Below are positions 1 to 64,000 of a DNA stretch of 64,000 bases, piece by piece. The translations under genes and the position numbers were made by a program. How positions within the stretch are numbered: the stretch's first letter is position 1; the number at the start of each line of letters is the position of its first letter. The notes under the pieces were generated by a model. The model did no database searches, had not been told where the DNA came from, and saw only the letters and a list, made by a program, of their open reading frames with translations. This DNA comes from Yersinia proxima (GTDB lineage Bacteria > Pseudomonadota > Gammaproteobacteria > Enterobacterales > Enterobacteriaceae), in contig NZ_CABHYG010000022.1 of NCBI RefSeq assembly GCF_902170785.1, positions 1-64,000 on the forward strand. Reading direction: 5' to 3'.

Positions 1-76
1 GAATCATTGACTGGCGTCAACTCATCGGGACTCTCTCGTTTGCCGCCTTCCTGCAACTCGAATTATTTAGGGTATA
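1..76 (-). repeat. Partial ERIC element at left edge
   Basis: Positions 38-76 are the reverse complement of the ERIC left end, which occurs intact at 17180 (arm ACCCTAAATAATTCGAGTTG). Positions 1-37 resemble the ERIC core but are diverged. The element continues beyond the window. It lies just downstream of amiC. The assignment rests on recalled ERIC sequence and on the second copy in this window. Confidence 0.7.
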
Positions 77-98
77 TTTCGATTAATAGCAACATTCA

Positions 99-1349
99 TT
101 AAAGTCGAGCCATCGCCCCACCATTAGCAAAATATGCTTTGATACCGGCAAATATAGATTCGGCCACTTGCTGCTGAAAATGGCTGGTTCGTAACTTTCG
201 CTCTTCTTCCAAATTGCTGATAAACGCCGTTTCAACCAAAATTGATGGGATATCAGGTGCTTTCAATACAGCAAAGCCCGCTTGATCAACACGATTTTTG
301 TGCAGCTTATTAATTTTCCCCATGCGGTTGAGCACTTCTTTACCAAATTTCAGACTGTCATTAATCGTTGCGGTTTGCAGCAAATCAATCATGGTATGGT
401 CAAGATAGCGATCACCACTTTTGCTAACCCCACCAATCTGGTCGGCCTCATTCTGTGTTTGCGCTAAAAAACGCGCAGCAGTACTGGTTGCCCCTTTAGT
501 CGATAACGCAAAGACAGAGGAACCTCTGGCTGCCTGACTGGTAAAGGCATCGGCATGAATCGAAATGAATAAATCCGCACGCAGCTTGCGGGCTTTCGCC
601 ACCCGAACTTTTAATGGAATAAAGACATCTTCATTACGCGTCATAAATACCCGCATATTCGATTCTTTCTTAATCAGTGCCTGCAACCGCCGGGCAATTT
701 GCAGCACAATATCTTTCTCACGGGTTTTATTTCGCCCAATCGCTCCTGGGTCTTCCCCACCATGTCCTGGGTCTAGCATGATAACAATCGGCCTGTCCCG
801 TCCTGCTTTACCTGCTTTGGGGGCTTCTGCGGGCAAAGTGCGCTCCACATTACCTTTATTGTAATCTTCCAATAGTGCCAGTAACGGGTCATCCTCTGCC
901 GAGGTTTTCCCTTCTTGCGGATAGAGATCCACCACCAGACGATTTTTGAATTCGGCAAAAGGTTTAAGAGTAAAAAGTTGCGGGCTAATACTTTGCTTCA
1001 GCTCCAAGACCAGGCGAACCGTATTCTTATCAAACTGCCCAACCCGTGCCTGCTTAAGGTAAGGGTCACCGGACTGAACTTGCTTAGTCATCTCTTTCAA
1101 TGCGCTATTGAGATGCACGCCTTCAATATCAACCACGATTCGATCCGGATTCGTTAGTGCAAATTGACGATACTTAAGCGGTGTATTGGACTCCAACGTG
1201 ACTCGGGTATAGGTTGAAGAGGGCCAAATTCTGACGGCGATAATATGGGAAGAAGCAGCAAATCCAACCCGGCTGACACTCAGTAGCCAGGTCGCGGCGG
1301 CACCTTGTAGTAGACGCCGACGCCCAGAATTATGATTTGAATCTGCCAT
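99..1349 (-). CDS. amiC: N-acetylmuramoyl-L-alanine amidase AmiC
   Basis: Periplasmic zinc amidase that cleaves the amide bond between muramic acid and the stem peptide, splitting septal peptidoglycan during cell separation. The N-terminus carries a twin-arginine signal (SGRRRLLQG at residues 8-16 followed by a hydrophobic stretch), as known for AmiC, which is exported folded. Residues about 35-145 match an AMIN septal-targeting domain; residues 188-405 match Amidase_3, with the zinc motif DPGHGG (His196) and Glu211 visible. The 416-residue length agrees with E. coli AmiC (417). It is divergent from argA, as in E. coli. In that organism the enzyme is activated by NlpD. Confidence 0.96.
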
Positions 1350-1534
1350 GTAACTCCAAAGTAACTACCAAAAAATGAATAAAAATCGAACAAAAAAAAT
1401 TCACGAGGAAAAACTTTAACGAATCGCTCCCACGCTGTCATCAGAAAAACATTTTTATGTTATTCAATTTATTAATACACATGTGCCATACATATGCATT
1501 TAATAGCAATTTCGTGCTTGCCATCTTGGTCAAA

Positions 1535-1573
1535 AAAGAATAAAAATACAAAAATATCGAATAAAAATTCAAA
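1535..1573 (+). promoter_or_regulatory. Tandem ARG boxes upstream of argA
   Basis: Two imperfect 18-bp ARG boxes lie at 1535-1552 (core AGAATAAAAATACA) and 1556-1573 (core CGAATAAAAATTCA), separated by 3 bp, which is the standard spacing for a hexameric ArgR operator. The consensus is TGAAT-N4-ATTCA. They end 12 bases before the argA start codon, so ArgR with arginine should repress argA here. A weaker box-like sequence, TGAATAAAAATCGA, is at 1376-1389. Confidence 0.8.
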
Positions 1574-1584
1574 GAGGGTCTGCC

Positions 1585-2910
1585 GTGAAGGAACGTAGTA
1601 CTGAACTGGTCCAGGGATTTCGCCACTCAGTTCCCTATATCAACGCGCACCGCGGCAAGACATTTGTTGTCATGCTGGGTGGCGAGGCGATTGAGCATGA
1701 AAACTTTTCTAATATCGTCAACGATATAGGCTTGTTGCATAGCCTTGGGATCAGGCTGGTCGTGGTATATGGTGCCCGGCCACAAATAGACAGTAATCTG
1801 GCACAGCATCACTACGAACCTATTTATCACAAGCATACCCGAGTCACTGATGCCCGTACGTTAGAAATGGTTAAGCAAGCGGCGGGTTTATTGCAGTTGG
1901 ATATTACTGCAAGATTATCGATGAGTTTGAATAATACTCCGCTTCAGGGCGCGCATATTAATGTGGTCAGCGGTAACTTTATTATTGCTCAGCCGTTGGG
2001 TGTGGATGATGGTGTTGATTATTGCCATAGCGGTCGTATTCGCCGGATCGATGAAGAGGCTATTCATCGCCAATTGGACAATGGCGCTATTGTGTTGCTG
2101 GGGCCAGTGGCAGTATCAGTGACCGGCGAGAGCTTTAATTTGACCTCTGAAGAAGTTGCAACTCAATTAGCTATCAAACTGAAAGCTGAGAAAATGATCG
2201 GTTTCTGTTCATCGCAAGGGGTGACGGATAGCGAAGGTAATATTATTTCAGAACTGTTCCCAAATGATGCTCAAAAACGGATTGAAGAGCTGGAACAAGA
2301 AGGTGATTACAACTCAGGAACAGTACGTTTTCTGCGTGGGGCAGTGAAAGCATGCCGCAGCGGAGTACGCCGGAGTCATTTACTGAGTTATCAGGAAGAT
2401 GGCGCTCTGGTACAAGAACTGTTCTCTCGTGATGGTATCGGCACCCAGATTGTCATGGAGAGTGCAGAACAAGTTCGTCGTGCGACCATTAATGATATTG
2501 GTGGCATATTAGAGCTGATTCGCCCACTGGAGCAGCAAGGTATTTTAGTGCGCCGTTCACGCGAACAGCTTGAGATGGAAATAGATAAATTCACCATTAT
2601 AGAACGAGATAATCTGACTATTGCCTGTGCTGCACTTTACCCTTTCCCCGAAGAGCAAATTGGTGAAATGGCTTGTGTCGCGGTACATCCGGATTATCGC
2701 AGCTCCTCCCGTGGTGAAATGTTGTTAAAACGGGTAGCGAATCAGGCGCGGCAGATGGGGCTTAAAAAGCTGTTTGTGTTGACCACCCGCAGCATCCACT
2801 GGTTCCAGGAACGCGGTTTTACTCCCGCAGAGGTTGAGGTGTTACCAATTCAGAAGCAGGAATTGTATAACTATCAGCGCCGTTCAAAGATTCTATTGGC
2901 CGATTTGTAA
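1585..2910 (+). CDS. argA: Amino-acid N-acetyltransferase (N-acetylglutamate synthase)
   Basis: First step of arginine biosynthesis: acetyl-CoA plus glutamate gives N-acetylglutamate, in the cytoplasm. Residues 1-290 form an amino acid kinase-like domain ([10 protein letters not shown] near residue 27), the arginine-feedback domain; residues about 295-430 form a GNAT acetyltransferase domain ([14 protein letters not shown] is the acetyl-CoA loop). The protein is nearly collinear with E. coli ArgA at 441 residues. The start is GTG at 1585, as in E. coli, with AGAGGG at 1573-1578 as ribosome site. Two ARG boxes immediately upstream indicate ArgR repression. Confidence 0.97.
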
Positions 2911-2913
2911 TCT

Positions 2914-2933
2914 GAAGGGGCATTTGCCCCTTC
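2914..2933. terminator. Bidirectional terminator between argA and recD
   Basis: Perfect 8-bp stem GAAGGGGC/GCCCCTTC with an ATTT loop. It sits three bases after the argA stop and ends eight bases before the recD stop, so it can serve both convergent genes. The T-rich tail GATATTTT follows on the plus strand. Confidence 0.75.
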
Positions 2934-2940
2934 GATATTT

Positions 2941-4842
2941 TCACTTCAATTGATTCAAACGATCAACCAATCCGCTCACACGAAGTGTAGGGGTACGTAT
3001 CGCATGACTTAATACTGTATCGCTGCAATACAGCGTCAAGCGCTGCCGTGCGCGGGTAATCGCGGTATAGACCAATTCTCGAGTTAACACTGGCATGAAC
3101 GTATTGGGCAGAACCAATGCAGTATGCTCAAACTCCGACCCTTGAGATTTATGCACGGTCATCGCATAAGCAGTTTCATGGCTGGGAAGACGACTCGGCT
3201 GCACCGATTTGATATTGCCGTCAGGTAATTGGAAATGCACCCGCAGCTCACCTTCAGGATCAGGTAAAGCAATACCAATATCGCCATTGAATAAACCGAG
3301 CGCACTGTCATTAAGCCCTATCATCACCGGCCTGCCAACATACCAACGCCCCGACGGCCCTGGCGTTCGCTCTATTAATCGCTTGCGATGCAATAGTTGT
3401 TCGATCCGCTCATTTAAGCCACTGACACCAAATGGCCCAGCGCGTAATGCGCATAACAGTTGATAGCGGCCAAATGCAGCAAGTACGTCCACAGCTTGAG
3501 CACCTGCTGCTACCAGTTCAAGATAGTGCTGATAACCAGCTGCACAGTCCTCCAGCAATACCTGATAATCATCGGAATCTGCCAGAGAAAAGCGCTCGAT
3601 ATCCGAATATGTACCGTTAAAGACAGCTAACGCATCACGATATCTCCCGGCATTAACCGCTAAAGCAAGTTGCCCGATACCGGACTTTTCATCGAAACGG
3701 TAGCTTTTACGCAGCAAACACAAACTATCACGGACATTGACGGTATCTGTCTCCACCTCACCTATTGGGATGTTTCCCACCAATGTGCATCCCGTTAAGC
3801 GAGTTAACTGTTCAGCCCTTGGCTCGCTGTAACCCAACTCAGCAAAGCGACATATATCACCCAGTACTGCCCCCGCCTCTACCGAAGCCAATTGGTCACG
3901 GTCACCGAGAAAAATCACCTGAGCTTTGGCGGGTAATGCCGCAATGAGCCGTGCCATCATGGGTAAATCCACCATTGATGCTTCATCAACCACCAGCACA
4001 TCAAGGTTTAGCGGGTTACCACGGTGATACCGTAAGCGCTGGCTGTTGGGTTGTGCACCTAACAAACGGTGCAATGTGGATGCTTGGTCTGGGAATAACT
4101 TGCGTTCATCGTCAGTCAGTGAGAGTTGGCGAATGGCGTTCCCCAGTGATTCAGTCAACCGTGCGGCAGCTTTACCGGTTGGAGCGGCAAGCTGGATACG
4201 TAAACGCTGCCCTTGGCTAAGTTGTATCAGCGCAGTCAATAGCTTGGCTACCGTCGTCGTTTTCCCCGTCCCTGGACCACCGGAAATCACGGAAATACGG
4301 CGGGTAGCCGCTACCGCAGCGGCCACTTTTTGCCAGTCGACCTCATTTTCTGCCGGCCCAAATAGGCGATCAAGCGTATCTCTTAATAATGTTTCGTTGA
4401 CGTCTCTGGTTTCGCTGCCGTCACTGATTTCGTTGATAAGAGACGCCATATTGTCACTGGCAATAAAGCGCACTACATCACCTTCGTATTGCCACATCCG
4501 TTGTAAATACAAACGGTCATTTTGCAACACTAAAGGGGTGGGCTGCGAACCATCACTGACTGCCGGAGAACTATTGAGTTTTTGTATCCAATGTAATTGA
4601 TCTGGCGCACCGACAGCCTGCCACAGTGCTTGTGATAGCGCTGGCTGTCGGCCACCAAACAGTTGATCTGGCTGCAAATAACTCAATGGTAGACACACGT
4701 GCCCGGCACCAGCTTCAGCACTGAGAACAGCGGCTGCCAGTTGCAACATGGGATCATCATCACCGGCTATCATCCGCGAGAACTGGACATCCAGTGGCCG
4801 TAGTAAGTGGTCACGAACCGCTTGATCCAGTAACGTCATCAT
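2941..4842 (-). CDS. recD: Exodeoxyribonuclease V alpha subunit RecD
   Basis: Fast 5'-3' helicase subunit of RecBCD, which processes double-strand ends for RecA loading at Chi. The Walker A motif GGPGTGKT is at residues 188-195, Walker B (VVDEASM) and the C-terminal superfamily 1B motifs ([21 protein letters not shown]) follow. The 633-residue length is slightly above E. coli RecD (608); the extra residues are mainly between helicase motifs. The start codon overlaps the recB stop as ATGA (4839-4842), so translation is probably coupled. It is the last gene of the recC-ptrA-recB-recD block. Confidence 0.96.
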
Positions 4843-7800
4843 ATTGATGTGCCCTCACCGGCTATCGCCATACCACTGTTGTCACTTATATGCGGCCCTA
4901 CTTCACGACCACTGAATAAACAGTCCATTCTCTCGATGAGTTCTCGTTCTGGGCGGCAGCTAAAAATACCGTTCCCTGGGTGTTGTTTATCAACACCACG
5001 CAGGAAGAGATAAATGACACCACCAAAGTCGCGCTGATAGTCATAATGACCCAATCGATGGCGCAAATAGCGGTGTAATGCCAGAGTATAAAGCTGATAT
5101 TGCAAATCATAACGATGATCAGCCATGGCTTGGGTCATAGCATCTTGGGTATAGGCACTGCTGTCCTCACCCAACCAGTTGGATTTGTAATCCAGTAAGT
5201 AATATTTGCCTTGCCAGCAGAAAACCAGATCAATAAACCCTTTCAACATTCCTCTGACTTGCTGAAAATCCAGCACCGGGCACTGGCGAGAGAGTGGGTC
5301 ATAGTGCTTGATTAAGGTATCTAGCTCACGGGCTTGCAGCAAAGTGTCTATTGGCAAATAAAATTGCAACTCGGCTTGCTTGCTCTGTGGCGTCAATTGC
5401 GCCAATGTCACACCGGTTTCATTCAGAGGAGTTTGTACAATGTCAGTTAGCCACTGATACAACATAGATGACCACTGCTCACCAAAACCTTGTTGCTGTA
5501 ACTGTTCTGTCAGCCAGTCTTGTTCAATCGGCTGGCTGAAATCCAGAGGTTCAAGTAAATCATGCAAAAAAGTACCGGGTGCCGCACCTCGGGGAAAAGT
5601 ATGAGGGGTTAACTGAGGCTCAGTTATTAATACCTGCTCGCCAACAGCGTCAGTATCCAACCGCGGTAATAACTCCTGTAATGGCACACTCAGCGCCTGT
5701 GAGGCTACGCTTTTACTCGAACCATGCTGTTGTAGGCCGGAATAGCTGGTGACCCGCCAAAAATCGTGTATTTGGCGACTAAACTGTCGAGCAGCAAGGG
5801 CTGGCAACTCATCCTGCTGCGGCTGCCAAGGTGTCTCATCCAGTTGCCCGGCTTGTGAAACAGAAATCTCTCCATCTGCCAGCGCCGCCAACTCTGCCAA
5901 TTTATCAGCAAGATACTGTGCATCTCCCGCCTGGCCTTGTTGCACCAGATAACCTAACGCGCTGAGATGCATATCACTTTCACCTTGTTTCTTTCGCCCA
6001 CCTTTAATTAGCGGAGCAATACCTATGCTGCAATGATAAACCGCACGGGTAAGTGCTACGTATAATAGCCGTAAGTCCTCAGCCAGACGTTCTTCCTCCG
6101 CCAAAGCCTGACTCTCTTCATCGGCATTCAGGTCAAGTAATGCTTCAAAGCTATGGCGATCATGGTAAAGCACGTCCTGCTGCTGACGGAAATTGCCAAC
6201 AAAAGGTAACCAAACTAGCGGGTATTCCAATCCTTTGGATTTATGGATAGTAATGACTTGCACCAAATGGCGATCACTTTCTAAACGAAGTTGCTGATTA
6301 TCAGACTGATGATTCGGTTGTGCTATTTGTTGTGCCAGCCAACGGATTAGTGCGTGCTCACTATCAAGCTGTGCTGCTGCTTCTTGCAATAACTCCCCTA
6401 GGTGCAGCAAATCTGTCAGCCGCCGCTCCCCCCCCTGAGTCGCCAGCAGATTCTCAGCTAAATGGCGCTGAGCCATAATCTCCCGCAGCATCGGGAGCAC
6501 CCCACGGCGCTGCCAGTGTTGGCGATATCCATCGAACTCATCAACCAAACTATCCCACGCCCGCTCATCGTGATTCAACTCATCCAACATTCGCGCATCC
6601 AGCCCCAATATGCCGGTCGCCATAGCGCTACGTAATGTCCGCTCCTGCTCGGGAGCTAAAACAGCCTGTAATAGCCATAGCAAATCTTTGGCCTCTGCGG
6701 TATCAAATACGCTGTCACGATTGGAGAGATACACGGATGGGATAGCCAATGTACTCAGGGCATCGCGCACCAGTGCTGCCTCAGCCCGGCTCCGCACCAA
6801 TATGGTGATATCTGATGCCTGAACCGGCCTTGAACTTGTGGCTGTCACTAATTGCGCCAGGCCTTTTTGCCCAGCAGTAAGCCAGTCTCGGATTTGGACG
6901 GCACATTGCCGAGCCATTAACTGTTGGTACTCACTAACCCCTACACCTTCCCCAGGCTGCAACCAGAAAGACATAGCGGGCTGTTTTTTCCCTTTTACTT
7001 CAAATGATAAATGTTTGTTTTTTTGTGCAGGTGCCACATTTATAAAGGGAATTTGTTTAAACAAAAAAGGAACATCGACCAGACTAAAAAGCCGGTTAAC
7101 TGATTGCACCATTGGGAAGGATGAGCGCCAGTTAGTCTCTAATGTGTAGTGGGCACTTACTTCTGAGCGAGCACGAATATAAGTAAAAATGTCTGCACCA
7201 CGGAAAGCATAAATAGCCTGCTTAGGGTCACCAATCAGCAATAGGCCACACTCTTCCTGCCCACCATAAAGTGTGTGGAAAATTCGGTATTGTTGCGGGT
7301 CGGTATCTTGAAACTCATCAATCATTGCTACGGGATAACGAGTGCGAATGGATTGAGCCAACAATTCTCCGCCAGGTTGTTGCAATGCCGCATCCAGTTT
7401 ACTGAGTAGGTCATCAAACCCCAGCTCTGCCCTCTGACGTTTTTCTTGCTGCACAGAGACTCGTATCTCGCTGATAGCTCGGGCTAAAATCAGATCTCTA
7501 AGTGTCAGAGGTTGTTCGAATATACGGTCTATAGCATGAAAAACATCGTGCTGGGGAGCCTCACCCTTTTTGGTTTTTTCAAATAATACTGATTGGCGGA
7601 ATTTCTCTAATTCTTTAGGCAACTGATAATCGCCGGTTTCTTGCTCAGCCCAACTACCGACTTTTTCCAACCAGTTAGGTAAATATCGAGCACTGTAGCT
7701 GCGTTTATCAACACCAGACCCACTAATCAACGCCTCTAATTCTGGAGCCGCAGCGCGCCATTGCGCCTTAACTGCATCAATTTGGGCCACTATATGCTGA

Positions 7801-8468
7801 TGTCGACTGAGTATCGTTTCATCATCACCAGGCGCTTGTCGAAATTTTGGCGTTTCACCTTGTAAGTAAGCAGAAAGATCTTTAAGTAATGCCTCTGGCC
7901 CGCTCCACTCCTGGCTAACCGCTCTGGCAATAGTCAGCGGGAGCGGATAGCAATGACGCCGCCAGAAATCGGCGCAAGCCTGCCTACGTAATGGCAGTTC
8001 ATCTTGCACCAAGGTTTGTTCGAATAAGATACCCGACTCAAAGGCATTGTTAGCCAACATTCGCTGACAAAAACCGTGAATAGTATAAATTGCCGCTTCA
8101 TCCATCTGGCGCTCAGCTGCAAGTAATTGTGCTGCAGCCTCACTCAAATCAATAATTTCAGCTAATAAAGACCGATGCATTGGGTCATCACTGACTCCCC
8201 GAACGCAGGCGATACGCAACTCATGAATATTGTCACGAATTCGCCCTCTCAACTCCTCAGTTGCTGCTTCGGTAAAAGTCACCACCAGGATTTCCTCGAC
8301 CATTAAGGGGCGACGAAACGCCGCTTCCCCGCCTAAGCCAAGCAACAATCTGAGATAAAGAACCCCAATGGTAAAAGTCTTACCAGTACCGGCAGAGGCT
8401 TCAATTAGCCTCTCGCCATACAAAGGGAGCGTTAGCGGTTCTAGCCGCTGGGGAGTCATTGATGTCAT
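4839..8468 (-). CDS. recB: Exodeoxyribonuclease V beta subunit RecB
   Basis: Helicase-nuclease subunit of RecBCD: 3'-5' SF1A helicase, endo/exonuclease and RecA loading. The N-terminal Walker A ASAGTGKT is about residues 24-31 from the chosen start; [10 protein letters not shown] is the Walker B region. The C-terminal nuclease domain shows GFIDLVF...[12 protein letters not shown], whose Asp and Lys are the catalytic residues of the RecB nuclease family. The open frame extends to 8531, but the ATG at 8468 is preferred because it overlaps the ptrA stop as ATGA, matching the recB/recD junction, and gives an N-terminus like E. coli RecB. A G8 run (C8 at 6428-6435 on the plus strand) lies inside the coding region. 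Confidence 0.96.
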
Positions 8469-11356
8469 GGAGCCAATACCTTCTGCGGTAAGGTTGCTTG
8501 CAAGGCTGACGTTGTTGGATAAGTCGTCCATCCTTTAAGCACTGCATACCCGCCCTCAGTTTGCCCCAGCCCTTTAACCTGAGAAAGCAGTGCCAGACCT
8601 TGTGGTTTGATCACCGCTTGCTGGAAGAAATCTGCCAATGCCGTGTTCGTCAACAACTTCACCTGAGCGATCATTTTCTCACGGCTATTAAAGGCAAAAT
8701 TATTGCGATTAAAATCATTGCTGTATCGGCTGGCTTCTTCATCCAGCGTTTGTGGGCGTTGCAGTAATTGGTTGATTAGCGCTTGTTTATATTGTTCAAA
8801 ATCAGCCGGTTTCATTTCCCTCAGCCGCTTCTCCGCTTCTGGATAGAACGCAAGATAGCGCTGATAAAGATAATCAGGCTGTTTGCTATTACTTTGCAGT
8901 AAGAAACCTAAGCCCCATTGACGACCAACTGACATTGGGAAGGCAAATACCGCGTAACCGAGTTGCTCTGCTGTGCGCAGTTGATCATAGAACCACGGCT
9001 GAACAATTTGCCCCAACAAAGCGCTGTAAGCCATACCCTCAATTTCGCTATAACCCGTCGGCACATAGACGGCGGCCAGCGCAGCATCAGAACTGCTACC
9101 CAGCCGTTCCATATTGGCAAGCTGTGCTTTATCAACAACAACATCCTCACCAGTCCACCAGGTTGTTCCAGTCAAACTGAGTTGTTTTTTCAATGACTCG
9201 GCCAGAGATGTCACTTGCTCGGTAGTCATATTGCCTACTGCTAAGACTTCTACCGCAGACTGCTTGAGCAGGTCATCGCGATAAGTCACAACATCTTGCA
9301 CGCTGATGCTGTCCAGCAATTTACGTCGCTCGCTGCGTTCTGCATAAGGGACATGAGACAGTAACTTCGCTGGCTGAATAGCCAATTCATAAGCCTTACC
9401 CTTCTCGGCGACTTCCAATTGCTCACGATACCAAGACTTAGCTTGCGCCAACCCCTCTTTTGTTGGCGTGAAACTGGAATAACCTTCAACCAAAGAAGTC
9501 AGCAATTGCGGCATCCGCTGAGTGAAGCCATTTGCACTGACATACAAGCCATTATTCGGCGATGTTGAGAAGCTGATCCCACCGATTGAGGCCTGATAAC
9601 TCAGCTCATCCAGTGACAGCCCAGCCAGATAGTCAGTCAAAGCAAAAAGAACCTGATGACGGGCGGTGTCCAGAGCATGTGGATTACGGAAAGCAACGGA
9701 GATATCGGCTTTCGGTTCATCAGCAAAATACTGACTTGGCATATAGAATACCCGCAGCCCTGGTTGTTCAGCCACTTTCTGTGGTCGGGTGATATTTTTA
9801 TCCGCTTTGATTAAAGAGAAGTTATCCGGAATATAGGGGTTAAGGGCCGGTAAACTCAGCGTGATATCTTTCCCCAATTTATGCCACTCATGCATCTCTT
9901 GCGGGCTGATTTTGTTGACCTGATAAGGAGCATCAACAAAATAAGCGACTTTGTTATGAGGTTCTTCTGGGCTAACAAACCAGATACGGGCATTTTCCGG
10001 TGTCATTTCAGCCAGTCGCGCAGCAATGGCTTTCGGATCATACTTATCAGCCAGATAAGGAGCATCAAGCACATGCTCGACAGGCACCCGCAGCATCATA
10101 TCCACCAGCCACTCGATGTAATCCATATCCCGCGTGATTGAGGGATAGCGGAAATCCAGATTTAATACATGGGCGATTTCATCAAAATAACTCTTTTTAA
10201 TGCCATCTTTGTGCAGCATGTTGATGTAATCAAAAATGGCCGCTACCACGACATCCCGATTAGCCAGGCCTTTATCGGTAAGGGATACTGAAATGGAGAA
10301 TACGCCGCCATTTCTATCTACCATCGGGTCAGCACCAGCACTGATTGCATCAGCCAACCCTTGTTTTTGTAACCAATCAGACAAGGTGTCTTTGCTGCGA
10401 TTCCCTATCAAATAACTGATATAGGTGTCTGTTTTACTGCGAAATTCTGCACTGTTATTTTCAATACGGAACTCGACTTTCAACTGTTTACGCGGTTGAG
10501 CTGGCACATAGTGAATAATAATACCGGTTTGCTCTGGTGTGACCGCAGGTACTGTAATCGGTGGTACTTTTGCATCCCGATTCGGAATTCGACCAAAGGT
10601 ATCAGCAGCTAATTGTGCTAATTGCTCCAAAGATTGATTGCTATACAGTACCCCCACCATCAGATTGGCCGAGTAGTAGCGATGATAGAAACTCAGAAGC
10701 TCATCATGTAATTTACCATCTGGCTTATCTTTAAGTGTGTCCAGATTGCCACCGGAGAAACGCGCGCTGGGATGAGCTGGATTAAGTGTTTCCGCATTCA
10801 CCTGCGCCATCCGCATGCCATCGCGTGAGCGAGCCATCGTCAATTCTGCATTCACCGCATTACGTTCACGGTCGGCATTAATAGGGTCTAACAACGGCTC
10901 TGCAATAGCATCAGCCAAACGGTCAACCGCCGGGGCTAATGCATCATTTTCAATTTCAAGATAATAAGCAGTTCGATATGAAGCCGTGCTCGCATTATGG
11001 CTGCCGCCATGCTTTTTCAAGAATTCAGAGAAGCTACCTGGCTCAGGAAAACGCTTAGACCCCATCAGTAACATATGTTCTAAATAATGGGCTAAACCCA
11101 GTTGGTTATTAGGATCTTCCAGTGATCCAACAGGCAATGCCAAAGCAGCCAAGGATTTCGGTGCTTGTTCATCAGAGACCAACAACACTGTCATACCATT
11201 AGGCAATTTTATTGCCTGATATTTACGCAGGTCATGTTCACTTTTGTGAATAACTTCTGCCAGTGGTTGCCATGCAGGAGTGTCAGCCCAACTCAATGGA
11301 GCCAGCAAACCTAATAAGAAAAATATGCCAATGATGCGGGCAAACTGTTTATGCAT
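8465..11356 (-). CDS. ptrA: Protease III (pitrilysin)
   Basis: Periplasmic zinc metalloprotease of the M16 insulinase family, which degrades small peptides and misfolded fragments. A Sec signal peptide (residues 1-24, hydrophobic core IIGIFFLLGLL, cleavage near SWA-D) is followed by the inverted zinc motif HYLEH (His90, Glu93, His94); the third ligand is the Glu of NAELTMARSRDG. The 963-residue length equals the family norm. As in E. coli it sits between recC and recB, although it has no known role in recombination. Its stop overlaps the recB start. Confidence 0.96.
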   Translation of the reverse strand: MHKQFARIIGIFFLLGLLAPLSWADTPAWQPLAEVIHKSEHDLRKYQAIKLPNGMTVLLVSDEQAPKSLAALALPVGSLEDPNNQLGLAHYLEHMLLMGSKRFPEPGSFSEFLKKHGGSHNASTASYRTAYYLEIENDALAPAVDRLADAIAEPLLDPINADRERNAVNAELTMARSRDGMRMAQVNAETLNPAHPSARFSGGNLDTLKDKPDGKLHDELLSFYHRYYSANLMVGVLYSNQSLEQLAQLAADTFGRIPNRDAKVPPITVPAVTPEQTGIIIHYVPAQPRKQLKVEFRIENNSAEFRSKTDTYISYLIGNRSKDTLSDWLQKQGLADAISAGADPMVDRNGGVFSISVSLTDKGLANRDVVVAAIFDYINMLHKDGIKKSYFDEIAHVLNLDFRYPSITRDMDYIEWLVDMMLRVPVEHVLDAPYLADKYDPKAIAARLAEMTPENARIWFVSPEEPHNKVAYFVDAPYQVNKISPQEMHEWHKLGKDITLSLPALNPYIPDNFSLIKADKNITRPQKVAEQPGLRVFYMPSQYFADEPKADISVAFRNPHALDTARHQVLFALTDYLAGLSLDELSYQASIGGISFSTSPNNGLYVSANGFTQRMPQLLTSLVEGYSSFTPTKEGLAQAKSWYREQLEVAEKGKAYELAIQPAKLLSHVPYAERSERRKLLDSISVQDVVTYRDDLLKQSAVEVLAVGNMTTEQVTSLAESLKKQLSLTGTTWWTGEDVVVDKAQLANMERLGSSSDAALAAVYVPTGYSEIEGMAYSALLGQIVQPWFYDQLRTAEQLGYAVFAFPMSVGRQWGLGFLLQSNSKQPDYLYQRYLAFYPEAEKRLREMKPADFEQYKQALINQLLQRPQTLDEEASRYSNDFNRNNFAFNSREKMIAQVKLLTNTALADFFQQAVIKPQGLALLSQVKGLGQTEGGYAVLKGWTTYPTTSALQATLPQKVLAP

Positions 11357-11454
11357 TCCGTTTCTCCCCTAACCCCTTAAAATTGCCGCTAAAACATATA
11401 TCCGGCTTCTGGTATTCAATCTGCACTAAAATCTGGTTTGGTCATGCACAGCTA

Positions 11455-14400
11455 TCACGCCTTATTATGGCGAGCTATTGGTAATAAATAACGTTCAGTT
11501 TCGTTTAATATCGTGTCGAGATGTTGGTTATCCATCAGGCGGAATACCCTTTGTATATAGTTATCCTCACCTTCTCCGGCAATCCGTTGGTCACCTTGCC
11601 AAACCTGTAAAAGTTTCATTCGGGCTTTGGTTTGTGTTTCTTCATCCCACAAAATTTGACCAGACTCGCTGTCAAAACACTGACTCAACCATGCCCAGCC
11701 ACTTTTACTCAGTAATAGCAGAGGTTCGCACATACCTTGCTGATAACCACTGATTAACTGCTGTAAATATTGCCGTGCATCATCGCAATCCAGTGGAGCA
11801 TAACGCCATGCGGTTCCTTTACGCCCATACATCCGGCTTTCACCCTCACCGCCTGCGGCGCAATACACCAAATGTTCAATCCACAATAAAAGCCCATCGA
11901 CAGCCGTAAGTGCCGCTGGTCTCCAGCGAACTAAACCATCTTCCTGAATTTGATGCATCCATCCAGTCAGGGTGGTATCCCCAAACCCAATATTTAGCTC
12001 AATACTGTGGTTTTCTTTGCATTCAGCACGAATTTGTTCAGCTAATGGCAGCATTTCTTCTTGCTGACTTTCCCAGTAAAGCTCGCCGAAAGAACCATAA
12101 GGAAGATTGCCTGCCGCACGGGCTCGGGTGAAGACAGTATTGATATCACTTTCTTCTATCAATGCATTCAATAGTTGAGTATTAAACTGATAACGGTTGA
12201 GGTTATCCAAAGTAAAGGGCTCTTCATCGGGTAGCTCCGTTTCTTCAATAACGAAATTCACCCCCAACCGGAGTTGGAAAAATGCCCTCACAGGGTGACG
12301 ATAGAAGCGGATTAATTCATCAAGAGTGATTTCAGGTAAGGGTTCTGGTGGCAGAGGCTGATTAAATTCTGGGTGCGCCGCCCCTCTGGACTCAGCAGCA
12401 GGTAACCATTCAGCGGCATAGCTTTGTAACTCACTATTTTGAGTAAAATTCTCTGCGGCAAACGGCATACGCGCATGCCAGCAGAGTAAATGTTGAATGA
12501 CCCGTTTGGCACTGTCATCTGCACTGAGTTCTTCATCACCTGGCAAGTGATAACTTTGTGAAATGTATTCAATCAACTCACTAACCAGAACTGAAGGATA
12601 GCGCTTACTGTTGTCTTGAATTGAGCGCCCGATATAACTGATATAGAGCTGCTGCTGGGCGGAGAGTAATGCTTCGAGAAACAGATAGCGGTCGTCATCA
12701 CGGCGGCTACGGTCACCGCGACGAACCTGTTTAGCCATCAAATCAAAACCTAACGGCGGTAGTGTTCGTGGGTAAACACCGTCATTCATCCCCAATAAGC
12801 ACACCACTTTAAACGGGATAGAGCGCATCGGCATCAGCGTACAGAAATTGATTGGCCCCGCGAGGAAACGCTGGCTAATTCGTTCATTGTCCAGGCGCGA
12901 AGCCAGTTCATCTCGCAACAGATTCAGTGGCACGATATCCGGATATTGGGCAGCAATACCATAGCTGATAACCTTCTGCCATTGCTGCTCAATCAGGACC
13001 AGCACCGCTTCAGTATCATTATCGGGTTCAAAGAAGGTATCTAATAATTGACGGCATAATGGCAACCATTCACTGAGTGAACGAGATTCGCTTAATTGCT
13101 GTCGCCACTGGCTCAATTGCATCAACATATCTGCTAACTGCCCGGCAAGCTCAGCCGCTAAACCGCTGGATTCGTCATAGGGCAAAACCCCTTGCCAGTC
13201 ACCGGCATTGCTGTCCATAGCATAACCCAGCAGCATACGAGTCAGGCCAAAATGCCAGGTATGCTGACCGGTTGCGGGCAGAGACAACTCACGCACATTG
13301 TCATCATCTAATCCCCAGCGGATACCTGACTCGCCAACCCATTGCCGTAAACGGCGCAATCCATCTTCGGTAATACCAAACTTATTGGCTAAAACAGGCA
13401 CTTCCAGCAGGGCTAATACCTGCTCAGAAGTAAAACGGCTCTGGGGCAAATCAAGTAGAGAGATAAAAGCCTGAAGTGCGGGATGTGCCTGGCTAGCCTT
13501 GCGGTCTGAAATCGCAAATGGCAAATAGCGCTCCCCTGTAGTATTCCCAAATGTGGCCTGAATATAGGGGGTATAGCTGTCAATATCTGCGACCATGACA
13601 ATAATGTCACGTGGAGTCAGTTCAGGGTCGGCCTCTAATAATCGCAGCAGATTATCTTGTAAGACTTCAACTTCGCGCTGAGGGCTGTGGCAGACGTGTA
13701 TGCTTAGGGAGCGATCCCTGAGATCTAATACTCGCTTTTGGTGGCTATGCGCTAATGTCTCTGGTGTAGTGCCAATAATTGCGTGATCTTCAAGCTCCAG
13801 CATATCGTGTTGAATACCATGTAATAGGTTATCGGGTTCGATATCAACAAAAGCATGAACCTCTTGGATCTCATCAACTTGAGATAACAGATACATGTGG
13901 TCACGGCCAAGTCGCCCCCATGAGGCTAATAACGGGTTGCTAAGGTCTTGTTCACCATCAGCATTAAATAGTTGCTCCGCCTGCTCAGGGTCACGAAATA
14001 GCTTAACTTCCATCGACTCACGATAATGTCTGCGTTTGCGGCTTTGTAATTTCGCCAGAAAAGCATAATCCTGAATATCCCCCCAAAAATAACGGCATGG
14101 GTTAGTAAACATCAAATGGATATCGATGTGTTTGCCCAATGCTTGTAAGGCCTGTAAATAGATTGGGGGTAATGCGGATATACCACAGATGAATACTCGT
14201 TTGGGCAGCCCTGCTGGACAAACATCGGATTCGAGAAGTGTGCGGATAAAGCGCTGATAAAGATTGGCGCGGTGCCATTCCGGTTGTTCAAGTTGGCGGG
14301 TATAGCGCGTTAACTCAACCCATAGTAAAGATTGCCATTTCTGGGAATCATCCAATTTATCAACTAGTTGACCACACTCCCAACTCTCAAGCCATTCTGG

Positions 14401-14826
14401 ACGGTACACCAGATATTGGTCAAACAGGTCAGCAACTCGTGCCGCAAGTTGGTGGATTTTACGCTTATCGCTATCGTCGCTTAAATAGCGTTTCATCGCA
14501 GAAAATACTGGATTTTCCAATAAATCCGGTAATAACCACATGAGTTTCCATGTCATGGCATCTTTGCTAAATGCGCTTTCTTTTGGGATTCCGGGTAACA
14601 CACGGGTAAACATTTCCCAGATAAAGGTCGCCGGCAATGGAAACTCAATATTGGCTGCAATACTAAATTGTTGAGCCAATTGCATTTGTAGCCATTGAGC
14701 CATTCCAGGACTTTGCACCAGTACCACTTCTTGCTGAAAAGGGTTATCCAACGGTTCTCGTTCTATCAGCGCAGTTGTTAGCGCTTTGAGTAAATCTAAT
14801 TGATTAGAATGATAAACCGTGAACAT
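11455..14826 (-). CDS. recC: Exodeoxyribonuclease V gamma subunit RecC
   Basis: Chi-recognition subunit of RecBCD; an inactivated helicase/nuclease-like scaffold. The 1123 residues match E. coli RecC (1122) and the N-terminus MFTVYHSNQLDLLKAL is characteristic. No intact Walker A is expected, and none is seen. It is first in the recC-ptrA-recB-recD series, with a 98-bp gap to ptrA. The 150 bp upstream contains an isolated DnaA-box sequence, TGTGGATAA (14889-14897), of unknown relevance. Confidence 0.96.
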   Translation of the reverse strand: MFTVYHSNQLDLLKALTTALIEREPLDNPFQQEVVLVQSPGMAQWLQMQLAQQFSIAANIEFPLPATFIWEMFTRVLPGIPKESAFSKDAMTWKLMWLLPDLLENPVFSAMKRYLSDDSDKRKIHQLAARVADLFDQYLVYRPEWLESWECGQLVDKLDDSQKWQSLLWVELTRYTRQLEQPEWHRANLYQRFIRTLLESDVCPAGLPKRVFICGISALPPIYLQALQALGKHIDIHLMFTNPCRYFWGDIQDYAFLAKLQSRKRRHYRESMEVKLFRDPEQAEQLFNADGEQDLSNPLLASWGRLGRDHMYLLSQVDEIQEVHAFVDIEPDNLLHGIQHDMLELEDHAIIGTTPETLAHSHQKRVLDLRDRSLSIHVCHSPQREVEVLQDNLLRLLEADPELTPRDIIVMVADIDSYTPYIQATFGNTTGERYLPFAISDRKASQAHPALQAFISLLDLPQSRFTSEQVLALLEVPVLANKFGITEDGLRRLRQWVGESGIRWGLDDDNVRELSLPATGQHTWHFGLTRMLLGYAMDSNAGDWQGVLPYDESSGLAAELAGQLADMLMQLSQWRQQLSESRSLSEWLPLCRQLLDTFFEPDNDTEAVLVLIEQQWQKVISYGIAAQYPDIVPLNLLRDELASRLDNERISQRFLAGPINFCTLMPMRSIPFKVVCLLGMNDGVYPRTLPPLGFDLMAKQVRRGDRSRRDDDRYLFLEALLSAQQQLYISYIGRSIQDNSKRYPSVLVSELIEYISQSYHLPGDEELSADDSAKRVIQHLLCWHARMPFAAENFTQNSELQSYAAEWLPAAESRGAAHPEFNQPLPPEPLPEITLDELIRFYRHPVRAFFQLRLGVNFVIEETELPDEEPFTLDNLNRYQFNTQLLNALIEESDINTVFTRARAAGNLPYGSFGELYWESQQEEMLPLAEQIRAECKENHSIELNIGFGDTTLTGWMHQIQEDGLVRWRPAALTAVDGLLLWIEHLVYCAAGGEGESRMYGRKGTAWRYAPLDCDDARQYLQQLISGYQQGMCEPLLLLSKSGWAWLSQCFDSESGQILWDEETQTKARMKLLQVWQGDQRIAGEGEDNYIQRVFRLMDNQHLDTILNETERYLLPIARHNKA

Positions 14827-14976
14827 GATGACTCCCTTAAAGCACTATGGAGAATATCCATAAATGATTAAACCAGTTGATTATCACTTGTGGATAAATC
14901 CTGAGGTTTAATACTCTAGCTTGATAATGAATGAGCGCAATAGGTTATCGTCATTATCCTGTTTATAGCCATACGA

Positions 14977-15411
14977 CTAACTACCCTCATCCGTATGACA
15001 AAACCAACGACTTAATTCTGCCTGCTGCTTCGGTTGTATTCTCAGGGTAAATGTAAACTCTGTGCACTCCCCATCAATTCGCTTTATAAACTGACGCTGT
15101 TGCCAGTGAGGTTTGATTCCAGAGATATGCGCCTTAGCTGGCTTATCACCACCACTGTCAATATGTTGATTAAGCAAAGACCACGCCTGACGTTGCTGCC
15201 ATAAAGAAGAAAAACCCTGCAAAAGTACCTGATGGTATTGCAGCAATCCCAGCAGCGAGACTGAGAAAAAAAGGGCTGCAATCAAAGCCTCTGGCAGGCT
15301 AAATCCCTGTTGAAAATGGAACTTCCTACTTCCTTCTATATACTGTAGCGAGTCACGATACTTAACTAAATACAAAATTTCACATCCTTTTCTGGGCAAA
15401 AATCCAACCAT
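14977..15411 (-). CDS. ppdC: Prepilin-peptidase-dependent protein C
   Basis: Minor pseudopilin-like membrane protein. The class III prepilin signal QQG|FSLPEAL is followed by a hydrophobic helix; cleavage is expected between Gly and Phe, with Glu at +5. It is the last gene of the ppdA-ppdB-ygdB-ppdC cluster and overlaps ygdB by 46 bp if the ATG at 15411 is used. That start gives an unusually long leader of about 36 residues and lacks a clear ribosome site. A TTG at 15375, behind AAGGA, is an alternative. Function is not established; homologues are thought to prime type IV pilus-like fibre assembly. Confidence 0.85.
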   Translation of the reverse strand: MVGFLPRKGCEILYLVKYRDSLQYIEGSRKFHFQQGFSLPEALIAALFFSVSLLGLLQYHQVLLQGFSSLWQQRQAWSLLNQHIDSGGDKPAKAHISGIKPHWQQRQFIKRIDGECTEFTFTLRIQPKQQAELSRWFCHTDEGS

Positions 15412-15833
15412 CCATGAGCCACGTTCACTAACCGATATCGTCCTCTATTTCCTTGTTCTAAAATCAGTTTAGTTCGTTGGTAGAGCATCAAGGGCGGTTG
15501 AGATCCGAAAGACTTACTCTCTCCACGCAGGATAAAAAAACCAGCCAGCGATGACGGTCTAATACAGGCTTTTAAGCCATATTGTGGATGTTCATTGCAA
15601 TGCCATACTGCCCCTATCTGCCACGGTAAGCTGAATGACCAAATCTGGTTCGCCCCCCAATTCAATGATGATGCCGCCTGATTAAAGGCACGCAAGTGGT
15701 GCTGTTCCTCTGCAGTAATTTTCTGAATATTATCCAATTGTCGATGTAAGGCTGACAACAGAAATAAGCCAAGCGCAAAAAGGGTAGCGATGGCTGCCAA
15801 AGTACTCGTCCCCCGCTGTTGCTCCAGCCTCAT
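15366..15833 (-). CDS. ygdB: YgdB-like pseudopilin (DUF2509)
   Basis: A 155-residue protein with a short positively charged leader ending QQRG, then a hydrophobic helix (TSTLAAIATLFALGLFLL) lacking Glu at +5. That pattern is typical of GspK/PilX-like minor pseudopilins that cap the fibre tip. It overlaps ppdB by 4 bp (ATGA type). The position between ppdB and ppdC matches E. coli ygdB, and this carries the name more than sequence does. Confidence 0.85.
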   Translation of the reverse strand: MRLEQQRGTSTLAAIATLFALGLFLLSALHRQLDNIQKITAEEQHHLRAFNQAASSLNWGANQIWSFSLPWQIGAVWHCNEHPQYGLKACIRPSSLAGFFILRGESKSFGSQPPLMLYQRTKLILEQGNRGRYRLVNVAHGWLDFCPEKDVKFCI

Positions 15834-16456
15834 AAATTATTCCCACGAATGGTATAAGTCAGTTGACGGTGTATTGCCGGATTATCTTTTTTTTGTCCTG
15901 CTAATTGCACGCGATAAACCTGTTCAGTGGTGTGCTGCGGCAATCGGTTAACTGAAAAATGCATGATGGCGATCTCTTGTGGATCGAACAGCTTTTCCCA
16001 ACCGTTGCCAGAACAATTCAGTGCTCCACGCTGGCCTTCCAATGCTTTATTACGCAGGCGATAACCAAAATATTCGGACTCCTGATGTTTCTCTCCTTCC
16101 CACCGGCCATTGCGGTTGAGATCATATGCAACAATCAAGCAAGAGTTTGCGGCCTCTCCTTGATATTGCCGTGTAGTTATGGCCTTTCCCTGGCACTCCC
16201 CGTGACAAAATCCCGCCCGCCGAAGATCCTTTTCCAGTGCGGCCATAATTTGGCTTAGCACCAGTTCCAGATGATAATGCTGCTGCAATATTGATATTTG
16301 CTTGTGTAATTGGGGGAAAACTTGTGTGGCGGCCATAACAATCATGCTGCCAACACTCAGTGCCAGCATCATTTCTGGCAGAGTAAAACCAGCCCTATAT
16401 TTCTGCGAGAAATGATCAGGTACAGGGGCATCCATCTCCTTTACTATTTCTTGCAT
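15830..16456 (-). CDS. ppdB: Prepilin-peptidase-dependent protein B
   Basis: Minor pseudopilin, GspJ/PilW-like, 208 residues. The cleavage motif YRAG|FTLPEMMLALSVGS gives a +5 Glu and a hydrophobic helix. It overlaps ppdA at the 5' end (13 bp) and ygdB at the 3' end, so the four genes form one tightly packed transcription unit. Dependent for maturation on a prepilin peptidase encoded outside the window. Confidence 0.88.
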   Translation of the reverse strand: MQEIVKEMDAPVPDHFSQKYRAGFTLPEMMLALSVGSMIVMAATQVFPQLHKQISILQQHYHLELVLSQIMAALEKDLRRAGFCHGECQGKAITTRQYQGEAANSCLIVAYDLNRNGRWEGEKHQESEYFGYRLRNKALEGQRGALNCSGNGWEKLFDPQEIAIMHFSVNRLPQHTTEQVYRVQLAGQKKDNPAIHRQLTYTIRGNNL

Positions 16457-16980
16457 AAATTAATCCCAGCTATTGATTTTCCCTCACCACATAGCCGGAT
16501 TCGCCCACGACTAGAGATAATTAGTCTGATACGTCCAGCAGGATTACTGAGCACAATATTTCCTGCCTGCGCCGTGTTTCTGAAGCCATAAAAACCAATG
16601 TCTTTATTTAAAGAAATCGTAATAGAAACATCAGGATAAGGTGGAGTAAATATTTCTCCCTCTAATAAGGAACAATCTACTGTTGGCTTATTACCACTGC
16701 CTAAACACCTCTGTTTGTCATACCGTATCCATAACAGTGTCGTGTTGTTACTGCGATTAGCCTTGGCCTGCAAATGTGTTAAAAAATCAAGTAACTGGCG
16801 AGCACTGTCCGCAAGCCTCTCCCGTTGTCGATAATGGTGCCAACTCTGTGCACCCCATACCGTCATAAGACCAGCTAAGGCAATGACTAATAACAGCTCA
16901 ACAAGGCTGATACCTTTTTGTTTTTTAATAATATTTCCGCTGATAAAGCGCAGTTTATTGAGTCGTAGGTTGGTTTTCAT
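16444..16980 (-). CDS. ppdA: Prepilin-peptidase-dependent protein A
   Basis: Minor pseudopilin, GspH-like, 178 residues. The signal KQKG|ISLVELLLVIALAGL has Glu at +5. First gene of the ppd cluster, downstream of thyA as in E. coli. It could in principle contribute a GspH-type minor pseudopilin to other fibre systems in the cell, but nothing in the sequence shows this. The leader before the Gly is about 24 residues; no better internal ATG is visible. Confidence 0.88.
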   Translation of the reverse strand: MKTNLRLNKLRFISGNIIKKQKGISLVELLLVIALAGLMTVWGAQSWHHYRQRERLADSARQLLDFLTHLQAKANRSNNTTLLWIRYDKQRCLGSGNKPTVDCSLLEGEIFTPPYPDVSITISLNKDIGFYGFRNTAQAGNIVLSNPAGRIRLIISSRGRIRLCGEGKSIAGINLCKK

Positions 16981-17179
16981 GGTGTGAGTTTACGTCATGA
17001 AAAGTTGAGATCCAGCAGCGGTTAATTAAGGTTGGAAGTGGTACGCAAAATTTTATTTATAGCGACATAAATACTAATAAAGGTGCGGCGCACTTCGCAA
17101 TTTTTTGCCAATAGACGTAGTAGATAAAATAAAAGGAGTGGCTATTAAAGGGGTTGTTGTAGGCTAAAAATTAGTGGTA

Positions 17180-17404
<225 letters not shown>

Positions 17405-17408
17405 AACA

Positions 17409-18203
17409 TCAGATAGCAATCGGGGCTTTGATACCAGGGTGAGGGTCATACCCTTCAATTTCAAAATCTTCGAAACGATAGTCAAACAATGAAGCAGGTT
17501 TACGTTTGATAATCAGTTTTGGCAGCGCCCGCGGTTCACGGCTTAATTGCAGGTGAGTTTGCTCAATATGGTTGCTGTATAAGTGCGTATCGCCCCCCGT
17601 CCAGACAAAATCACCTACAGCCAAATCACATTGCTGCGCCATCATATGTACCAGTAATGCATAGCTGGCAATGTTAAATGGTAAGCCGAGGAACACATCA
17701 CAAGAGCGTTGATATAGCTGACAAGACAGCTTGCCATCAGCCACATAAAACTGGAAGAAAGCATGGCACGGTGCCAAAGCCATTTGATCCAACTCACCCA
17801 CATTCCATGCAGAAACAATGATACGACGGGAGTTTGGGTCTTGCTTAAGCTGTTGCACTACCTTACTCAGTTGGTCAATCTGGCGGCCATCAGCAGCACC
17901 CCAAGCACGCCATTGCTTACCATAAACCGGGCCAAGATCACCGTTTTCATCCGCCCACTCATCCCAGATTGAGACGTTATTCTCCTTCAGATAACCAATA
18001 TTGGTATCGCCGTTGAGGAACCATAACAACTCATGAATGATGGAACGCAAATGGCAGCGCTTGGTGGTTACCAGCGGGAAACCATCTTGTAAATTGAAAC
18101 GCATCTGATGCCCAAAAATCGACAGCGTCCCAGTACCGGTGCGGTCATCTTTAGCAGTGCCTTCTTCCAGCACTTTTTTCATCAAATCCAGATACTGTTT
18201 CAT
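17409..18203 (-). CDS. thyA: Thymidylate synthase
   Basis: Converts dUMP and methylene-tetrahydrofolate to dTMP and dihydrofolate. The 264 residues match E. coli ThyA exactly in length. Catalytic Cys146 is in [10 protein letters not shown]; the phosphate-binding Arg pair lies in [13 protein letters not shown], and Arg21 of the [10 protein letters not shown] loop is present. The start is six bases downstream of the lgt stop, indicating cotranscription with lgt as in E. coli. Confidence 0.98.
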
Positions 18204-18209
18204 GTTACC

Positions 18210-19082
18210 TCACGAAAGTTGTTGCGCAGGACGGCGATACGCCCAAATCATCATAATGATACCGGCCAGAATCATAGGTACAGAGAGGATCTGCCCCATG
18301 CTGATCACGCCGTCGAACAAGCCAAGCTGGGCATCAGGCTGGCGGAAACATTCCACAATAATTCGGAACGCGCCATAACCAATCAGGAACAGGCCTGAAA
18401 CACTGCCCATAGGCCGTGGCTTGCGGATAAACAGGTTCAGGATGATAAACAGCACCACCCCTTCCAGAATCATTTCATATAATTGCGAAGGGTGGCGTGG
18501 CAATACACCGTATTGATTGAAGATTGCCTGCCACTTAGCAGGGTCTGCGGCAACAATCGCAATATCTTCGCCCCGAGAAGTCGGGAACAGCATCGCCCAT
18601 GGAGTATCCGTGGTGACCCGACCCCACAGCTCGCCATTGATAAAGTTCCCCAAACGGCCAGCACCTAAGCCAAATGGAATCAGTGGCGCAATAAAATCAG
18701 CAACCTGGAAGAAATGGCGCTTGGTGCGGCGAGCAAACCACAGCATCACACAGATAACACCAATCAAACCGCCGTGGAATGACATGCCGCCATCCCATAC
18801 CTTAAACAGGTACAGTGGATTATCGAGGAACAGCGGCAGGTTATAGAACAGAACATAACCAACACGACCACCGACAAACACTCCGAGGAAGCCGGCGTAA
18901 AGGAGATTTTCGACTTCTTCTTTGGTCCAGCCACTGCCCGGCTTATTGGCCCGACGAACCGCCAACCACATAGCGAAGACGAAGCCCACCAAGTACATCA
19001 GGCCATACCAATGCAGGGAAACCGGGCCAATTGAGAAAATGACCGGATCGAATTTAGGAAACGCCAGATAGCTATTGCTCAT
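18210..19082 (-). CDS. lgt: Prolipoprotein diacylglyceryl transferase
   Basis: Inner-membrane enzyme that transfers diacylglyceryl from phosphatidylglycerol to the lipobox cysteine of prolipoproteins. The polytopic 290-residue protein shows the Lgt signature [16 protein letters not shown] and the conserved HGG of SFHGGLIG. Length matches E. coli Lgt (291). Translated ahead of thyA with a six-base gap; a 127-bp gap separates it from ptsP. Confidence 0.98.
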
Positions 19083-19209
19083 CTATCACCACGAAATGTC
19101 TCATATTTTGAGAGAGTTAATGTTCTTGCCCGGTTAGGGCTTCAGGTTGCGCATAATAGCATAGCCTGGGGGCACTCAGGGGAGCTACAGTAGGTAAAGT
19201 TCTGTAACA

Positions 19210-21456
19210 TTACTTTCCGCCGCGAATCAAACCACCTAACCCTCTGCGCTCCATAAATGCCGCTGTGAGATGGCGTACATCCGTGGTCATTTGGGCGTTT
19301 AATACCCGCTCAGCCAAGGCTTGTGCATCCACTAAGTCGATATTGCGCAGCAAATATTTGATACGCGCCACACTGCGGCCATTCATACTGAGGTTGCGAT
19401 ACCCCAGCCCAACCAGCAGCAAAGCACCCATCGGGTCGCCAGCCATTTCACCACATAAACTCACTTGCAGGCCAGACTGTGTCGCCTGAGCTAAAATGTG
19501 ACTCAGCACTTGTAGCATCGCCGGATGCAAACTGTCATACAGTGAAGCAACTCGTGTGTTATTACGGTCTACCGCCAGTAGATATTGCGTCAGATCGTTG
19601 GTGCCAACCGAGATAAAATCGACTCGCGATTTCAGATACGGCAGCATAAATATCATGGCTGGCACTTCAACCATCACACCCAGTTTGGGCTGTGGCAATT
19701 CGTAGCCCAAGACTTCCTGAACTTCACGGCCAGCACGATCAATCAAGCGTTTTGCCTCATCGACTTCTTCCAAGCTGGTGATCATCGGCAATAAAATACC
19801 CAGATTACCGGTTCCGGCATTGGCCCGAAGCATCGCTCTGACCTGGATCAAAAAGATCTCTGGCTGATCGAGCGTGACACGAATACCGCGCCAGCCCAGA
19901 CAAGGGTTCTCTTCACTGATCGGCATATAAGGAAGCTGTTTATCCGCACCGATGTCCAGTGTTCTGAGTGTGACCGGTTTGTTCGGGTAAAGCTGTAACA
20001 TGCCTTGATACTGTGCCACCTGCTCTTCCTCTGATGGGAAGCCACTTTGCAGCATAAAGGGAATCTCGGTGCGATAGAGGCCCACGCCATCCACTCGCCC
20101 ACCCAGCAGTTGTTCATGTTCCGGGCTAAGGCCCGCATTGAGCATCACCTGGATCCGCTCACCACTTTTCAGCGCGGCGGGTTGCTCAACATCATCTTCA
20201 GCCAGCTTACTAAGTTCAATCTCTTCCGTGACCAGCCGTTGATATTCTTTGACCAGCACCGGCTCAGGATCAACCAGCACTTCGCCGCGATAACCATCAA
20301 CAATCAGTAACCGCTGGTTCAGCAACGCAGGTTGAATATCTGCGCCCATTACCGTCGGGATCCCCATGGCGCGCACCAGAATGGCGGCATGGGAGTTAGC
20401 TGCACCATCCCGCACCACCACACCGGCGAGGCGATCTTGTGGTACTTCAGCCAATAATGTGGCGGTGAGCTCATCGGCAACCAGAATAAAACGCTCGGGC
20501 CACTGGCTGGCACCAGAAGTGCTGTCGTCGAGATGAAACAGCAAGCGCTGACCCAATGCCCGCAAATCACTGGCGCGCTCGCGCATATAGGTATCTTGCA
20601 AGCTGGCAAACTGCGCGGCAAATTGTTCGACGACTTGTTTAACCGCCCACTCCGCCACCGATCCGGCGTCAATTTGAGCGAAAAGTTCGCGCTTTAGGCG
20701 AGCATCATTAAGCAAGTGAGAATAGAGATCGAAAATCGCCGCGCTCTCTTTTTGTGAGCTGGCGGCAAAGCGCTTACTGAAGCGACGGAATTCGGCTGCG
20801 GCTTCCTCCAGCGCTTGTGTTAGGCGTTCACGCTCTTGGGCAGTATCGAGTGTCGAGGCCTCGTAAACCAAATCGAGGGAAGGCTGCGAAGTATCCTGCC
20901 AGCCCTCAGCAACCGCAACCCCCGGAGCCGCAGCGAGTGCGCGGATCCGCGTTTGTCGGTATTGGCCAAAAATGGCATTGAGTTGAGATTGAGAAAGAAT
21001 GCCCGCCAGCTGTGTTGCCAGCGTGACCATGAACGACTCTTCGCTCTCATCAAACTGACGATGTTCACGTTGCTGAACCACCAGCACACCAAGCAATTGG
21101 CGACGATAAATAATAGGCACCCCGAGGAACGCCCGGAAGCGATCCTCTTTAACTTGGGGAACATATTTAAAACTGGGGTGGCTCTGTGCATCGGCCAGGT
21201 TAATAGGCTCAGCCAGGCGCCCTACCAACCCGACAATTCCTTCGTCAAAGGCTAGTGTAATGGTGCGACCACGGGGCTTTTTCAAACCCCGTGTTGCCAT
21301 TAGGTAGTAACAACGGCGGTCATTATCTGCCAGATAAATCGAGCAAACTTCCGTGTCCATCGCCAGACAGGTTTCATTGACCAACAGCTCTAACGCATCC
21401 GTTAGGCTGGTTGCCATCGCCACTTTCTCAACTATTTCTCGCAAACGCGTGAGCAT
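19210..21456 (-). CDS. ptsP: Phosphoenolpyruvate-protein phosphotransferase PtsP (enzyme I-Ntr)
   Basis: First enzyme of the nitrogen PTS, passing phosphate from PEP to NPr and then EIIA-Ntr. Residues about 1-165 are a GAF sensor domain; the phosphohistidine domain contains GAANSHAAIL with active His356, the same number as in E. coli; the C-terminal PEP-binding TIM barrel contains VGTNDLTQYLLAVDR and catalytic-loop SLCGEMAG. Length 748 residues is standard. Twelve bases downstream of rppH, consistent with the rppH-ptsP operon known in E. coli. Confidence 0.97.
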   Translation of the reverse strand: MLTRLREIVEKVAMATSLTDALELLVNETCLAMDTEVCSIYLADNDRRCYYLMATRGLKKPRGRTITLAFDEGIVGLVGRLAEPINLADAQSHPSFKYVPQVKEDRFRAFLGVPIIYRRQLLGVLVVQQREHRQFDESEESFMVTLATQLAGILSQSQLNAIFGQYRQTRIRALAAAPGVAVAEGWQDTSQPSLDLVYEASTLDTAQERERLTQALEEAAAEFRRFSKRFAASSQKESAAIFDLYSHLLNDARLKRELFAQIDAGSVAEWAVKQVVEQFAAQFASLQDTYMRERASDLRALGQRLLFHLDDSTSGASQWPERFILVADELTATLLAEVPQDRLAGVVVRDGAANSHAAILVRAMGIPTVMGADIQPALLNQRLLIVDGYRGEVLVDPEPVLVKEYQRLVTEEIELSKLAEDDVEQPAALKSGERIQVMLNAGLSPEHEQLLGGRVDGVGLYRTEIPFMLQSGFPSEEEQVAQYQGMLQLYPNKPVTLRTLDIGADKQLPYMPISEENPCLGWRGIRVTLDQPEIFLIQVRAMLRANAGTGNLGILLPMITSLEEVDEAKRLIDRAGREVQEVLGYELPQPKLGVMVEVPAMIFMLPYLKSRVDFISVGTNDLTQYLLAVDRNNTRVASLYDSLHPAMLQVLSHILAQATQSGLQVSLCGEMAGDPMGALLLVGLGYRNLSMNGRSVARIKYLLRNIDLVDAQALAERVLNAQMTTDVRHLTAAFMERRGLGGLIRGGK

Positions 21457-21468
21457 GATCGGCTTAAC

Positions 21469-21996
21469 TTAACCTCTTTTACGGCGATAAGCGGGCGGCA
21501 CCCGTGGCGGAGCTGCCTCCTGCACAGGCATTACGGTTGGAGCAAACTCTTTCATCACGCGACGATAAACATCCCGTTTAAAAGACACCACCTGACGCAC
21601 CGGATACCAATAACTGACCCATCGCCAGCCATCAAACTCCGGAGTACTGCTGCGTTGCATGTTGATATCGGCTTCATTACATATTAACTGTAGTAGAAAC
21701 CATCGCTGTTTTTGGCCGATGCATACCGGCTTTGTATCCCAACGCACCAAACGTTTTGGTAATTTGTAGCGTAACCAGTTACGGGTTGAAGCCAGAATTC
21801 GGACATCTTTTTTGTTAAGTCCTACTTCTTCAAAAAGTTCACGATACATTGCCTGCTCTGGTGTTTCACCGGGGTTTATCCCCCCTTGAGGAAACTGCCA
21901 GGAGTGCTGACCGTAACGCCTGGCCCACAACACTTCTCCCTGCCGATTACAAATTACAATCCCCACGTTCGGGCGGTAGCCATCATCATCGATCAC
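21469..21996 (-). CDS. rppH: RNA pyrophosphohydrolase RppH
   Basis: Nudix hydrolase that removes pyrophosphate from the 5' end of mRNA and so triggers RNase E decay. The Nudix box spans residues 38-60 (GGINPGE...REL-EEVGL, with the metal ligands Glu53, Glu56, Glu57). The 175-residue length matches E. coli RppH (176). Upstream is the 697-bp DnaA-box-containing gap before mutH. Confidence 0.97.
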
Positions 21997-22159
21997 CGGA
22001 CTACCTCAATAAACTTAAAACTCAAAGATGCTCTGATTGTTTCACACTAGCAACAGGCGGTAAACCACTGGTTATCCGCCAACGAAACCTGATAACTCTG
22101 GGATAACTCACAGATATTGGCAAAGTTATAAACACCCTGAGGGCTGCACTCCCTTTTTT

Positions 22160-22500
22160 ATTCACTTTTTCTGTGGATATAGGTGTGCAGAACTCTAGGG
22201 AAAAGCAGGTACAACTCATTTTAACGTAATTATACGCCAAAAATATTAGAAAAAATAAGTGATTAATTTCAATAAAATAACAGGTTTCCCACAGGTATTT
22301 ATCACCTAAAAATGTGATCTATATCCGTTTTAGATCTGAGGCTGGCTAAAGATCCATCAATGTGGTTTTTATCCACAGATAATGAGGCAAAGTTATGCAA
22401 AAAAGGGCAAAACTCGCAAAAAAACCTGCCGTCAAGGCTGTAAATTGAACCAGTGATCACGATTTATTGGGGTTATCCAATAAATCTGTGGATAAATAGG
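22160..22500. promoter_or_regulatory. DARS2-like DnaA-reactivating locus in the rppH-mutH gap
   Basis: The 21997-22693 gap has no convincing gene. It contains DnaA-box sequences: TTATCCACA at 22369-22377 (perfect, plus), TGTGGATAA at 22487-22495 (perfect, minus), TTATCCAAT at 22473-22481 (near match, plus) and TGTGGATAT at 22172-22180 (one mismatch, minus). A perfect 10-bp inverted repeat GATTTATTGG/CCAATAAATC (22461-22470 and 22477-22486) overlaps the central box. In E. coli the same intergenic interval (mutH to nudH/rppH) is DARS2, a chromosomal site that regenerates ATP-DnaA with help from IHF and Fis. Location plus boxes supports orthology; IHF and Fis sites were not resolved. Confidence 0.8.
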
Positions 22501-22693
22501 TGTAAGATCCTGTTCATTATTCCTGTCAGCAGGTGTACAAGATAGTCCGATTGGCAGTATTTATCGGGTAGGAGGAAAGAAAACTTCCGTTAAATCATGC
22601 TATTATTTGTTTCTGCTGCACTGGATAACAATACATCTACGGTCACTTTTATTTCAGCTCACTTTTTAACCTACTTTAGCAGGTTTACATTTT

Positions 22694-23380
22694 ATGTCTG
22701 TTTATTCACTGCCTCCGGCACCGCCCACTGATGAACATCAACTTTTTCAACGTGCTGAAGCACTATCAGGTTTTACTCTTGGCGAATTGGCAACCAAAGC
22801 TGGCTGGAGTATTCCAGCGGATTTAAAACGGGTAAAAGGCTGGGTTGGCATGTTGCTGGAATTCTATCTGGGAGCCAGCGCGGGCAGTAAACCTGAACAG
22901 GATTTTGCTGATATTGGTATCGAGCTGAAAACTATTCCTATCAGTGCCCAAGGCAAACCGCTGGAGACCACTTTTGTCTGTGTTGCCCCCCTGACCGGTA
23001 ATAGCGGCATCACTTGGGAAAGTAGCCATGTACGGCATAAATTGGCCCGCGTGTTGTGGGTGCCTGTTGAAGGTGAACGGCAAATTCCGTTAGCACAGCG
23101 CCGGGTTGGTGCTCCTTTATTGTGGAGCCCGAATGAGGAAGAGGAAGAATTACTGCGCCGCGATTGGGAAGAGTTAATGGATCTTATCGTTTTGGGCAAA
23201 GTTGAAACTATTACGGCTCGTCATGGTGAAGTCTTACAATTGCGCCCGAAAGCCGCCAATAGCCGCGCATTAACTGAAGCCATCGGCGAACACGGTCAAC
23301 CCATCATGACCTTACCTCGCGGTTTTTATTTGAAAAAAACCTTTACCGGCCCGATGCTGGCCCGACACTTTTTGCTTTAA
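22694..23380 (+). CDS. mutH: DNA mismatch repair endonuclease MutH
   Basis: Nicks the unmethylated strand at hemimethylated GATC after activation by MutS-MutL. The restriction-endonuclease-like active site D-X6-E-X-K is visible as Asp70, Glu77, Lys79 in [11 protein letters not shown], the same numbering as E. coli MutH. Length 228 residues (E. coli 229). It reads away from rppH across the DARS2-like gap. Confidence 0.97.
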
Positions 23381-23476
23381 CGGATGAATCCTATTATTCC
23401 GCTTAATCAATAAACGCGTATAATTGTATCTTTGTGTTTCCGTAAACTCCGTAATTTCCGTAAGGTGTAAGGCACA

Positions 23477-24193
23477 ATGTTTGAATGGATTGCCGATCCA
23501 AATGCCTGGTTGGCGCTAGGCACACTGACTATCCTCGAGATCGTTCTCGGCATAGACAATATTATTTTCCTTTCTTTAGTGGTCGCAAAATTACCTAAAG
23601 CGCAGCAAAACAAAGCCCGTCGCCTTGGTTTGGCCGGTGCGATGCTTATGCGTTTGGCATTACTGGCTTCTATCGCCTGGGTTATCCGCCTGACGGAGCC
23701 GTTGTTTACGCTGGCCGGTCATGGCGTCTCGATGCGGGATCTCATTTTGCTGTTGGGTGGCTTGTTCCTGATTTGGAAAGCCAGCAAAGAAATTCATGAG
23801 ACCATTGAGGGCAGTGATACCGACCATAGCAGTAATGTCAGTTCTTTCTTTGCAGCTATCGTGCAAATCATGCTGTTGGATATCATCTTTAGCCTGGACT
23901 CGGTGATAACTGCGGTAGGGCTGTCAGATCATCTGTTCATTATGATGGCCGCAGTCGTTATTGCCGTGGGCGTAATGATGTTTGCTGCCCGGCCGATTGG
24001 TGAGTTTGTTAACCGCCATCCCTCCGTCAAAATGCTGGCATTATCTTTCCTGATTTTGGTCGGGTTTACCCTGATGTTGGAAAGTTTCCAGATTCATATT
24101 CCGAAAGGCTACATCTACTTCGCCATGTTCTTCTCAATGGGTGTTGAAACCCTCAACCTCATGCGCGGAAAGAAAAATAAGCCTGTAAAATAA
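23477..24193 (+). CDS. ygdQ: TerC-family inner-membrane protein (YgdQ)
   Basis: A 238-residue polytopic membrane protein with about seven hydrophobic segments and the TerC family signatures EIVLGIDNIIFLSL (acidic residues in the first helix) and LLDIIFSLDSVITAVG. The family is linked to tellurite resistance and to Mn2+ export or metalation of exoenzymes. In E. coli ygdQ also follows mutH, which supports the name. Its specific substrate is unknown. Confidence 0.92.
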   Translation: MFEWIADPNAWLALGTLTILEIVLGIDNIIFLSLVVAKLPKAQQNKARRLGLAGAMLMRLALLASIAWVIRLTEPLFTLAGHGVSMRDLILLLGGLFLIWKASKEIHETIEGSDTDHSSNVSSFFAAIVQIMLLDIIFSLDSVITAVGLSDHLFIMMAAVVIAVGVMMFAARPIGEFVNRHPSVKMLALSFLILVGFTLMLESFQIHIPKGYIYFAMFFSMGVETLNLMRGKKNKPVK

Positions 24194-24202
24194 AAATATT
24201 GT

Positions 24203-24222
24203 GGGTGCGATTCGTCGCGCCC
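24203..24222 (+). terminator. Putative terminator after ygdQ
   Basis: Stem GGGTGCGA/TCGCGCCC with a TTCG tetraloop and one G-U pair, ten bases past the stop, followed by CTTTCC. The pyrimidine tail is weak. Confidence 0.55.
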
Positions 24223-24343
24223 CTTTCCCACTATTTTCTGCACTTTTTCTTTGTGCTCTTCCCCCTGCCGCAGTGCTTAGTTATAGTCGGATAAGGCGGG
24301 TTTGACTTAGCCTGATAACTTCAGACACAAAGGAAGGTCGGCA

Positions 24344-25384
24344 ATGCAATATCATCGTATCCCCCACAGTTCATTAGAAGTAAGCCTGCTGGGTCTGGGC
24401 ACCATGACTTTTGGTGAACAAAACAGTGAAGCCGATGCCCATGCTCAACTGGATTATGCCGTTGCAGCCGGTATTAACTTAATTGATACCGCAGAAATGT
24501 ACCCGGTTCCCCCAAAACCAGAAACCCAAGGGTTAACCGAGCAATACATTGGTAGCTGGCTCAAAGCCCGCGGTAGTCGAGACAAAATTATTTTAGCCAG
24601 CAAAGTCTCCGGGCCATCACGCGGCAACGATAAGCCCATTCGCCCTAATATGGCACTGGATCGGAAAAACATCCGTGTCGCGCTGGAAGATAGCCTCCGA
24701 CGCCTCAATACCGATTATCTTGATATTTATCAGTTACATTGGCCACAACGAGAAACCAACTGTTTTGGTAAACTGAATTACCGTTACAGTGAACAAACCG
24801 CTGTTGTCACCTTGCTTGAGACACTGGAAGCGCTGAACGAACAGGTACGCGCCGGTAAAATCCGCTATATCGGTGTCTCGAATGAAACACCTTGGGGTGT
24901 GATGCGTTATCTGCAACTGGCAGAAAAGCATGACTTGCCGCGTATTGTGTCGATTCAAAATCCCTACAGTTTGCTTAACCGCAGTTTTGAAGTCGGTTTG
25001 GCCGAGATAAGTCAACACGAAGGGGTGGAACTGCTGGCTTACTCTAGTCTGGCGTTTGGCACTCTGAGCGGTAAATACCTTAACGGTGCACAACCTGCCG
25101 GGGCGCGTAATACCTTATTTAGCCGATTCACCCGTTATACAGGGCCACAAGCTCAATTAGCCACAGCTGAATATGTGGCGTTGGCAAAACGTCATGGGCT
25201 GGATCCCGCACAGATGGCATTGGCTTTTGTACGTCAGCAACCTTTTGTTGCCAGCACATTGCTAGGTGCAACTACGCTGGAACAACTGAAAAGTAATATT
25301 GATAGCCAGGATGTGGTGTTGAGTCAGGAAGTATTGGATGCATTGGAAGAGATTCACACCCGCTTTACCTTCCCTGCGCCTTAA
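24344..25384 (+). CDS. tas: Aldo/keto reductase Tas
   Basis: NADPH-dependent TIM-barrel oxidoreductase of the Tas subfamily, 346 residues as in E. coli. The catalytic tetrad is visible as Asp and Tyr in LIDTAEMYP, Lys in ILASKVSG and His in YQLHWPQ. Named for suppression of tyrosine auxotrophy on starvation in E. coli; the natural substrate is not known. A clear ribosome site AAAGGAAGG precedes the ATG. Confidence 0.95.
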   Translation: MQYHRIPHSSLEVSLLGLGTMTFGEQNSEADAHAQLDYAVAAGINLIDTAEMYPVPPKPETQGLTEQYIGSWLKARGSRDKIILASKVSGPSRGNDKPIRPNMALDRKNIRVALEDSLRRLNTDYLDIYQLHWPQRETNCFGKLNYRYSEQTAVVTLLETLEALNEQVRAGKIRYIGVSNETPWGVMRYLQLAEKHDLPRIVSIQNPYSLLNRSFEVGLAEISQHEGVELLAYSSLAFGTLSGKYLNGAQPAGARNTLFSRFTRYTGPQAQLATAEYVALAKRHGLDPAQMALAFVRQQPFVASTLLGATTLEQLKSNIDSQDVVLSQEVLDALEEIHTRFTFPAP

Positions 25385-25408
25385 TCCTGTCTCTCTTCAA
25401 ATAGTAAA

Positions 25409-25429
25409 AAGGCCGCTGAATGCGGCCTT
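25409..25429. terminator. Terminator between tas and lplT
   Basis: Perfect 8-bp stem AAGGCCGC/GCGGCCTT with a 5-base loop. On the minus strand the stem runs into TTTTTACTATTT, so it is a good terminator for the lplT-side transcript. On the plus strand it lies 25 bases after tas, with only a weak tail. Confidence 0.75.
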
Positions 25430-25462
25430 GAGGTTAATGACAAAGTGCCCGTAGCGGTGAAA

Positions 25463-25550
25463 ACAGGCAGATCGTAAAGACGCCGTCAATACGTCCATGT
25501 AGGCTCGACCCGCGCCATCCTTGGCGCGGACGCTTTACTCTTCTGCCTGC
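25463..25550. repeat. Palindromic intergenic repeat
   Basis: Nested inverted repeat: outer arms AGGCAGA (25465-25471) and TCTGCCT (25542-25548), next arms GTAAAG (25474-25479) and CTTTAC (25533-25538), and an inner hairpin CCGCGCC/GGCGCGG near 25510-25529. It resembles the mobile palindromic repeats scattered in Yersinia genomes, but the family was not verified. It would fold in the 3' untranslated region of lplT. Confidence 0.6.
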
Positions 25551-25603
25551 CTTCACCTTGTAAGATCGAGTCGTTGGGGTTTGTCTGTAGACAGCCTTTC
25601 AAA

Positions 25604-26818
25604 TTATTCAGTCGCTTTACGTCGCTGTTGACGCCACTGCCAGCCCCAAAGTAACGCGATTGCCAGTGCAAATATCACGCCGAAGCCAACCCCCACCGCT
25701 ATCACCGGCACGCCAAGTTTCACGACCACTGAGAATAAGCCCAGCATCAGCAGCATCGCGGTGTTTTCACCGAGATTTTGCACCGCAATCGCATTACCGG
25801 CACCGACGCTATTTTTGCCGCGCTCCTGCAATAGAGCATTAAGCGGCACCACAAAGAATCCGCCCAAAATCCCGATGATAATCAGCAGCAGATAGGCCAT
25901 CGGCATACTGTGTTGCAGAGCAAAAATCGCCACCGCCACACCAATTAGTACCCCCGCTGGTAAGCAACGTTTCACAGTTTTCAGTGTAACAAAACGAGCC
26001 GCTGCTCCTGCGCCCACAACAATACCAATCGCTACCATCGCATTTAGCAGTGTGGGAGTGGCATTATCCGTGATCCCCAGCGCGATAGGCACCCAGAGCA
26101 CCAACAGGAAACGCAGAGTAACCCCTGCCCCCCAAAATAGACTGGTTCCCGCCAGTGAGAAGCGAGTTTCACCGTCACGCCATAAAATCCGGCAAGCAGC
26201 AAAGAAACTGCCGGTCATTGCCCGAGGTCGCCATGAGCTGCCTGAGCGAGCAGCAGCTAGCTTTGGGATAAACATATTAGCGACCACCGCAATGGCATAT
26301 ACCAGTGCGCACACACCCAATGCCGCGCCCAAGTGCCAGTCTGCTAACACACCGCCCGCGACCGAGCCGAGTAAAATAGCGGCGATGGTTGAAGCCTCCA
26401 TCATGCCGTTGGCTTTAACCAACTGCTCGCCAGAGGTAATTTCACCCAGAATGCCATATTTAGCAGGTGAATAGGCCGCAGCCCCCACACCCACCAGGCT
26501 ATATCCCAGAAACGGATTAAAACCAAAACAGATAACCAGCGCACCGGCCAGCTTCAAGCCATTCGCCACCATCATCACTCGCCCTTTGGCAAAGCTATCG
26601 GCAAATTGCCCGACAAACGGAGCCAGAATGATATAGGTCGCGACGAATGCCATTTGTAAAATAGGCTGACTCCAGTCGGGATATAACTGCTGCTTAATTA
26701 ATGCCAGCGTAGCAAAAAGCAGTGCGTTATCACCAAAAGCCGAGAAAAACTGCGCACATAGAACCGCTATCATCCCTCTGGATAACAATGGCTTATCTGC
26801 TAATATTGGCTGACTCAT
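25604..26818 (-). CDS. lplT: Lysophospholipid transporter LplT
   Basis: Major facilitator protein that flips lysophospholipids (2-acyl-glycerophosphoethanolamine) across the inner membrane to Aas for reacylation. The 404-residue chain has about twelve hydrophobic segments; MFS loop [12 protein letters not shown] is visible between helices 2 and 3. Its ATG overlaps the aas stop as ATGA (26815-26818), a direct sign of translational coupling. Same order as E. coli lplT/aas, although there the order of genes in the operon reads lplT then aas; here aas precedes lplT in transcription. Confidence 0.94.
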
Positions 26819-28971
26819 GCGCTCATCTCCGGATCTTCCGCCATTTTACTTAACGTCACAAAGTCAGGTTTGCCGCTCCCCAACAAAGGCAAGGCTTTCA
26901 CCACCCGAATGTCGCGCGGTACAGCCAGTTCAGGCACACCGTTTTCCCGCGCTGCTTTAACTAATTTCTCGCGGGTTATCTCGCTGTCGGTAGTAAACAA
27001 CACCAAGGCTTCCCCTTTGGCGCTATCTGTTTTCGTGGCTGCCGCATGCTGCCCTTCTGGTGAAATTCGCAGTACAAGCTGCTCGACACTTTCCAGTGAT
27101 ACCATTTCTCCGGCTAATTTAGCAAAGCGCTTCATGCGGCCTCGAATGGCGCAGAATCCTTGTTCATCGATAGCCACAATATCACCGGTGTCATACCAGC
27201 CCGCTTCCTGCTCACCCTGCGCATTTTCAGCGGAGGGGCGTTCCAGCACACCCGGTTTCTCTACCCGCAGGTAGCCGCGCATAATATTCGGGCCGCGCAA
27301 TTGTAAGCGCCCGCCCTGTTCGATTCCCGGCACAGGGATCACGCGAGACTCCATGCCCGGCAAAATGCGGCCCACAGTATTCACTTTTGCCGCCATCGGT
27401 ACGTTAATTGCTACGACTGGCGCGCATTCCGTCACGCCATAACCTTCCAAAATACGAATACCAAACTTGTCCTGCCAAATCTGTTTGGTGCTATCAGCCA
27501 GCTTTTCAGCGCCAGCCACCACATAACGCAAGCGGGCAAAATCGTATGGATGGGCAAAGCGGGCATAATTCCCCAGGAAAGTGGACGTACCAAATAACAC
27601 GGTACAGTTACGGTCATACACTAATTCTGGCACCACCCGATAATGCAGCGGGCTTGGATAAAGAAATACCCGGCTGCCGGTCATTAGCGGTGTGAATAAA
27701 CCGACCGTCAGACCAAAGGCATGAAACAGTGGCAGTGACGACATAAAACGATCACGCGGCGTAAAGTCTGCAATGGTGCGGATCTGCTCAACGTTTGCCA
27801 ATAAGCTGGCATGTGAATGCACCACACCTTTAGGGTTGCCTTCTGAACCGGAGGTAAACAAGATCAAGGCACTATCATCGGCTTGTTGTGGCACCATCGC
27901 CCGACGCGGGCAGCATAAATGGAATAAAATCCATAACTTATCAGCCAGCGTAACCGTATCTTTTAAATCTTCCAGATAGACCCAATTGGCCTCTGTGACC
28001 TGTTCAGGTAAATGTGTCAGTTTGCCTTTTTCCAGGAACTGGCGCGAGGTGACGATAGTCTTCAGGGACGCAGCAGTGATGGCACTTTTCAGGCCTTTGG
28101 CACCGGAGGTGTAGTTAAGTAGCGCCGGGATACGGCCACGGAGGGTCGCACCGAAAATCGCCGCGGTCGTGATAGTCGCATTGGGTAATAGCATCCCCAC
28201 ATGCTCTCCCTGCGTAGTAAAACGTTGCAGGATACGGCTGACACCTAAGATTTTCTTTAGCAGCGTCTGGTAGCTATCTTCTTTAAAGGAAATGTCTTCG
28301 ATGCACGGTTTAAAACGCCCATAACGCGTTTGTGCGGATAGCAACGCTTCAAAAAGTGTTTCACGTGGCACGATAGCCATCCGCGCCGCCATCATAATGG
28401 AGTGTAAGCGCTCACCCGCCAGCACCCTGCGGTCACGGGCACGCGGCGCTTGTGGCATAGGTAAAGTGGTCGCGGGCAGTACATGAATACTGATTTTCGG
28501 GAACCAACGGACTTTTAGCACATCCCCCAGTCGCCCAAAGCGGGTAAATTCAGGGCCTTCCAGACGGATAGGAACCACCGCAGCACCTGATTTTGCAGCA
28601 ATAAATGCTGCACCATCATAGATTTTCATTAATGAGCCGGTCACCGTGATGCGCCCTTCGGGGAATATCACCACCGGCCTGCCCTGTTCGACCATTCTAA
28701 CCAAGTGTTTGATTGCCATTGGCTTGGTCGGGTCAAGCGCGACAAAGTCCACATAGGGTTTCAACCAACGCATATACCAGCTTTCAGTAATGTTGGAATA
28801 GACCGCAAACACCGGCTTTATCGGGAGAAACAGCGCTAACAAAGCCCCATCAAGGAAAGAAACGTGATTTGGCGTAATAATCAGTTTTTGGTGCGAAAAC
28901 TGGTCAGTAATACCATCAATAGTGACGCGAAATAACCCACGGAAAAGAGCGCGCAGCAAACGATAAGCCAT
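26815..28971 (-). CDS. aas: Bifunctional acyltransferase/acyl-ACP synthetase Aas
   Basis: Inner-membrane enzyme that recycles lysophosphatidylethanolamine. Residues about 1-190 are a PlsC-type acyltransferase with the H-X4-D motif NHVSFLD (His36, Asp41) and FPEGR; residues about 230-700 are an AMP-binding acyl-ACP synthetase with [14 protein letters not shown]. The 718 residues match E. coli Aas (719). It is the first gene of a two-gene unit with lplT, whose start overlaps its stop. Confidence 0.96.
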
Positions 28972-29065
28972 GTCTGTTTCTCTATAAGTCGATGAATATA
29001 CAAAGGAGAGAATACTATAGTATGAGAGAGAATAGCGCGAAGAGGGTGCCGCAGAGGTAACAAAT

Positions 29066-29161
29066 AAAAAAAAACCTACGCATCTGCGTAGGTCGGTGTA
29101 AATAAAAAACTGGCTTTAACACACAGCGTATGTTGATTACTCACCAATTAATACCTCTGGG
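29066..29161 (-). ncRNA. omrA: OmrA/OmrB-type small RNA
   Basis: On the minus strand from 29161 the sequence begins CCCAGAGGTATTAATTGGTG, nearly identical to the conserved 5' end of E. coli OmrA and OmrB, which is the seed that pairs with ompT, cirA, csgD and other outer-membrane mRNAs. It ends in the terminator CCTACGCA/TGCGTAGG followed by about nine U residues, also like OmrA. The location next to aas, on the galR side, matches the E. coli omrAB locus. The upstream sequence has a -10-like TAGAGT and poor -35, as expected for an OmpR-activated promoter. Only one copy is seen, so the A/B assignment is arbitrary. The remaining 29162-29322 has no gene. Confidence 0.88.
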
Positions 29162-29322
29162 ATCACTACTCTATCCGTTTAAGTGAAACCTCAGCCAGCA
29201 AGCAATCGCAACATTTACGTGCAAAGTGTAACCAGGAGTGAACATTGTCAGAAAGGCGAAAAGGTTTGTAATTCATTGCGGTACATCCGATGCATCAGTA
29301 CCGCTGAATAAGTACAACTGTA

Positions 29323-31599
29323 TTAATACAGTGCCACCTCAACCAGACAACTCATCGCGTTCGGGCCTTGGGTCAAACGAGAAGTACCAATATCTAATGT
29401 CAGGACATTAGGATTACCGGATTGCTCAACTTGATGTTGTTCGCTACCAAAAGGCTGTTTGCCACCAAAACCGGGATCAAACCAGGCCCCCGTTGCCATC
29501 AGCACCACCCCACGCGTCACACCGTCAGTAATACGTACCCCCGCCAGACAACTTCCGCGTAAATTACTCACTTTAACCTGGCTACCTTCCGTAATTTCAC
29601 GATGAGCGGCATCCTGTGGGTGCATATAGAGGGTTTCGCGACCGGCGGTTTTATTGCCCTGCGCCAAGGGAGCAGGATCAAGCTGGCTGTGCAGGCGATC
29701 ACTCGGCTGGATAGAGATCAAATGCAGCGGCCATTGCTCAGCTTGCGGCGCACCCAGCCATTCAATAGGTGGCTTCCATTGGGCATGCGGGGCAAAATCC
29801 TCATATTGGTAACTGGCGATTTTTTCACTGAATAATTCAATTTTACCGCTCGGCGTCTGCAGAGGATTAACCTGCGGATCGGCGCGGAAAGCATCGAAGA
29901 AAACGAACTCTTTCTGCGGAGCCGGTAAATCCACATGTCCCCGTTGCCAGAAAGTCTCAAAATCAGGCCATTCCACCTCATGGGGCTGTTGTGCGACACC
30001 GCACTCCTGATAAATATGTTTGATCCACGCCATTTCATCGCGCCCTTCAGTGAAGGTGTCGCGATAACCGAGCCGCTCAGCTAAGTCAGCGAAAATATCA
30101 AAATCGTGCCGAGCCTGATGTTGCGGGGCAATGGCCTGATGCATTGCCAATACATAGCGATCCCGAGACGATCCACCAATATCATTGCGCTCCAGCGAAC
30201 TGGTAACCGGCAACACGATATCTGCCATTTTCGCTGCGGGTGTCCACCAGATATCCTGCACAATCACGGTATCCGGCTTTTGCCAGCCCTCCACCAGCCG
30301 ATTCAATTGCTGATGATGGTGGAAAGGATTGCCACCCGCCCAGTGCACCAAATGAATGTCTGGATAGTTATGAGTTTCCCCCTGAAACTGATAAGGCTGC
30401 CCCGGTTGCAGCAACATGTCACAAATCCGCGCCACCGGAATCGCCAGCCCCGCTGGATTTTTCCCCACCGGCATACTTGGCCCCGGGGTATCAATTCTGG
30501 GATTACCCACGCCATTCATTGAGCCGTGACCAAACGAGAAACCGCCGCCGGGTAAGCCCACTTGCCCTAACATGGCCGATAACGCAATGACCATCCAGTA
30601 AGGTTGTTCACCGCGATGCGCGCGCTGAACGGAATAGGAGCAAGTCATAAAGCTGCGCACACCAATAAGTTGCTGTGCCAACTGACTAATTCTTGCCGCC
30701 GGAATACCAGTAATATCGCTGGCCCAATCTGGCGTTTTCGCTACGCCATCATTCACTCCGCGAATGTAATCAGCTAATTGCTCATAGCCCACACAATGAG
30801 AAGCCAGAAAAGCCTTATCCTCACCCTCAAGGCGCTGAATTTCATACGCCAGTGCCAGCATCAGTGCCACATCGGTGTTAGGACGAATGGGGATCCATTC
30901 TGCATTCACAAAGTCCGGGCAATCATCGCGCATCGGGCTGATGTTGATCACTGGCGTGCCCTTTTGTGCCAATTTCTCCAGCCAGGGTTTTAATGAATGT
31001 TCCGCCGAACCGCCAGAGGACACCTGAGCATTTTTCAGCGCCAATCCGCCGAACGCGATAAACAGTTCGCAGTGCTCCACCACACTGGGCCAAGAGGTCA
31101 CCCTGCCCGTCAGTGGGCTAAAAGTCCCGATGACATAAGGTAAGAAAAACTGTGCCGATCCCCAGCTGTAGTTACCCAGTTGATCAACACCACCGCCGCC
31201 ACTGAAATAGAAACGCCTGACTAATGAGCGAGCGTGATGTAAACGCCCAGCAGAAGACCAGCCATAAGAGCCAGTAAACAGCCCTGATGGGCCATACTGA
31301 CCTCTCACTCGGCGATTCTCTTCTGCGACTAAATCCAGCGCGACATCCCAGTCCACCTCAACAAAATCTTCCCGCCCACGCAAAGTGCGATCACTTTTTT
31401 CACGTTGCTGCAGCCACGAGCGACGCACTGCGGGTTTGCGGATACGTTTGTCGGAATACACCATCGGGGCAATGGAATCCAATAAGGGTGAAGGATTGGG
31501 ATCATCAGCAAAGGGTTCACAGCGGATCAATTTGCCATCTTCGACAACTGCAGTATAAGCGCCCCAGTGGGCAAGCTGGGGGTAACGGGTGATGGACAT
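29323..31599 (-). CDS. bisC: BisC-type molybdopterin oxidoreductase (biotin/N- or S-oxide reductase)
   Basis: Bis-MGD molybdoenzyme of the DMSO reductase family; relatives reduce biotin sulfoxide, methionine sulfoxide or trimethylamine N-oxide. Visible signatures are the N-terminal HWGAY, GSYGW, and LGNYSWGSA whose Ser (about residue 145) is the expected Mo ligand; also QMVAL-like ALSAMLGQVGLPGGG. There is no Tat signal and no N-terminal iron-sulfur Cys motif, so the protein should be cytoplasmic like BisC. The open frame reaches 31614 with a TTG; the ATG at 31599 is chosen, giving 758 residues. TorZ-like enzymes are the alternative, but those are exported. Confidence 0.82.
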   Translation of the reverse strand: MSITRYPQLAHWGAYTAVVEDGKLIRCEPFADDPNPSPLLDSIAPMVYSDKRIRKPAVRRSWLQQREKSDRTLRGREDFVEVDWDVALDLVAEENRRVRGQYGPSGLFTGSYGWSSAGRLHHARSLVRRFYFSGGGGVDQLGNYSWGSAQFFLPYVIGTFSPLTGRVTSWPSVVEHCELFIAFGGLALKNAQVSSGGSAEHSLKPWLEKLAQKGTPVINISPMRDDCPDFVNAEWIPIRPNTDVALMLALAYEIQRLEGEDKAFLASHCVGYEQLADYIRGVNDGVAKTPDWASDITGIPAARISQLAQQLIGVRSFMTCSYSVQRAHRGEQPYWMVIALSAMLGQVGLPGGGFSFGHGSMNGVGNPRIDTPGPSMPVGKNPAGLAIPVARICDMLLQPGQPYQFQGETHNYPDIHLVHWAGGNPFHHHQQLNRLVEGWQKPDTVIVQDIWWTPAAKMADIVLPVTSSLERNDIGGSSRDRYVLAMHQAIAPQHQARHDFDIFADLAERLGYRDTFTEGRDEMAWIKHIYQECGVAQQPHEVEWPDFETFWQRGHVDLPAPQKEFVFFDAFRADPQVNPLQTPSGKIELFSEKIASYQYEDFAPHAQWKPPIEWLGAPQAEQWPLHLISIQPSDRLHSQLDPAPLAQGNKTAGRETLYMHPQDAAHREITEGSQVKVSNLRGSCLAGVRITDGVTRGVVLMATGAWFDPGFGGKQPFGSEQHQVEQSGNPNVLTLDIGTSRLTQGPNAMSCLVEVALY

Positions 31600-31888
31600 G
31601 GCTATCTCAGGCAATTGAATAGATCATAAAAGTAACATTCACATGACAGTAAGCCCAAAGCATAATTTTGACTAAGCATAATCATTTTAGACTAAGCTGC
31701 CGCTGGCTATTTTGTTGACCGATATCTGGTGGAGTGACTCTGTTTGCCGCCAAGCGCGCGCCATGTTGCTAATTTCCTTTTCTTTGGTCTTTTCTCACCA
31801 AGTTGCGATCATCCCCCCTTGCGGACAGCTTCATTTTCCGCAAAACTGAGTGATGTAAGCGATTACCCTGAAAATATCTGGAAGAAAA

Positions 31889-32905
31889 ATGGCCACTATT
31901 AAGGATGTTGCCAAGTTGGCGGGCGTTTCCGTCGCTACGGTATCTCGTGTTATCAATAATTCGCCCAAGGCCAGTGAAACATCAAGAAAGGCAGTATGCA
32001 GCGCCATGGAGCAGTTGCAATATCACCCGAATGCCAATGCGCGGGCGCTAGCGCAGCAATCCACAGAAACCGTCGGGATGATTGTTTCTGATGTATCAGA
32101 TCCCTTCTTTGGTTCTATGGTCAAAGCGGTAGAGCAAGTGGCTTATGCCACCGGTAATTTTCTATTGATTGGAAACGGTTACCATGACGCAGAAAAAGAG
32201 CGCCAGGCTATCGAACAATTGATTCGCCATCGCTGTGCCGCACTGGTGGTTCATGCCAAAAAATTATCTGATGAAGAATTGACGTCATTAATGCAGCAAA
32301 TCCCAGGCATGGTGTTGATTAATCGTACCCTTCCCGGTTTTGAAACCCGCTGTGTGGCGTTGGATGATCGTTATGGTGCCTGGCTGGCAACCCGTCATCT
32401 GATTCAGCAAGGGCATAAACGAGTAGCGATTATTTGCTCCAATCATCAAATTTCTGATGCCACCGATCGCCTGCAAGGTTATCTGGATGCTCTGGAAGAG
32501 TTTGGTATTGCGGTTGATGACCGTTTAATTTCCTACGGTACACCGGATGAAATCGGCGGTGAACAAGCCATGACTGACTTACTTGGCCGAGGCCGAAACT
32601 TCACTGCGGTCACTTGTTATAACGACTCGATGGCAGCAGGGGCATTGTCCGTGCTCAGCGATAACAGTATCGAAGTGCCACAAGAGATCTCATTGATCGG
32701 TTTTGACGATGTGTTGATCTCCCGTTATCTGCGCCCGCGGCTGACTACCATTCGCTATCCCGTCGTGGCAATGGCGACACAGGCCGCAGAATTAGCACTG
32801 GCGCTAGCCAATAACACGCCACTGCCTGAAACCACCAATATGTTCAGCCCAACACTGGTGCGTCGCCATTCGGTCGCCAGCCCGCAAGCATCGCTTGATG
32901 ATTGA
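31889..32905 (+). CDS. galR: Galactose operon repressor GalR
   Basis: LacI-family repressor of galactose uptake and metabolism. The N-terminal helix-turn-helix ATIKDVAKLAGVSVATVSRV is followed by the hinge NARALAQQ and a periplasmic-binding-protein-like effector domain. High identity to E. coli GalR across its length (338 versus 343 residues), including IGNGYH and NDSMAAGA. Adjacent to lysA as in E. coli. No gal genes are in the window, so its targets are elsewhere. Confidence 0.96.
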   Translation: MATIKDVAKLAGVSVATVSRVINNSPKASETSRKAVCSAMEQLQYHPNANARALAQQSTETVGMIVSDVSDPFFGSMVKAVEQVAYATGNFLLIGNGYHDAEKERQAIEQLIRHRCAALVVHAKKLSDEELTSLMQQIPGMVLINRTLPGFETRCVALDDRYGAWLATRHLIQQGHKRVAIICSNHQISDATDRLQGYLDALEEFGIAVDDRLISYGTPDEIGGEQAMTDLLGRGRNFTAVTCYNDSMAAGALSVLSDNSIEVPQEISLIGFDDVLISRYLRPRLTTIRYPVVAMATQAAELALALANNTPLPETTNMFSPTLVRRHSVASPQASLDD

Positions 32906-32923
32906 GATGCTGGCTCATTATGA

Positions 32924-34186
32924 TTAAATCAATTCTAACGCAATAAGTTCTTCAATCGTTTGGCGGCGGCGGATTAAACGCGGCTGCCCCTGTTCAAACA
33001 AGACTTCTGGCAATAATGGCCGGCTATTGTAGTTTGAAGACATTGAAGCACCATAAGCCCCAGTGTCATGGAATACCAGATAATCGCCGATGTTAGCGGC
33101 GGGCAATGCACGAGTCTCTAACCCGCCCCCCGCTTCCTGAGTAAACACATCCCCCGATTCGCAAAGTGGGCCAGCAACCACAGTATCAATCAGCGGTTGG
33201 TTGGCAAGTGAGCGCCCGTCAGCTGGTAATACTGAAATATGGTGGTAACTGCCATACATGGCTGGTCGCATCAAATCATTGAAGCCCGCATCCACCAAGA
33301 CATAGTGCCGACGCCCCATATTTTTCACCGCCCTAACCTGCGCGATTAACACTCCTGCTTCAGCAACCAGGAAGCGACCGGGTTCTATTTCAAGACTGAC
33401 GGGATGGCCTAAATGCGCAGCGATCCGCTCGCGTGCGCTGTTCCATAAGCCGTAATAATGCTCGGTATCAATCTCATCATCGCCAAATTGATAGGGGATT
33501 GATAACCCACCACCGGCAGAAATAGCACTGATATCCTGCCCCAGCGCAATCACCTGTTGCACCATGGCATCACACACTTGTTCCAGATGCTGATAATCAA
33601 CACCAGAACCAATATGCATATGTATCCCCACCAGCGTTAATCCATATTGCTGAATTTTCACAATGGCTTGCGGCAAGTCCTCATGCCAAATACCGTGTTT
33701 GCTGTTTTCGCCGCCAGTATTGGTTTTCTGACTGTGTCCGTGGCCGAAACCTGGATTAACCCGCAACCAAACCGGGTGACCGGGCGCATGCTGCCCCAGT
33801 TGATCAAGCATATCAATGGAACCCGCATTAACCGGAATGCTTAATTCAGTCACCCGCAGTAAGGTAGCCTGATCCAATAAATCGGCGGTAAAGACAATCT
33901 CAGCAGGTTCCTGCCCCGGCTGAAAACCAGCCTGCAAAGCGCGCTCAATTTCACCCAGAGATACCGAGTCAACTTTCACGCCTTGCTCACGCATCAAGCG
34001 CAAAATATGAATATTTGAGCAGGCTTTCTGGGCAAATCGAATTACATCAAAATGCCGCAATTGATTGATTTTTTGAGTGATAATTTCGCCGTCATAGGCC
34101 CAAACCGGGCAACCAAAACGTTCTGGCAAGGCAATCAGATTTTGGGCCGTCAGTGCCGAAGAGGTGTCATTAAGTGCGCGCGGCAT
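32924..34186 (-). CDS. lysA: Diaminopimelate decarboxylase
   Basis: Last step of lysine synthesis: meso-diaminopimelate to L-lysine plus CO2. Alanine-racemase-like TIM barrel with PLP lysine Lys54 in FAQKACSNIH (same number as E. coli), the glycine-rich phosphate loop SAGGGLS, and the C-terminal CESGDVF motif at the dimer interface. 420 residues. Divergent from lysR, which activates it, and convergent with galR with an 18-bp gap. Confidence 0.97.
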   Translation of the reverse strand: MPRALNDTSSALTAQNLIALPERFGCPVWAYDGEIITQKINQLRHFDVIRFAQKACSNIHILRLMREQGVKVDSVSLGEIERALQAGFQPGQEPAEIVFTADLLDQATLLRVTELSIPVNAGSIDMLDQLGQHAPGHPVWLRVNPGFGHGHSQKTNTGGENSKHGIWHEDLPQAIVKIQQYGLTLVGIHMHIGSGVDYQHLEQVCDAMVQQVIALGQDISAISAGGGLSIPYQFGDDEIDTEHYYGLWNSARERIAAHLGHPVSLEIEPGRFLVAEAGVLIAQVRAVKNMGRRHYVLVDAGFNDLMRPAMYGSYHHISVLPADGRSLANQPLIDTVVAGPLCESGDVFTQEAGGGLETRALPAANIGDYLVFHDTGAYGASMSSNYNSRPLLPEVLFEQGQPRLIRRRQTIEELIALELI

Positions 34187-34351
34187 AGGTCTTTCCTAAT
34201 AATGGGGTCAATATATGGGGCGAAAATAATGATTTCGCTGATAGGTTATTATTAGCAACATCGTGGGTGTGAATAAAATATCTATTTACCCTTAGTCTAT
34301 TCATTTATGATATGGGTTAGATTAAACAGTCGCCACCGCAGGAGAGCTGTG

Positions 34352-35305
34352 ATGCCCGCAATTTCCCTACGACAAATAGAAATTTTTCATGGTGTTATGA
34401 CCACCGGTAATCTGACTGAAGCCGCGTTATTACTCCAAACGTCACAACCTACTGTCAGCCGCGAATTGGCTCGTTTTGAGCAATTAGTCCAATTAAAACT
34501 GTTTGATCGCGTGCGCGGGCGGCTGTACCCCACAGTGCAAGGTTTGCGCTTATTTGAAGAGGTTCAGCGCTCTTATTATGGGCTTGATCGTATTAAACAG
34601 GCTGCCGAAGGGATACGCCAATTCCAGCATGCGCAGCTTTCTATTGCCTGCCTGCCAGTGTTTTCTCAGTCATTGCTTCCAGCGGTGTGTAAACCTTTTA
34701 TTGACCGCTATCCGGAAGTTAGTCTGAGCGTTATCCCGCAAGAATCACCTTTATTAGAAGAATGGCTTTCGGCTCAGCGGCACGACCTCGGTTTAACAGA
34801 GAATACACAGACTCCGGCGGGCACGGTACGCCATGCGCTGATGACCGTAAATGAAGTTTGCGTATTACCCTGCGGCCACCCCTTGCTGGAAAAAGCCGTA
34901 CTGATCCCACAAGATTTTCAGGGCGAGAACTTTATCAGCCTGTCAGTCACCGACAGTTACCGCCAGTTATTAGATAATCTCTTTACCGAACAAGGTATTA
35001 ATCGAAGATTAGTTTTGGAAACTCATAGCGCAGCTTCAGTTTGTGCCATGGTGCGGGAAGGCGTGGGGGTCTCTATTGTTAATCCATTAACCGCTCTGGA
35101 TTATATTGGTGCAGGAGTCAATGAAGGTGTTTGCATACGGCCATTCAGTGTTGATATTCCTTTTACTATCAGTTTGATACAGCCGATACATCGCCCATCA
35201 TCCAACCTGGTTGATACCTTCATTGAGCATTTAAAACAGCAGGCAATCACCTTCCAACAACGTCTGGCGGCGGTGATTACCCAACAGTACTCATCTTTTA
35301 ATTAA
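34352..35305 (+). CDS. lysR: LysR, activator of lysA
   Basis: Founding LysR-type regulator; binds between lysR and lysA and activates lysA when diaminopimelate is available and lysine is scarce. N-terminal winged helix-turn-helix (LRQIEIFHGVMTTGNLTEAA), then a two-lobed effector domain. The open frame begins at 34307, but the ATG at 34352, with AGGAGA at 34339-34344, gives the normal N-terminus and 317 residues. The 165-bp shared promoter region is the expected operator. Confidence 0.95.
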   Translation: MPAISLRQIEIFHGVMTTGNLTEAALLLQTSQPTVSRELARFEQLVQLKLFDRVRGRLYPTVQGLRLFEEVQRSYYGLDRIKQAAEGIRQFQHAQLSIACLPVFSQSLLPAVCKPFIDRYPEVSLSVIPQESPLLEEWLSAQRHDLGLTENTQTPAGTVRHALMTVNEVCVLPCGHPLLEKAVLIPQDFQGENFISLSVTDSYRQLLDNLFTEQGINRRLVLETHSAASVCAMVREGVGVSIVNPLTALDYIGAGVNEGVCIRPFSVDIPFTISLIQPIHRPSSNLVDTFIEHLKQQAITFQQRLAAVITQQYSSFN

Positions 35306-36462
35306 AGCGCAGTAGCCTTACCGGCGCGCGCGCGGGAAAACGTAAACAGGCATAACAGCAAACCAACAACCGCCAGTGCAGCGGCGGCTAGTGGGACGAC
35401 TGTCAATCCCAATCCTTTGGCAATCACCACACCTCCGACCCACGCACCTAAAGCATTGCCAACGTTAAAGGCCGCAATATTAAGTGTTGATACCAGATTA
35501 GGGGCTTTTTTGCCGTAAGCGACCACATTAATTTGCAAGGCAGGTACGGCTGAAAATGCCGCGGCAGACCACAGGAAGAGTGTCACTTCCGCAGCCAGTA
35601 ATGAGTAACTTGTCCAACTGAATAGAGCGGAAAATATCGCGATGAGTAGGAAAGTCGTCGTCAGGCTTACGGATAAACGCCAATCCGCCAACCGCCCACC
35701 CACAATATTACCTAATGTCAGGCCTACGCCCATCAACAACAAGGTCCAACTGATGCCATGCTCAGAAACCTGAGTCACTTCAGTCAAAATTGGGGCGATA
35801 TAAGTAAACAGGGCAAACATAGCCGCGGCAAAAAAGACCGTCATCAGCAATGATAACCAGATACCCCCTCCGCGCAGCGCAGCAATCTCCTTACGTAACT
35901 CTGTTGGGGCTTCCTCCTGAGAAGAAGGCAATTTGCGGTAGAGTGCGGCCAGTGAAAATAAACCGATGATCGACACCACCCAGAAGGTCGAGCGCCAGCC
36001 AAAAGCCTGCCCCAACGCCGTTCCCAAGGGAACCCCCAGCACATTGGCGAGCGTCAGGCCGGTGAACATCAGAGCCACTGCGGATGCCCGTCGGTTGGGG
36101 GCCACCAGATTAGAAGCAACCACGGCACCAATACCAAAAAAGGCTCCATGGCTCAGTGCGGTAATAACCCTGGCCAGCATCAGGAAATCATAACTGAATG
36201 CCAGCGCGCACATCAGATTACCAATGATAAAAATCACCATTAATAACAATAGTGTCTTTTTGCGTGGCAATTTGGCGGTCAGGACAGCCATGATAGGCGC
36301 GCCGATAGCCACTCCCAGTGCATAACCGCTGATTAACCAACCTGCCGTTGGAATCGAAATGTGCAGATCACCCGCCACTTGAGGCAGCAGCCCCATAATG
36401 ACAAATTCAGTGGTCCCAATAGCAAAAGCACTTAGTGCTAATGCCAGCAGCGCAACAGGCAT
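35302..36462 (-). CDS. MFS transporter, YdhP/AraJ-like (DHA1 family)
   Basis: A 386-residue twelve-helix major facilitator resembling E. coli YdhP and AraJ: LSAFAIGTTEFVIMGLLP in helix 1, AKLPRKKTLLL in the 2-3 loop, and SHGAFFGIGAVVASNLV in helix 5. Members act as drug or sugar efflux pumps, but the substrate here is unknown. It is convergent with lysR with 4 bp of overlap between the two stops. Not part of the E. coli neighbourhood, so accessory sequence begins here. Confidence 0.85.
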   Translation of the reverse strand: MPVALLALALSAFAIGTTEFVIMGLLPQVAGDLHISIPTAGWLISGYALGVAIGAPIMAVLTAKLPRKKTLLLLMVIFIIGNLMCALAFSYDFLMLARVITALSHGAFFGIGAVVASNLVAPNRRASAVALMFTGLTLANVLGVPLGTALGQAFGWRSTFWVVSIIGLFSLAALYRKLPSSQEEAPTELRKEIAALRGGGIWLSLLMTVFFAAAMFALFTYIAPILTEVTQVSEHGISWTLLLMGVGLTLGNIVGGRLADWRLSVSLTTTFLLIAIFSALFSWTSYSLLAAEVTLFLWSAAAFSAVPALQINVVAYGKKAPNLVSTLNIAAFNVGNALGAWVGGVVIAKGLGLTVVPLAAAALAVVGLLLCLFTFSRARAGKATAL

Positions 36463-36814
36463 AATAAAGCTCCCAGGCAGATCAAAATGTTGCCGGTAAA
36501 TGATTAATTAACCGGTACGTTGTAGTGAACAGAAAAAGGTAGATAGGGTCGAATTGCCGGATAAAACCGCAATAACCCTATTATTTATAATTATTTAATT
36601 TGCATGCCCAATCGAATTCCAGGTGACGGGTACAAATAGAAATAGCATGAGTTAAGGAATAATAACCAGTAATGAACAGAGTTATAACTAGCATGATAAG
36701 TAATATATCTCTCTATTCATTGATAACTAAATGAAATTCAAAATAATTTAAGCTCTGTGCCAATAATAAAAATATGTTTAGGAATGTAACCGCGCAGCTA
36801 ACACCGCTGCGGTT
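36463..36814. other. Intergenic gap with possible terminator
   Basis: No credible gene in these 352 bases, which are AT-rich from about 36570 to 36785. An imperfect hairpin near 36788-36814 (AACCGC-GC-AGC pairing with GCTGCGGTT, two-base bulge) lies directly after the downstream LysR gene stop on the minus strand and may terminate it. The promoter of the MFS gene should lie near 36463-36550. Confidence 0.45.
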
Positions 36815-37711
36815 TCAATTAGGCAGTGGGTGGGTAGTAAACCACTCCACCAGAAAGTCCAACATCGACCTTAATGTGGCTGGCATTTGTCGGCGCGAAG
36901 TATAGATACCGTAAATTCCCATCTCTTGAGGTTGATAATCGGGTAATAACTTGGTTAATTCACCACTGGCAATATACGGCGCGGCAGAGTAACTGGGCTG
37001 CAAGGTGATTCCCGCCCCTTCCAATGCTCCGCTGAGTAACACCACTGATTCATTGGCACTGAGATTCCCTCCGACCGCAACCGATGATCTAACGCCTTGT
37101 TGGTCAAAATGCCATAAACTTTTGCCAAAATAAGAGTATGTCAGGCAGTTGTGAACGGCCAAATCCGGTGGGGTTTTCGGTGTTCCTTTGGCGGAAAGGT
37201 AATCCGGAGAAGCACAAACAACGGAATGGCAGATAGATAGCGGACGAGCGATTAAGTTTGGATCTAAATCATTGGTAATACGCAGTGCTAAATCAATACG
37301 CTCTTCTACCAGATTGACGGCTCTGTTATTCATTTGCAAATCCACTGCCACTTGTGGATGACAACGTAAATACTCAGCAACAGCAATAACCAATGCACTT
37401 TGTCCGAGGGATTGAGAGCAACTGATCCGCAATAAACCGCGCAATTCTTCATTTTCTTGCCCCTCGACTAAATCCATGTCCTTTGCAAATTCAAGCATAT
37501 GGCGACAACGCACCAGGGTCGCTTCCCCCGCATGAGTTAAACTTAACTTACGGGTTGTCCGGTGTAATAAACGAGCTCCGGCCCACTGCTCCATCTCAGC
37601 CAAATATCGTGTCACCATAGCCCGCGACATCTCCAAAACCTCCGCAGCAGCAATCATACTGCCCCGCTCAACAATGGTGACAAAGACCTCTGCTGCGGTA
37701 ATTCTATCCAT
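36815..37711 (-). CDS. LysR-family transcriptional regulator
   Basis: A 298-residue regulator. N-terminal winged helix-turn-helix (ITAAEVFVTIVERGSMIAAAE) is followed by a LysR substrate-binding domain of the subgroup with SQSLGQSALVIAVAEYL. It is divergent from the metallo-beta-lactamase-fold gene at 37819, with 107 bp between, and is likely its regulator. The inducer is unknown. The shared region contains the palindrome TATCGATA. Confidence 0.88.
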   Translation of the reverse strand: MDRITAAEVFVTIVERGSMIAAAEVLEMSRAMVTRYLAEMEQWAGARLLHRTTRKLSLTHAGEATLVRCRHMLEFAKDMDLVEGQENEELRGLLRISCSQSLGQSALVIAVAEYLRCHPQVAVDLQMNNRAVNLVEERIDLALRITNDLDPNLIARPLSICHSVVCASPDYLSAKGTPKTPPDLAVHNCLTYSYFGKSLWHFDQQGVRSSVAVGGNLSANESVVLLSGALEGAGITLQPSYSAAPYIASGELTKLLPDYQPQEMGIYGIYTSRRQMPATLRSMLDFLVEWFTTHPLPN

Positions 37712-37818
37712 AATTAGCTCGATTTAAGCAACAAACAATTGTCCATTATCGGGTTTTTCTATCGATATAAGCAATCTATTATCTAGCCCATATCCCAGTG
37801 ACTCTCAGGAAAACAAAC

Positions 37819-38706
37819 ATGTTAAATAAAACACTATTACAAATGGCCTTTGCGGGTCTGACAACTTTCGCTGCTATATCAACAGTACATGTTGCTGAAC
37901 AGCTAAAAATGGAAGTCTATAATCCCGGAGAAAAAAGCATCTTCCCGGTATCGTCTGAAATTATTAGCGGTAAAACAGAAGTGGCTCTGATTGATGCGCA
38001 ATTTCAGCGCAATGATGCTGAAACGCTAGTGAAGAAAATTAAGCAAAGTGGCAAAAAGTTGACCACTATTTATATCAGCCAGGCAGATCCTGATTTCTAT
38101 TTCGGTCTGGATGTCATTACCCAAGCATTCCCACAAGCTAAAGTCATCGCCACACCGCAAACTATTGAAGAAATTAAGGCCACTAAAGAGGGGAAAATGG
38201 CTTATTGGGGCCCTATTCTCAAAGAGAACGCCCCAACACAAATCATTGTTCCTCAGGCGCTGCGTGGCAATAGTTTCACTATTGATGGGCAGGAAATTAG
38301 CGTCGAAGGCTTAGATGGACCATCGCCAGAAAAGACATTTGTCTGGATCCCATCATTAAAAGCAGTAGTCGGCGGTGTTGCGGTCTCAGGCAATATTCAT
38401 TTATGGGTTGCCGATACTCAAACTCCTGAGTCTCGCCAGAATTGGCTGACAACACTGGAAAAAATCAAAGCATTAAAACCCGTCACAGTGGTTCCAGGAC
38501 ATTATCTTGATAACGCCCCACAAACATTGGAATCAGTGACATTTACTCAAAACTATTTAACCACCTTAAATACAGAAATTCCTAAAGCAAAAGACTCAGC
38601 CGAACTGATTACAGCAATGAAAAAACATTATCCCGACCTAAAAGATGAATCCAGCTTGGAATTAAGTGCCAAGGTACTTAAAAACGAAATGAAATGGCCG
38701 CAGTAA
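37819..38706 (+). CDS. Exported metallo-beta-lactamase-fold protein with degenerate metal motif
   Basis: A 295-residue MBL-fold protein (COG0491-like) with an N-terminal signal peptide (hydrophobic stretch residues 4-22). The open frame starts at 37798 with GTG, but the ATG at 37819 has AGGA eight bases upstream. The family HxHxDH zinc motif should follow the strand LTTIYIS; here it reads SQADPDFYFG (residues 87-96), without any histidine. A later His in VVPGHY is kept. The protein may therefore be non-hydrolytic or bind a different ligand. Paired with the DsbA-family gene 60 bp downstream and divergent from a LysR regulator. Confidence 0.8.
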   Translation: MLNKTLLQMAFAGLTTFAAISTVHVAEQLKMEVYNPGEKSIFPVSSEIISGKTEVALIDAQFQRNDAETLVKKIKQSGKKLTTIYISQADPDFYFGLDVITQAFPQAKVIATPQTIEEIKATKEGKMAYWGPILKENAPTQIIVPQALRGNSFTIDGQEISVEGLDGPSPEKTFVWIPSLKAVVGGVAVSGNIHLWVADTQTPESRQNWLTTLEKIKALKPVTVVPGHYLDNAPQTLESVTFTQNYLTTLNTEIPKAKDSAELITAMKKHYPDLKDESSLELSAKVLKNEMKWPQ

Positions 38707-38766
38707 ACTGTTAATGCTGATCGTCTCTCAATGAGTACGCCAGAAAAGATAATAGAGGAAGATACG

Positions 38767-39411
38767 ATGACTGCCACAAAGTTACATTACATTTTCGATC
38801 CATTATGTGGCTGGTGTTATGGTGCTGCACCACTGGTACAAGCTGTACAAAATATTCCTAAACTCACATTGGTATTACATGGCGGCGGAATGATGTCTGG
38901 GGCTAATCGTCGCCAAATAGACAGCCAGTGGCGTGGATATGTAATGCCCCATGATCGGCGTATTGCGCAACTCTCCGGGCAAATTTTTGGCGATGATTAT
39001 TTTAATAAATTACTCAATGATACCTCGGTTATGATGGATTCCACACCGCCGATTGCCGCCATTCTGGCAGCGGAAGAACTTGCGGGTCGCGGTACAGAAA
39101 TGCTTCATCACATCCAACACGCCCATTATGTTGAAGGGCGTCGCATTGCAGATACTCACGTATTAGCTGAACTGGCGGTGGAGCTTGGGCTAGAGAGTGA
39201 GATATTTATTTATACCTACAATACGGCGCTAGTAACATCCAACCAACATATTGCTGAAAGCCGCACACTCTTGGCTAAAGTGCATGGGCACGGCTTCCCG
39301 ACCTTTGTGCTGGAAGATGAACAGGGGAAAATAACGCTTTTACCAGCTAGTGAGTATTATGGAAATCCGTCGGGCTGGCGCGAATTATTAACAACTATCA
39401 TGGCACATTAA
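38767..39411 (+). CDS. DsbA-family thioredoxin-fold protein
   Basis: A 214-residue protein with the redox motif DPLCGWCYG (Cys14 and Cys17) and the cis-proline region [10 protein letters not shown], as in the COG3531/FrnE-like DsbA family. No signal peptide is seen, so a cytoplasmic location is likely. The start at 38767 is preferred over the frame start 38731 because GAGGA lies eight bases upstream and because the CxxC then sits near the N-terminus, as usual. Downstream of the MBL-fold gene and probably cotranscribed. Its stop overlaps the chemotaxis receptor stop on the other strand. Confidence 0.85.
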
Positions 39412-41081
39412 AAACTCACTGCGACCTCCTTATTAATACATTGAGGGGGACGCACTGTGACAGGTAAACAAAACCGTGCCACCGACTGATTGAGCTGAAA
39501 TATTTGTTTCTGCAGCACTTCAGAGGCTTGGCTGGATTGACCGACTAAATCAGCATTCAGTTGGGTGACTTCATTAATCATTCCAACCCGTGCAGTGATA
39601 TCTTCAATACCTTTACTTTGTTCTTGCGATGCAGCCGATATTTCAGCCATCAGATTAGTCACTTTTATGACCGCGCCAATAATTGCGCGTAAATTGTCAC
39701 CAGATCGCCCCACCAGATCGGTGCCTGCCGATATGGATTTTGAAGAGTTACCAATAAGGCGTTTAATATTTAGAGCAGAATGACCACTTTGGTGCGCTAA
39801 TATTCCCACTTCACGTGCAACAACAGAGAATCCCCGCCCGTGTTGACCCGCATGAGCAGCTTCAATTGCAGCATTTAAGGCCAGAATATTGGTCTGAAAA
39901 GCTACCGATTCTATTAAAGTGATGATCTCGGCTATCTCCTGTGAGCCCGCAGAAATATCAGCCATCGAATTCACCACGCCAGACATCATATCACCACCTT
40001 GACTGGCAATATTTTTAGCTTCATTCGCCAATTGATTTGCCAGGTTTGCACTTTTAGAATTCTGTTTTACACGCTCGGTAAGTTGATACATATTCTGTGT
40101 CGTGGCAGCCAATGACTGCGTTTGTGATTGCGTTTGCTCAGAAATACGATGGCTGTCTGCAGCGATTTGATTAACGCCCGTTAGAATAACATCGACTCCA
40201 CCGCGCACCTGGCTAACCAATGCTACTAACCCTTGTTGCATCTGGTATATGCTGACTGCCAACAGTCGAACTTCCCGGCTGGTAAAAGCGTTATGCTCAA
40301 TCTGATGAGATAAATCTCCCGCGGCAATCACATGAATTTGGGCAATCAGATAATTAAGTGGCCGAATAACCCAGCGAGTCACACCTAACCAAACAGAGAA
40401 TGCAAGGCACAATAAAATCACCAAAGCAATGATAACGGCCTGTTTTGCCGAGGACAAAGAAGAGAGCAATTGGCTATCCATAACCGTGCGGTTATTTTCG
40501 CTTTCCTGCAAATAACGGTAATATTTTTCAGTAAAATCACTTTGAAAACCTTGGATAGGAACTTCAAAAAAGGCATCAATATTGTTGTTTTTAGCCATTC
40601 CCTGACTAATTTCTGATAGACCTTGATACAACTGTAGATAGCTTTCTTTCAGGGCAACGAACTCAGGCCGATCATCATGGGCCGAAACCAATAACAACTG
40701 ACGGAAATCACCTTGTGACTGCTGCATCGATTGTGTTGCTTCGCTCAAGAGACTCTGCCAACTACCTTCAGAACCAGTCTCTTTATCTTCCATATAATAG
40801 ATTCCTGCCCGATTAAGTTTATCGCTAGCGATTAATAACTCCATTCTGGCACGATCCATTAATACTTCTTGCTGATGGCGATGGTGTGTTTTTTCAACAT
40901 TACCTTTGGTATTATCCAATATATGAGATAAATACCCGATGGAAAATAGTTGGAGTAAAGAGAATAGACTAATAACCAAAATAAGGCCCGACAAGATACC
41001 GAATCTTCCATTCGTAAATGAGCTTATAGATTTAACACCAGATAAAAATTTCATAACAAAAAAGACAATGCGAGAGAACAT
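39408..41081 (-). CDS. Methyl-accepting chemotaxis protein
   Basis: Transmembrane chemoreceptor. A first membrane helix ([19 protein letters not shown]), a periplasmic four-helix-bundle-like sensor, a second helix ([18 protein letters not shown]), a HAMP domain and a long signalling coiled coil with the hairpin tip [31 protein letters not shown] are visible. It lacks a C-terminal NWETF pentapeptide for CheR/CheB docking. The frame opens at 41168 with TTG; ATGs at 41081 and 41054 are more likely, and neither has a strong ribosome site. The ligand is unknown. Composition shifts to AT-rich just upstream. Confidence 0.9.
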
Positions 41082-41171
41082 TATTTTCACACTTAGCCAT
41101 GATTGATAAAGCAATATTACTCGCCAAATATGACAGGTATATTTCAATAAATAGAAAGATATACTCAAGTA

Positions 41172-41642
41172 TCAAATACGTGTTAATAATCGCAAGTTGT
41201 TAACAGGGTGCCCCTGAGATTGCTCCATCAAAATAGTATTTTCATTCAGCTGATAAAATATAGGATAACTTACCGCGTAAGGTGTATTTAGAAAATTGTT
41301 CAAATAAAGGTCATACTCTCCCTCCATCGATAGAGATAATACCTTACCGATGAAGATGTTTTTTTTAGAGTCCATCACAGTGAACACTATATTTCTCCTG
41401 GCTTTAATATTGCCATTACTATCATATACATCTGCAGATGCGTTTATTTCCCTTCCAACAATACTGACTCGTGAGTAAACATGATAATTTTTTATGTCAT
41501 GATAAAAATCATAATTACTCTCCCAATATCCTTCCATATTATTCATTGGATGAAAATAAGAGTAGATACTACCAAAGCCATATCCAACTCCCACACCAAA
41601 CAAAACAATTATAAATATTTTTTTTGTCATTTTCTTTTGCAT
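41172..41642 (-). CDS. Small membrane-anchored protein paired with ToxR-like regulator (PsaF/ToxS-like)
   Basis: A 156-residue protein with a short cytoplasmic N-terminus, one hydrophobic segment (residues about 7-29, IFIIVLFGVGVGYGFGSIYSYF) and a periplasmic domain of unknown fold. ATG at 41642 has GGAGG seven bases upstream and lies 16 bp inside the preceding regulator gene, so translation is coupled. The architecture and pairing recall PsaF/MyfF of Yersinia and ToxS of Vibrio, which stabilise or tune their membrane regulators in the periplasm. I infer this from organisation, not from clear sequence identity. AT-rich like the adjacent T2SS operon. Confidence 0.65.
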   Translation of the reverse strand: MQKKMTKKIFIIVLFGVGVGYGFGSIYSYFHPMNNMEGYWESNYDFYHDIKNYHVYSRVSIVGREINASADVYDSNGNIKARRNIVFTVMDSKKNIFIGKVLSLSMEGEYDLYLNNFLNTPYAVSYPIFYQLNENTILMEQSQGHPVNNLRLLTRI

Positions 41643-42286
41643 GTAATCCCTCCACGTTGTAACTTACAGACTGTATACTCACCATTCTTTTGTTTTTTTA
41701 AGAAAATATAAGGCTCTTTATTATAAGAAAATAAAAAACTCTTATTATGCACCTCATCTATATTTATGATGAGAGGTAACTTTTTAATATTGATAATTTT
41801 TATCTGATAATAATCAGATGTAATATTAAAGGAAATCAGTAAACAAACACAGAAAATCATGAATATAGTAAATTTGTTTGCAATATGGTTCCGTTTAGAG
41901 GGTAATTCGGTAGTATAATAAGCAGAATTATCTAATACATCAGTTTGAACCACTGGTGAAATGTCAAAGGAGTCATGGCTGGTAAAATCAGGTTTTACAC
42001 CAAGACAGTACCCTTTTCTGGGAATTGTAATAACCAACTCATGTTCTTTATCATTCAAAGCATGACGTAAATTGCTAATAGTCTGGGTTAATGTATTATC
42101 AGTAACGTAGGTTTCACTCCATACATTCTTCTCGATATTCTCACGAGAGAGCACATCAGGATAGTGAAAACACAGTAAAGACAAAACCTCGGACTCTTTG
42201 TTTCTTATCTTGATGACACCCCCTCCTTTTTTGAGGGTTCTCTTTAGTGGAGTAAAGATAAAATCTCCAATAATTATGTCACTCAT
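41627..42286 (-). CDS. Membrane-anchored winged-helix regulator (ToxR/CadC/PsaE-like)
   Basis: Residues about 5-100 form an OmpR/PhoB-type winged helix (RNKESEVLSLLCFHYPDVLSRE, then TVTQTISNLRHALND-like NTLTQTISNLRHAL and RKGYCL). A linker leads to one membrane helix (FTIFMIFCVCLLISFNI) and a short periplasmic tail of about 55 residues with two Cys near the end (VCKLQRGGITC), which could form a disulfide. No receiver domain. The ATG at 42286 is preferred; the frame opens with GTG at 42298. Domain order fits ToxR-type one-component membrane regulators such as PsaE/MyfE. Likely targets are nearby T2SS genes or distant fimbrial genes; unproven. Confidence 0.8.
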   Translation of the reverse strand: MSDIIIGDFIFTPLKRTLKKGGGVIKIRNKESEVLSLLCFHYPDVLSRENIEKNVWSETYVTDNTLTQTISNLRHALNDKEHELVITIPRKGYCLGVKPDFTSHDSFDISPVVQTDVLDNSAYYTTELPSKRNHIANKFTIFMIFCVCLLISFNITSDYYQIKIINIKKLPLIINIDEVHNKSFLFSYNKEPYIFLKKQKNGEYTVCKLQRGGITCKRK

Positions 42287-43050
42287 CACATTTCTCACAC
42301 TTAAAATTAAATTTTAAAACCAACAAAAACAATATCATTAGTGTCTTATTATAAGATCATAAAAAAAGACAAAAACAATAACTTCAAATGAAAAACAACA
42401 ATCACGGTCAAACTAATGATAAACATGAAAGTCTATCAAAAACACGTCAGTAAATAATAAAAACACATCACTGACATGGAGTTATAAGATACAATTTATA
42501 ATGAAAAAAACATTCCACATCTGCTAAATAAATACATTGACTCAATGAAATATACTTGAGGCATAATTTTGAACACTTACTAACAATAAGAAACTCAACA
42601 ATCCCAAAAGAAGCCTCTACTAACATGACAAAAGCTAATAATTAAGTTCAATAGAATCCAGCCGAAATCAATAGCAGATTAAAAAAACCAAATCATCACC
42701 CAGAAAAAAGTGACCCTAGTTAAATAGCGCACAATACAACAGCTATATATCGCAACTTATGACATTGCTATATAGCTTGCGGTATTAATCATCTTAATAT
42801 AAACATATCATATTTATATGATATGGAGCTAAGGAAATTCTGGTGAATTTATTTTCATGACACATAGATTAAAAACATTTTTATAAGTACGAACTCCATT
42901 ATCATTTAATGGTATTTATAGATATAATATCAAAAAACATAATTTTTAGATAAAAATAACAACATTTAAAAACTCCAGACAAATAACCCAACAACAATAT
43001 AAAAATAACCTCAGCTAAAAAACACATCGAACGTGATGATATTTAATACC
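42287..43050. other. AT-rich intergenic gap with a dyad hairpin
   Basis: About 750 bases without a credible gene between gspM and the membrane regulator, very AT-rich (for example 8 G/C in 42901-42960). At 42741-42777 there is a dyad: AGCTATATA pairs with TATATAGCT and the inner GCAA pairs with TTGC around a short loop. No T-run follows, so a protein-binding site is as likely as a transcript end. The regulator gene promoter should lie near 42300-42400. AT-rich composition makes it a candidate H-NS target. Confidence 0.5.
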
Positions 43051-43527
43051 TTAAGATAATCCACCAAGAATAGTGAAATAACAGCTCACATTACCATTGA
43101 CTTTATCAAAAGTAATATTTATCGTGCTAATCTCCATGCGTTCATCTTGTATCAATAAGTAAATCGCATCAATAAGTTTTGAAAATTTTATACTTTCAAC
43201 TTTTACTGAAGTATAGCCTGGCGATGAATATACAATTTCAAATGAGGTCAAGTTTTCAATAAACAATGCAGACAATATATTATTAATATTTTCATTGGAA
43301 TGCTTATCAACATTAGAGTTAGTAATAGCTGACAACTTTAATCTACTAGCAAGAGATGAATAATTCATAAGTTTACTATGGTATAAATTATATTTTTTTT
43401 GTAGATTTTCGTTGTCTAATGAAGCTATTGTAATAATAGAAACAAAAAGTAATGTTATTATAACTGTCAAAACCACCACTACCATACTTCTACATGAATA
43501 AATGGATATTTTGCTATAATTCATCAC
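43051..43527 (-). CDS. gspM: T2SS inner-membrane platform protein GspM
   Basis: A 158-residue bitopic protein: short cytoplasmic N-terminus, one membrane helix (VVVVLTVIITLLFVSIITIA) and a periplasmic ferredoxin-like region. Identity is weak by eye; the call rests on size, topology and being last in gspC-M order directly after gspL, with a 4-bp ATGA overlap. GspM binds GspL and GspE at the platform. It is the final gene of the operon. Confidence 0.8.
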   Translation of the reverse strand: MMNYSKISIYSCRSMVVVVLTVIITLLFVSIITIASLDNENLQKKYNLYHSKLMNYSSLASRLKLSAITNSNVDKHSNENINNILSALFIENLTSFEIVYSSPGYTSVKVESIKFSKLIDAIYLLIQDERMEISTINITFDKVNGNVSCYFTILGGLS

Positions 43528-44693
43528 TTAAACTCAAATATAATTTCGCAGGTGTCATTGTCATTAAATACTTTGGTGATATTTAATCTCTCATCTTGCT
43601 CATGTGGATCTTTTAGCTCCCAAACCACATCTTCGTCATCATCTATATTGAAACTAATTTTGTGTGCATTATTGTCGAAACTAATACTATTGATACTAAT
43701 GTCTGCATCACCAAGAACCTCGCTTGATTTATGTAATAAATCTATAAAATCAGAATATATATCTTCATAATCATGGTCAGCGATAACACTATTATTTTTA
43801 TAATTCAATACCAGTGGATATTTAACATGAAAATCTGATAGAAGTATATTTATATCATGTATATCTTTTAAGATATTATTTCTATAAAAATAAGAATTAG
43901 AGTAAATCACAACAAATAATAACAGACACGAAAAAATAATCATAAGATATAAACTATTATTAACAACTACTTTTCTATGCTGATAATACTGCCCACTGAG
44001 TAAATTAGTATTATTATTTTCAATATTATTATCCATAATATTTAGTGCTTCACAAAAGCTCGTAACTTCCGAAGTTGGCTCTTGGCTTTTATTAGGAATC
44101 AGTAAGTTTTCACGAAATGGTAATGTTGTTGATAAATATAATTTTTCAAATATACATCTATCTAATAAAAATCCAGAAACCCCACTATCTCTGATTAACC
44201 ATTCATTATCCAGTTTGACTGTAAACCATTTATTCTCCAAAAATGGTAATGTAAGGACATCAGGAATCATTACAGTAGCAGATATACCGATTTCAGTTAA
44301 CCACCCTAACCAAAGATTCATTAAGTCACGTTCAACCACCATTACATGACAAAATTCTCTACTCGATTTCAAAATCACAACATGATAATTTTCTATATCC
44401 CCAACAATTAAACTTTCAATAGAAAAAAGTAAGAACCTTCTATTCTTTAAATATTTTTTATTTTTTATTTTAATTGTCCTGAAAATCACAACTCTAGATG
44501 TTACTAATATCTTCACTTCGTCATTAAAATAAAAAGAAATGTCTTTTAATTCTGTATAATTATTGAGTCTACCATATTTGCAATCCTTTCCAGATTCCGT
44601 TTTTACATACCAATAAACAGGGTCACTAGCACAAGCTCCAAGTCTAATAACCAGTATAGTTTTAGATGAAGTTTCACTATTAATATTACTCAC
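43524..44693 (-). CDS. gspL: T2SS platform protein GspL
   Basis: GspL anchors the ATPase GspE to the membrane. The cytoplasmic actin-like domain is residues about 1-235, a membrane helix follows (YLMIIFSCLLLFVVIYSN) and then a periplasmic ferredoxin-like domain. The frame opens at 44735, but GTG at 44693 is chosen: GGAGG lies ten bases upstream and it overlaps the gspK stop by only eight bases. This gives 389 residues, near the family norm. Sequence is diverged from well-studied GspL proteins and very rich in Asn, Asp and Ile, reflecting the AT-rich DNA. Confidence 0.82.
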   Translation of the reverse strand: MSNINSETSSKTILVIRLGACASDPVYWYVKTESGKDCKYGRLNNYTELKDISFYFNDEVKILVTSRVVIFRTIKIKNKKYLKNRRFLLFSIESLIVGDIENYHVVILKSSREFCHVMVVERDLMNLWLGWLTEIGISATVMIPDVLTLPFLENKWFTVKLDNEWLIRDSGVSGFLLDRCIFEKLYLSTTLPFRENLLIPNKSQEPTSEVTSFCEALNIMDNNIENNNTNLLSGQYYQHRKVVVNNSLYLMIIFSCLLLFVVIYSNSYFYRNNILKDIHDINILLSDFHVKYPLVLNYKNNSVIADHDYEDIYSDFIDLLHKSSEVLGDADISINSISFDNNAHKISFNIDDDEDVVWELKDPHEQDERLNITKVFNDNDTCEIIFEFK

Positions 44694-45636
44694 TAAAATT
44701 GAACCTCCGTCGCACCACAGTAGCGCCCTTATCATTTACATAAAAAGTACTCATCAACTGATAATTCCCTTTATCCTGATACAGTTTAAAAATAGATGAA
44801 AAATAATATTTATCATGAGAAAACTTAAGTGTTAAATTATTTTTAAACCCATCTAATTTGTCATTATCAATCGTTGTATTTTCTGTTATAAATTCAAAAA
44901 AAGATTCGACCGACGCCCAACCTTCATCAGGTTTAGATGAGATTATCTTCGCAATATTATCTTCACTAATTATATTTATAAAAATAGCTTGTAGCAATTT
45001 ACCATGTTTAGGCTCAAGCATGTTAATATTGATTAGTAGTACACCGTCATTCCTATGGCAAATGAATGGAGTTATTTTAAATAAATCATCGCCACTTAAT
45101 TTAATAATGTAATCAGACAAATAACTAATAGCCAATATATCTTCTTCACCAGGAACTAAATAATCTTTAATGCTATCAATATAATCATTTTCAAAACCAA
45201 GTTTAGAATAAAACCCAAAATACATCATTCTCTCGTTGAATTCTTTAGACGTGGTATTATTAAGCCGTAAAATATACCAAAACACAATCCATGGGTAAAT
45301 CGTTCCATTTCCATTGACAGCATTTAGATTAAAACAGTTTGTACTATCAATTAATCTGTAATTAACCTCTGCATCATTCACTTTAATAACATCAGATAAA
45401 ATCAATAGTTCTAATGAGATATTGTTAAAATGCATTCCCTTTGCAATTAATTGGTTAAATGCTTCCAAAAAAAAACCTTCGGAAGCGAGTAATACCTGTT
45501 TCTCAAATTGTTTATTTTTATTATTCTCCACTATATAATATATATCATGTAGATCACGATATGTTAAAGAAACTATTGCACTCATAAATAAAATAGCACA
45601 TAAAACGAGCAATAACGCAAGTCCTTGTTGCATCAT
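44686..45636 (-). CDS. gspK: T2SS minor pseudopilin GspK
   Basis: Tip pseudopilin of 316 residues. The prepilin signal is very short, MMQQG|LALLLVLCAILFM, and lacks Glu at +5, which is the hallmark of GspK. The large globular domain (FNLNAVNG motif after the N-terminal helix) fits the GspK alpha-domain, here lacking the longer insert; the family is usually about 310-330 residues. The start overlaps the gspJ stop by 4 bp. GspK with GspI and GspJ forms the cap of the pseudopilus. Confidence 0.88.
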   Translation of the reverse strand: MMQQGLALLLVLCAILFMSAIVSLTYRDLHDIYYIVENNKNKQFEKQVLLASEGFFLEAFNQLIAKGMHFNNISLELLILSDVIKVNDAEVNYRLIDSTNCFNLNAVNGNGTIYPWIVFWYILRLNNTTSKEFNERMMYFGFYSKLGFENDYIDSIKDYLVPGEEDILAISYLSDYIIKLSGDDLFKITPFICHRNDGVLLININMLEPKHGKLLQAIFINIISEDNIAKIISSKPDEGWASVESFFEFITENTTIDNDKLDGFKNNLTLKFSHDKYYFSSIFKLYQDKGNYQLMSTFYVNDKGATVVRRRFNFSE

Positions 45637-46247
45637 CTGTTCATCTCTGGTTGAAAATTTTCATTTAATAGAAGGATTATTTTTCTTATAGTTCCTGTAT
45701 TTTCCAGTTTAATAATTATCTCAATTCCTTGAGGTAGAATGGCAGACTCATTCCATTGCGTTAACCACTTTCCTTTATAATACACACGAATTACAAACGC
45801 CGTTACACCATCCAGGATTTTAGACACTTTAAGCTCATCACTACTTAAATCATATAATAACTTTTCTAACCTACCATTCTTTAGCCGATATCCAATGGGC
45901 ATTGGCTGAATGTGATAAGATATGCCACTATGAATATCACATAAAAAATAAATTCCATAATCATCACTCTTTAATAAAAACTTACCGACCTGTAGACCAT
46001 TATGATGCTGGCTATTTTTTTGTATTTTAGGAAAAACTACTGTATGTGAAACATGATCTTCAATCATATTTATAGCTGTTTGTAATTTATTTATTTCCCT
46101 TAACTTTTTATTTATAACACTGTTTCCTTTAACCGTAGCGGTAATAGCTTGATAAACAGTTAAACTTATCAAAGTGAAGATAATAATTGATAACAATACC
46201 TCTAAGAGTGTAAATCCTTGTGCGAGATTTTTATTCATTAATAACAT
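45633..46247 (-). CDS. gspJ: T2SS minor pseudopilin GspJ
   Basis: Signal LAQG|FTLLEVLLSIIIFTLIS has Glu at +5. The ATG at 46247 (AAGGA five bases upstream) is preferred over the TTG that opens the frame at 46259; it overlaps the gspI stop by 17 bp. The 204-residue length and the WLTQWNESAILPQGIEI ending match GspJ. It would sit between GspI and GspK in the tip complex. Confidence 0.9.
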   Translation of the reverse strand: MLLMNKNLAQGFTLLEVLLSIIIFTLISLTVYQAITATVKGNSVINKKLREINKLQTAINMIEDHVSHTVVFPKIQKNSQHHNGLQVGKFLLKSDDYGIYFLCDIHSGISYHIQPMPIGYRLKNGRLEKLLYDLSSDELKVSKILDGVTAFVIRVYYKGKWLTQWNESAILPQGIEIIIKLENTGTIRKIILLLNENFQPEMNR

Positions 46248-46620
46248 GATATCCTTCAAGGATAAATTCTGGATGCAGGCTACTTTTGTTTCTACGGACT
46301 TCGACAGTAATAATATCTATTGTATTATTTTTTTTCTCTTTTGATTGCCAATACCATTTTTTATTAAGCACTACATAACTTCCTGTTAACCAGTCTTCAG
46401 TTTGCACAGTTTTTAACAATTTAATTTCTGCCAAAACATTCTCTGCAACCCAAGATGCTATAATTTTATCTTCAAAATCTTTAACTCTGGTTAATTGCAC
46501 ACTAGTAGTAGCCATAACTCCTATACCAATAATAGAAAAAATCAGCATCGAGAGCATAGACTCTAGTAAAGTAAAACCTAGCTTATACTTCAGAGATATA
46601 TCCTTTTTACTGATATACAT
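46231..46620 (-). CDS. gspI: T2SS minor pseudopilin GspI
   Basis: Signal YKLG|FTLLESMLSMLIFSIIG with Glu at +5, then the GspI hallmark SWVAENVLAEIKL, which identifies it rather than GspH. 129 residues, normal for GspI. It follows gspG directly with a 16-bp gap, so the gspH that is normally between gspG and gspI is absent here. The ribosome site is weak (GAGT). Confidence 0.92.
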   Translation of the reverse strand: MYISKKDISLKYKLGFTLLESMLSMLIFSIIGIGVMATTSVQLTRVKDFEDKIIASWVAENVLAEIKLLKTVQTEDWLTGSYVVLNKKWYWQSKEKKNNTIDIITVEVRRNKSSLHPEFILEGYHVINE

Positions 46621-46636
46621 TTAATATTATACTCAA

Positions 46637-47077
46637 TTATTCTTTATTTTCCTCTGAAGACACTGACCAATTTCCGATATCATCCTCAGTTCTTAACTCT
46701 CTATCAGGCCCAGATGAGAGCACATCAATTTCTTTATATTGGCCTGGATTATTAATCTGGTATGCATTTCCCCAGGGATCTTTTGGTAATCTCCTTATAT
46801 ACCCATTTTTAGGATAAATACGAGGGATCGGTAACTCTACTGGTTTGATAACCAATGAATCAATACCTTGAGAATCAGTTGGATAATGACCATTATCTAA
46901 CTTATACATATCCAACGCATTCTCTATAGCTGCAATATCACTTAATGCCTTTTGGTAGTCAGCTCTATTCTTATTAGCCATTATGCTAGGTATCGTTAAA
47001 CTAGCAAGAAGCCCCAAAATAATAATAACCACCATCATTTCTAATAATGTGAAACCATTTGGTTTAATATTATTCAT
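46637..47077 (-). CDS. gspG: T2SS major pseudopilin GspG
   Basis: Main subunit of the periplasmic pseudopilus. Signal KPNG|FTLLEMMVVIIILGLLAS with Glu at +5; conserved DPWGNAYQ and the C-terminal calcium loop GPDRELRTEDDIGNW with its acidic ligands. 146 residues, typical. It needs cleavage and methylation by a prepilin peptidase (GspO/PilD), which is not in this operon. Confidence 0.95.
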   Translation of the reverse strand: MNNIKPNGFTLLEMMVVIIILGLLASLTIPSIMANKNRADYQKALSDIAAIENALDMYKLDNGHYPTDSQGIDSLVIKPVELPIPRIYPKNGYIRRLPKDPWGNAYQINNPGQYKEIDVLSSGPDRELRTEDDIGNWSVSSEENKE

Positions 47078-47095
47078 ATAATTCCTTATAAAAAA

Positions 47096-48304
47096 CTACA
47101 AGACTAAATTATTCATTTCCAACATCGGCTGGAATATAGACAATACGATAAGAAATATAAATACCGCCATAAACAACATTATTATCGGCTCTAGTAATAT
47201 CATAAGAACATTTATCTGATGTAATAATTCCTGTTCTTGAGACTCAGCTATTTTATCTAGAATAAATTCCAATCTTCCACTACGTTCGCCGGATGAAATC
47301 ATATGTAAAACCATAGGAGGAAATATATTACCATTAGCCAATGATGATGAAACACTCCCCCCTTCACTAACTAATCTTGTGGCAACCTCTAATTTAGACT
47401 TAACATATAAATTAGTAACTACTGAACAACTGATCTCCATAGCTTTGATCAAATCAATACCATTAGATGCTAAAATAAACATCATTCTTATATATCGGGA
47501 TATATTAAGGTTAAATATTAACTTACCAAATATCGGTAATTTCAGGCAATAAAAACCAAGAAATATATTTATCTTTTTTATTTTTGACACGCGAAACAGG
47601 ATAGTAAATGAGATAACAAATATCGTAATCATTAAAAAAAAATATTCTTCTAACCAATTACTAGTCAATATAAGAATTCTTGTTGATAACGGTAGTGATT
47701 TATCATAAAGAATGAACTGCTCAATTATGTTTGGGATAACAATCACTAACAATATAATTACAATACATATAGATATTATAATGAGAACAACAGGATATAT
47801 TAATGATTGAATTATCTTGCTTTTTATCTTATATACTTGTTCAATATGTTCTGCAAGATTAGATAAGGCTAAATCTAAATGACCAGATACTTCACCGACG
47901 GCGACCATAGTTCTGTATAGTGAGCTAAAAAAAAATGGGAACTGTGAGAGTGAATCTGATAATGAGTGCCCCTCTTGAACTCTTTTTCTTACCTCGTAAA
48001 TTACATTATTAATATTACGATTTCCATTTTGTTTTTCGATTAACTCCAGCGCTTCATTCAATGGAATTGAGGAACTCACTAAAATAGACATCTGACGGGT
48101 AATTAACACAAGATTCTTATTACTGACAAATCTGTAAATTTTAAACCACCGTGAAAATATGCTCCTTTGCTTCATTTTTATTTTTAGTAAAAACAACTTT
48201 CTTTGATAAAGAGTATTTCTAGCTAAAAACACACTCTCAGCTTCTACACTACCTTTTATTTTCACTCCATCGCGATTGATAGCTAAATAATTAAATACAG
48301 GCAT
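47096..48304 (-). CDS. gspF: T2SS inner-membrane platform protein GspF
   Basis: Polytopic platform protein of 402 residues with two repeated GspF domains and three membrane helices (IIQSLIYPVVLIIISICIVII; the segment near residue 215-235; the C-terminal LEPIIMLFMAVFIFLIVLSI). The conserved FPFFFSSLYRTMVAVGEVSGHLD and MVLHMISSGERSGRLE repeats confirm the family. Its ATG lies 14 bp inside gspE with GAGG upstream. It couples GspE to pseudopilus assembly. Confidence 0.93.
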   Translation of the reverse strand: MPVFNYLAINRDGVKIKGSVEAESVFLARNTLYQRKLFLLKIKMKQRSIFSRWFKIYRFVSNKNLVLITRQMSILVSSSIPLNEALELIEKQNGNRNINNVIYEVRKRVQEGHSLSDSLSQFPFFFSSLYRTMVAVGEVSGHLDLALSNLAEHIEQVYKIKSKIIQSLIYPVVLIIISICIVIILLVIVIPNIIEQFILYDKSLPLSTRILILTSNWLEEYFFLMITIFVISFTILFRVSKIKKINIFLGFYCLKLPIFGKLIFNLNISRYIRMMFILASNGIDLIKAMEISCSVVTNLYVKSKLEVATRLVSEGGSVSSSLANGNIFPPMVLHMISSGERSGRLEFILDKIAESQEQELLHQINVLMILLEPIIMLFMAVFIFLIVLSIFQPMLEMNNLVL

Positions 48305-49796
48305 GCTTATCCTCTAAGTTCACTCTCATGACTTCTTCTATTGATGTGTAACCAGAAATAACTTTATCAATCCCATCTTGCATTATTGTCTTTGATTTCT
48401 TTTCAACCATTTTACTTAAATCAAGTTCACTTTTTCCCTTATAAATACCTTCACGTAAGCTGTTATCTATAATGAGTAGCTCATGTAAAGCAATTCTCCC
48501 ACGATAACCTGTCGTGTTGCATTTATTGCATCCTACGGCGCGATATCCATATCCTTTCATAGAGGTATTCCCGCTAAAAATTAATTCTTTTAGTACACCC
48601 TGTGGGTGAGTATGTTGTTGCCTACATTTGATACATAATCGACGAACCAAACGTTGAGACAAAACAGCTAATAAAGAACTTGATAACATAAATGGTTCAA
48701 CACCCATATCCTTAAGTCTGGTTACTGCACCAATAGCGCTGTTTGCATGTAATGTTGATAAAACCAGATGTCCTGTCAACGACGCTTGTACTGCAATTTG
48801 TGCCGTTTCCATATCTCGTATTTCACCAATAAGAATAACATCAGGGTCCTGCCGGAGTATTGCTCTTAAACTGCGTGAAAAAGTCATATTAATCTTTGGA
48901 TTTACCTGAGTTTGAGAGATTCCTTCGATATCAAATTCAATAGGATCTTCTACAGTCATTATATTTCTTTCGTGGGCATCTATTCCCATCAGAGCAGCAT
49001 AAAGTGTAGTACTTTTACCCGCGCCAGTAGGGCCAACAATTAATATGATTCCATGAGGTTTAAGCACAAGCCCCTTCATAAAATTACAGTTTTTGGATGA
49101 CATTCCTAAAGACTCTAAGTCTAGTTTAAGGCTGTTTTTATCTAATAACCTCATAACAACACGCTCTCCGTGATTTACAGGTAACACCGATACCCGAACA
49201 TCTAAAGCTCTCCCAGCTAGATTCAGCGCTATCCGACCATCTTGTGGAACACGTTTTTCTGCAATATCCAGTTTTGCCATAATCTTAATCCGCGATATTA
49301 ATAATAGCGCGACTCTAGGTTGTAGCTCTAATATATTCTTTAATACACCATCAATACGAAACCTTATAATAATTTTTTCACCAAAAGACTCTATATGTAT
49401 ATCTGATGCTAACTCTTTAATAGCCTCAGCTAAGATTGTATTTATCAGTTTTATTACCGGGGCCTCATTATTACAATCTAGCAAGTCCTCACTAACTGAA
49501 ATTTCACCACTAAACGTGTAAATCGCTATTTCATCACTTATATCACTCATTATTTCATGTGATTGCAATGAACTATTTTGATATACAGCAGCAAGGAAAT
49601 TATCAAACTCATCATCAGTGACAAATTCTAGCCCAATAGGTCGATTACCGACTCTGTTTCCCTCAAGTATTGCATCAAGAGATGCTGAGTATCGACAGAT
49701 GAGTTGGTAACCTTGCTCGACAGGTAATAGAATCACACCATTATCCCGTGCCCAGCCAAACGTTAATGGTAGCAATTCTATTTTATTTCCCGTCAT
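48291..49796 (-). CDS. gspE: T2SS assembly ATPase GspE
   Basis: Cytoplasmic hexameric ATPase that drives pseudopilus growth. Walker A GPTGAGKS (about residues 255-262), Asp box TVEDPIEF, Walker B ILIGEIRDMETA and His box TGHLVLSTLHAN are all present; the zinc tetracysteine motif is CIKC...CNKC. The ATG at 49796 with GGGAGG just upstream is preferred over 49817; it lies within the last codons of gspD (14-bp overlap). 501 residues, normal length. Confidence 0.95.
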   Translation of the reverse strand: MTGNKIELLPLTFGWARDNGVILLPVEQGYQLICRYSASLDAILEGNRVGNRPIGLEFVTDDEFDNFLAAVYQNSSLQSHEIMSDISDEIAIYTFSGEISVSEDLLDCNNEAPVIKLINTILAEAIKELASDIHIESFGEKIIIRFRIDGVLKNILELQPRVALLLISRIKIMAKLDIAEKRVPQDGRIALNLAGRALDVRVSVLPVNHGERVVMRLLDKNSLKLDLESLGMSSKNCNFMKGLVLKPHGIILIVGPTGAGKSTTLYAALMGIDAHERNIMTVEDPIEFDIEGISQTQVNPKINMTFSRSLRAILRQDPDVILIGEIRDMETAQIAVQASLTGHLVLSTLHANSAIGAVTRLKDMGVEPFMLSSSLLAVLSQRLVRRLCIKCRQQHTHPQGVLKELIFSGNTSMKGYGYRAVGCNKCNTTGYRGRIALHELLIIDNSLREGIYKGKSELDLSKMVEKKSKTIMQDGIDKVISGYTSIEEVMRVNLEDKHACI

Positions 49797-51768
49797 ATAG
49801 CCTCCCTGCCGTTTCATAAAAATTAATTACATCACTTCGGAGAGAACTAATAGAGCTATGCTTTATTTTATCTGATAATACTTCAATAGGTTCATTTATA
49901 TCAGAATTAGCTGAATACAAGTTATTATGCTCAATATATTTATCTGTTGTCACTTGGTTATAGTCACTAGCCTCTCTAAGTATTGTTGGCCGGATAAATA
50001 GAATAAGATTACTTTTTTCTATTTTTTCTTTGCTCTGTCTAAACAAACCACCAATCAAAGGTATATCTCCTAAGAATGGTATTTTATTTATTATTTTATT
50101 AAGTTTTTTATCTAATAATCCACCGACGACTACTGTTTCTCCACTTTTTACTAAAACTGCATTATTGACAACCCTTTTGTTAAAAACCGAACCTAAGTTA
50201 TTAGCATTAACATCAGAGCTATCGGCCACACTTGATACCTCTTGTCTGATTTCCAATAAAACCGAATCTCCTTTATTTATCTGTGGTTTAACCTTCAACA
50301 TAACACCAACTGATTGCCGAGAAATCGAGTTATATACCTTGTCTGTTGATGTAGTTTGTGTTGATGTAAGAACGGGAACCTCTTGACCAACATTAAATTC
50401 AGCCTCCATATTATCCAACGTAACAATACTCGGCGTTGCCAGAATATTATTATTTGAATTAGTTGCTAATGCTGTAAAAAGGCCATCCCAATTACCTTTG
50501 TAAAAACCGGCAGTTAACCCAGCCATCACCATTGGTATATTTTTTTTATGATTATTACTTTCTCTTATCTCTTCTGATTTTTGTATAAAATTAGCTCCAC
50601 CATGATATTTATTAGCCCATTGGATACCAAGATTTAATCCTTCTCCATTTTGAGTTTCAACTATAATTGCTTCAACCAAAACTTGTGCACGTCTAACATC
50701 TAATTTATCTATGACTTGTTCTAATTCTTTCATTACTTTGGGATTGGCAGTAATAACTAAAGCATTTGTCTGGTCATATGCTTTGATCGCCGTATTTTTG
50801 CTATTATTCTTTCCTGTCATTTTTTTCAAATTTTCATGATTTACTTCGAAGCTAACACTATTTAATACGTCTAATAATTTAGAGGCTTGAGCATATTTCA
50901 TATAAAAAACCTTAGTATTCCCTTGACTATCTTTCTGCCTATCGAGCCTTTCTATCATTTGAATAGCTTTCTTCCTGGTATGGCGATCACCACTCACTAA
51001 AATAGTATTAGTTCTGTCATCAGCAATGGCGTTTCCTGTAGTAATAGACTCTTGTCTACCGCTATTTACTGGGTTAATTACCTGATTAACTAATTTGATC
51101 ATATCTGCAGCAACGGCATGATTCAGTTGATAGAGTTCAACGCCTATATCTCCAGGTTGGTCTAATATTTTTATAATATTATATAATCTGTTAACTATCG
51201 CAGCACGCCCAGTCATTAATATGACATTTGAAGGGTCATAATGGATGATATTACCTGATTCAGAATTATCATTCAGTTGGCGGAGTAACGGTGCTAGATT
51301 TTTCGCCGAAATATGTTTAAGTTTAAAAACCCGATTAATAAGCTCGTCACCATGGGATTCTTCTGCATTCTTTTGCAAAGCAACGACTAAATTCTTTGCT
51401 CGTTTTACAGGCATGACTTTTAAAATATCATTAGGCATTTCAACTACTGTATAGCCATAAACATCAAGGACATTCAAAAAAAATTGATAATACTTTTCTT
51501 CATCTAATAACTCATAACTGCGGACACTGACTAACCCATGAACTTTAGGATCGATAATTATAGTTTTATTAATGTTTTTACTGACAGTATTGATAAACTC
51601 TTTAATATCTGCGTCCCTAAAAGAGGCAGAAAAGTTTGCACTATATATCTCCATAGGTAAAATGGCAGTAAGAATTATGATTCTGAAAAATATTGTATTG
51701 AAATATTTAAGCATTGAGATTAGATTAACTACTCTTACATACATTAATAATTGATTATAGCTGCGCAT
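49783..51768 (-). CDS. gspD: T2SS outer-membrane secretin GspD
   Basis: Forms the outer-membrane channel. After a signal peptide (hydrophobic IFFRIIILTAILPMEIYSA) come the N0-N3 domains (IKEFINTVSKNINKTIIIDP; repeated N domains with LVVALQK and TNTILVSGDRHTRKK) and the secretin core (VLVEAIIVETQ, VPVLTS, VVVGGLLDKK, PFLGDIPLIGGLFR). A C-terminal tail of about 60 residues may be the pilotin-binding S-domain. ATGs at 51768, 51744 and 51714 are possible; the last gives the most ordinary signal peptide, the first has GGAGG too close. A G8 tract lies in its leader. Confidence 0.94.
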   Translation of the reverse strand: MRSYNQLLMYVRVVNLISMLKYFNTIFFRIIILTAILPMEIYSANFSASFRDADIKEFINTVSKNINKTIIIDPKVHGLVSVRSYELLDEEKYYQFFLNVLDVYGYTVVEMPNDILKVMPVKRAKNLVVALQKNAEESHGDELINRVFKLKHISAKNLAPLLRQLNDNSESGNIIHYDPSNVILMTGRAAIVNRLYNIIKILDQPGDIGVELYQLNHAVAADMIKLVNQVINPVNSGRQESITTGNAIADDRTNTILVSGDRHTRKKAIQMIERLDRQKDSQGNTKVFYMKYAQASKLLDVLNSVSFEVNHENLKKMTGKNNSKNTAIKAYDQTNALVITANPKVMKELEQVIDKLDVRRAQVLVEAIIVETQNGEGLNLGIQWANKYHGGANFIQKSEEIRESNNHKKNIPMVMAGLTAGFYKGNWDGLFTALATNSNNNILATPSIVTLDNMEAEFNVGQEVPVLTSTQTTSTDKVYNSISRQSVGVMLKVKPQINKGDSVLLEIRQEVSSVADSSDVNANNLGSVFNKRVVNNAVLVKSGETVVVGGLLDKKLNKIINKIPFLGDIPLIGGLFRQSKEKIEKSNLILFIRPTILREASDYNQVTTDKYIEHNNLYSANSDINEPIEVLSDKIKHSSISSLRSDVINFYETAGRLYDGK

Positions 51769-51772
51769 CCCT

Positions 51773-51780
51773 CCCCCCCC
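51773..51780. repeat. Homopolymer G8/C8 tract in the gspD leader
   Basis: Eight consecutive C on the plus strand, that is G8 in the transcript, five bases before the first possible gspD ATG at 51768 and inside the 31-bp gspC-gspD gap. The tract is part of GGGGGGGGAGGG. Tracts of this length can slip during replication. Confidence 0.9.
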
Positions 51781-51799
51781 AATTACTTGCGATAATTAT

Positions 51800-52306
51800 T
51801 CATAATATCATTAATGAATAATATGATTTATTTTCACTTATTATAACTTTATCTTTTAAGATTTTAATAATAGTGGAATTATCTATTTTATCACCAATAG
51901 AGTATAGGTTTTGTTTCCCATTCAACTCTAAAATTGCAATAGAGCTAGATTCTTCAGTATACTCAAGCACACCAACTAACTTTATAATTCCAGTATAAGA
52001 TGGGGAGTTAATAATATCAGTTTTATTTTTTAAAATTTTCAAATTATTTTTATCATTAAAATTCTCTTTAAATACACTTCTATTTTTAATTTCATTTATC
52101 ATTTTTAACTTATTGTTTTTATGCCATGCGTTACTTTCTTCATATAATACTGGAATTATCCTTTTTTGTTTTCCTGTTATTATATTGTAGCCAATTATTA
52201 TTTGATAAAAGATGCATATTGTAATAACCCCACCAAGAAGATACACCCTTCTATTAACTAATAATTTATAGGGTGCTATAGATATTCTATTAAGAACAGA
52301 CAACAC
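51800..52306 (-). CDS. gspC: T2SS inner-membrane coupling protein GspC (short)
   Basis: A 168-residue bitopic protein: cytoplasmic N-terminus, one membrane helix (YLLGGVITICIFYQIIIGYN), a linker and a C-terminal HR domain (YTGIIKLVGVLEYTEESSSIAILELNG...YSIGDKI) that contacts the GspD N0 domain. The usual C-terminal PDZ or coiled-coil region is missing; GspC of other systems is about 270-300 residues. No frameshifted PDZ remnant is seen downstream, where gspD follows within 31 bp. Naming rests on the HR domain and first position in gspC-M order. Confidence 0.82.
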   Translation of the reverse strand: MLSVLNRISIAPYKLLVNRRVYLLGGVITICIFYQIIIGYNIITGKQKRIIPVLYEESNAWHKNNKLKMINEIKNRSVFKENFNDKNNLKILKNKTDIINSPSYTGIIKLVGVLEYTEESSSIAILELNGKQNLYSIGDKIDNSTIIKILKDKVIISENKSYYSLMIL

Positions 52307-52364
52307 CCTACCCTCTCAAACCATAATAAATAAAATATAAAAAAGATAGAATAACCGTCTGTAT

Positions 52365-52781
52365 TTAATAGCCAGTAAATCTATCTTTCATCTTATCAGA
52401 TTCCATTGCACTCAATATTCCTGAATCTAACCTTAATCCATATCTGTTTATAGTTTTAACAATCCCATCAGGAATGCCAGCATTCTTCAAATGTACGCGA
52501 AATTTATGTATCAATTGATGATAGTTATTATCTGAAATGCTTTTGTGGTTTTCATACCAAACAACTTTAATAATATCTTGTTTTCTATTCACATCATTAA
52601 ACAAACACATGACCAATCTCTTTTGCTTCTCATTAATATCTATGGTTAATTTTCTAGAGTGGAAATGTATTTTGTTCATACAACAATCCAGTGATATCTC
52701 TTTTTCATAGTCAATCACTCCCTTTCCATTAATATCAATGAACTTACTACCAGAAACAACAGAGACTGTATCAACATACAT
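52365..52781 (-). CDS. Soluble winged-helix regulator at the head of the T2SS operon
   Basis: A 138-residue protein. The C-terminal two-thirds (residues about 35-130) looks like an OmpR/PhoB winged helix (LTIDINEKQKRLVMCLFND, then NNYHQLIHKFRVHLKNAGI and VKTINRYGLRL). There is no receiver domain and no membrane helix. ATG at 52781 has AGGGG eight bases upstream. It precedes gspC by 58 bp on the same strand and probably belongs to the operon, so it is a candidate T2SS regulator. Not recognised as a named protein. Confidence 0.7.
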   Translation of the reverse strand: MYVDTVSVVSGSKFIDINGKGVIDYEKEISLDCCMNKIHFHSRKLTIDINEKQKRLVMCLFNDVNRKQDIIKVVWYENHKSISDNNYHQLIHKFRVHLKNAGIPDGIVKTINRYGLRLDSGILSAMESDKMKDRFTGY

Positions 52782-52823
52782 AAATAACCCCTACAAATAT
52801 ATTCACTCAGTTAATATAAATAA

Positions 52824-52842
52824 ATCACACTACAGATGTGAT
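52824..52842. promoter_or_regulatory. Inverted repeat upstream of the T2SS regulator gene
   Basis: ATCACA-N7-TGTGAT, 43 bp before the start codon at 52781. The half-sites are in the opposite order from a CRP site, so CRP is not implied. It may be an operator for the adjacent winged-helix protein. Confidence 0.35.
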
Positions 52843-52962
52843 AAGAGAACTAGTGATTAGTATCGCGTTTACTTAATGAATAAAACAAATCAAATTATAT
52901 TTTTTAATTATATTTAATAAAAACACACACATATAATGAGGACATAAAGATAATAATTATAG

Positions 52963-53279
52963 CGTGTGGGAATAGATTGTAATAATGTATTCTGTGATAC
53001 AATTAAACAACCTAACCTATATGAGGTATATATTTTATTTATAATACCTATCTCTTGTTTATACATTGAGTAATGCCACACGTAATCACAGAGTTAACAT
53101 ACAATAATAATTAAAAAACTCAAGGAATAAATATTATTTAATAATATTAAATCAAGTTATTTACCAATAACACATAATAATAACATTGTACGTTCTACTT
53201 ACTGTAGTTTATAATATACACTCCATTGTATTATAATATATAAATATCTCTTGCTCTGATTACAATCCATTCTCACACG
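52963..53279. mobile_element. Possible miniature element with 21-bp terminal inverted repeats
   Basis: CGTGTGGGAATAGATTGTAAT at 52963-52983 (21 bases, first 20 shown are typical) matches the reverse complement of 53259-53279 at 19 of 21 positions. The 317-bp interval has no open frame of note, is very AT-rich and contains smaller dyads (for example GGTAT/ATACC near 53025-53055). Size, terminal repeats and lack of coding capacity fit a MITE. No clear target-site duplication was seen, so a pair of regulator sites is the alternative. The remainder of 52782-53436 shows no gene. Confidence 0.4.
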
Positions 53280-53390
53280 AGTTTTCCTTTAGTCATATAA
53301 GCACAAAATTTAATTACCACCAAGGGTGTTATGACAATAAAAAAGATAATAGGATAGACAAATCAATATGAATTTTAAATTTAACACTAT

Positions 53391-53422
53391 CTATTCCCCT
53401 TGATATAGTCCAAGGGGAATAG
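53391..53422. terminator. Strong hairpin after the carbonic anhydrase gene
   Basis: Perfect 12-bp stem CTATTCCCCTTG/CAAGGGGAATAG with an 8-base loop, 14 bases past the stop at 53437. No T-run follows on the minus strand, so it may be a non-canonical terminator or an mRNA 3'-end stabiliser. Confidence 0.6.
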
Positions 53423-53436
53423 AAAAATACAAATGA

Positions 53437-54192
53437 TTACATGAAGAATTCGACCTTACCACCATTTAGATTATACATGCTACCGACTATTTTTATTTTC
53501 CCTTCTTTCTCTAATTTATTAATTATTTCACTATTTTTACGTATCTCATCAATAGTGTGCTTCACATTACTTTTCGCGACCGCATCGACATATTTTTCGT
53601 TCTTCCCGCTCTTCTCGCCATCAAATTGAGTTGCCTCAATAGCTGGTTTGATTTTATTAAGTAGGCCAGTCAAATTACCAAGTTCAACATCATCGATAGC
53701 CCCTTTTACTGCCCCACAAGCCGTGTGTCCCATAACCAAAATGACTTTTGCACCTGCTGCAGCACAAGCAAACTCCAGGCTACCTAACAAGTCATCATTA
53801 GAAATGTTACCGGCAATTCGGGCATTAAATGTTTCGCCAATACCCGTATCGAAAATAATTTCCGCAGGCGCTCGGGAATCAATACAACTCAATATAACAG
53901 CTGCGGGGAATTGTCCCTCTGCACTACTGCGTTTTTGTGCGAGATAATCGTGTTGCTGCATCTTTCCAGAAACAAATCTTGTATTACCTTGCTTCAAACT
54001 TTCCACTATCTGCTCAGGGGTTAATTTATCTCGCTCTTCTCGCGTCAGAGACGCGGCATACGATACTTGAGGTAACCCTAGTCCAATCCCACCAATAACA
54101 CTCGCAGCAGTGATTCCTAAAGCTGCTTTTAGCACGCTCCTTCGGCTATTTGGATGACTATCTTCTGAACAACAACCCGTTATCTTACTCAT
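53437..54192 (-). CDS. Tat-exported beta-class carbonic anhydrase
   Basis: Interconverts CO2 and bicarbonate with zinc. The N-terminus has a twin-arginine signal (NSRRSVLKAALGITAA, residues 16-31), so the protein should act in the periplasm. Zinc ligands Cys103, Asp105 (CIDSR) and His156, Cys159 (GHTACG) match beta-class enzymes; Arg107 forms the Asp-Arg dyad. 251 residues including about 47 of signal. A single gene with its own hairpin downstream. It borders the AT-rich island but has less extreme composition. Confidence 0.92.
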   Translation of the reverse strand: MSKITGCCSEDSHPNSRRSVLKAALGITAASVIGGIGLGLPQVSYAASLTREERDKLTPEQIVESLKQGNTRFVSGKMQQHDYLAQKRSSAEGQFPAAVILSCIDSRAPAEIIFDTGIGETFNARIAGNISNDDLLGSLEFACAAAGAKVILVMGHTACGAVKGAIDDVELGNLTGLLNKIKPAIEATQFDGEKSGKNEKYVDAVAKSNVKHTIDEIRKNSEIINKLEKEGKIKIVGSMYNLNGGKVEFFM

Positions 54193-54341
54193 ACACTCTC
54201 CTTGAAACTATTGTTGCCATTTTCAATACTGCATAATTAATGAGCAGCATATTAAATGTAGTACATCCATCTTGCTTTACGCGATAGTCAAAATATAGAT
54301 TGTGTAAAATCAGCCATTTCTCGATTTTCTAATAATCTACG

Positions 54342-54725
54342 TTATAAACTGCTATTAAGTTCTCGATGATGATCCCTCATCCACTGCGCCAGGGAGTCCA
54401 GTGTTGGCTTTAATGTTTTTCCCAATGCCGTAATTTCATATTCAACCCGGGGTGGTACTTCGGCATAGATCTTGCGATGAACCAACCCACGTTGCTCGAA
54501 AGCACGTAGCTGGCGGGTCAGTTCTTTTTGAGTAATAAGGGTAATCGCCCGCTGTAGCTCACCAAATCGAATAGGTGCGTCAGTGACTATCAAACGATAG
54601 AGAATAGGTATTGCCCACTTCCCAGCAATAAGTTCAACAAATTGCACCATCGGGCACTTTTCTTGCTCGATGGTGCTATCAGGTATCGATTTATTTTTAG
54701 GTGTCAGAGGCTGATATGCTGTCAT
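54342..54725 (-). CDS. HxlR-family transcriptional regulator
   Basis: A 127-residue winged-helix protein. The conserved Cys of EKCPMVQFVELIAGKWAIPIL, shared by redox-sensing HxlR relatives such as HypR and YodB, is present; ITQKELTRQLRAFEQRGLV is the recognition region. It is divergent from the SDR gene with a 102-bp shared promoter, so it probably controls it in response to electrophiles or oxidants. Confidence 0.9.
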   Translation of the reverse strand: MTAYQPLTPKNKSIPDSTIEQEKCPMVQFVELIAGKWAIPILYRLIVTDAPIRFGELQRAITLITQKELTRQLRAFEQRGLVHRKIYAEVPPRVEYEITALGKTLKPTLDSLAQWMRDHHRELNSSL

Positions 54726-54827
54726 TACATTCCTGTTGCATCATTAGTATCAAATTGGAACCTACTATACTTTAGATACTTTTGTATTAAAAATGGTCTT
54801 TCACGGCTATCAATTGGAAAGATCACT

Positions 54828-55577
54828 ATGGATCGTTTAAAAGATAAATATGCACTAATTACCGGGGGGACAAGTGGCATTGGGTTGGAGACGGCACGGC
54901 AGTTCCTGACCGAGGGGGCGACAGTTGCCATTACAGGCCGAAGTGAAACAGCATTGCAGGCAGCACGCAATGAACTCGGAGAGCGTGTTTTACTGCTAAA
55001 AAGTGACGCCAGTAATGTCGCAGATCAATCGCTATTGGCCGCTAAACTAGCTGAAAACTGGCCACGTCTGGATATCGTTTACATCAATGCTGGTGATGTG
55101 ACTCATAATCCAATAGAAGAATGGGATGAATCTAGCTTTGAACGGGTGCTCTCAACCAATCTGAAGGGCCCTTTTTTCCTGTTACAATCATTGCTTCCCC
55201 TGCTGGCTAACCCTGCCTCCGTCATTCTTTGCGGTTCGGCAAGCGCCCATATTGGTTTACCGCAAAGTAGTGTTTATGCCGCCAGCAAAGCGGGGTTACT
55301 GTCGCTTGCTCGAACACTGTCAGGGGAGTGGGCAGAAAGAGGAATTCGGGTTAATGGATTAAGTCCCGGGCCGACACAGACTCCTGCATTACAAAAACTG
55401 GGGTTATCGGGTAGTGAAGAAGAAAAACTGACTGAGCAAATTCGTCAATTAGTGCCGATTAAAAGAATGGGTACACCGGCTGAAATTGCTCACGCGGCGG
55501 TATTTCTGGCTTCAGATGAATCCAGTTTTGTCGTCGGGACAGAATTTCGAATCGATGGTGGTGTGAGTAGCCTTTAA
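54828..55577 (+). CDS. Short-chain dehydrogenase/reductase
   Basis: A 249-residue NAD(P)-dependent oxidoreductase. TGGTSGIG is the nucleotide-binding loop, YINAGD corresponds to the NNAG motif, and the catalytic Tyr and Lys are in YAASKAG; Ser is in LCGSASAH. The open frame begins at 54642, but the ATG at 54828, preceded by GGAAAGA, gives the normal N-terminus. Substrate unknown. Divergent from an HxlR regulator, a pairing common for quinone- or aldehyde-responsive genes. Confidence 0.92.
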   Translation: MDRLKDKYALITGGTSGIGLETARQFLTEGATVAITGRSETALQAARNELGERVLLLKSDASNVADQSLLAAKLAENWPRLDIVYINAGDVTHNPIEEWDESSFERVLSTNLKGPFFLLQSLLPLLANPASVILCGSASAHIGLPQSSVYAASKAGLLSLARTLSGEWAERGIRVNGLSPGPTQTPALQKLGLSGSEEEKLTEQIRQLVPIKRMGTPAEIAHAAVFLASDESSFVVGTEFRIDGGVSSL

Positions 55578-55610
55578 TCGATATCCGCTGTGTGCGGTCT
55601 ATTTAGAGGC

Positions 55611-55638
55611 AACACGGGTTGGGCCAGCAACCCGTGTT
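55611..55638. terminator. Bidirectional terminator between SDR gene and cbpM
   Basis: Perfect 11-bp stem AACACGGGTTG/CAACCCGTGTT with a 6-base loop, placed between two convergent genes (34 bases after the SDR stop, eight before the cbpM stop). Confidence 0.75.
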
Positions 55639-55645
55639 CACTTTG

Positions 55646-55951
55646 TTAAGATGTTTGAACAAAACGATCAAGTTGCCTGCGCAATTGGTCGTTCTCTTTC
55701 TTTAACTGCTCAATTCGCTCAAGCAGAGTCAAGGTCATAGCCACTCCAGACCAGTCCAAATCCAACTCATGTTGCAAGCGCCGGGCGCGTTTAAGGTTGT
55801 TTAATGCATCCGCATCAAACACCCAAACCGTGGCCTCGGGTTCTAATGGCATAATTACACCTAACCCTACAACCTCGACCAATTCATCTTGCATGATCCC
55901 CGTTGACTGGCATAACTCAGTCACAGTGTAGGTTATCTCTATTTCAGCCAT
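55646..55951 (-). CDS. cbpM: CbpA modulator CbpM
   Basis: A 101-residue MerR-like anti-co-chaperone that binds the J-domain of CbpA and blocks its DnaK stimulation. Sequence features are a predicted N-terminal helical domain (VTELCQSTGIMQDELVEVVGLG) and a C-terminal coiled region (LLERIEQLKKENDQLRRQLD). Six bases after the cbpA stop, the same operon as in E. coli. Confidence 0.93.
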   Translation of the reverse strand: MAEIEITYTVTELCQSTGIMQDELVEVVGLGVIMPLEPEATVWVFDADALNNLKRARRLQHELDLDWSGVAMTLTLLERIEQLKKENDQLRRQLDRFVQTS

Positions 55952-55957
55952 AATCTG

Positions 55958-56911
55958 TTACTCCCATCCAGTCCGAGGATTAAATGCCGCCTGCTCTGAC
56001 AATTGTTGCCAAAGCGCCCGCGTTTTCTCGTCTGGTTTCGGTGGCATAACCACTTTGAGGATGGCGTACAGATCGCCCGTTCCTTTTTTACTGACCAGAC
56101 CTTTGCCTTTAATGCGCAAACGCTGCCCACTTTGGCTACCTGCTGGGATAGTTAAAGCAATTTTCCCCGTCAGTGTCGGAACCTCGACACTGGCCCCCAA
56201 TGCCGCTTCCCACGGGGCTAACGGCACCACTATTTGTAAATTCTGCCCATCAATATCAAACAATGGGTGCGGAGCAATGCGAATGATCAGGAATAAATCA
56301 CCATTGGCTCCACCTGCAATACCCGGTGCTCCCTGCCCTTTAAGACGAATGCGTTCGCCATCCCCCACACCGGCAGGAATTTTTACTTTCAATGTCTTAG
56401 AGGTTTCAGCACCAGGGAAGCCCGATGCATCAATGGTCGGGATCTTGTAAGAGATAGAACGTGTTTGTTCAGTTAATGTTTCTTCTAAAAAGATGGGTAA
56501 TTCCATCTCAAGATCCTGTCCACGCACCCCATGAGATGCCCGACGAGATGAGTGTTGAGCTGAAGAAGCGCGGTTACCAAAGAAGGATTCGAAAAAGTCC
56601 GAGAAGTCATGAGCGCCGCCACCAGCACTGCTGTGCCACTGTTGACCACCAGTATTGTATTGATCAAACTGATGTTGGCCAAACCCTGGGTCATTACGGT
56701 GCAATCTTAATTGATCATATTCAGCTCGCCGCTCGGTATCCTTTAATACTTCGTAAGCCTCAGCAACTTCTTTAAATTTACTTTCAGCATCATCTTCTGA
56801 ACTGACATCCGGGTGATACTTACGTGCCAGCCTGCGATAGGCTGTTTTAATCTCTTTTAGGGAAGCCGTGGGCTCGACACCCATCACGGCATAATAGTCT
56901 TTGAATTCCAT
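55958..56911 (-). CDS. cbpA: Curved-DNA-binding DnaJ-class co-chaperone CbpA
   Basis: Hsp40 that stimulates DnaK and, in E. coli, binds curved DNA in the nucleoid in stationary phase. The J-domain is residues 4-70 with the HPD motif in [11 protein letters not shown]; a Gly/Phe/His/Gln-rich linker follows (residues about 75-130), then two C-terminal substrate domains without the DnaJ zinc finger. 317 residues (E. coli 306), the extra being in the linker. Cotranscribed with cbpM. Confidence 0.96.
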
Positions 56912-57100
56912 GCGGTAATATCCTTAAATTCATTACTTGATTAGGTATATCCCCATCAGACTTAGATAAAACTTATTTATGTCTATTTTCAATTTTTTCA
57001 ACCCCATCAAGTGGGTAAACCTAATAGTAAACTATAGCGCTAACTGTCTACTTGTGGGCTATCAGTGTCTATTGGTAGCGGCATATTCACCCTATAAGCA

Positions 57101-58183
57101 TTACAAATCATATAACTGATCTGAGCACTTATTCTCCGCAGGCAAGATTCTTTTCTGATTAATTTGCTTTACCGAAGAGCGAAGCACTAATTTGCCTTGC
57201 AGGAGGGTATTACTGATAGGGGCGTCGGGCCGCAATAAACGCCGTTGCAATAACTGGATAGCTTCCGCTCCCAGCTCGTCACGCGGAACATGCACTGCCG
57301 TCAGCGGAACATCATGAATTTCGGCCAAATTAAAACCGTCCATGCTCATGACTGAAACTCTTCCCGGTACGTTTATATTCAATTTATTCAGCGCATTAAC
57401 GGCGCCCACAGCCATATAATCGCCCCCTGCCAGAATAGCCGTAGGCAGTTGGTTGTTATCTTCACAACCTGCAATAAATGTGGCGATCGCCTGCTCGGAT
57501 TCCGCTGCGCCGAAACCGTGAGTGGTCACCAGATGTTGGTTATCATCAAAATGCATATTATTGTTGGCGAAGGCCTCTTTAATCCCTACCAGCCGCAGTT
57601 CCATAGTGTTACGGCGTAAACATTGCAATGTCAAAATTCGCCGATGCCCTTGCTGTATCAGATAGTTGGCAGAAAATTCGCCAATCGATTGATGGTCAGG
57701 AGAAACACTGTCCAATGACATTTCTTTGTCACGGCAATTAATCAAGACCGACGGTTTATGCACCCCCGCTGCTAATGCATGAATACGCGGGTCATCGATA
57801 CCAATAATGATGGCTGCTTCCGTCAGAGGTGTGGTCATTTTCTCCAGAAATAGGGAGATATCGCTGTGCGTTTCAGACAATCCGCAATAGCGAATCATCA
57901 CCTCATGTTGACTGACGGCTTCAGTTATTCCCTGAATGACTTTGTAGTAAAAGATATCAGTACGCACATCAAACGCCCGGTGTGGCGCAAAGACCATAAT
58001 GTTATTGAGCATTAAGCGCCCGCTGGATAAATTCTGCAAAATTCCCTGCGACTGCGCATAGGCCATCACCCGCTGTTTTGCCTTCACGCTGGTATTCGCT
58101 TTACCGGCTAATACTCTGGATACTGTGCTAATTGAAAGGCCAGTCTGATTAGCTATTTCTTGTATTTTTAGCTTTCCATTCAT
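57101..58183 (-). CDS. LacI-family repressor of the GH31 sugar cluster
   Basis: A 360-residue LacI-family protein: helix-turn-helix IQEIANQTGLSISTVSRVLAG at residues 7-27, a hinge, and a sugar-binding effector domain (AAIIIGIDDPRI, GRVSVMSMDGFN). It is divergent from the MFS/GH31 pair with 372 bp between, so it likely represses those genes and itself. Two TGAAAA-N2-TTTTCA palindromes lie just upstream of its start. The inducer is probably the sugar released from the imported glycoside. Confidence 0.9.
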   Translation of the reverse strand: MNGKLKIQEIANQTGLSISTVSRVLAGKANTSVKAKQRVMAYAQSQGILQNLSSGRLMLNNIMVFAPHRAFDVRTDIFYYKVIQGITEAVSQHEVMIRYCGLSETHSDISLFLEKMTTPLTEAAIIIGIDDPRIHALAAGVHKPSVLINCRDKEMSLDSVSPDHQSIGEFSANYLIQQGHRRILTLQCLRRNTMELRLVGIKEAFANNNMHFDDNQHLVTTHGFGAAESEQAIATFIAGCEDNNQLPTAILAGGDYMAVGAVNALNKLNINVPGRVSVMSMDGFNLAEIHDVPLTAVHVPRDELGAEAIQLLQRRLLRPDAPISNTLLQGKLVLRSSVKQINQKRILPAENKCSDQLYDL

Positions 58184-58209
58184 TTTGTGATCTCTCTCAA
58201 ATTAGCAAA

Positions 58210-58300
58210 TGAAAAAATTTTCATGGCCGGTAAATAGCTTATTCAGGGCATTACAAAATATAAATGCTGAAATATCACTCAGCTTATGAAAACTTTTTCA
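58210..58300. promoter_or_regulatory. Two candidate operators for the LacI-family repressor
   Basis: TGAAAAAATTTTCA at 58210-58223 (arms extend to a 16-bp dyad ATGAAAA/TTTTCAT) and TGAAAACTTTTTCA at 58287-58300, 77 bp apart. TGAAA/TTTCA half-sites are usual for LacI/GalR-type regulators. Both lie nearer the repressor gene than the MFS gene, suggesting autoregulation or looping. Confidence 0.6.
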
Positions 58301-58442
58301 AAAAAATGCGTATTAAAGCCAATTTAAGCTAGCTACCTTGTTTTGGTAAACCAATTTTTAAAACTTATCAGTCCGGTTATTTTTGATTAAATATAATAAT
58401 ACTAAGAATATCAAATGATTGTATTTTATTAGCCAAATTTAG

Positions 58443-58458
58443 TGTGATTAATATCACA
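58443..58458 (+). promoter_or_regulatory. CRP-binding site upstream of the MFS/GH31 genes
   Basis: TGTGATTAATATCACA has both perfect half-sites (TGTGA-N6-TCACA). The centre is about 105 bp before the MFS start. A -10-like TTAATA at 58477-58482 would place the site near -40, fitting a class II CRP-activated promoter. Confidence 0.82.
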
Positions 58459-58512
58459 TTAAAACTCAGCGTAATCTTAATAACCAAAAATGGATCTTAC
58501 CAAAAAAATAAG

Positions 58513-58540
58513 TTGGTCAGGTTAATTTGCTACTGACCAA
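58513..58540 (+). promoter_or_regulatory. Inverted repeat in the MFS gene leader
   Basis: TTGGTCAG and CTGACCAA, perfect 8-bp arms with 12 bases between, end four bases before the AGGAGG ribosome site (58544-58549). It could be an operator or an mRNA hairpin that affects translation. Confidence 0.45.
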
Positions 58541-58555
58541 CACCAGGAGGCTGGG

Positions 58556-59863
58556 ATGAGTGTTGAGATTAATCAATCCGCTAAAGTTGTCGGGCGACGG
58601 AAAATAAAATCATTGCGCTGGTGGATGCTGGCGCTATTTCTACTCGGGGTCACTGTTAACTATATTACCCGTAACTCACTGGGCATTTTAGCCCCGGAGT
58701 TAAAAACCAGCCTGAATATGACCACTGAGCAATATTCATGGATAGTGGCATCATTCCAGTTGGCTTACACCGTATTTCAGCCGCTTTGTGGCTGGTTAAT
58801 TGATGTTATTGGTTTAAAAATGGGGTTTCTGATTTGCGCCAGTGTTTGGGCCGTGGTGTGCATGATGCACGCCGGAGCAGGCACCTGGTTCCAATTAGCC
58901 GTATTGCGCTTCTTTATGGGCAGTGCCGAAGCTGCGGCCACACCGGCCAACGCCAAAGCGATTTCTGACTGGTTCCCAAAAAAGGAGCGCCCTATTGCGG
59001 CGGGCTGGGCTGGCGTGGGCTTCTCCATTGGCGCGATGTTAGCACCACCCATTATCGTGCTGGCTCATGTGGCACTCGGCTGGCAAGGCGCATTTCTCTT
59101 CTCCGGTGCCTTAGCCATGGTTTGGGTGCTGTTATGGTGGCGCTTTTACCATTCACCGGATACTCACCCCAATCTGAGTAAAGAAGAGTTTGAACTGATT
59201 CATCAGGATAATGAGCCAGTATTGCCACGACTGCCATTCCTTAAATCGTTAGCTATCCTTAGCAAAAATAAGAAATTTTACGGCATTGCTATTCCCGCAT
59301 TTCTGGCAGAACCCGCCTGGGCCGTGTTTAGCTTCTGGGTTCCGCTGTATTTGGCGACCGAGCGCGGTATGGACTTAAAACAAATCGCCATGTTTGCCTG
59401 GTTGCCTTTCCTCGCGGCAGATATCGGCAGTGTTGCCAGCGGCTACTTAACCAAACTCTATCAAAAATGGTTCGGTTGCAGCCGCATTAACTCGGTGGTC
59501 GCCAGTTCAGTCACCGGTGCCTTTATGATGGTTTCACTGGCCTTTGTGGCCATCACTAAAGACCCGTATCTGGCGATTGCATTGATCTCTATTGGCGGCT
59601 TTGGTCATCAGGTTATCTCCTGCATGCTCAGTGCATTAGTCGTTGAATCTTTTGATAAAAACCAGGTTGCTACTGTCAACGGGCTACGAGGTTCTTCAGC
59701 CTGGATAGCCAGTTTCCTGTTTACTTTATTGATTGGCGCTGTGTCCGACACCATCGGCTTCAACCCACTATTTATCGCCATGGGCTTCTTCGATTTGATT
59801 GGTGCCGTGTTCCTGGTTTCCCTGTTTGCTGAGCGCCGCAATAAAAATCAACCGGCCGCCTGA
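58556..59863 (+). CDS. MFS sugar/anion transporter (ACS family, ExuT-like)
   Basis: A 435-residue transporter with about twelve membrane helices. It resembles the anion:cation symporter group (hexuronate transporter ExuT) in the N-terminal RWWMLALFLLGVTVNYITRNSLGILAPEL and in AAATPANAKAISDWFPKKER. The AGGAGG ribosome site is strong. It is 26 bp upstream of the GH31 gene and likely cotranscribed. Substrate is inferred to be an alpha-linked oligosaccharide or acidic glycoside, cleaved by the GH31 enzyme. Confidence 0.88.
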   Translation: MSVEINQSAKVVGRRKIKSLRWWMLALFLLGVTVNYITRNSLGILAPELKTSLNMTTEQYSWIVASFQLAYTVFQPLCGWLIDVIGLKMGFLICASVWAVVCMMHAGAGTWFQLAVLRFFMGSAEAAATPANAKAISDWFPKKERPIAAGWAGVGFSIGAMLAPPIIVLAHVALGWQGAFLFSGALAMVWVLLWWRFYHSPDTHPNLSKEEFELIHQDNEPVLPRLPFLKSLAILSKNKKFYGIAIPAFLAEPAWAVFSFWVPLYLATERGMDLKQIAMFAWLPFLAADIGSVASGYLTKLYQKWFGCSRINSVVASSVTGAFMMVSLAFVAITKDPYLAIALISIGGFGHQVISCMLSALVVESFDKNQVATVNGLRGSSAWIASFLFTLLIGAVSDTIGFNPLFIAMGFFDLIGAVFLVSLFAERRNKNQPAA

Positions 59864-59889
59864 TGTATTCCTTTAAGAGATGAGCTGTA

Positions 59890-62265
59890 ATGAAAACATT
59901 AAAAAACTGGTTGTTAATCAATGAATACCCCGACCATCTGGAACTGCTGGTCGATGACCGTCATATATTTTGTCTGTATGTGTTAGAACCAAGCCTCTGC
60001 CGGGTGCTGATTAAACGCAATGGCGAACTGGCACTGAATCGCACCTGGAGCATAGCACCAGAGGGTGACGTTCCGTGGTCAGGGCGTGATCGCCTGAGCT
60101 TAGCGGGCTTTTCTGTGCCGGGCTATCAGTTGGAGCACCATGAAGAGAAGTTAATGGTGACCACTGACTGTTTGCGCATCACCATTCATCAACCGTTGTA
60201 CTTGGAATGGGAATATAAAAATCAGCACGGTGAATGGCAGCCACTGGCGGCAGACAGGCCAACCAGCGCTTATCTTCTCAGCCCGCAGGGAGAAGCGATT
60301 GCTCACTATCAGCGCCGCTATCCCAATGAGCAGTATTATGGGCTGGGTGAGAAAGCTGGCGATCTTAACCGCGCGGGTCGCCGTTTTGAAATGCGCAATC
60401 TGGATGCGATGGGCTATAACGCCGCCAGTACTGATCCGCTCTACAAGCACATTCCTTTCACTATCACCCGTCGTGATGATGTTAGCTTTGGTCTGTTTTA
60501 TGACAATCTCAGCAGTTGCTGGTTGGACTTAGGTAACGAGATTGATAACTACCATCTGGCCTATCGGCGTTATCAGGCCGAAGCTGGCGACCTTGATTAC
60601 TATATGTTTCTCGGCCCGAAAGTGCTGGATGTAACGAAAGCCTTTGTGCGCCTGACCGGTAAAACGCAATTTGGCCCCAAATGGAGCCTCGGCTACAGTG
60701 GCTCCACCATGCATTACACCGATGCCCCCGATGCTCAGGTGCAGTTACAAAAGTTCATTACTTTATGTCAGCAGCATGATATTCCGTGTGACTCATTCCA
60801 GCTTTCGTCCGGCTATACCTCCATCAACAATAAGCGCTATGTGTTTAACTGGAATGACGAAAAAGTGCCGCAGCCAAAGGTAATGAGCCAGGCATTCCTG
60901 CAAGCCGGTATCAAATTAGCCGCGAATATCAAACCTTGTTTATTGCAAGATCACCCAAAATATCAAGAGGTTGCCGAGCGAGGACTCTTTATTCGCGATG
61001 GTGAAAGTGGGCTGCCTGAGCGCTCGTCATTTTGGGATGACGAAGGCTCTCACCTTGATTTTACTAACCCAGAAACCGTGGATTGGTGGCAGGAAAATGT
61101 CACTAAACAACTGTTAGAACTGGGAATTGGTTCAACCTGGAATGACAATAACGAATACGAAGTGTGGGATGGCGAAGCGCAATGCAATGGATTCGGTGAA
61201 GCTATTGCCATCAAACACATCAGACCGGTGATGCCTTTGCTGATGATGCGCGCCTCAATGGAGGCTCAACAGACATTTGCACCAGAAATGCGTCCATATC
61301 TGATATCACGCTCTGGTTGTGCCGGAATGCAGCGTTACGCCCAAACCTGGAGTGGCGATAACCGCACCAGTTGGCAAACCCTGCGCTATAACATCCGCAT
61401 GGGGCTGGGTATGAGTCTGTCCGGGCTCTATAACCTCGGTCACGATGTGGGTGGTTTTTCCGGCGATAAACCAGAAGCAGAATTATTTATTCGCTGGGTA
61501 CAAAACGGCGTAATGCATCCACGGTTTACCATTCACTCATGGAATGACGATAACACCGTCAATGAGCCATGGATGTACCCCGCTGCCACACCAATGATTC
61601 GCGATGCAATGGTATTGCGCTATCGACTATTACCTTATTTTTACACCTTGCAATGGCAAGCGACCCATGATGATGAGCCGATGTTACGCCCAACTTTCCT
61701 CGATCATGAGCACGATAGCTGCACATTTAAGGAAAATGACGATTTTATGTTGGGTCGTGATTTGCTGGTCGCCAGTGTGGTGGAACCGGGCCAGCGCCAA
61801 CGTCAGGTCTATCTGCCGGATAATCATGTGGGTTGGTACTGTTTCCATACCGGCCAATGGTATAGCGGCGGGCAAACCATTGTTTTAGATGCGCCCCTCG
61901 AGCGCCTGCCTCTGTTGGTGCGCGCCGGTGCGGCACTGCCGCTGTCTCGACGTATTGCTTTCGTGAATGCCGAGCAAGATACCCAACGTGAACTGGCGCT
62001 TTATCCCACCAAAGGGGGCGGCCAATCCAGTGGGATGCTGTTTGAAGATGATGGTGAGAGCCACCGTTGGCAGCAAGGGGCAGCATTGTGGTTGAGCTGG
62101 CAAGTGACGACCGATAATCACCGCATTGATATCACTTTTGAACGCACGGGGAGCTATCAACCCGCCTGGCATGAACTGACCATTAACCTGCCAGAACATG
62201 AACATCGTGAGTTGTACATCAATGGCATTGCCAGCCGTCAATTGCAATTAAATCAGCTCAACTAG
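59890..62265 (+). CDS. Glycoside hydrolase family 31 enzyme (alpha-glucosidase/xylosidase type)
   Basis: A 791-residue cytoplasmic retaining glycosidase with no signal peptide. An N-terminal beta-sandwich (residues about 1-240) precedes the TIM barrel. The nucleophile Asp419 is in STWNDNNEYE and the acid/base Asp490 in WSGDNRTSW; LYNLGHDVGGFSG and HPRFTIHSWN are other GH31 signatures. C-terminal beta domains follow. The neighbouring ACS-type transporter hints at an acidic sugar such as a uronide or sulfoglycoside; the Arg and Lys that bind sulfoquinovose were not identifiable, so that remains only a possibility. Confidence 0.93.
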   Translation: MKTLKNWLLINEYPDHLELLVDDRHIFCLYVLEPSLCRVLIKRNGELALNRTWSIAPEGDVPWSGRDRLSLAGFSVPGYQLEHHEEKLMVTTDCLRITIHQPLYLEWEYKNQHGEWQPLAADRPTSAYLLSPQGEAIAHYQRRYPNEQYYGLGEKAGDLNRAGRRFEMRNLDAMGYNAASTDPLYKHIPFTITRRDDVSFGLFYDNLSSCWLDLGNEIDNYHLAYRRYQAEAGDLDYYMFLGPKVLDVTKAFVRLTGKTQFGPKWSLGYSGSTMHYTDAPDAQVQLQKFITLCQQHDIPCDSFQLSSGYTSINNKRYVFNWNDEKVPQPKVMSQAFLQAGIKLAANIKPCLLQDHPKYQEVAERGLFIRDGESGLPERSSFWDDEGSHLDFTNPETVDWWQENVTKQLLELGIGSTWNDNNEYEVWDGEAQCNGFGEAIAIKHIRPVMPLLMMRASMEAQQTFAPEMRPYLISRSGCAGMQRYAQTWSGDNRTSWQTLRYNIRMGLGMSLSGLYNLGHDVGGFSGDKPEAELFIRWVQNGVMHPRFTIHSWNDDNTVNEPWMYPAATPMIRDAMVLRYRLLPYFYTLQWQATHDDEPMLRPTFLDHEHDSCTFKENDDFMLGRDLLVASVVEPGQRQRQVYLPDNHVGWYCFHTGQWYSGGQTIVLDAPLERLPLLVRAGAALPLSRRIAFVNAEQDTQRELALYPTKGGGQSSGMLFEDDGESHRWQQGAALWLSWQVTTDNHRIDITFERTGSYQPAWHELTINLPEHEHRELYINGIASRQLQLNQLN

Positions 62266-62293
62266 TGCATTGATTGGTAGGGAAATACAGTAG

Positions 62294-62314
62294 CGGGTTC
62301 TATTTCAGAACCCG
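62294..62314 (+). terminator. Terminator after the GH31 gene
   Basis: Perfect 8-bp stem CGGGTTCT/AGAACCCG with a 5-base loop, 28 bases past the stop, followed by TTTATTTC. Confidence 0.8.
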
Positions 62315-62342
62315 TTTATTTCTCACATCAATCACTAATTGA

Positions 62343-62765
62343 TTAGCGTAAGAGTTTTAATGCACCCGTCAATGAACGCACCCACTTCTCCGGCCCAACC
62401 AATCCCAAACCGTCCAATTGCTCATCAGCTAGCGAACGTAATGGAAATGCCGCTTCGTAATCTTGAAAACTGTGCATCGAGCGCGCAAATGCAGGAAAAG
62501 GCACAATCGCCCGCTCATGAGTGGCCGCTAAAGCCTTCAGCAAGACATCCCTCATCTGCGTAGTATTTGCCTGCAAAATAGGTACTGGCAATTTTGAGCT
62601 AACATCAATTTCTTGCCCCGCTAAATCGGATAATGCCGTCCCTGCCAATTGCGGAAATTTTGCCGCCAGACCAATCCCCACCGCACTGGTGGTATTAGCA
62701 ATCAAGCCAACCGGAAGTTCAGGATTAACAATAATTGCGATACGTATTTGTTCTGCCATAGCCAT
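62343..62765 (-). CDS. DUF2000 family protein
   Basis: A 140-residue soluble protein with the DUF2000 pattern: IAIIVNPELPVGLIANTTSAVGIGLAA at the start, PVPILQANTTQMRDVL in the middle and GLVGPEKWVRSLTGALKLL at the end. The family resembles peptidyl-tRNA hydrolase-2 folds, but no activity is established. It is divergent from an AsnC-type regulator, which probably controls it. Confidence 0.85.
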   Translation of the reverse strand: MAMAEQIRIAIIVNPELPVGLIANTTSAVGIGLAAKFPQLAGTALSDLAGQEIDVSSKLPVPILQANTTQMRDVLLKALAATHERAIVPFPAFARSMHSFQDYEAAFPLRSLADEQLDGLGLVGPEKWVRSLTGALKLLR

Positions 62766-62892
62766 GCCCTTTCGCCAATAATGATGTGCAAAAGATCATA
62801 TCTCTCCCGTGTGGGTAAGTGCTTTCTTTTATCAGCTTCATTCAGCTAATATCGGTAAAACATACCCAAACAAAATAATAATCAGGTAGAAA

Positions 62893-63363
62893 ATGCCATC
62901 ATCATTAATAACATCGGCAGATATCAAAATTCTCAAGCAATTACAGCACGCTGGCCGGATGACTAACCAAGAGTTGGCCGATAAAGTGGGGATGGCAACT
63001 TCTCCGTGTTGGCGGCGGGTGAAGCAACTTGAAGAAAGCGGCATTATTACCGGCTATCAGGCCAATATTGATCGCCGGAAAATAGGTTTGGGGATTTTAG
63101 CCTTTATTCGGGTGAAAATTGACAGCCACAGTGAGGAAGAAGCGAAGTTGTTTGAAATGCAGGTTGGGGCGCTAAAACCGGTGATCGCTTGCTATGCCGT
63201 CGCAGGGGATGCCGACTTCCTGCTACAAGTGGTTGCCGAAGACCTCGACAGTTTCTCCACCTTCGCGATGTCGGTTATCCGCCGACTTTCGGGGATTAAA
63301 GAGATGCAAACAACATTCGTCCTGCGCGAAGTAAAACCGCTGGATCATTTGCCGCTGGAATAA
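62893..63363 (+). CDS. Lrp/AsnC-family transcriptional regulator
   Basis: A 156-residue regulator: helix-turn-helix near residues 10-50 (ILKQLQHAGRMTNQELADKVGMATSPCWRRVKQLE) and a C-terminal RAM domain (GILAFIRVKI, VAGDADFLLQVVAEDLDSF). Such proteins sense amino acids. Divergent from the DUF2000 gene with a 127-bp shared promoter region. Confidence 0.93.
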   Translation: MPSSLITSADIKILKQLQHAGRMTNQELADKVGMATSPCWRRVKQLEESGIITGYQANIDRRKIGLGILAFIRVKIDSHSEEEAKLFEMQVGALKPVIACYAVAGDADFLLQVVAEDLDSFSTFAMSVIRRLSGIKEMQTTFVLREVKPLDHLPLE

Positions 63364-63412
63364 ATCACACTAAAAGGTGCCAACCGATGCTTTTTATTTG
63401 CTCGCCAGATAT

Positions 63413-64000
63413 CTACGCAGCCAGCACCCTGTTGCGCCCTGACGCTTTGGCGCGATAGAGCGCCTCATCCATGCGTTTAAACAAACTATCAGTGTCTTCA
63501 CCCACCTGATGTTGCGCGACCCCGATGCTAACCGTAAGCTGTGGCAAGTTAGGTTGGCAGATCATCTGAATGGTTTCTCTAATAGATTCAGCCAATTGTA
63601 ACGCGCCCTCAAGATTGGTTAACGGCAGAAGGATCGCAAATTCCTCCCCTCCCCAACGGAAAACAATGTCACACTCACGGATGATGGATTCCAGTGTTCT
63701 CGCCAGGAATATCAGGACTTCATCCCCCTTATGGTGCCCCAGTTGGTCATTAATATTTTTGAAATGATCGACATCCAATAGAATCAAACTGAAGTTCTGA
63801 CCATAACGTTGACTTTGGGCATGAGCATGCTCAACCAAAGGAAAAAACTGACGACGATTACCCAAGTCTGTCAGTGGGTCTTTCAAAGCAGCATGTTCTA
63901 ATGCCTGTTCAAGCCGCTTTTGTTCAGTAATGTCATGGATAATACAAAGCATCAATCTTATGCCATCTAACTCAACTGGCCCGGCATAGGTTTGGACGTG
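63413..64000 (-). CDS. Diguanylate cyclase (GGDEF protein), partial
   Basis: C-terminal part of a cyclic-di-GMP synthase. The frame stays open to the window edge, so the gene is incomplete at its 5' end; the first TTG at 63955 is not a likely start. Residues before the GGDEF domain (YAGPVELDGIRLMLCIIHDITEQKR) are the end of a PAS sensor. The active-site loop is RWGGEEFAILLP (GGEEF), and the inhibitory site RECD is five residues upstream, so product inhibition is expected. The predicted upstream sensory or membrane portion lies outside the window. Confidence 0.9.
   Translation of the reverse strand, partial: HVQTYAGPVELDGIRLMLCIIHDITEQKRLEQALEHAALKDPLTDLGNRRQFFPLVEHAHAQSQRYGQNFSLILLDVDHFKNINDQLGHHKGDEVLIFLARTLESIIRECDIVFRWGGEEFAILLPLTNLEGALQLAESIRETIQMICQPNLPQLTVSIGVAQHQVGEDTDSLFKRMDEALYRAKASGRNRVLAA

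What the first reader, a model, noticed from the sequence alone, without database searches (positions are those of the whole stretch)
43051..52781. Compact, AT-rich type II secretion operon lacking gspH, gspN, gspO and a pilotin gene
Ten gsp genes (C-D-E-F-G-I-J-K-L-M) overlap or nearly touch on one strand. gspG is followed directly by gspI (16-bp gap), so gspH is absent, and no prepilin peptidase or pilotin gene is present, although all pseudopilins have cleavage motifs. The DNA is strikingly AT-rich against core flanks, suggesting horizontal acquisition. The system must borrow a peptidase, and perhaps a GspH-like subunit such as PpdA, from elsewhere, and its cargo is unknown.
Basis: partly seen in the sequence, partly recalled or inferred. 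Interest (0 to 1): 0.72.

Follow-up and report, generated by a model that had tools for sequence, protein, structure and literature searches.

The report
Yersinia secretion operon missing its peptidase
This is the known second type II secretion operon (Yts2) of Yersinia; in this strain its own pilin-cutting enzyme gene has decayed, and the pattern in related species suggests that it may run on spare parts supplied by another, complete secretion system elsewhere in the genome.

Summary
The ten gsp genes are real, open and placed as described. They are the orthologue of Yersinia Yts2, at the same site and equally AT-rich in 17 other genomes of the genus, so not a recent acquisition. Two of the four absences were in print (PMC3521999: gspS missing from all yts2, gspH from several). 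Thirteen of the 18 genomes with Yts2 gspD have gspO after gspM; here that gap holds a decayed gspO relic (42511-43035). The same genome has a complete Yts1 with gspO, gspS and gspH.

Beyond the finding: (1) Yts2 does have a pilotin gene, a divergent PulS/OutS lipoprotein opposite gspO, in 10 of 25 genomes, contrary to that review. (2) It never occurs with Yts1's gspS (13 have only the Yts1 type, 10 only the Yts2 type, 2 neither). (3) All five gspD2 genomes without gspO2 have Yts1 gspO; all eleven without Yts1 gspO keep gspO2. (4) In four genomes, single Yts1 genes outlived Yts1, and Yts2 lacks those there.

Best reading: Yts2 works with peptidase and pilotin supplied by Yts1. Main rival: Yts2 is eroding; four of the five gspO-less loci have further losses in cis. 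No cargo was found.

The parts
41172..41642 (-). toxS-like partner gene (label by position), conserved downstream border of the Yts2 locus
   Evidence: orthologues next to the toxR-like gene in relatives' loci; no Pfam hit
41627..42298 (-). toxR-like winged-helix regulator (label mine)
   Evidence: PF00486 E 4e-16; conserved position
42511..43035 (-). decayed gspO (prepilin peptidase) relic; no open frame
   Evidence: nhmmer with 18 relatives' gspO2 genes: 40.8 bits over 42630-43035, plus a weak second stretch 42511-42614 (0.7 bits); 300 shuffles at most -2.5; 12 frame-breaking indels against 0 in 17 of 18 intact gspO2 genes and 4 in the most divergent
43051..43527 (-). gspM (weakly conserved)
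   Evidence: Pfam T2SSM E 3e-4, below cut-off; position; profile of relatives
43524..44735 (-). gspL
   Evidence: PF05134 E 2e-41
44686..45636 (-). gspK
   Evidence: NF037980 E 4e-15, below cut-off; relatives
45633..46259 (-). gspJ
   Evidence: TIGR01711 over cut-off
46231..46620 (-). gspI
   Evidence: TIGR01707 over cut-off
46637..47077 (-). gspG, major pseudopilin
   Evidence: TIGR01710 over cut-off
47096..48304 (-). gspF
   Evidence: TIGR02120 E 7e-114, below cut-off
48291..49817 (-). gspE ATPase
   Evidence: TIGR02533 just over cut-off
49783..51768 (-). gspD secretin; C-terminal DxxxFY helix as in Yts1 GspD
   Evidence: TIGR02517 over cut-off; C-terminus
51800..52306 (-). gspC (short)
   Evidence: PF11356 E 7e-10 over cut-off; below NCBIfam cut-off
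52365..52781 (-). pypC regulator of yts2
   Evidence: 89-96% identical in 12 relatives' loci, 76-84% in G022, G021, G009 and G017, absent in G011; name by position and PMC3521999
53437..54192 (-). carbonic anhydrase, conserved upstream border in most relatives
   Evidence: PF00484; relatives

Best explanation
The locus is the Yersinia Yts2 type II secretion operon. Its cognate prepilin peptidase gene gspO has decayed in place, and it has no gspH and no gspS. It is most likely still a working machine: its prepseudopilins G, I, J and K are cut by the GspO of the complete Yts1 system on another contig, and its secretin is piloted by the Yts1 GspS. Shown: orthology, the gspO relic, open C-M genes, an intact Yts1 peptidase and pilotin, and the genus-wide mutual exclusion of the two pilotins. 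Inferred: that cross-supply really happens and that Yts2 secretes anything.
For: Orthology by site and tree. gspO relic. The ten gsp ORFs over about 9.3 kb stayed open while about 0.5 kb of gspO gained 12 frame-breaking indels; dN/dS of C-M against G007 is 0.07-0.49, rough because dS is high. Yts1 gspO is intact, over two Pfam cut-offs, dN/dS 0.08-0.09. 5 of 5 gspD2 genomes lacking gspO2 have gspO1; 11 of 11 gspD2 genomes lacking gspO1 keep gspO2 (Fisher p 0.0025; over all 25 genomes p 0.021). gspS1 and gspS2 never co-occur in 25 genomes (p 2e-5; 18 with gspD2, p 4e-4; tests blind to descent). Orphan gspO1-gspS1 in G009/G017, where Yts2 lacks both, and orphan gspS1 in G002/G005, where Yts2 keeps gspO but lacks gspS, show dN/dS 0.15-0.17, like the gsp genes of the same genomes and far above housekeeping genes. 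A DxxxFY helix ends 18 of 18 GspD2 and 3 of 3 GspD1 aligned. Many prepilin peptidases are promiscuous (PMC4471445, passage).
Against: Four of the five gspO2-less loci have further losses in cis: gspC broken in G001; gspK split and gspM not found in G021; L and M absent in G009/G017. Against that, 2 of the 13 loci with gspO2 are damaged (G008, G011; profile check for these two, ORF lengths for the other eleven). G006 keeps an open Yts2 with no GspS of either kind. G014-G016 keep an orphan gspO2 although their Yts1 has its own gspO, so an orphan need not serve the other T2SS. The window's terminal branch is longer than that of its relative G007 for nine of the ten gsp genes. Fisher tests ignore shared descent. 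The operon block may have been swapped in by recombination, which weakens the decay-clock argument.
Confidence: 0.57

Rival explanations
1. Yts2 is being dismantled in this species: gspO (and gspS, gspH) were lost because the system is no longer used, and the remaining ten ORFs are intact only because too little time has passed.
For: No gspD2 in G004, G014, G015, G016 and G023 (G003 and G024 also lack it, but their contigs end there); single genes broken or missing in G001, G008, G011, G021. No secreted protein and no natural inducing condition is known for Yts2 (PMC3521999). The window's gsp branches are longer than those of G007 in nine of ten genes.
Against: The relic is heavily decayed (12 frame-breaking indels in about 0.5 kb), yet about 9.3 kb of gsp ORFs are open; dN/dS is 0.07-0.49. 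If the operon block was swapped in after gspO died, this clock argument weakens.
Confidence: 0.31
2. Yts2 works, but another peptidase than the Yts1 GspO serves it, for example the short A24 peptidase (144-aa open frame, C10:301387-301683).
For: That peptidase exists in the genome, and short A24 peptidases of 143-188 aa open frame occur in 23 of 25 genomes.
Against: The 11 gspD2 genomes without gspO1 all have the short peptidase and yet all keep gspO2, so the short one does not seem to replace it.
Confidence: 0.06
3. The locus is a recently acquired, self-standing compact T2SS variant.
For: Low GC against the flanks; synonymous divergence from G007 is 1.0-2.0 in C-M and 0.78 in pypC against 0.29-0.54 in HxlR, carbonic anhydrase, toxR and toxS, which fits an allele swap by recombination within the genus.
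Against: Same site, same order and same low GC in 17 other genomes of the genus; the tree places it inside Yersinia Yts2.
Confidence: 0.03

Closest known systems
Yts2 of Yersinia (review PMC3521999; abstract and passages seen, not the whole text)
   Same: Same regulator pypC in front, no gspS in cis, gspH missing as in several species, no known cargo
   Different: gspO is a relic here. The passages seen list no species without gspO, and say that gspS is absent in all yts2 clusters, which contradict, also for Y. frederiksenii and Y. rohdei, which the review lists as yts2 carriers.
Yts1-ChiY system of Yersinia (same review)
   Same: Homologous T2SS; in this genome complete, with gspH, gspO, gspS and chiY
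   Different: About 50% GspD identity, GC 0.44-0.49 in the five loci measured, another locus
T2SS served by a peptidase of another pilin system, e.g. PilD/XcpA of Pseudomonas aeruginosa (recalled; promiscuity stated in PMC4471445, passage)
   Same: No gspO in the operon, peptidase in trans
   Different: Here the donor would be a second T2SS, the loss has left a relic, and the pilotin follows the same pattern
PulS/OutS pilotins
   Same: 10 of 10 Yts2-linked lipoproteins pass the Pfam cut-off; the profile finds the PulS and OutS structures
   Different: Only 18-28% identical to Yts1 GspS; not present in the window's own Yts2

Membership tests
Yersinia Yts2 | Site next to pypC with HxlR/carbonic anhydrase on one side and the toxR-toxS pair on the other | tested here: met
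Yersinia Yts2 | GspD/E/F/G phylogeny inside Yts2, apart from Yts1 | tested here: met
   separation from Yts1 at support 100
Yersinia Yts2 | gspO after gspM, as in 13 of the 18 genomes with gspD2 | tested here: not met
   only a relic. Four other loci also lack it, so I treat it as a lost part and not as a defining feature that excludes membership.
Yersinia Yts2 | Transcription controlled by PypC | not testable with these tools
   gene present; control in Y. enterocolitica per PMC3521999
Type II secretion system | Secretin, ATPase, GspF, major pseudopilin and L/M platform present and open | tested here: met
   gspF below its NCBIfam cut-off, gspM weak
Type II secretion system | A prepilin peptidase available in the genome | tested here: met
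   Yts1 gspO, C10:378543-379340
Type II secretion system | Secretes a protein through GspD | not testable with these tools
   no cargo known or found
PulS/OutS pilotin (Yts2-linked gene in relatives) | Pfam PF09691 over cut-off, lipobox cysteine | tested here: met
   10 of 10; cysteine 19 invariant in 10

The most novel reading that the evidence does not exclude
Yts2 across Yersinia is a machine with exchangeable parts: peptidase and pilotin (and, in two species, perhaps GspL-GspM) are supplied by other T2SSs, and when those other systems are deleted, selection keeps just the single genes that Yts2 lacks in cis. The orphan genes (gspO1-gspS1 and gspL-gspM in G009/G017, gspS1 alone in G002/G005) would be parts of Yts2 in trans.
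Probability: 0.42. Interest if true: 0.68.

Novelty: new variant of a known kind. Interest (0 to 1): 0.5.

Why it matters
Cross-supply of peptidase and pilotin would explain why Yts2 looks incomplete in several Yersinia, and the overlooked gene corrects the statement that Yts2 has no pilotin. It also gives a natural genus-wide experiment on which T2SS parts are interchangeable, and on whether orphan gsp genes should be read as debris or as working parts in trans.

Tried and rejected
Acquisition by this strain from outside the genus: rejected, since the locus is at one site across the genus. GspH borrowed from PpdA: ppd-like pilins do exist (window 16328-16926, a weak one at 15244, and C19:127589), but gspH is missing from 13 of 17 relatives' loci, so no replacement is called for; not excluded. 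gspS relic in the window gap: the profile search gave nothing; in relatives' gaps without gspS2 the best match was E 0.086. An 804-810 aa crystallin-like protein inside the Yts2 locus of G018, G001 and G017 as cargo: dropped, because relatives of it occur in all 25 genomes, also in G023, for which no T2SS gspD, no gspL and no full-length gspO was found. Codon test between the window and G007: synonymous sites of C-M are near saturation (dS 1.0-2.0), so dN/dS there is rough. No structure prediction was run. Label sets for the Fisher tests were typed by hand. G003 and G024 show gspO2 and gspS2 at contig ends without gspD or pypC; they count as carriers in the 25-genome tables only. The names recB, recA, alaS, ndh, mfd, toxR, toxS and the names of the other genes compared in G002/G005 are mine, from recall and position, not from profile calls (except PF00486 for the toxR-like gene).
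Full report
What is there. The window lies in a 4.71 Mb genome in 23 contigs, a Yersinia by its relatives. Ten gsp genes, C-D-E-F-G-I-J-K-L-M, lie on the minus strand at 43051-52306 and are open. Profiles name nine of them; C, F and K score below the NCBIfam cut-off, and gspM rests on a weak Pfam match and its place. The finding's end point also takes in a regulator at 52365-52781. GC falls to 0.28-0.36 over the locus.

It is Yts2. A search of 25 genomes of the genus (the window's own and 24 others) found this type of gspD in 18, counting a truncated one in G011. The 17 loci from other genomes share the order pypC, C...M, toxR, toxS with much the same neighbours, with the losses told below; six of them are the same DNA as the six named Yersinia loci. 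In a tree of GspD+E+F+G the window falls among these, apart from Yts1 at support 100. GC of the gsp block is 0.318-0.352 in the 17 loci and 0.44-0.49 in five Yts1 loci. The low GC is thus a property of Yts2 in the genus. The review PMC3521999 (abstract and passages seen) already says that yts2 lacks gspS in all species and gspH in several, that PypC controls it, and that no cargo is known.

gspH. A gspH lies between gspG and gspI in G022, G021, G009 and G017; it is missing in the other 13 loci and in the window. Ten of those 13 genomes have no Yts1 gspD. So gspH looks dispensable rather than borrowed.

gspO. In 13 of the 18 gspD2 genomes a full prepilin peptidase gene follows gspM. In the window this 752-base gap (42299-43050) has no ORF of 60 aa or more, but a DNA profile of 18 relatives' gspO2 genes finds a relic at 42511-43035: 40.8 bits, plus a weak second stretch of 0.7 bits. 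Of 300 dinucleotide shuffles, 148 gave any score, the best -2.5. The main hit carries 14 indels, 12 of them frame-breaking. As a control, each of the 18 intact genes was aligned to a profile of the other 17: 17 of 18 gave no frame-breaking indel, the most divergent (G022) gave 4, and scores were 471-678 bits. The gene has therefore decayed in place.

The rest of the genome. A profile search finds two A24 peptidases in this genome: gspO of a complete Yts1 (C10) and a short form with a 144-aa open frame. The Yts1 locus also has gspH, gspS and chiY. The Yts1 gspO passes both Pfam cut-offs and is conserved against G004 and G007 (dN/dS 0.09 and 0.08).

A pilotin gene in Yts2. Between gspO and toxR, on the opposite strand, 10 of the 25 genomes carry a 119-123 aa lipoprotein related to Yts1 GspS at 18-28% identity. 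All 10 pass the Pfam PulS_OutS cut-off. The lipobox cysteine and two further cysteines are invariant. Profile comparison with Yts1-type GspS gives probability 98.4, and the profile finds solved PulS and OutS structures. Of the six named Yersinia loci, four carry it (Y. frederiksenii, rohdei, pekkanenii, similis) and two do not (aldovae, aleksiciae). This contradicts the review's statement that all yts2 clusters lack gspS; the review lists Y. frederiksenii and Y. rohdei among yts2 carriers. I found no paper that reports this gene in the listings; the library lacks most subscription journals.

Mutual exclusion. Over 25 genomes gspS1 alone occurs in 13, gspS2 alone in 10, both in 0, neither in 2 (G006, G023); Fisher p 2e-5. 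Among the 18 genomes with gspD2, gspO2 is missing in 5 (G000, G001, G009, G017, G021), all with gspO1, and present in 11 of 11 without gspO1 and in 2 of 7 with it; p 0.0025. Over all 25 genomes the gspO table is 5 both, 6 gspO1 only, 13 gspO2 only, 1 neither; p 0.021. A further PulS_OutS paralogue of about 126 aa is in all 25 genomes and is not counted. These tests ignore shared descent. By eye on the RecB tree the gspS1 genomes fall into about five groups, so the number of independent cases is small.

Orphan parts. In G009 and G017 Yts1 is reduced, in the stretches taken, to gspO-gspS, no Yts1 gspD is found in the genome, and Yts2 there lacks O and S in cis. In G002 and G005 only gspS of Yts1 was found, and Yts2 there keeps gspO but lacks gspS. 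Between the two members of each pair these orphans show dN/dS 0.15-0.17; gsp genes of Yts2 in the same pairs show 0.07-0.38, and the housekeeping or other chromosomal genes compared 0.006-0.045. G009 and G017 also lack gspL and gspM at Yts2, apart from a 56-position scrap (E 0.02), but carry an open gspL-gspM pair elsewhere, beside gspK debris in G009 (dN/dS 0.33 and 0.22). That GspL lacks about 30 positions at the start of the T2SSL model, so this last case is weaker. A Y. entomophaga genome paper reports a single T2SS cluster of 11 genes and 35% GC (PMC4885058, passages); those passages do not mention orphans.

How it most likely works. PypC turns on the operon; G, I, J and K are made as precursors and cut by the Yts1 GspO; GspD2 is carried to the outer membrane by the Yts1 GspS, whose binding site would be the last GspD helix, which carries DxxxFY in 18 of 18 GspD2 and 3 of 3 GspD1 aligned (that pilotins bind this region is from PMC6532946, passages). 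The machine then pushes out an unknown cargo. PypC control is published for a relative; the cutting and piloting steps are inferred.

Against it. Four of five gspO2-less loci have other losses in cis, as against 2 of 13 with gspO2. G006 has an open Yts2 and no GspS of either kind. G014-G016 keep an orphan gspO2 beside pypC although Yts1 there has its own gspO. No gspD2 is found in seven genomes, two of them with contigs that end at the locus. The window's gsp genes have longer terminal branches than those of G007 in nine of ten genes, although toxR and toxS do as well.

A complication. Between the window and G007, synonymous divergence is 0.24 in recB and 0.29-0.54 in HxlR, carbonic anhydrase, toxR and toxS, but 0.78 in pypC and 1.0-2.0 in C-M. 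The stretch from the first 200 bases of toxR to the end of the relic is 84% identical to G007, and the matched part of the relic 66%. The RecB and Yts2 trees disagree on the window's neighbour. The operon block, relic included, was probably exchanged by recombination within the genus in one of the two lineages. If the window's block came from a donor, gspO may have died there.

Verdict. The finding is a real but mostly known system. What is new is the gspO relic, the overlooked Yts2 pilotin, and the complementary distribution of peptidase and pilotin genes. I file it as a new variant of a known kind.

Noticed in passing
window 42511-52781 against G007 (L080): Synonymous divergence jumps from 0.29-0.54 in the flanks to 0.78 in pypC and 1.0-2.0 in gspC-M, with one step near the end of the gspO relic: probable allele exchange within the genus.
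   Followed up: partly
L140:7698-9468 and L141:7524-9294: Orphan gspL-gspM pair in G009 and G017, beside gspK debris in G009, far from Yts2: probably remains of a third T2SS.
   Followed up: partly
L098:11567-12406, L099:9708-10547, L100:10271-11113: Yts2 deleted except pypC and gspO in G014, G015 and G016; the lone gspO is conserved (dN/dS 0.15-0.26) although Yts1 there has its own.
   Followed up: partly
L082:6020-6302 (G006): Open Yts2 with gspO2 but no GspS of either kind in the genome; how its secretin gets to the outer membrane is open.
   Followed up: no
L085:3359-5779, L089:4429-6861, L093:11651-14065: A secreted-looking 804-810 aa protein sits inside the Yts2 locus of three genomes; the two scanned have beta/gamma-crystallin repeats and a weak match to an exotoxin A binding domain; relatives of it occur in all 25 genomes.
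   Followed up: partly
L011 (Y. aldovae ATCC 35236): Carries a Yts2 locus (gspC broken, gspO gone), although PMC3521999 says that Y. aldovae lacks the yts2 cluster.
   Followed up: no
window 15244-16980: Pilin-like genes that look like the ppd type (name recalled); further possible clients of the Yts1 GspO.
   Followed up: no
G000:C19:164214-164480: A PulS_OutS paralogue of about 126 aa is found in all 25 genomes, also in G023, where no T2SS gspD was found; its role is unknown here.
   Followed up: no
L087 (G008) and L095 (G011): Yts2 damaged although gspO2 is intact: gspE and gspL split in G008, gspD truncated and gspC missing in G011.
   Followed up: no
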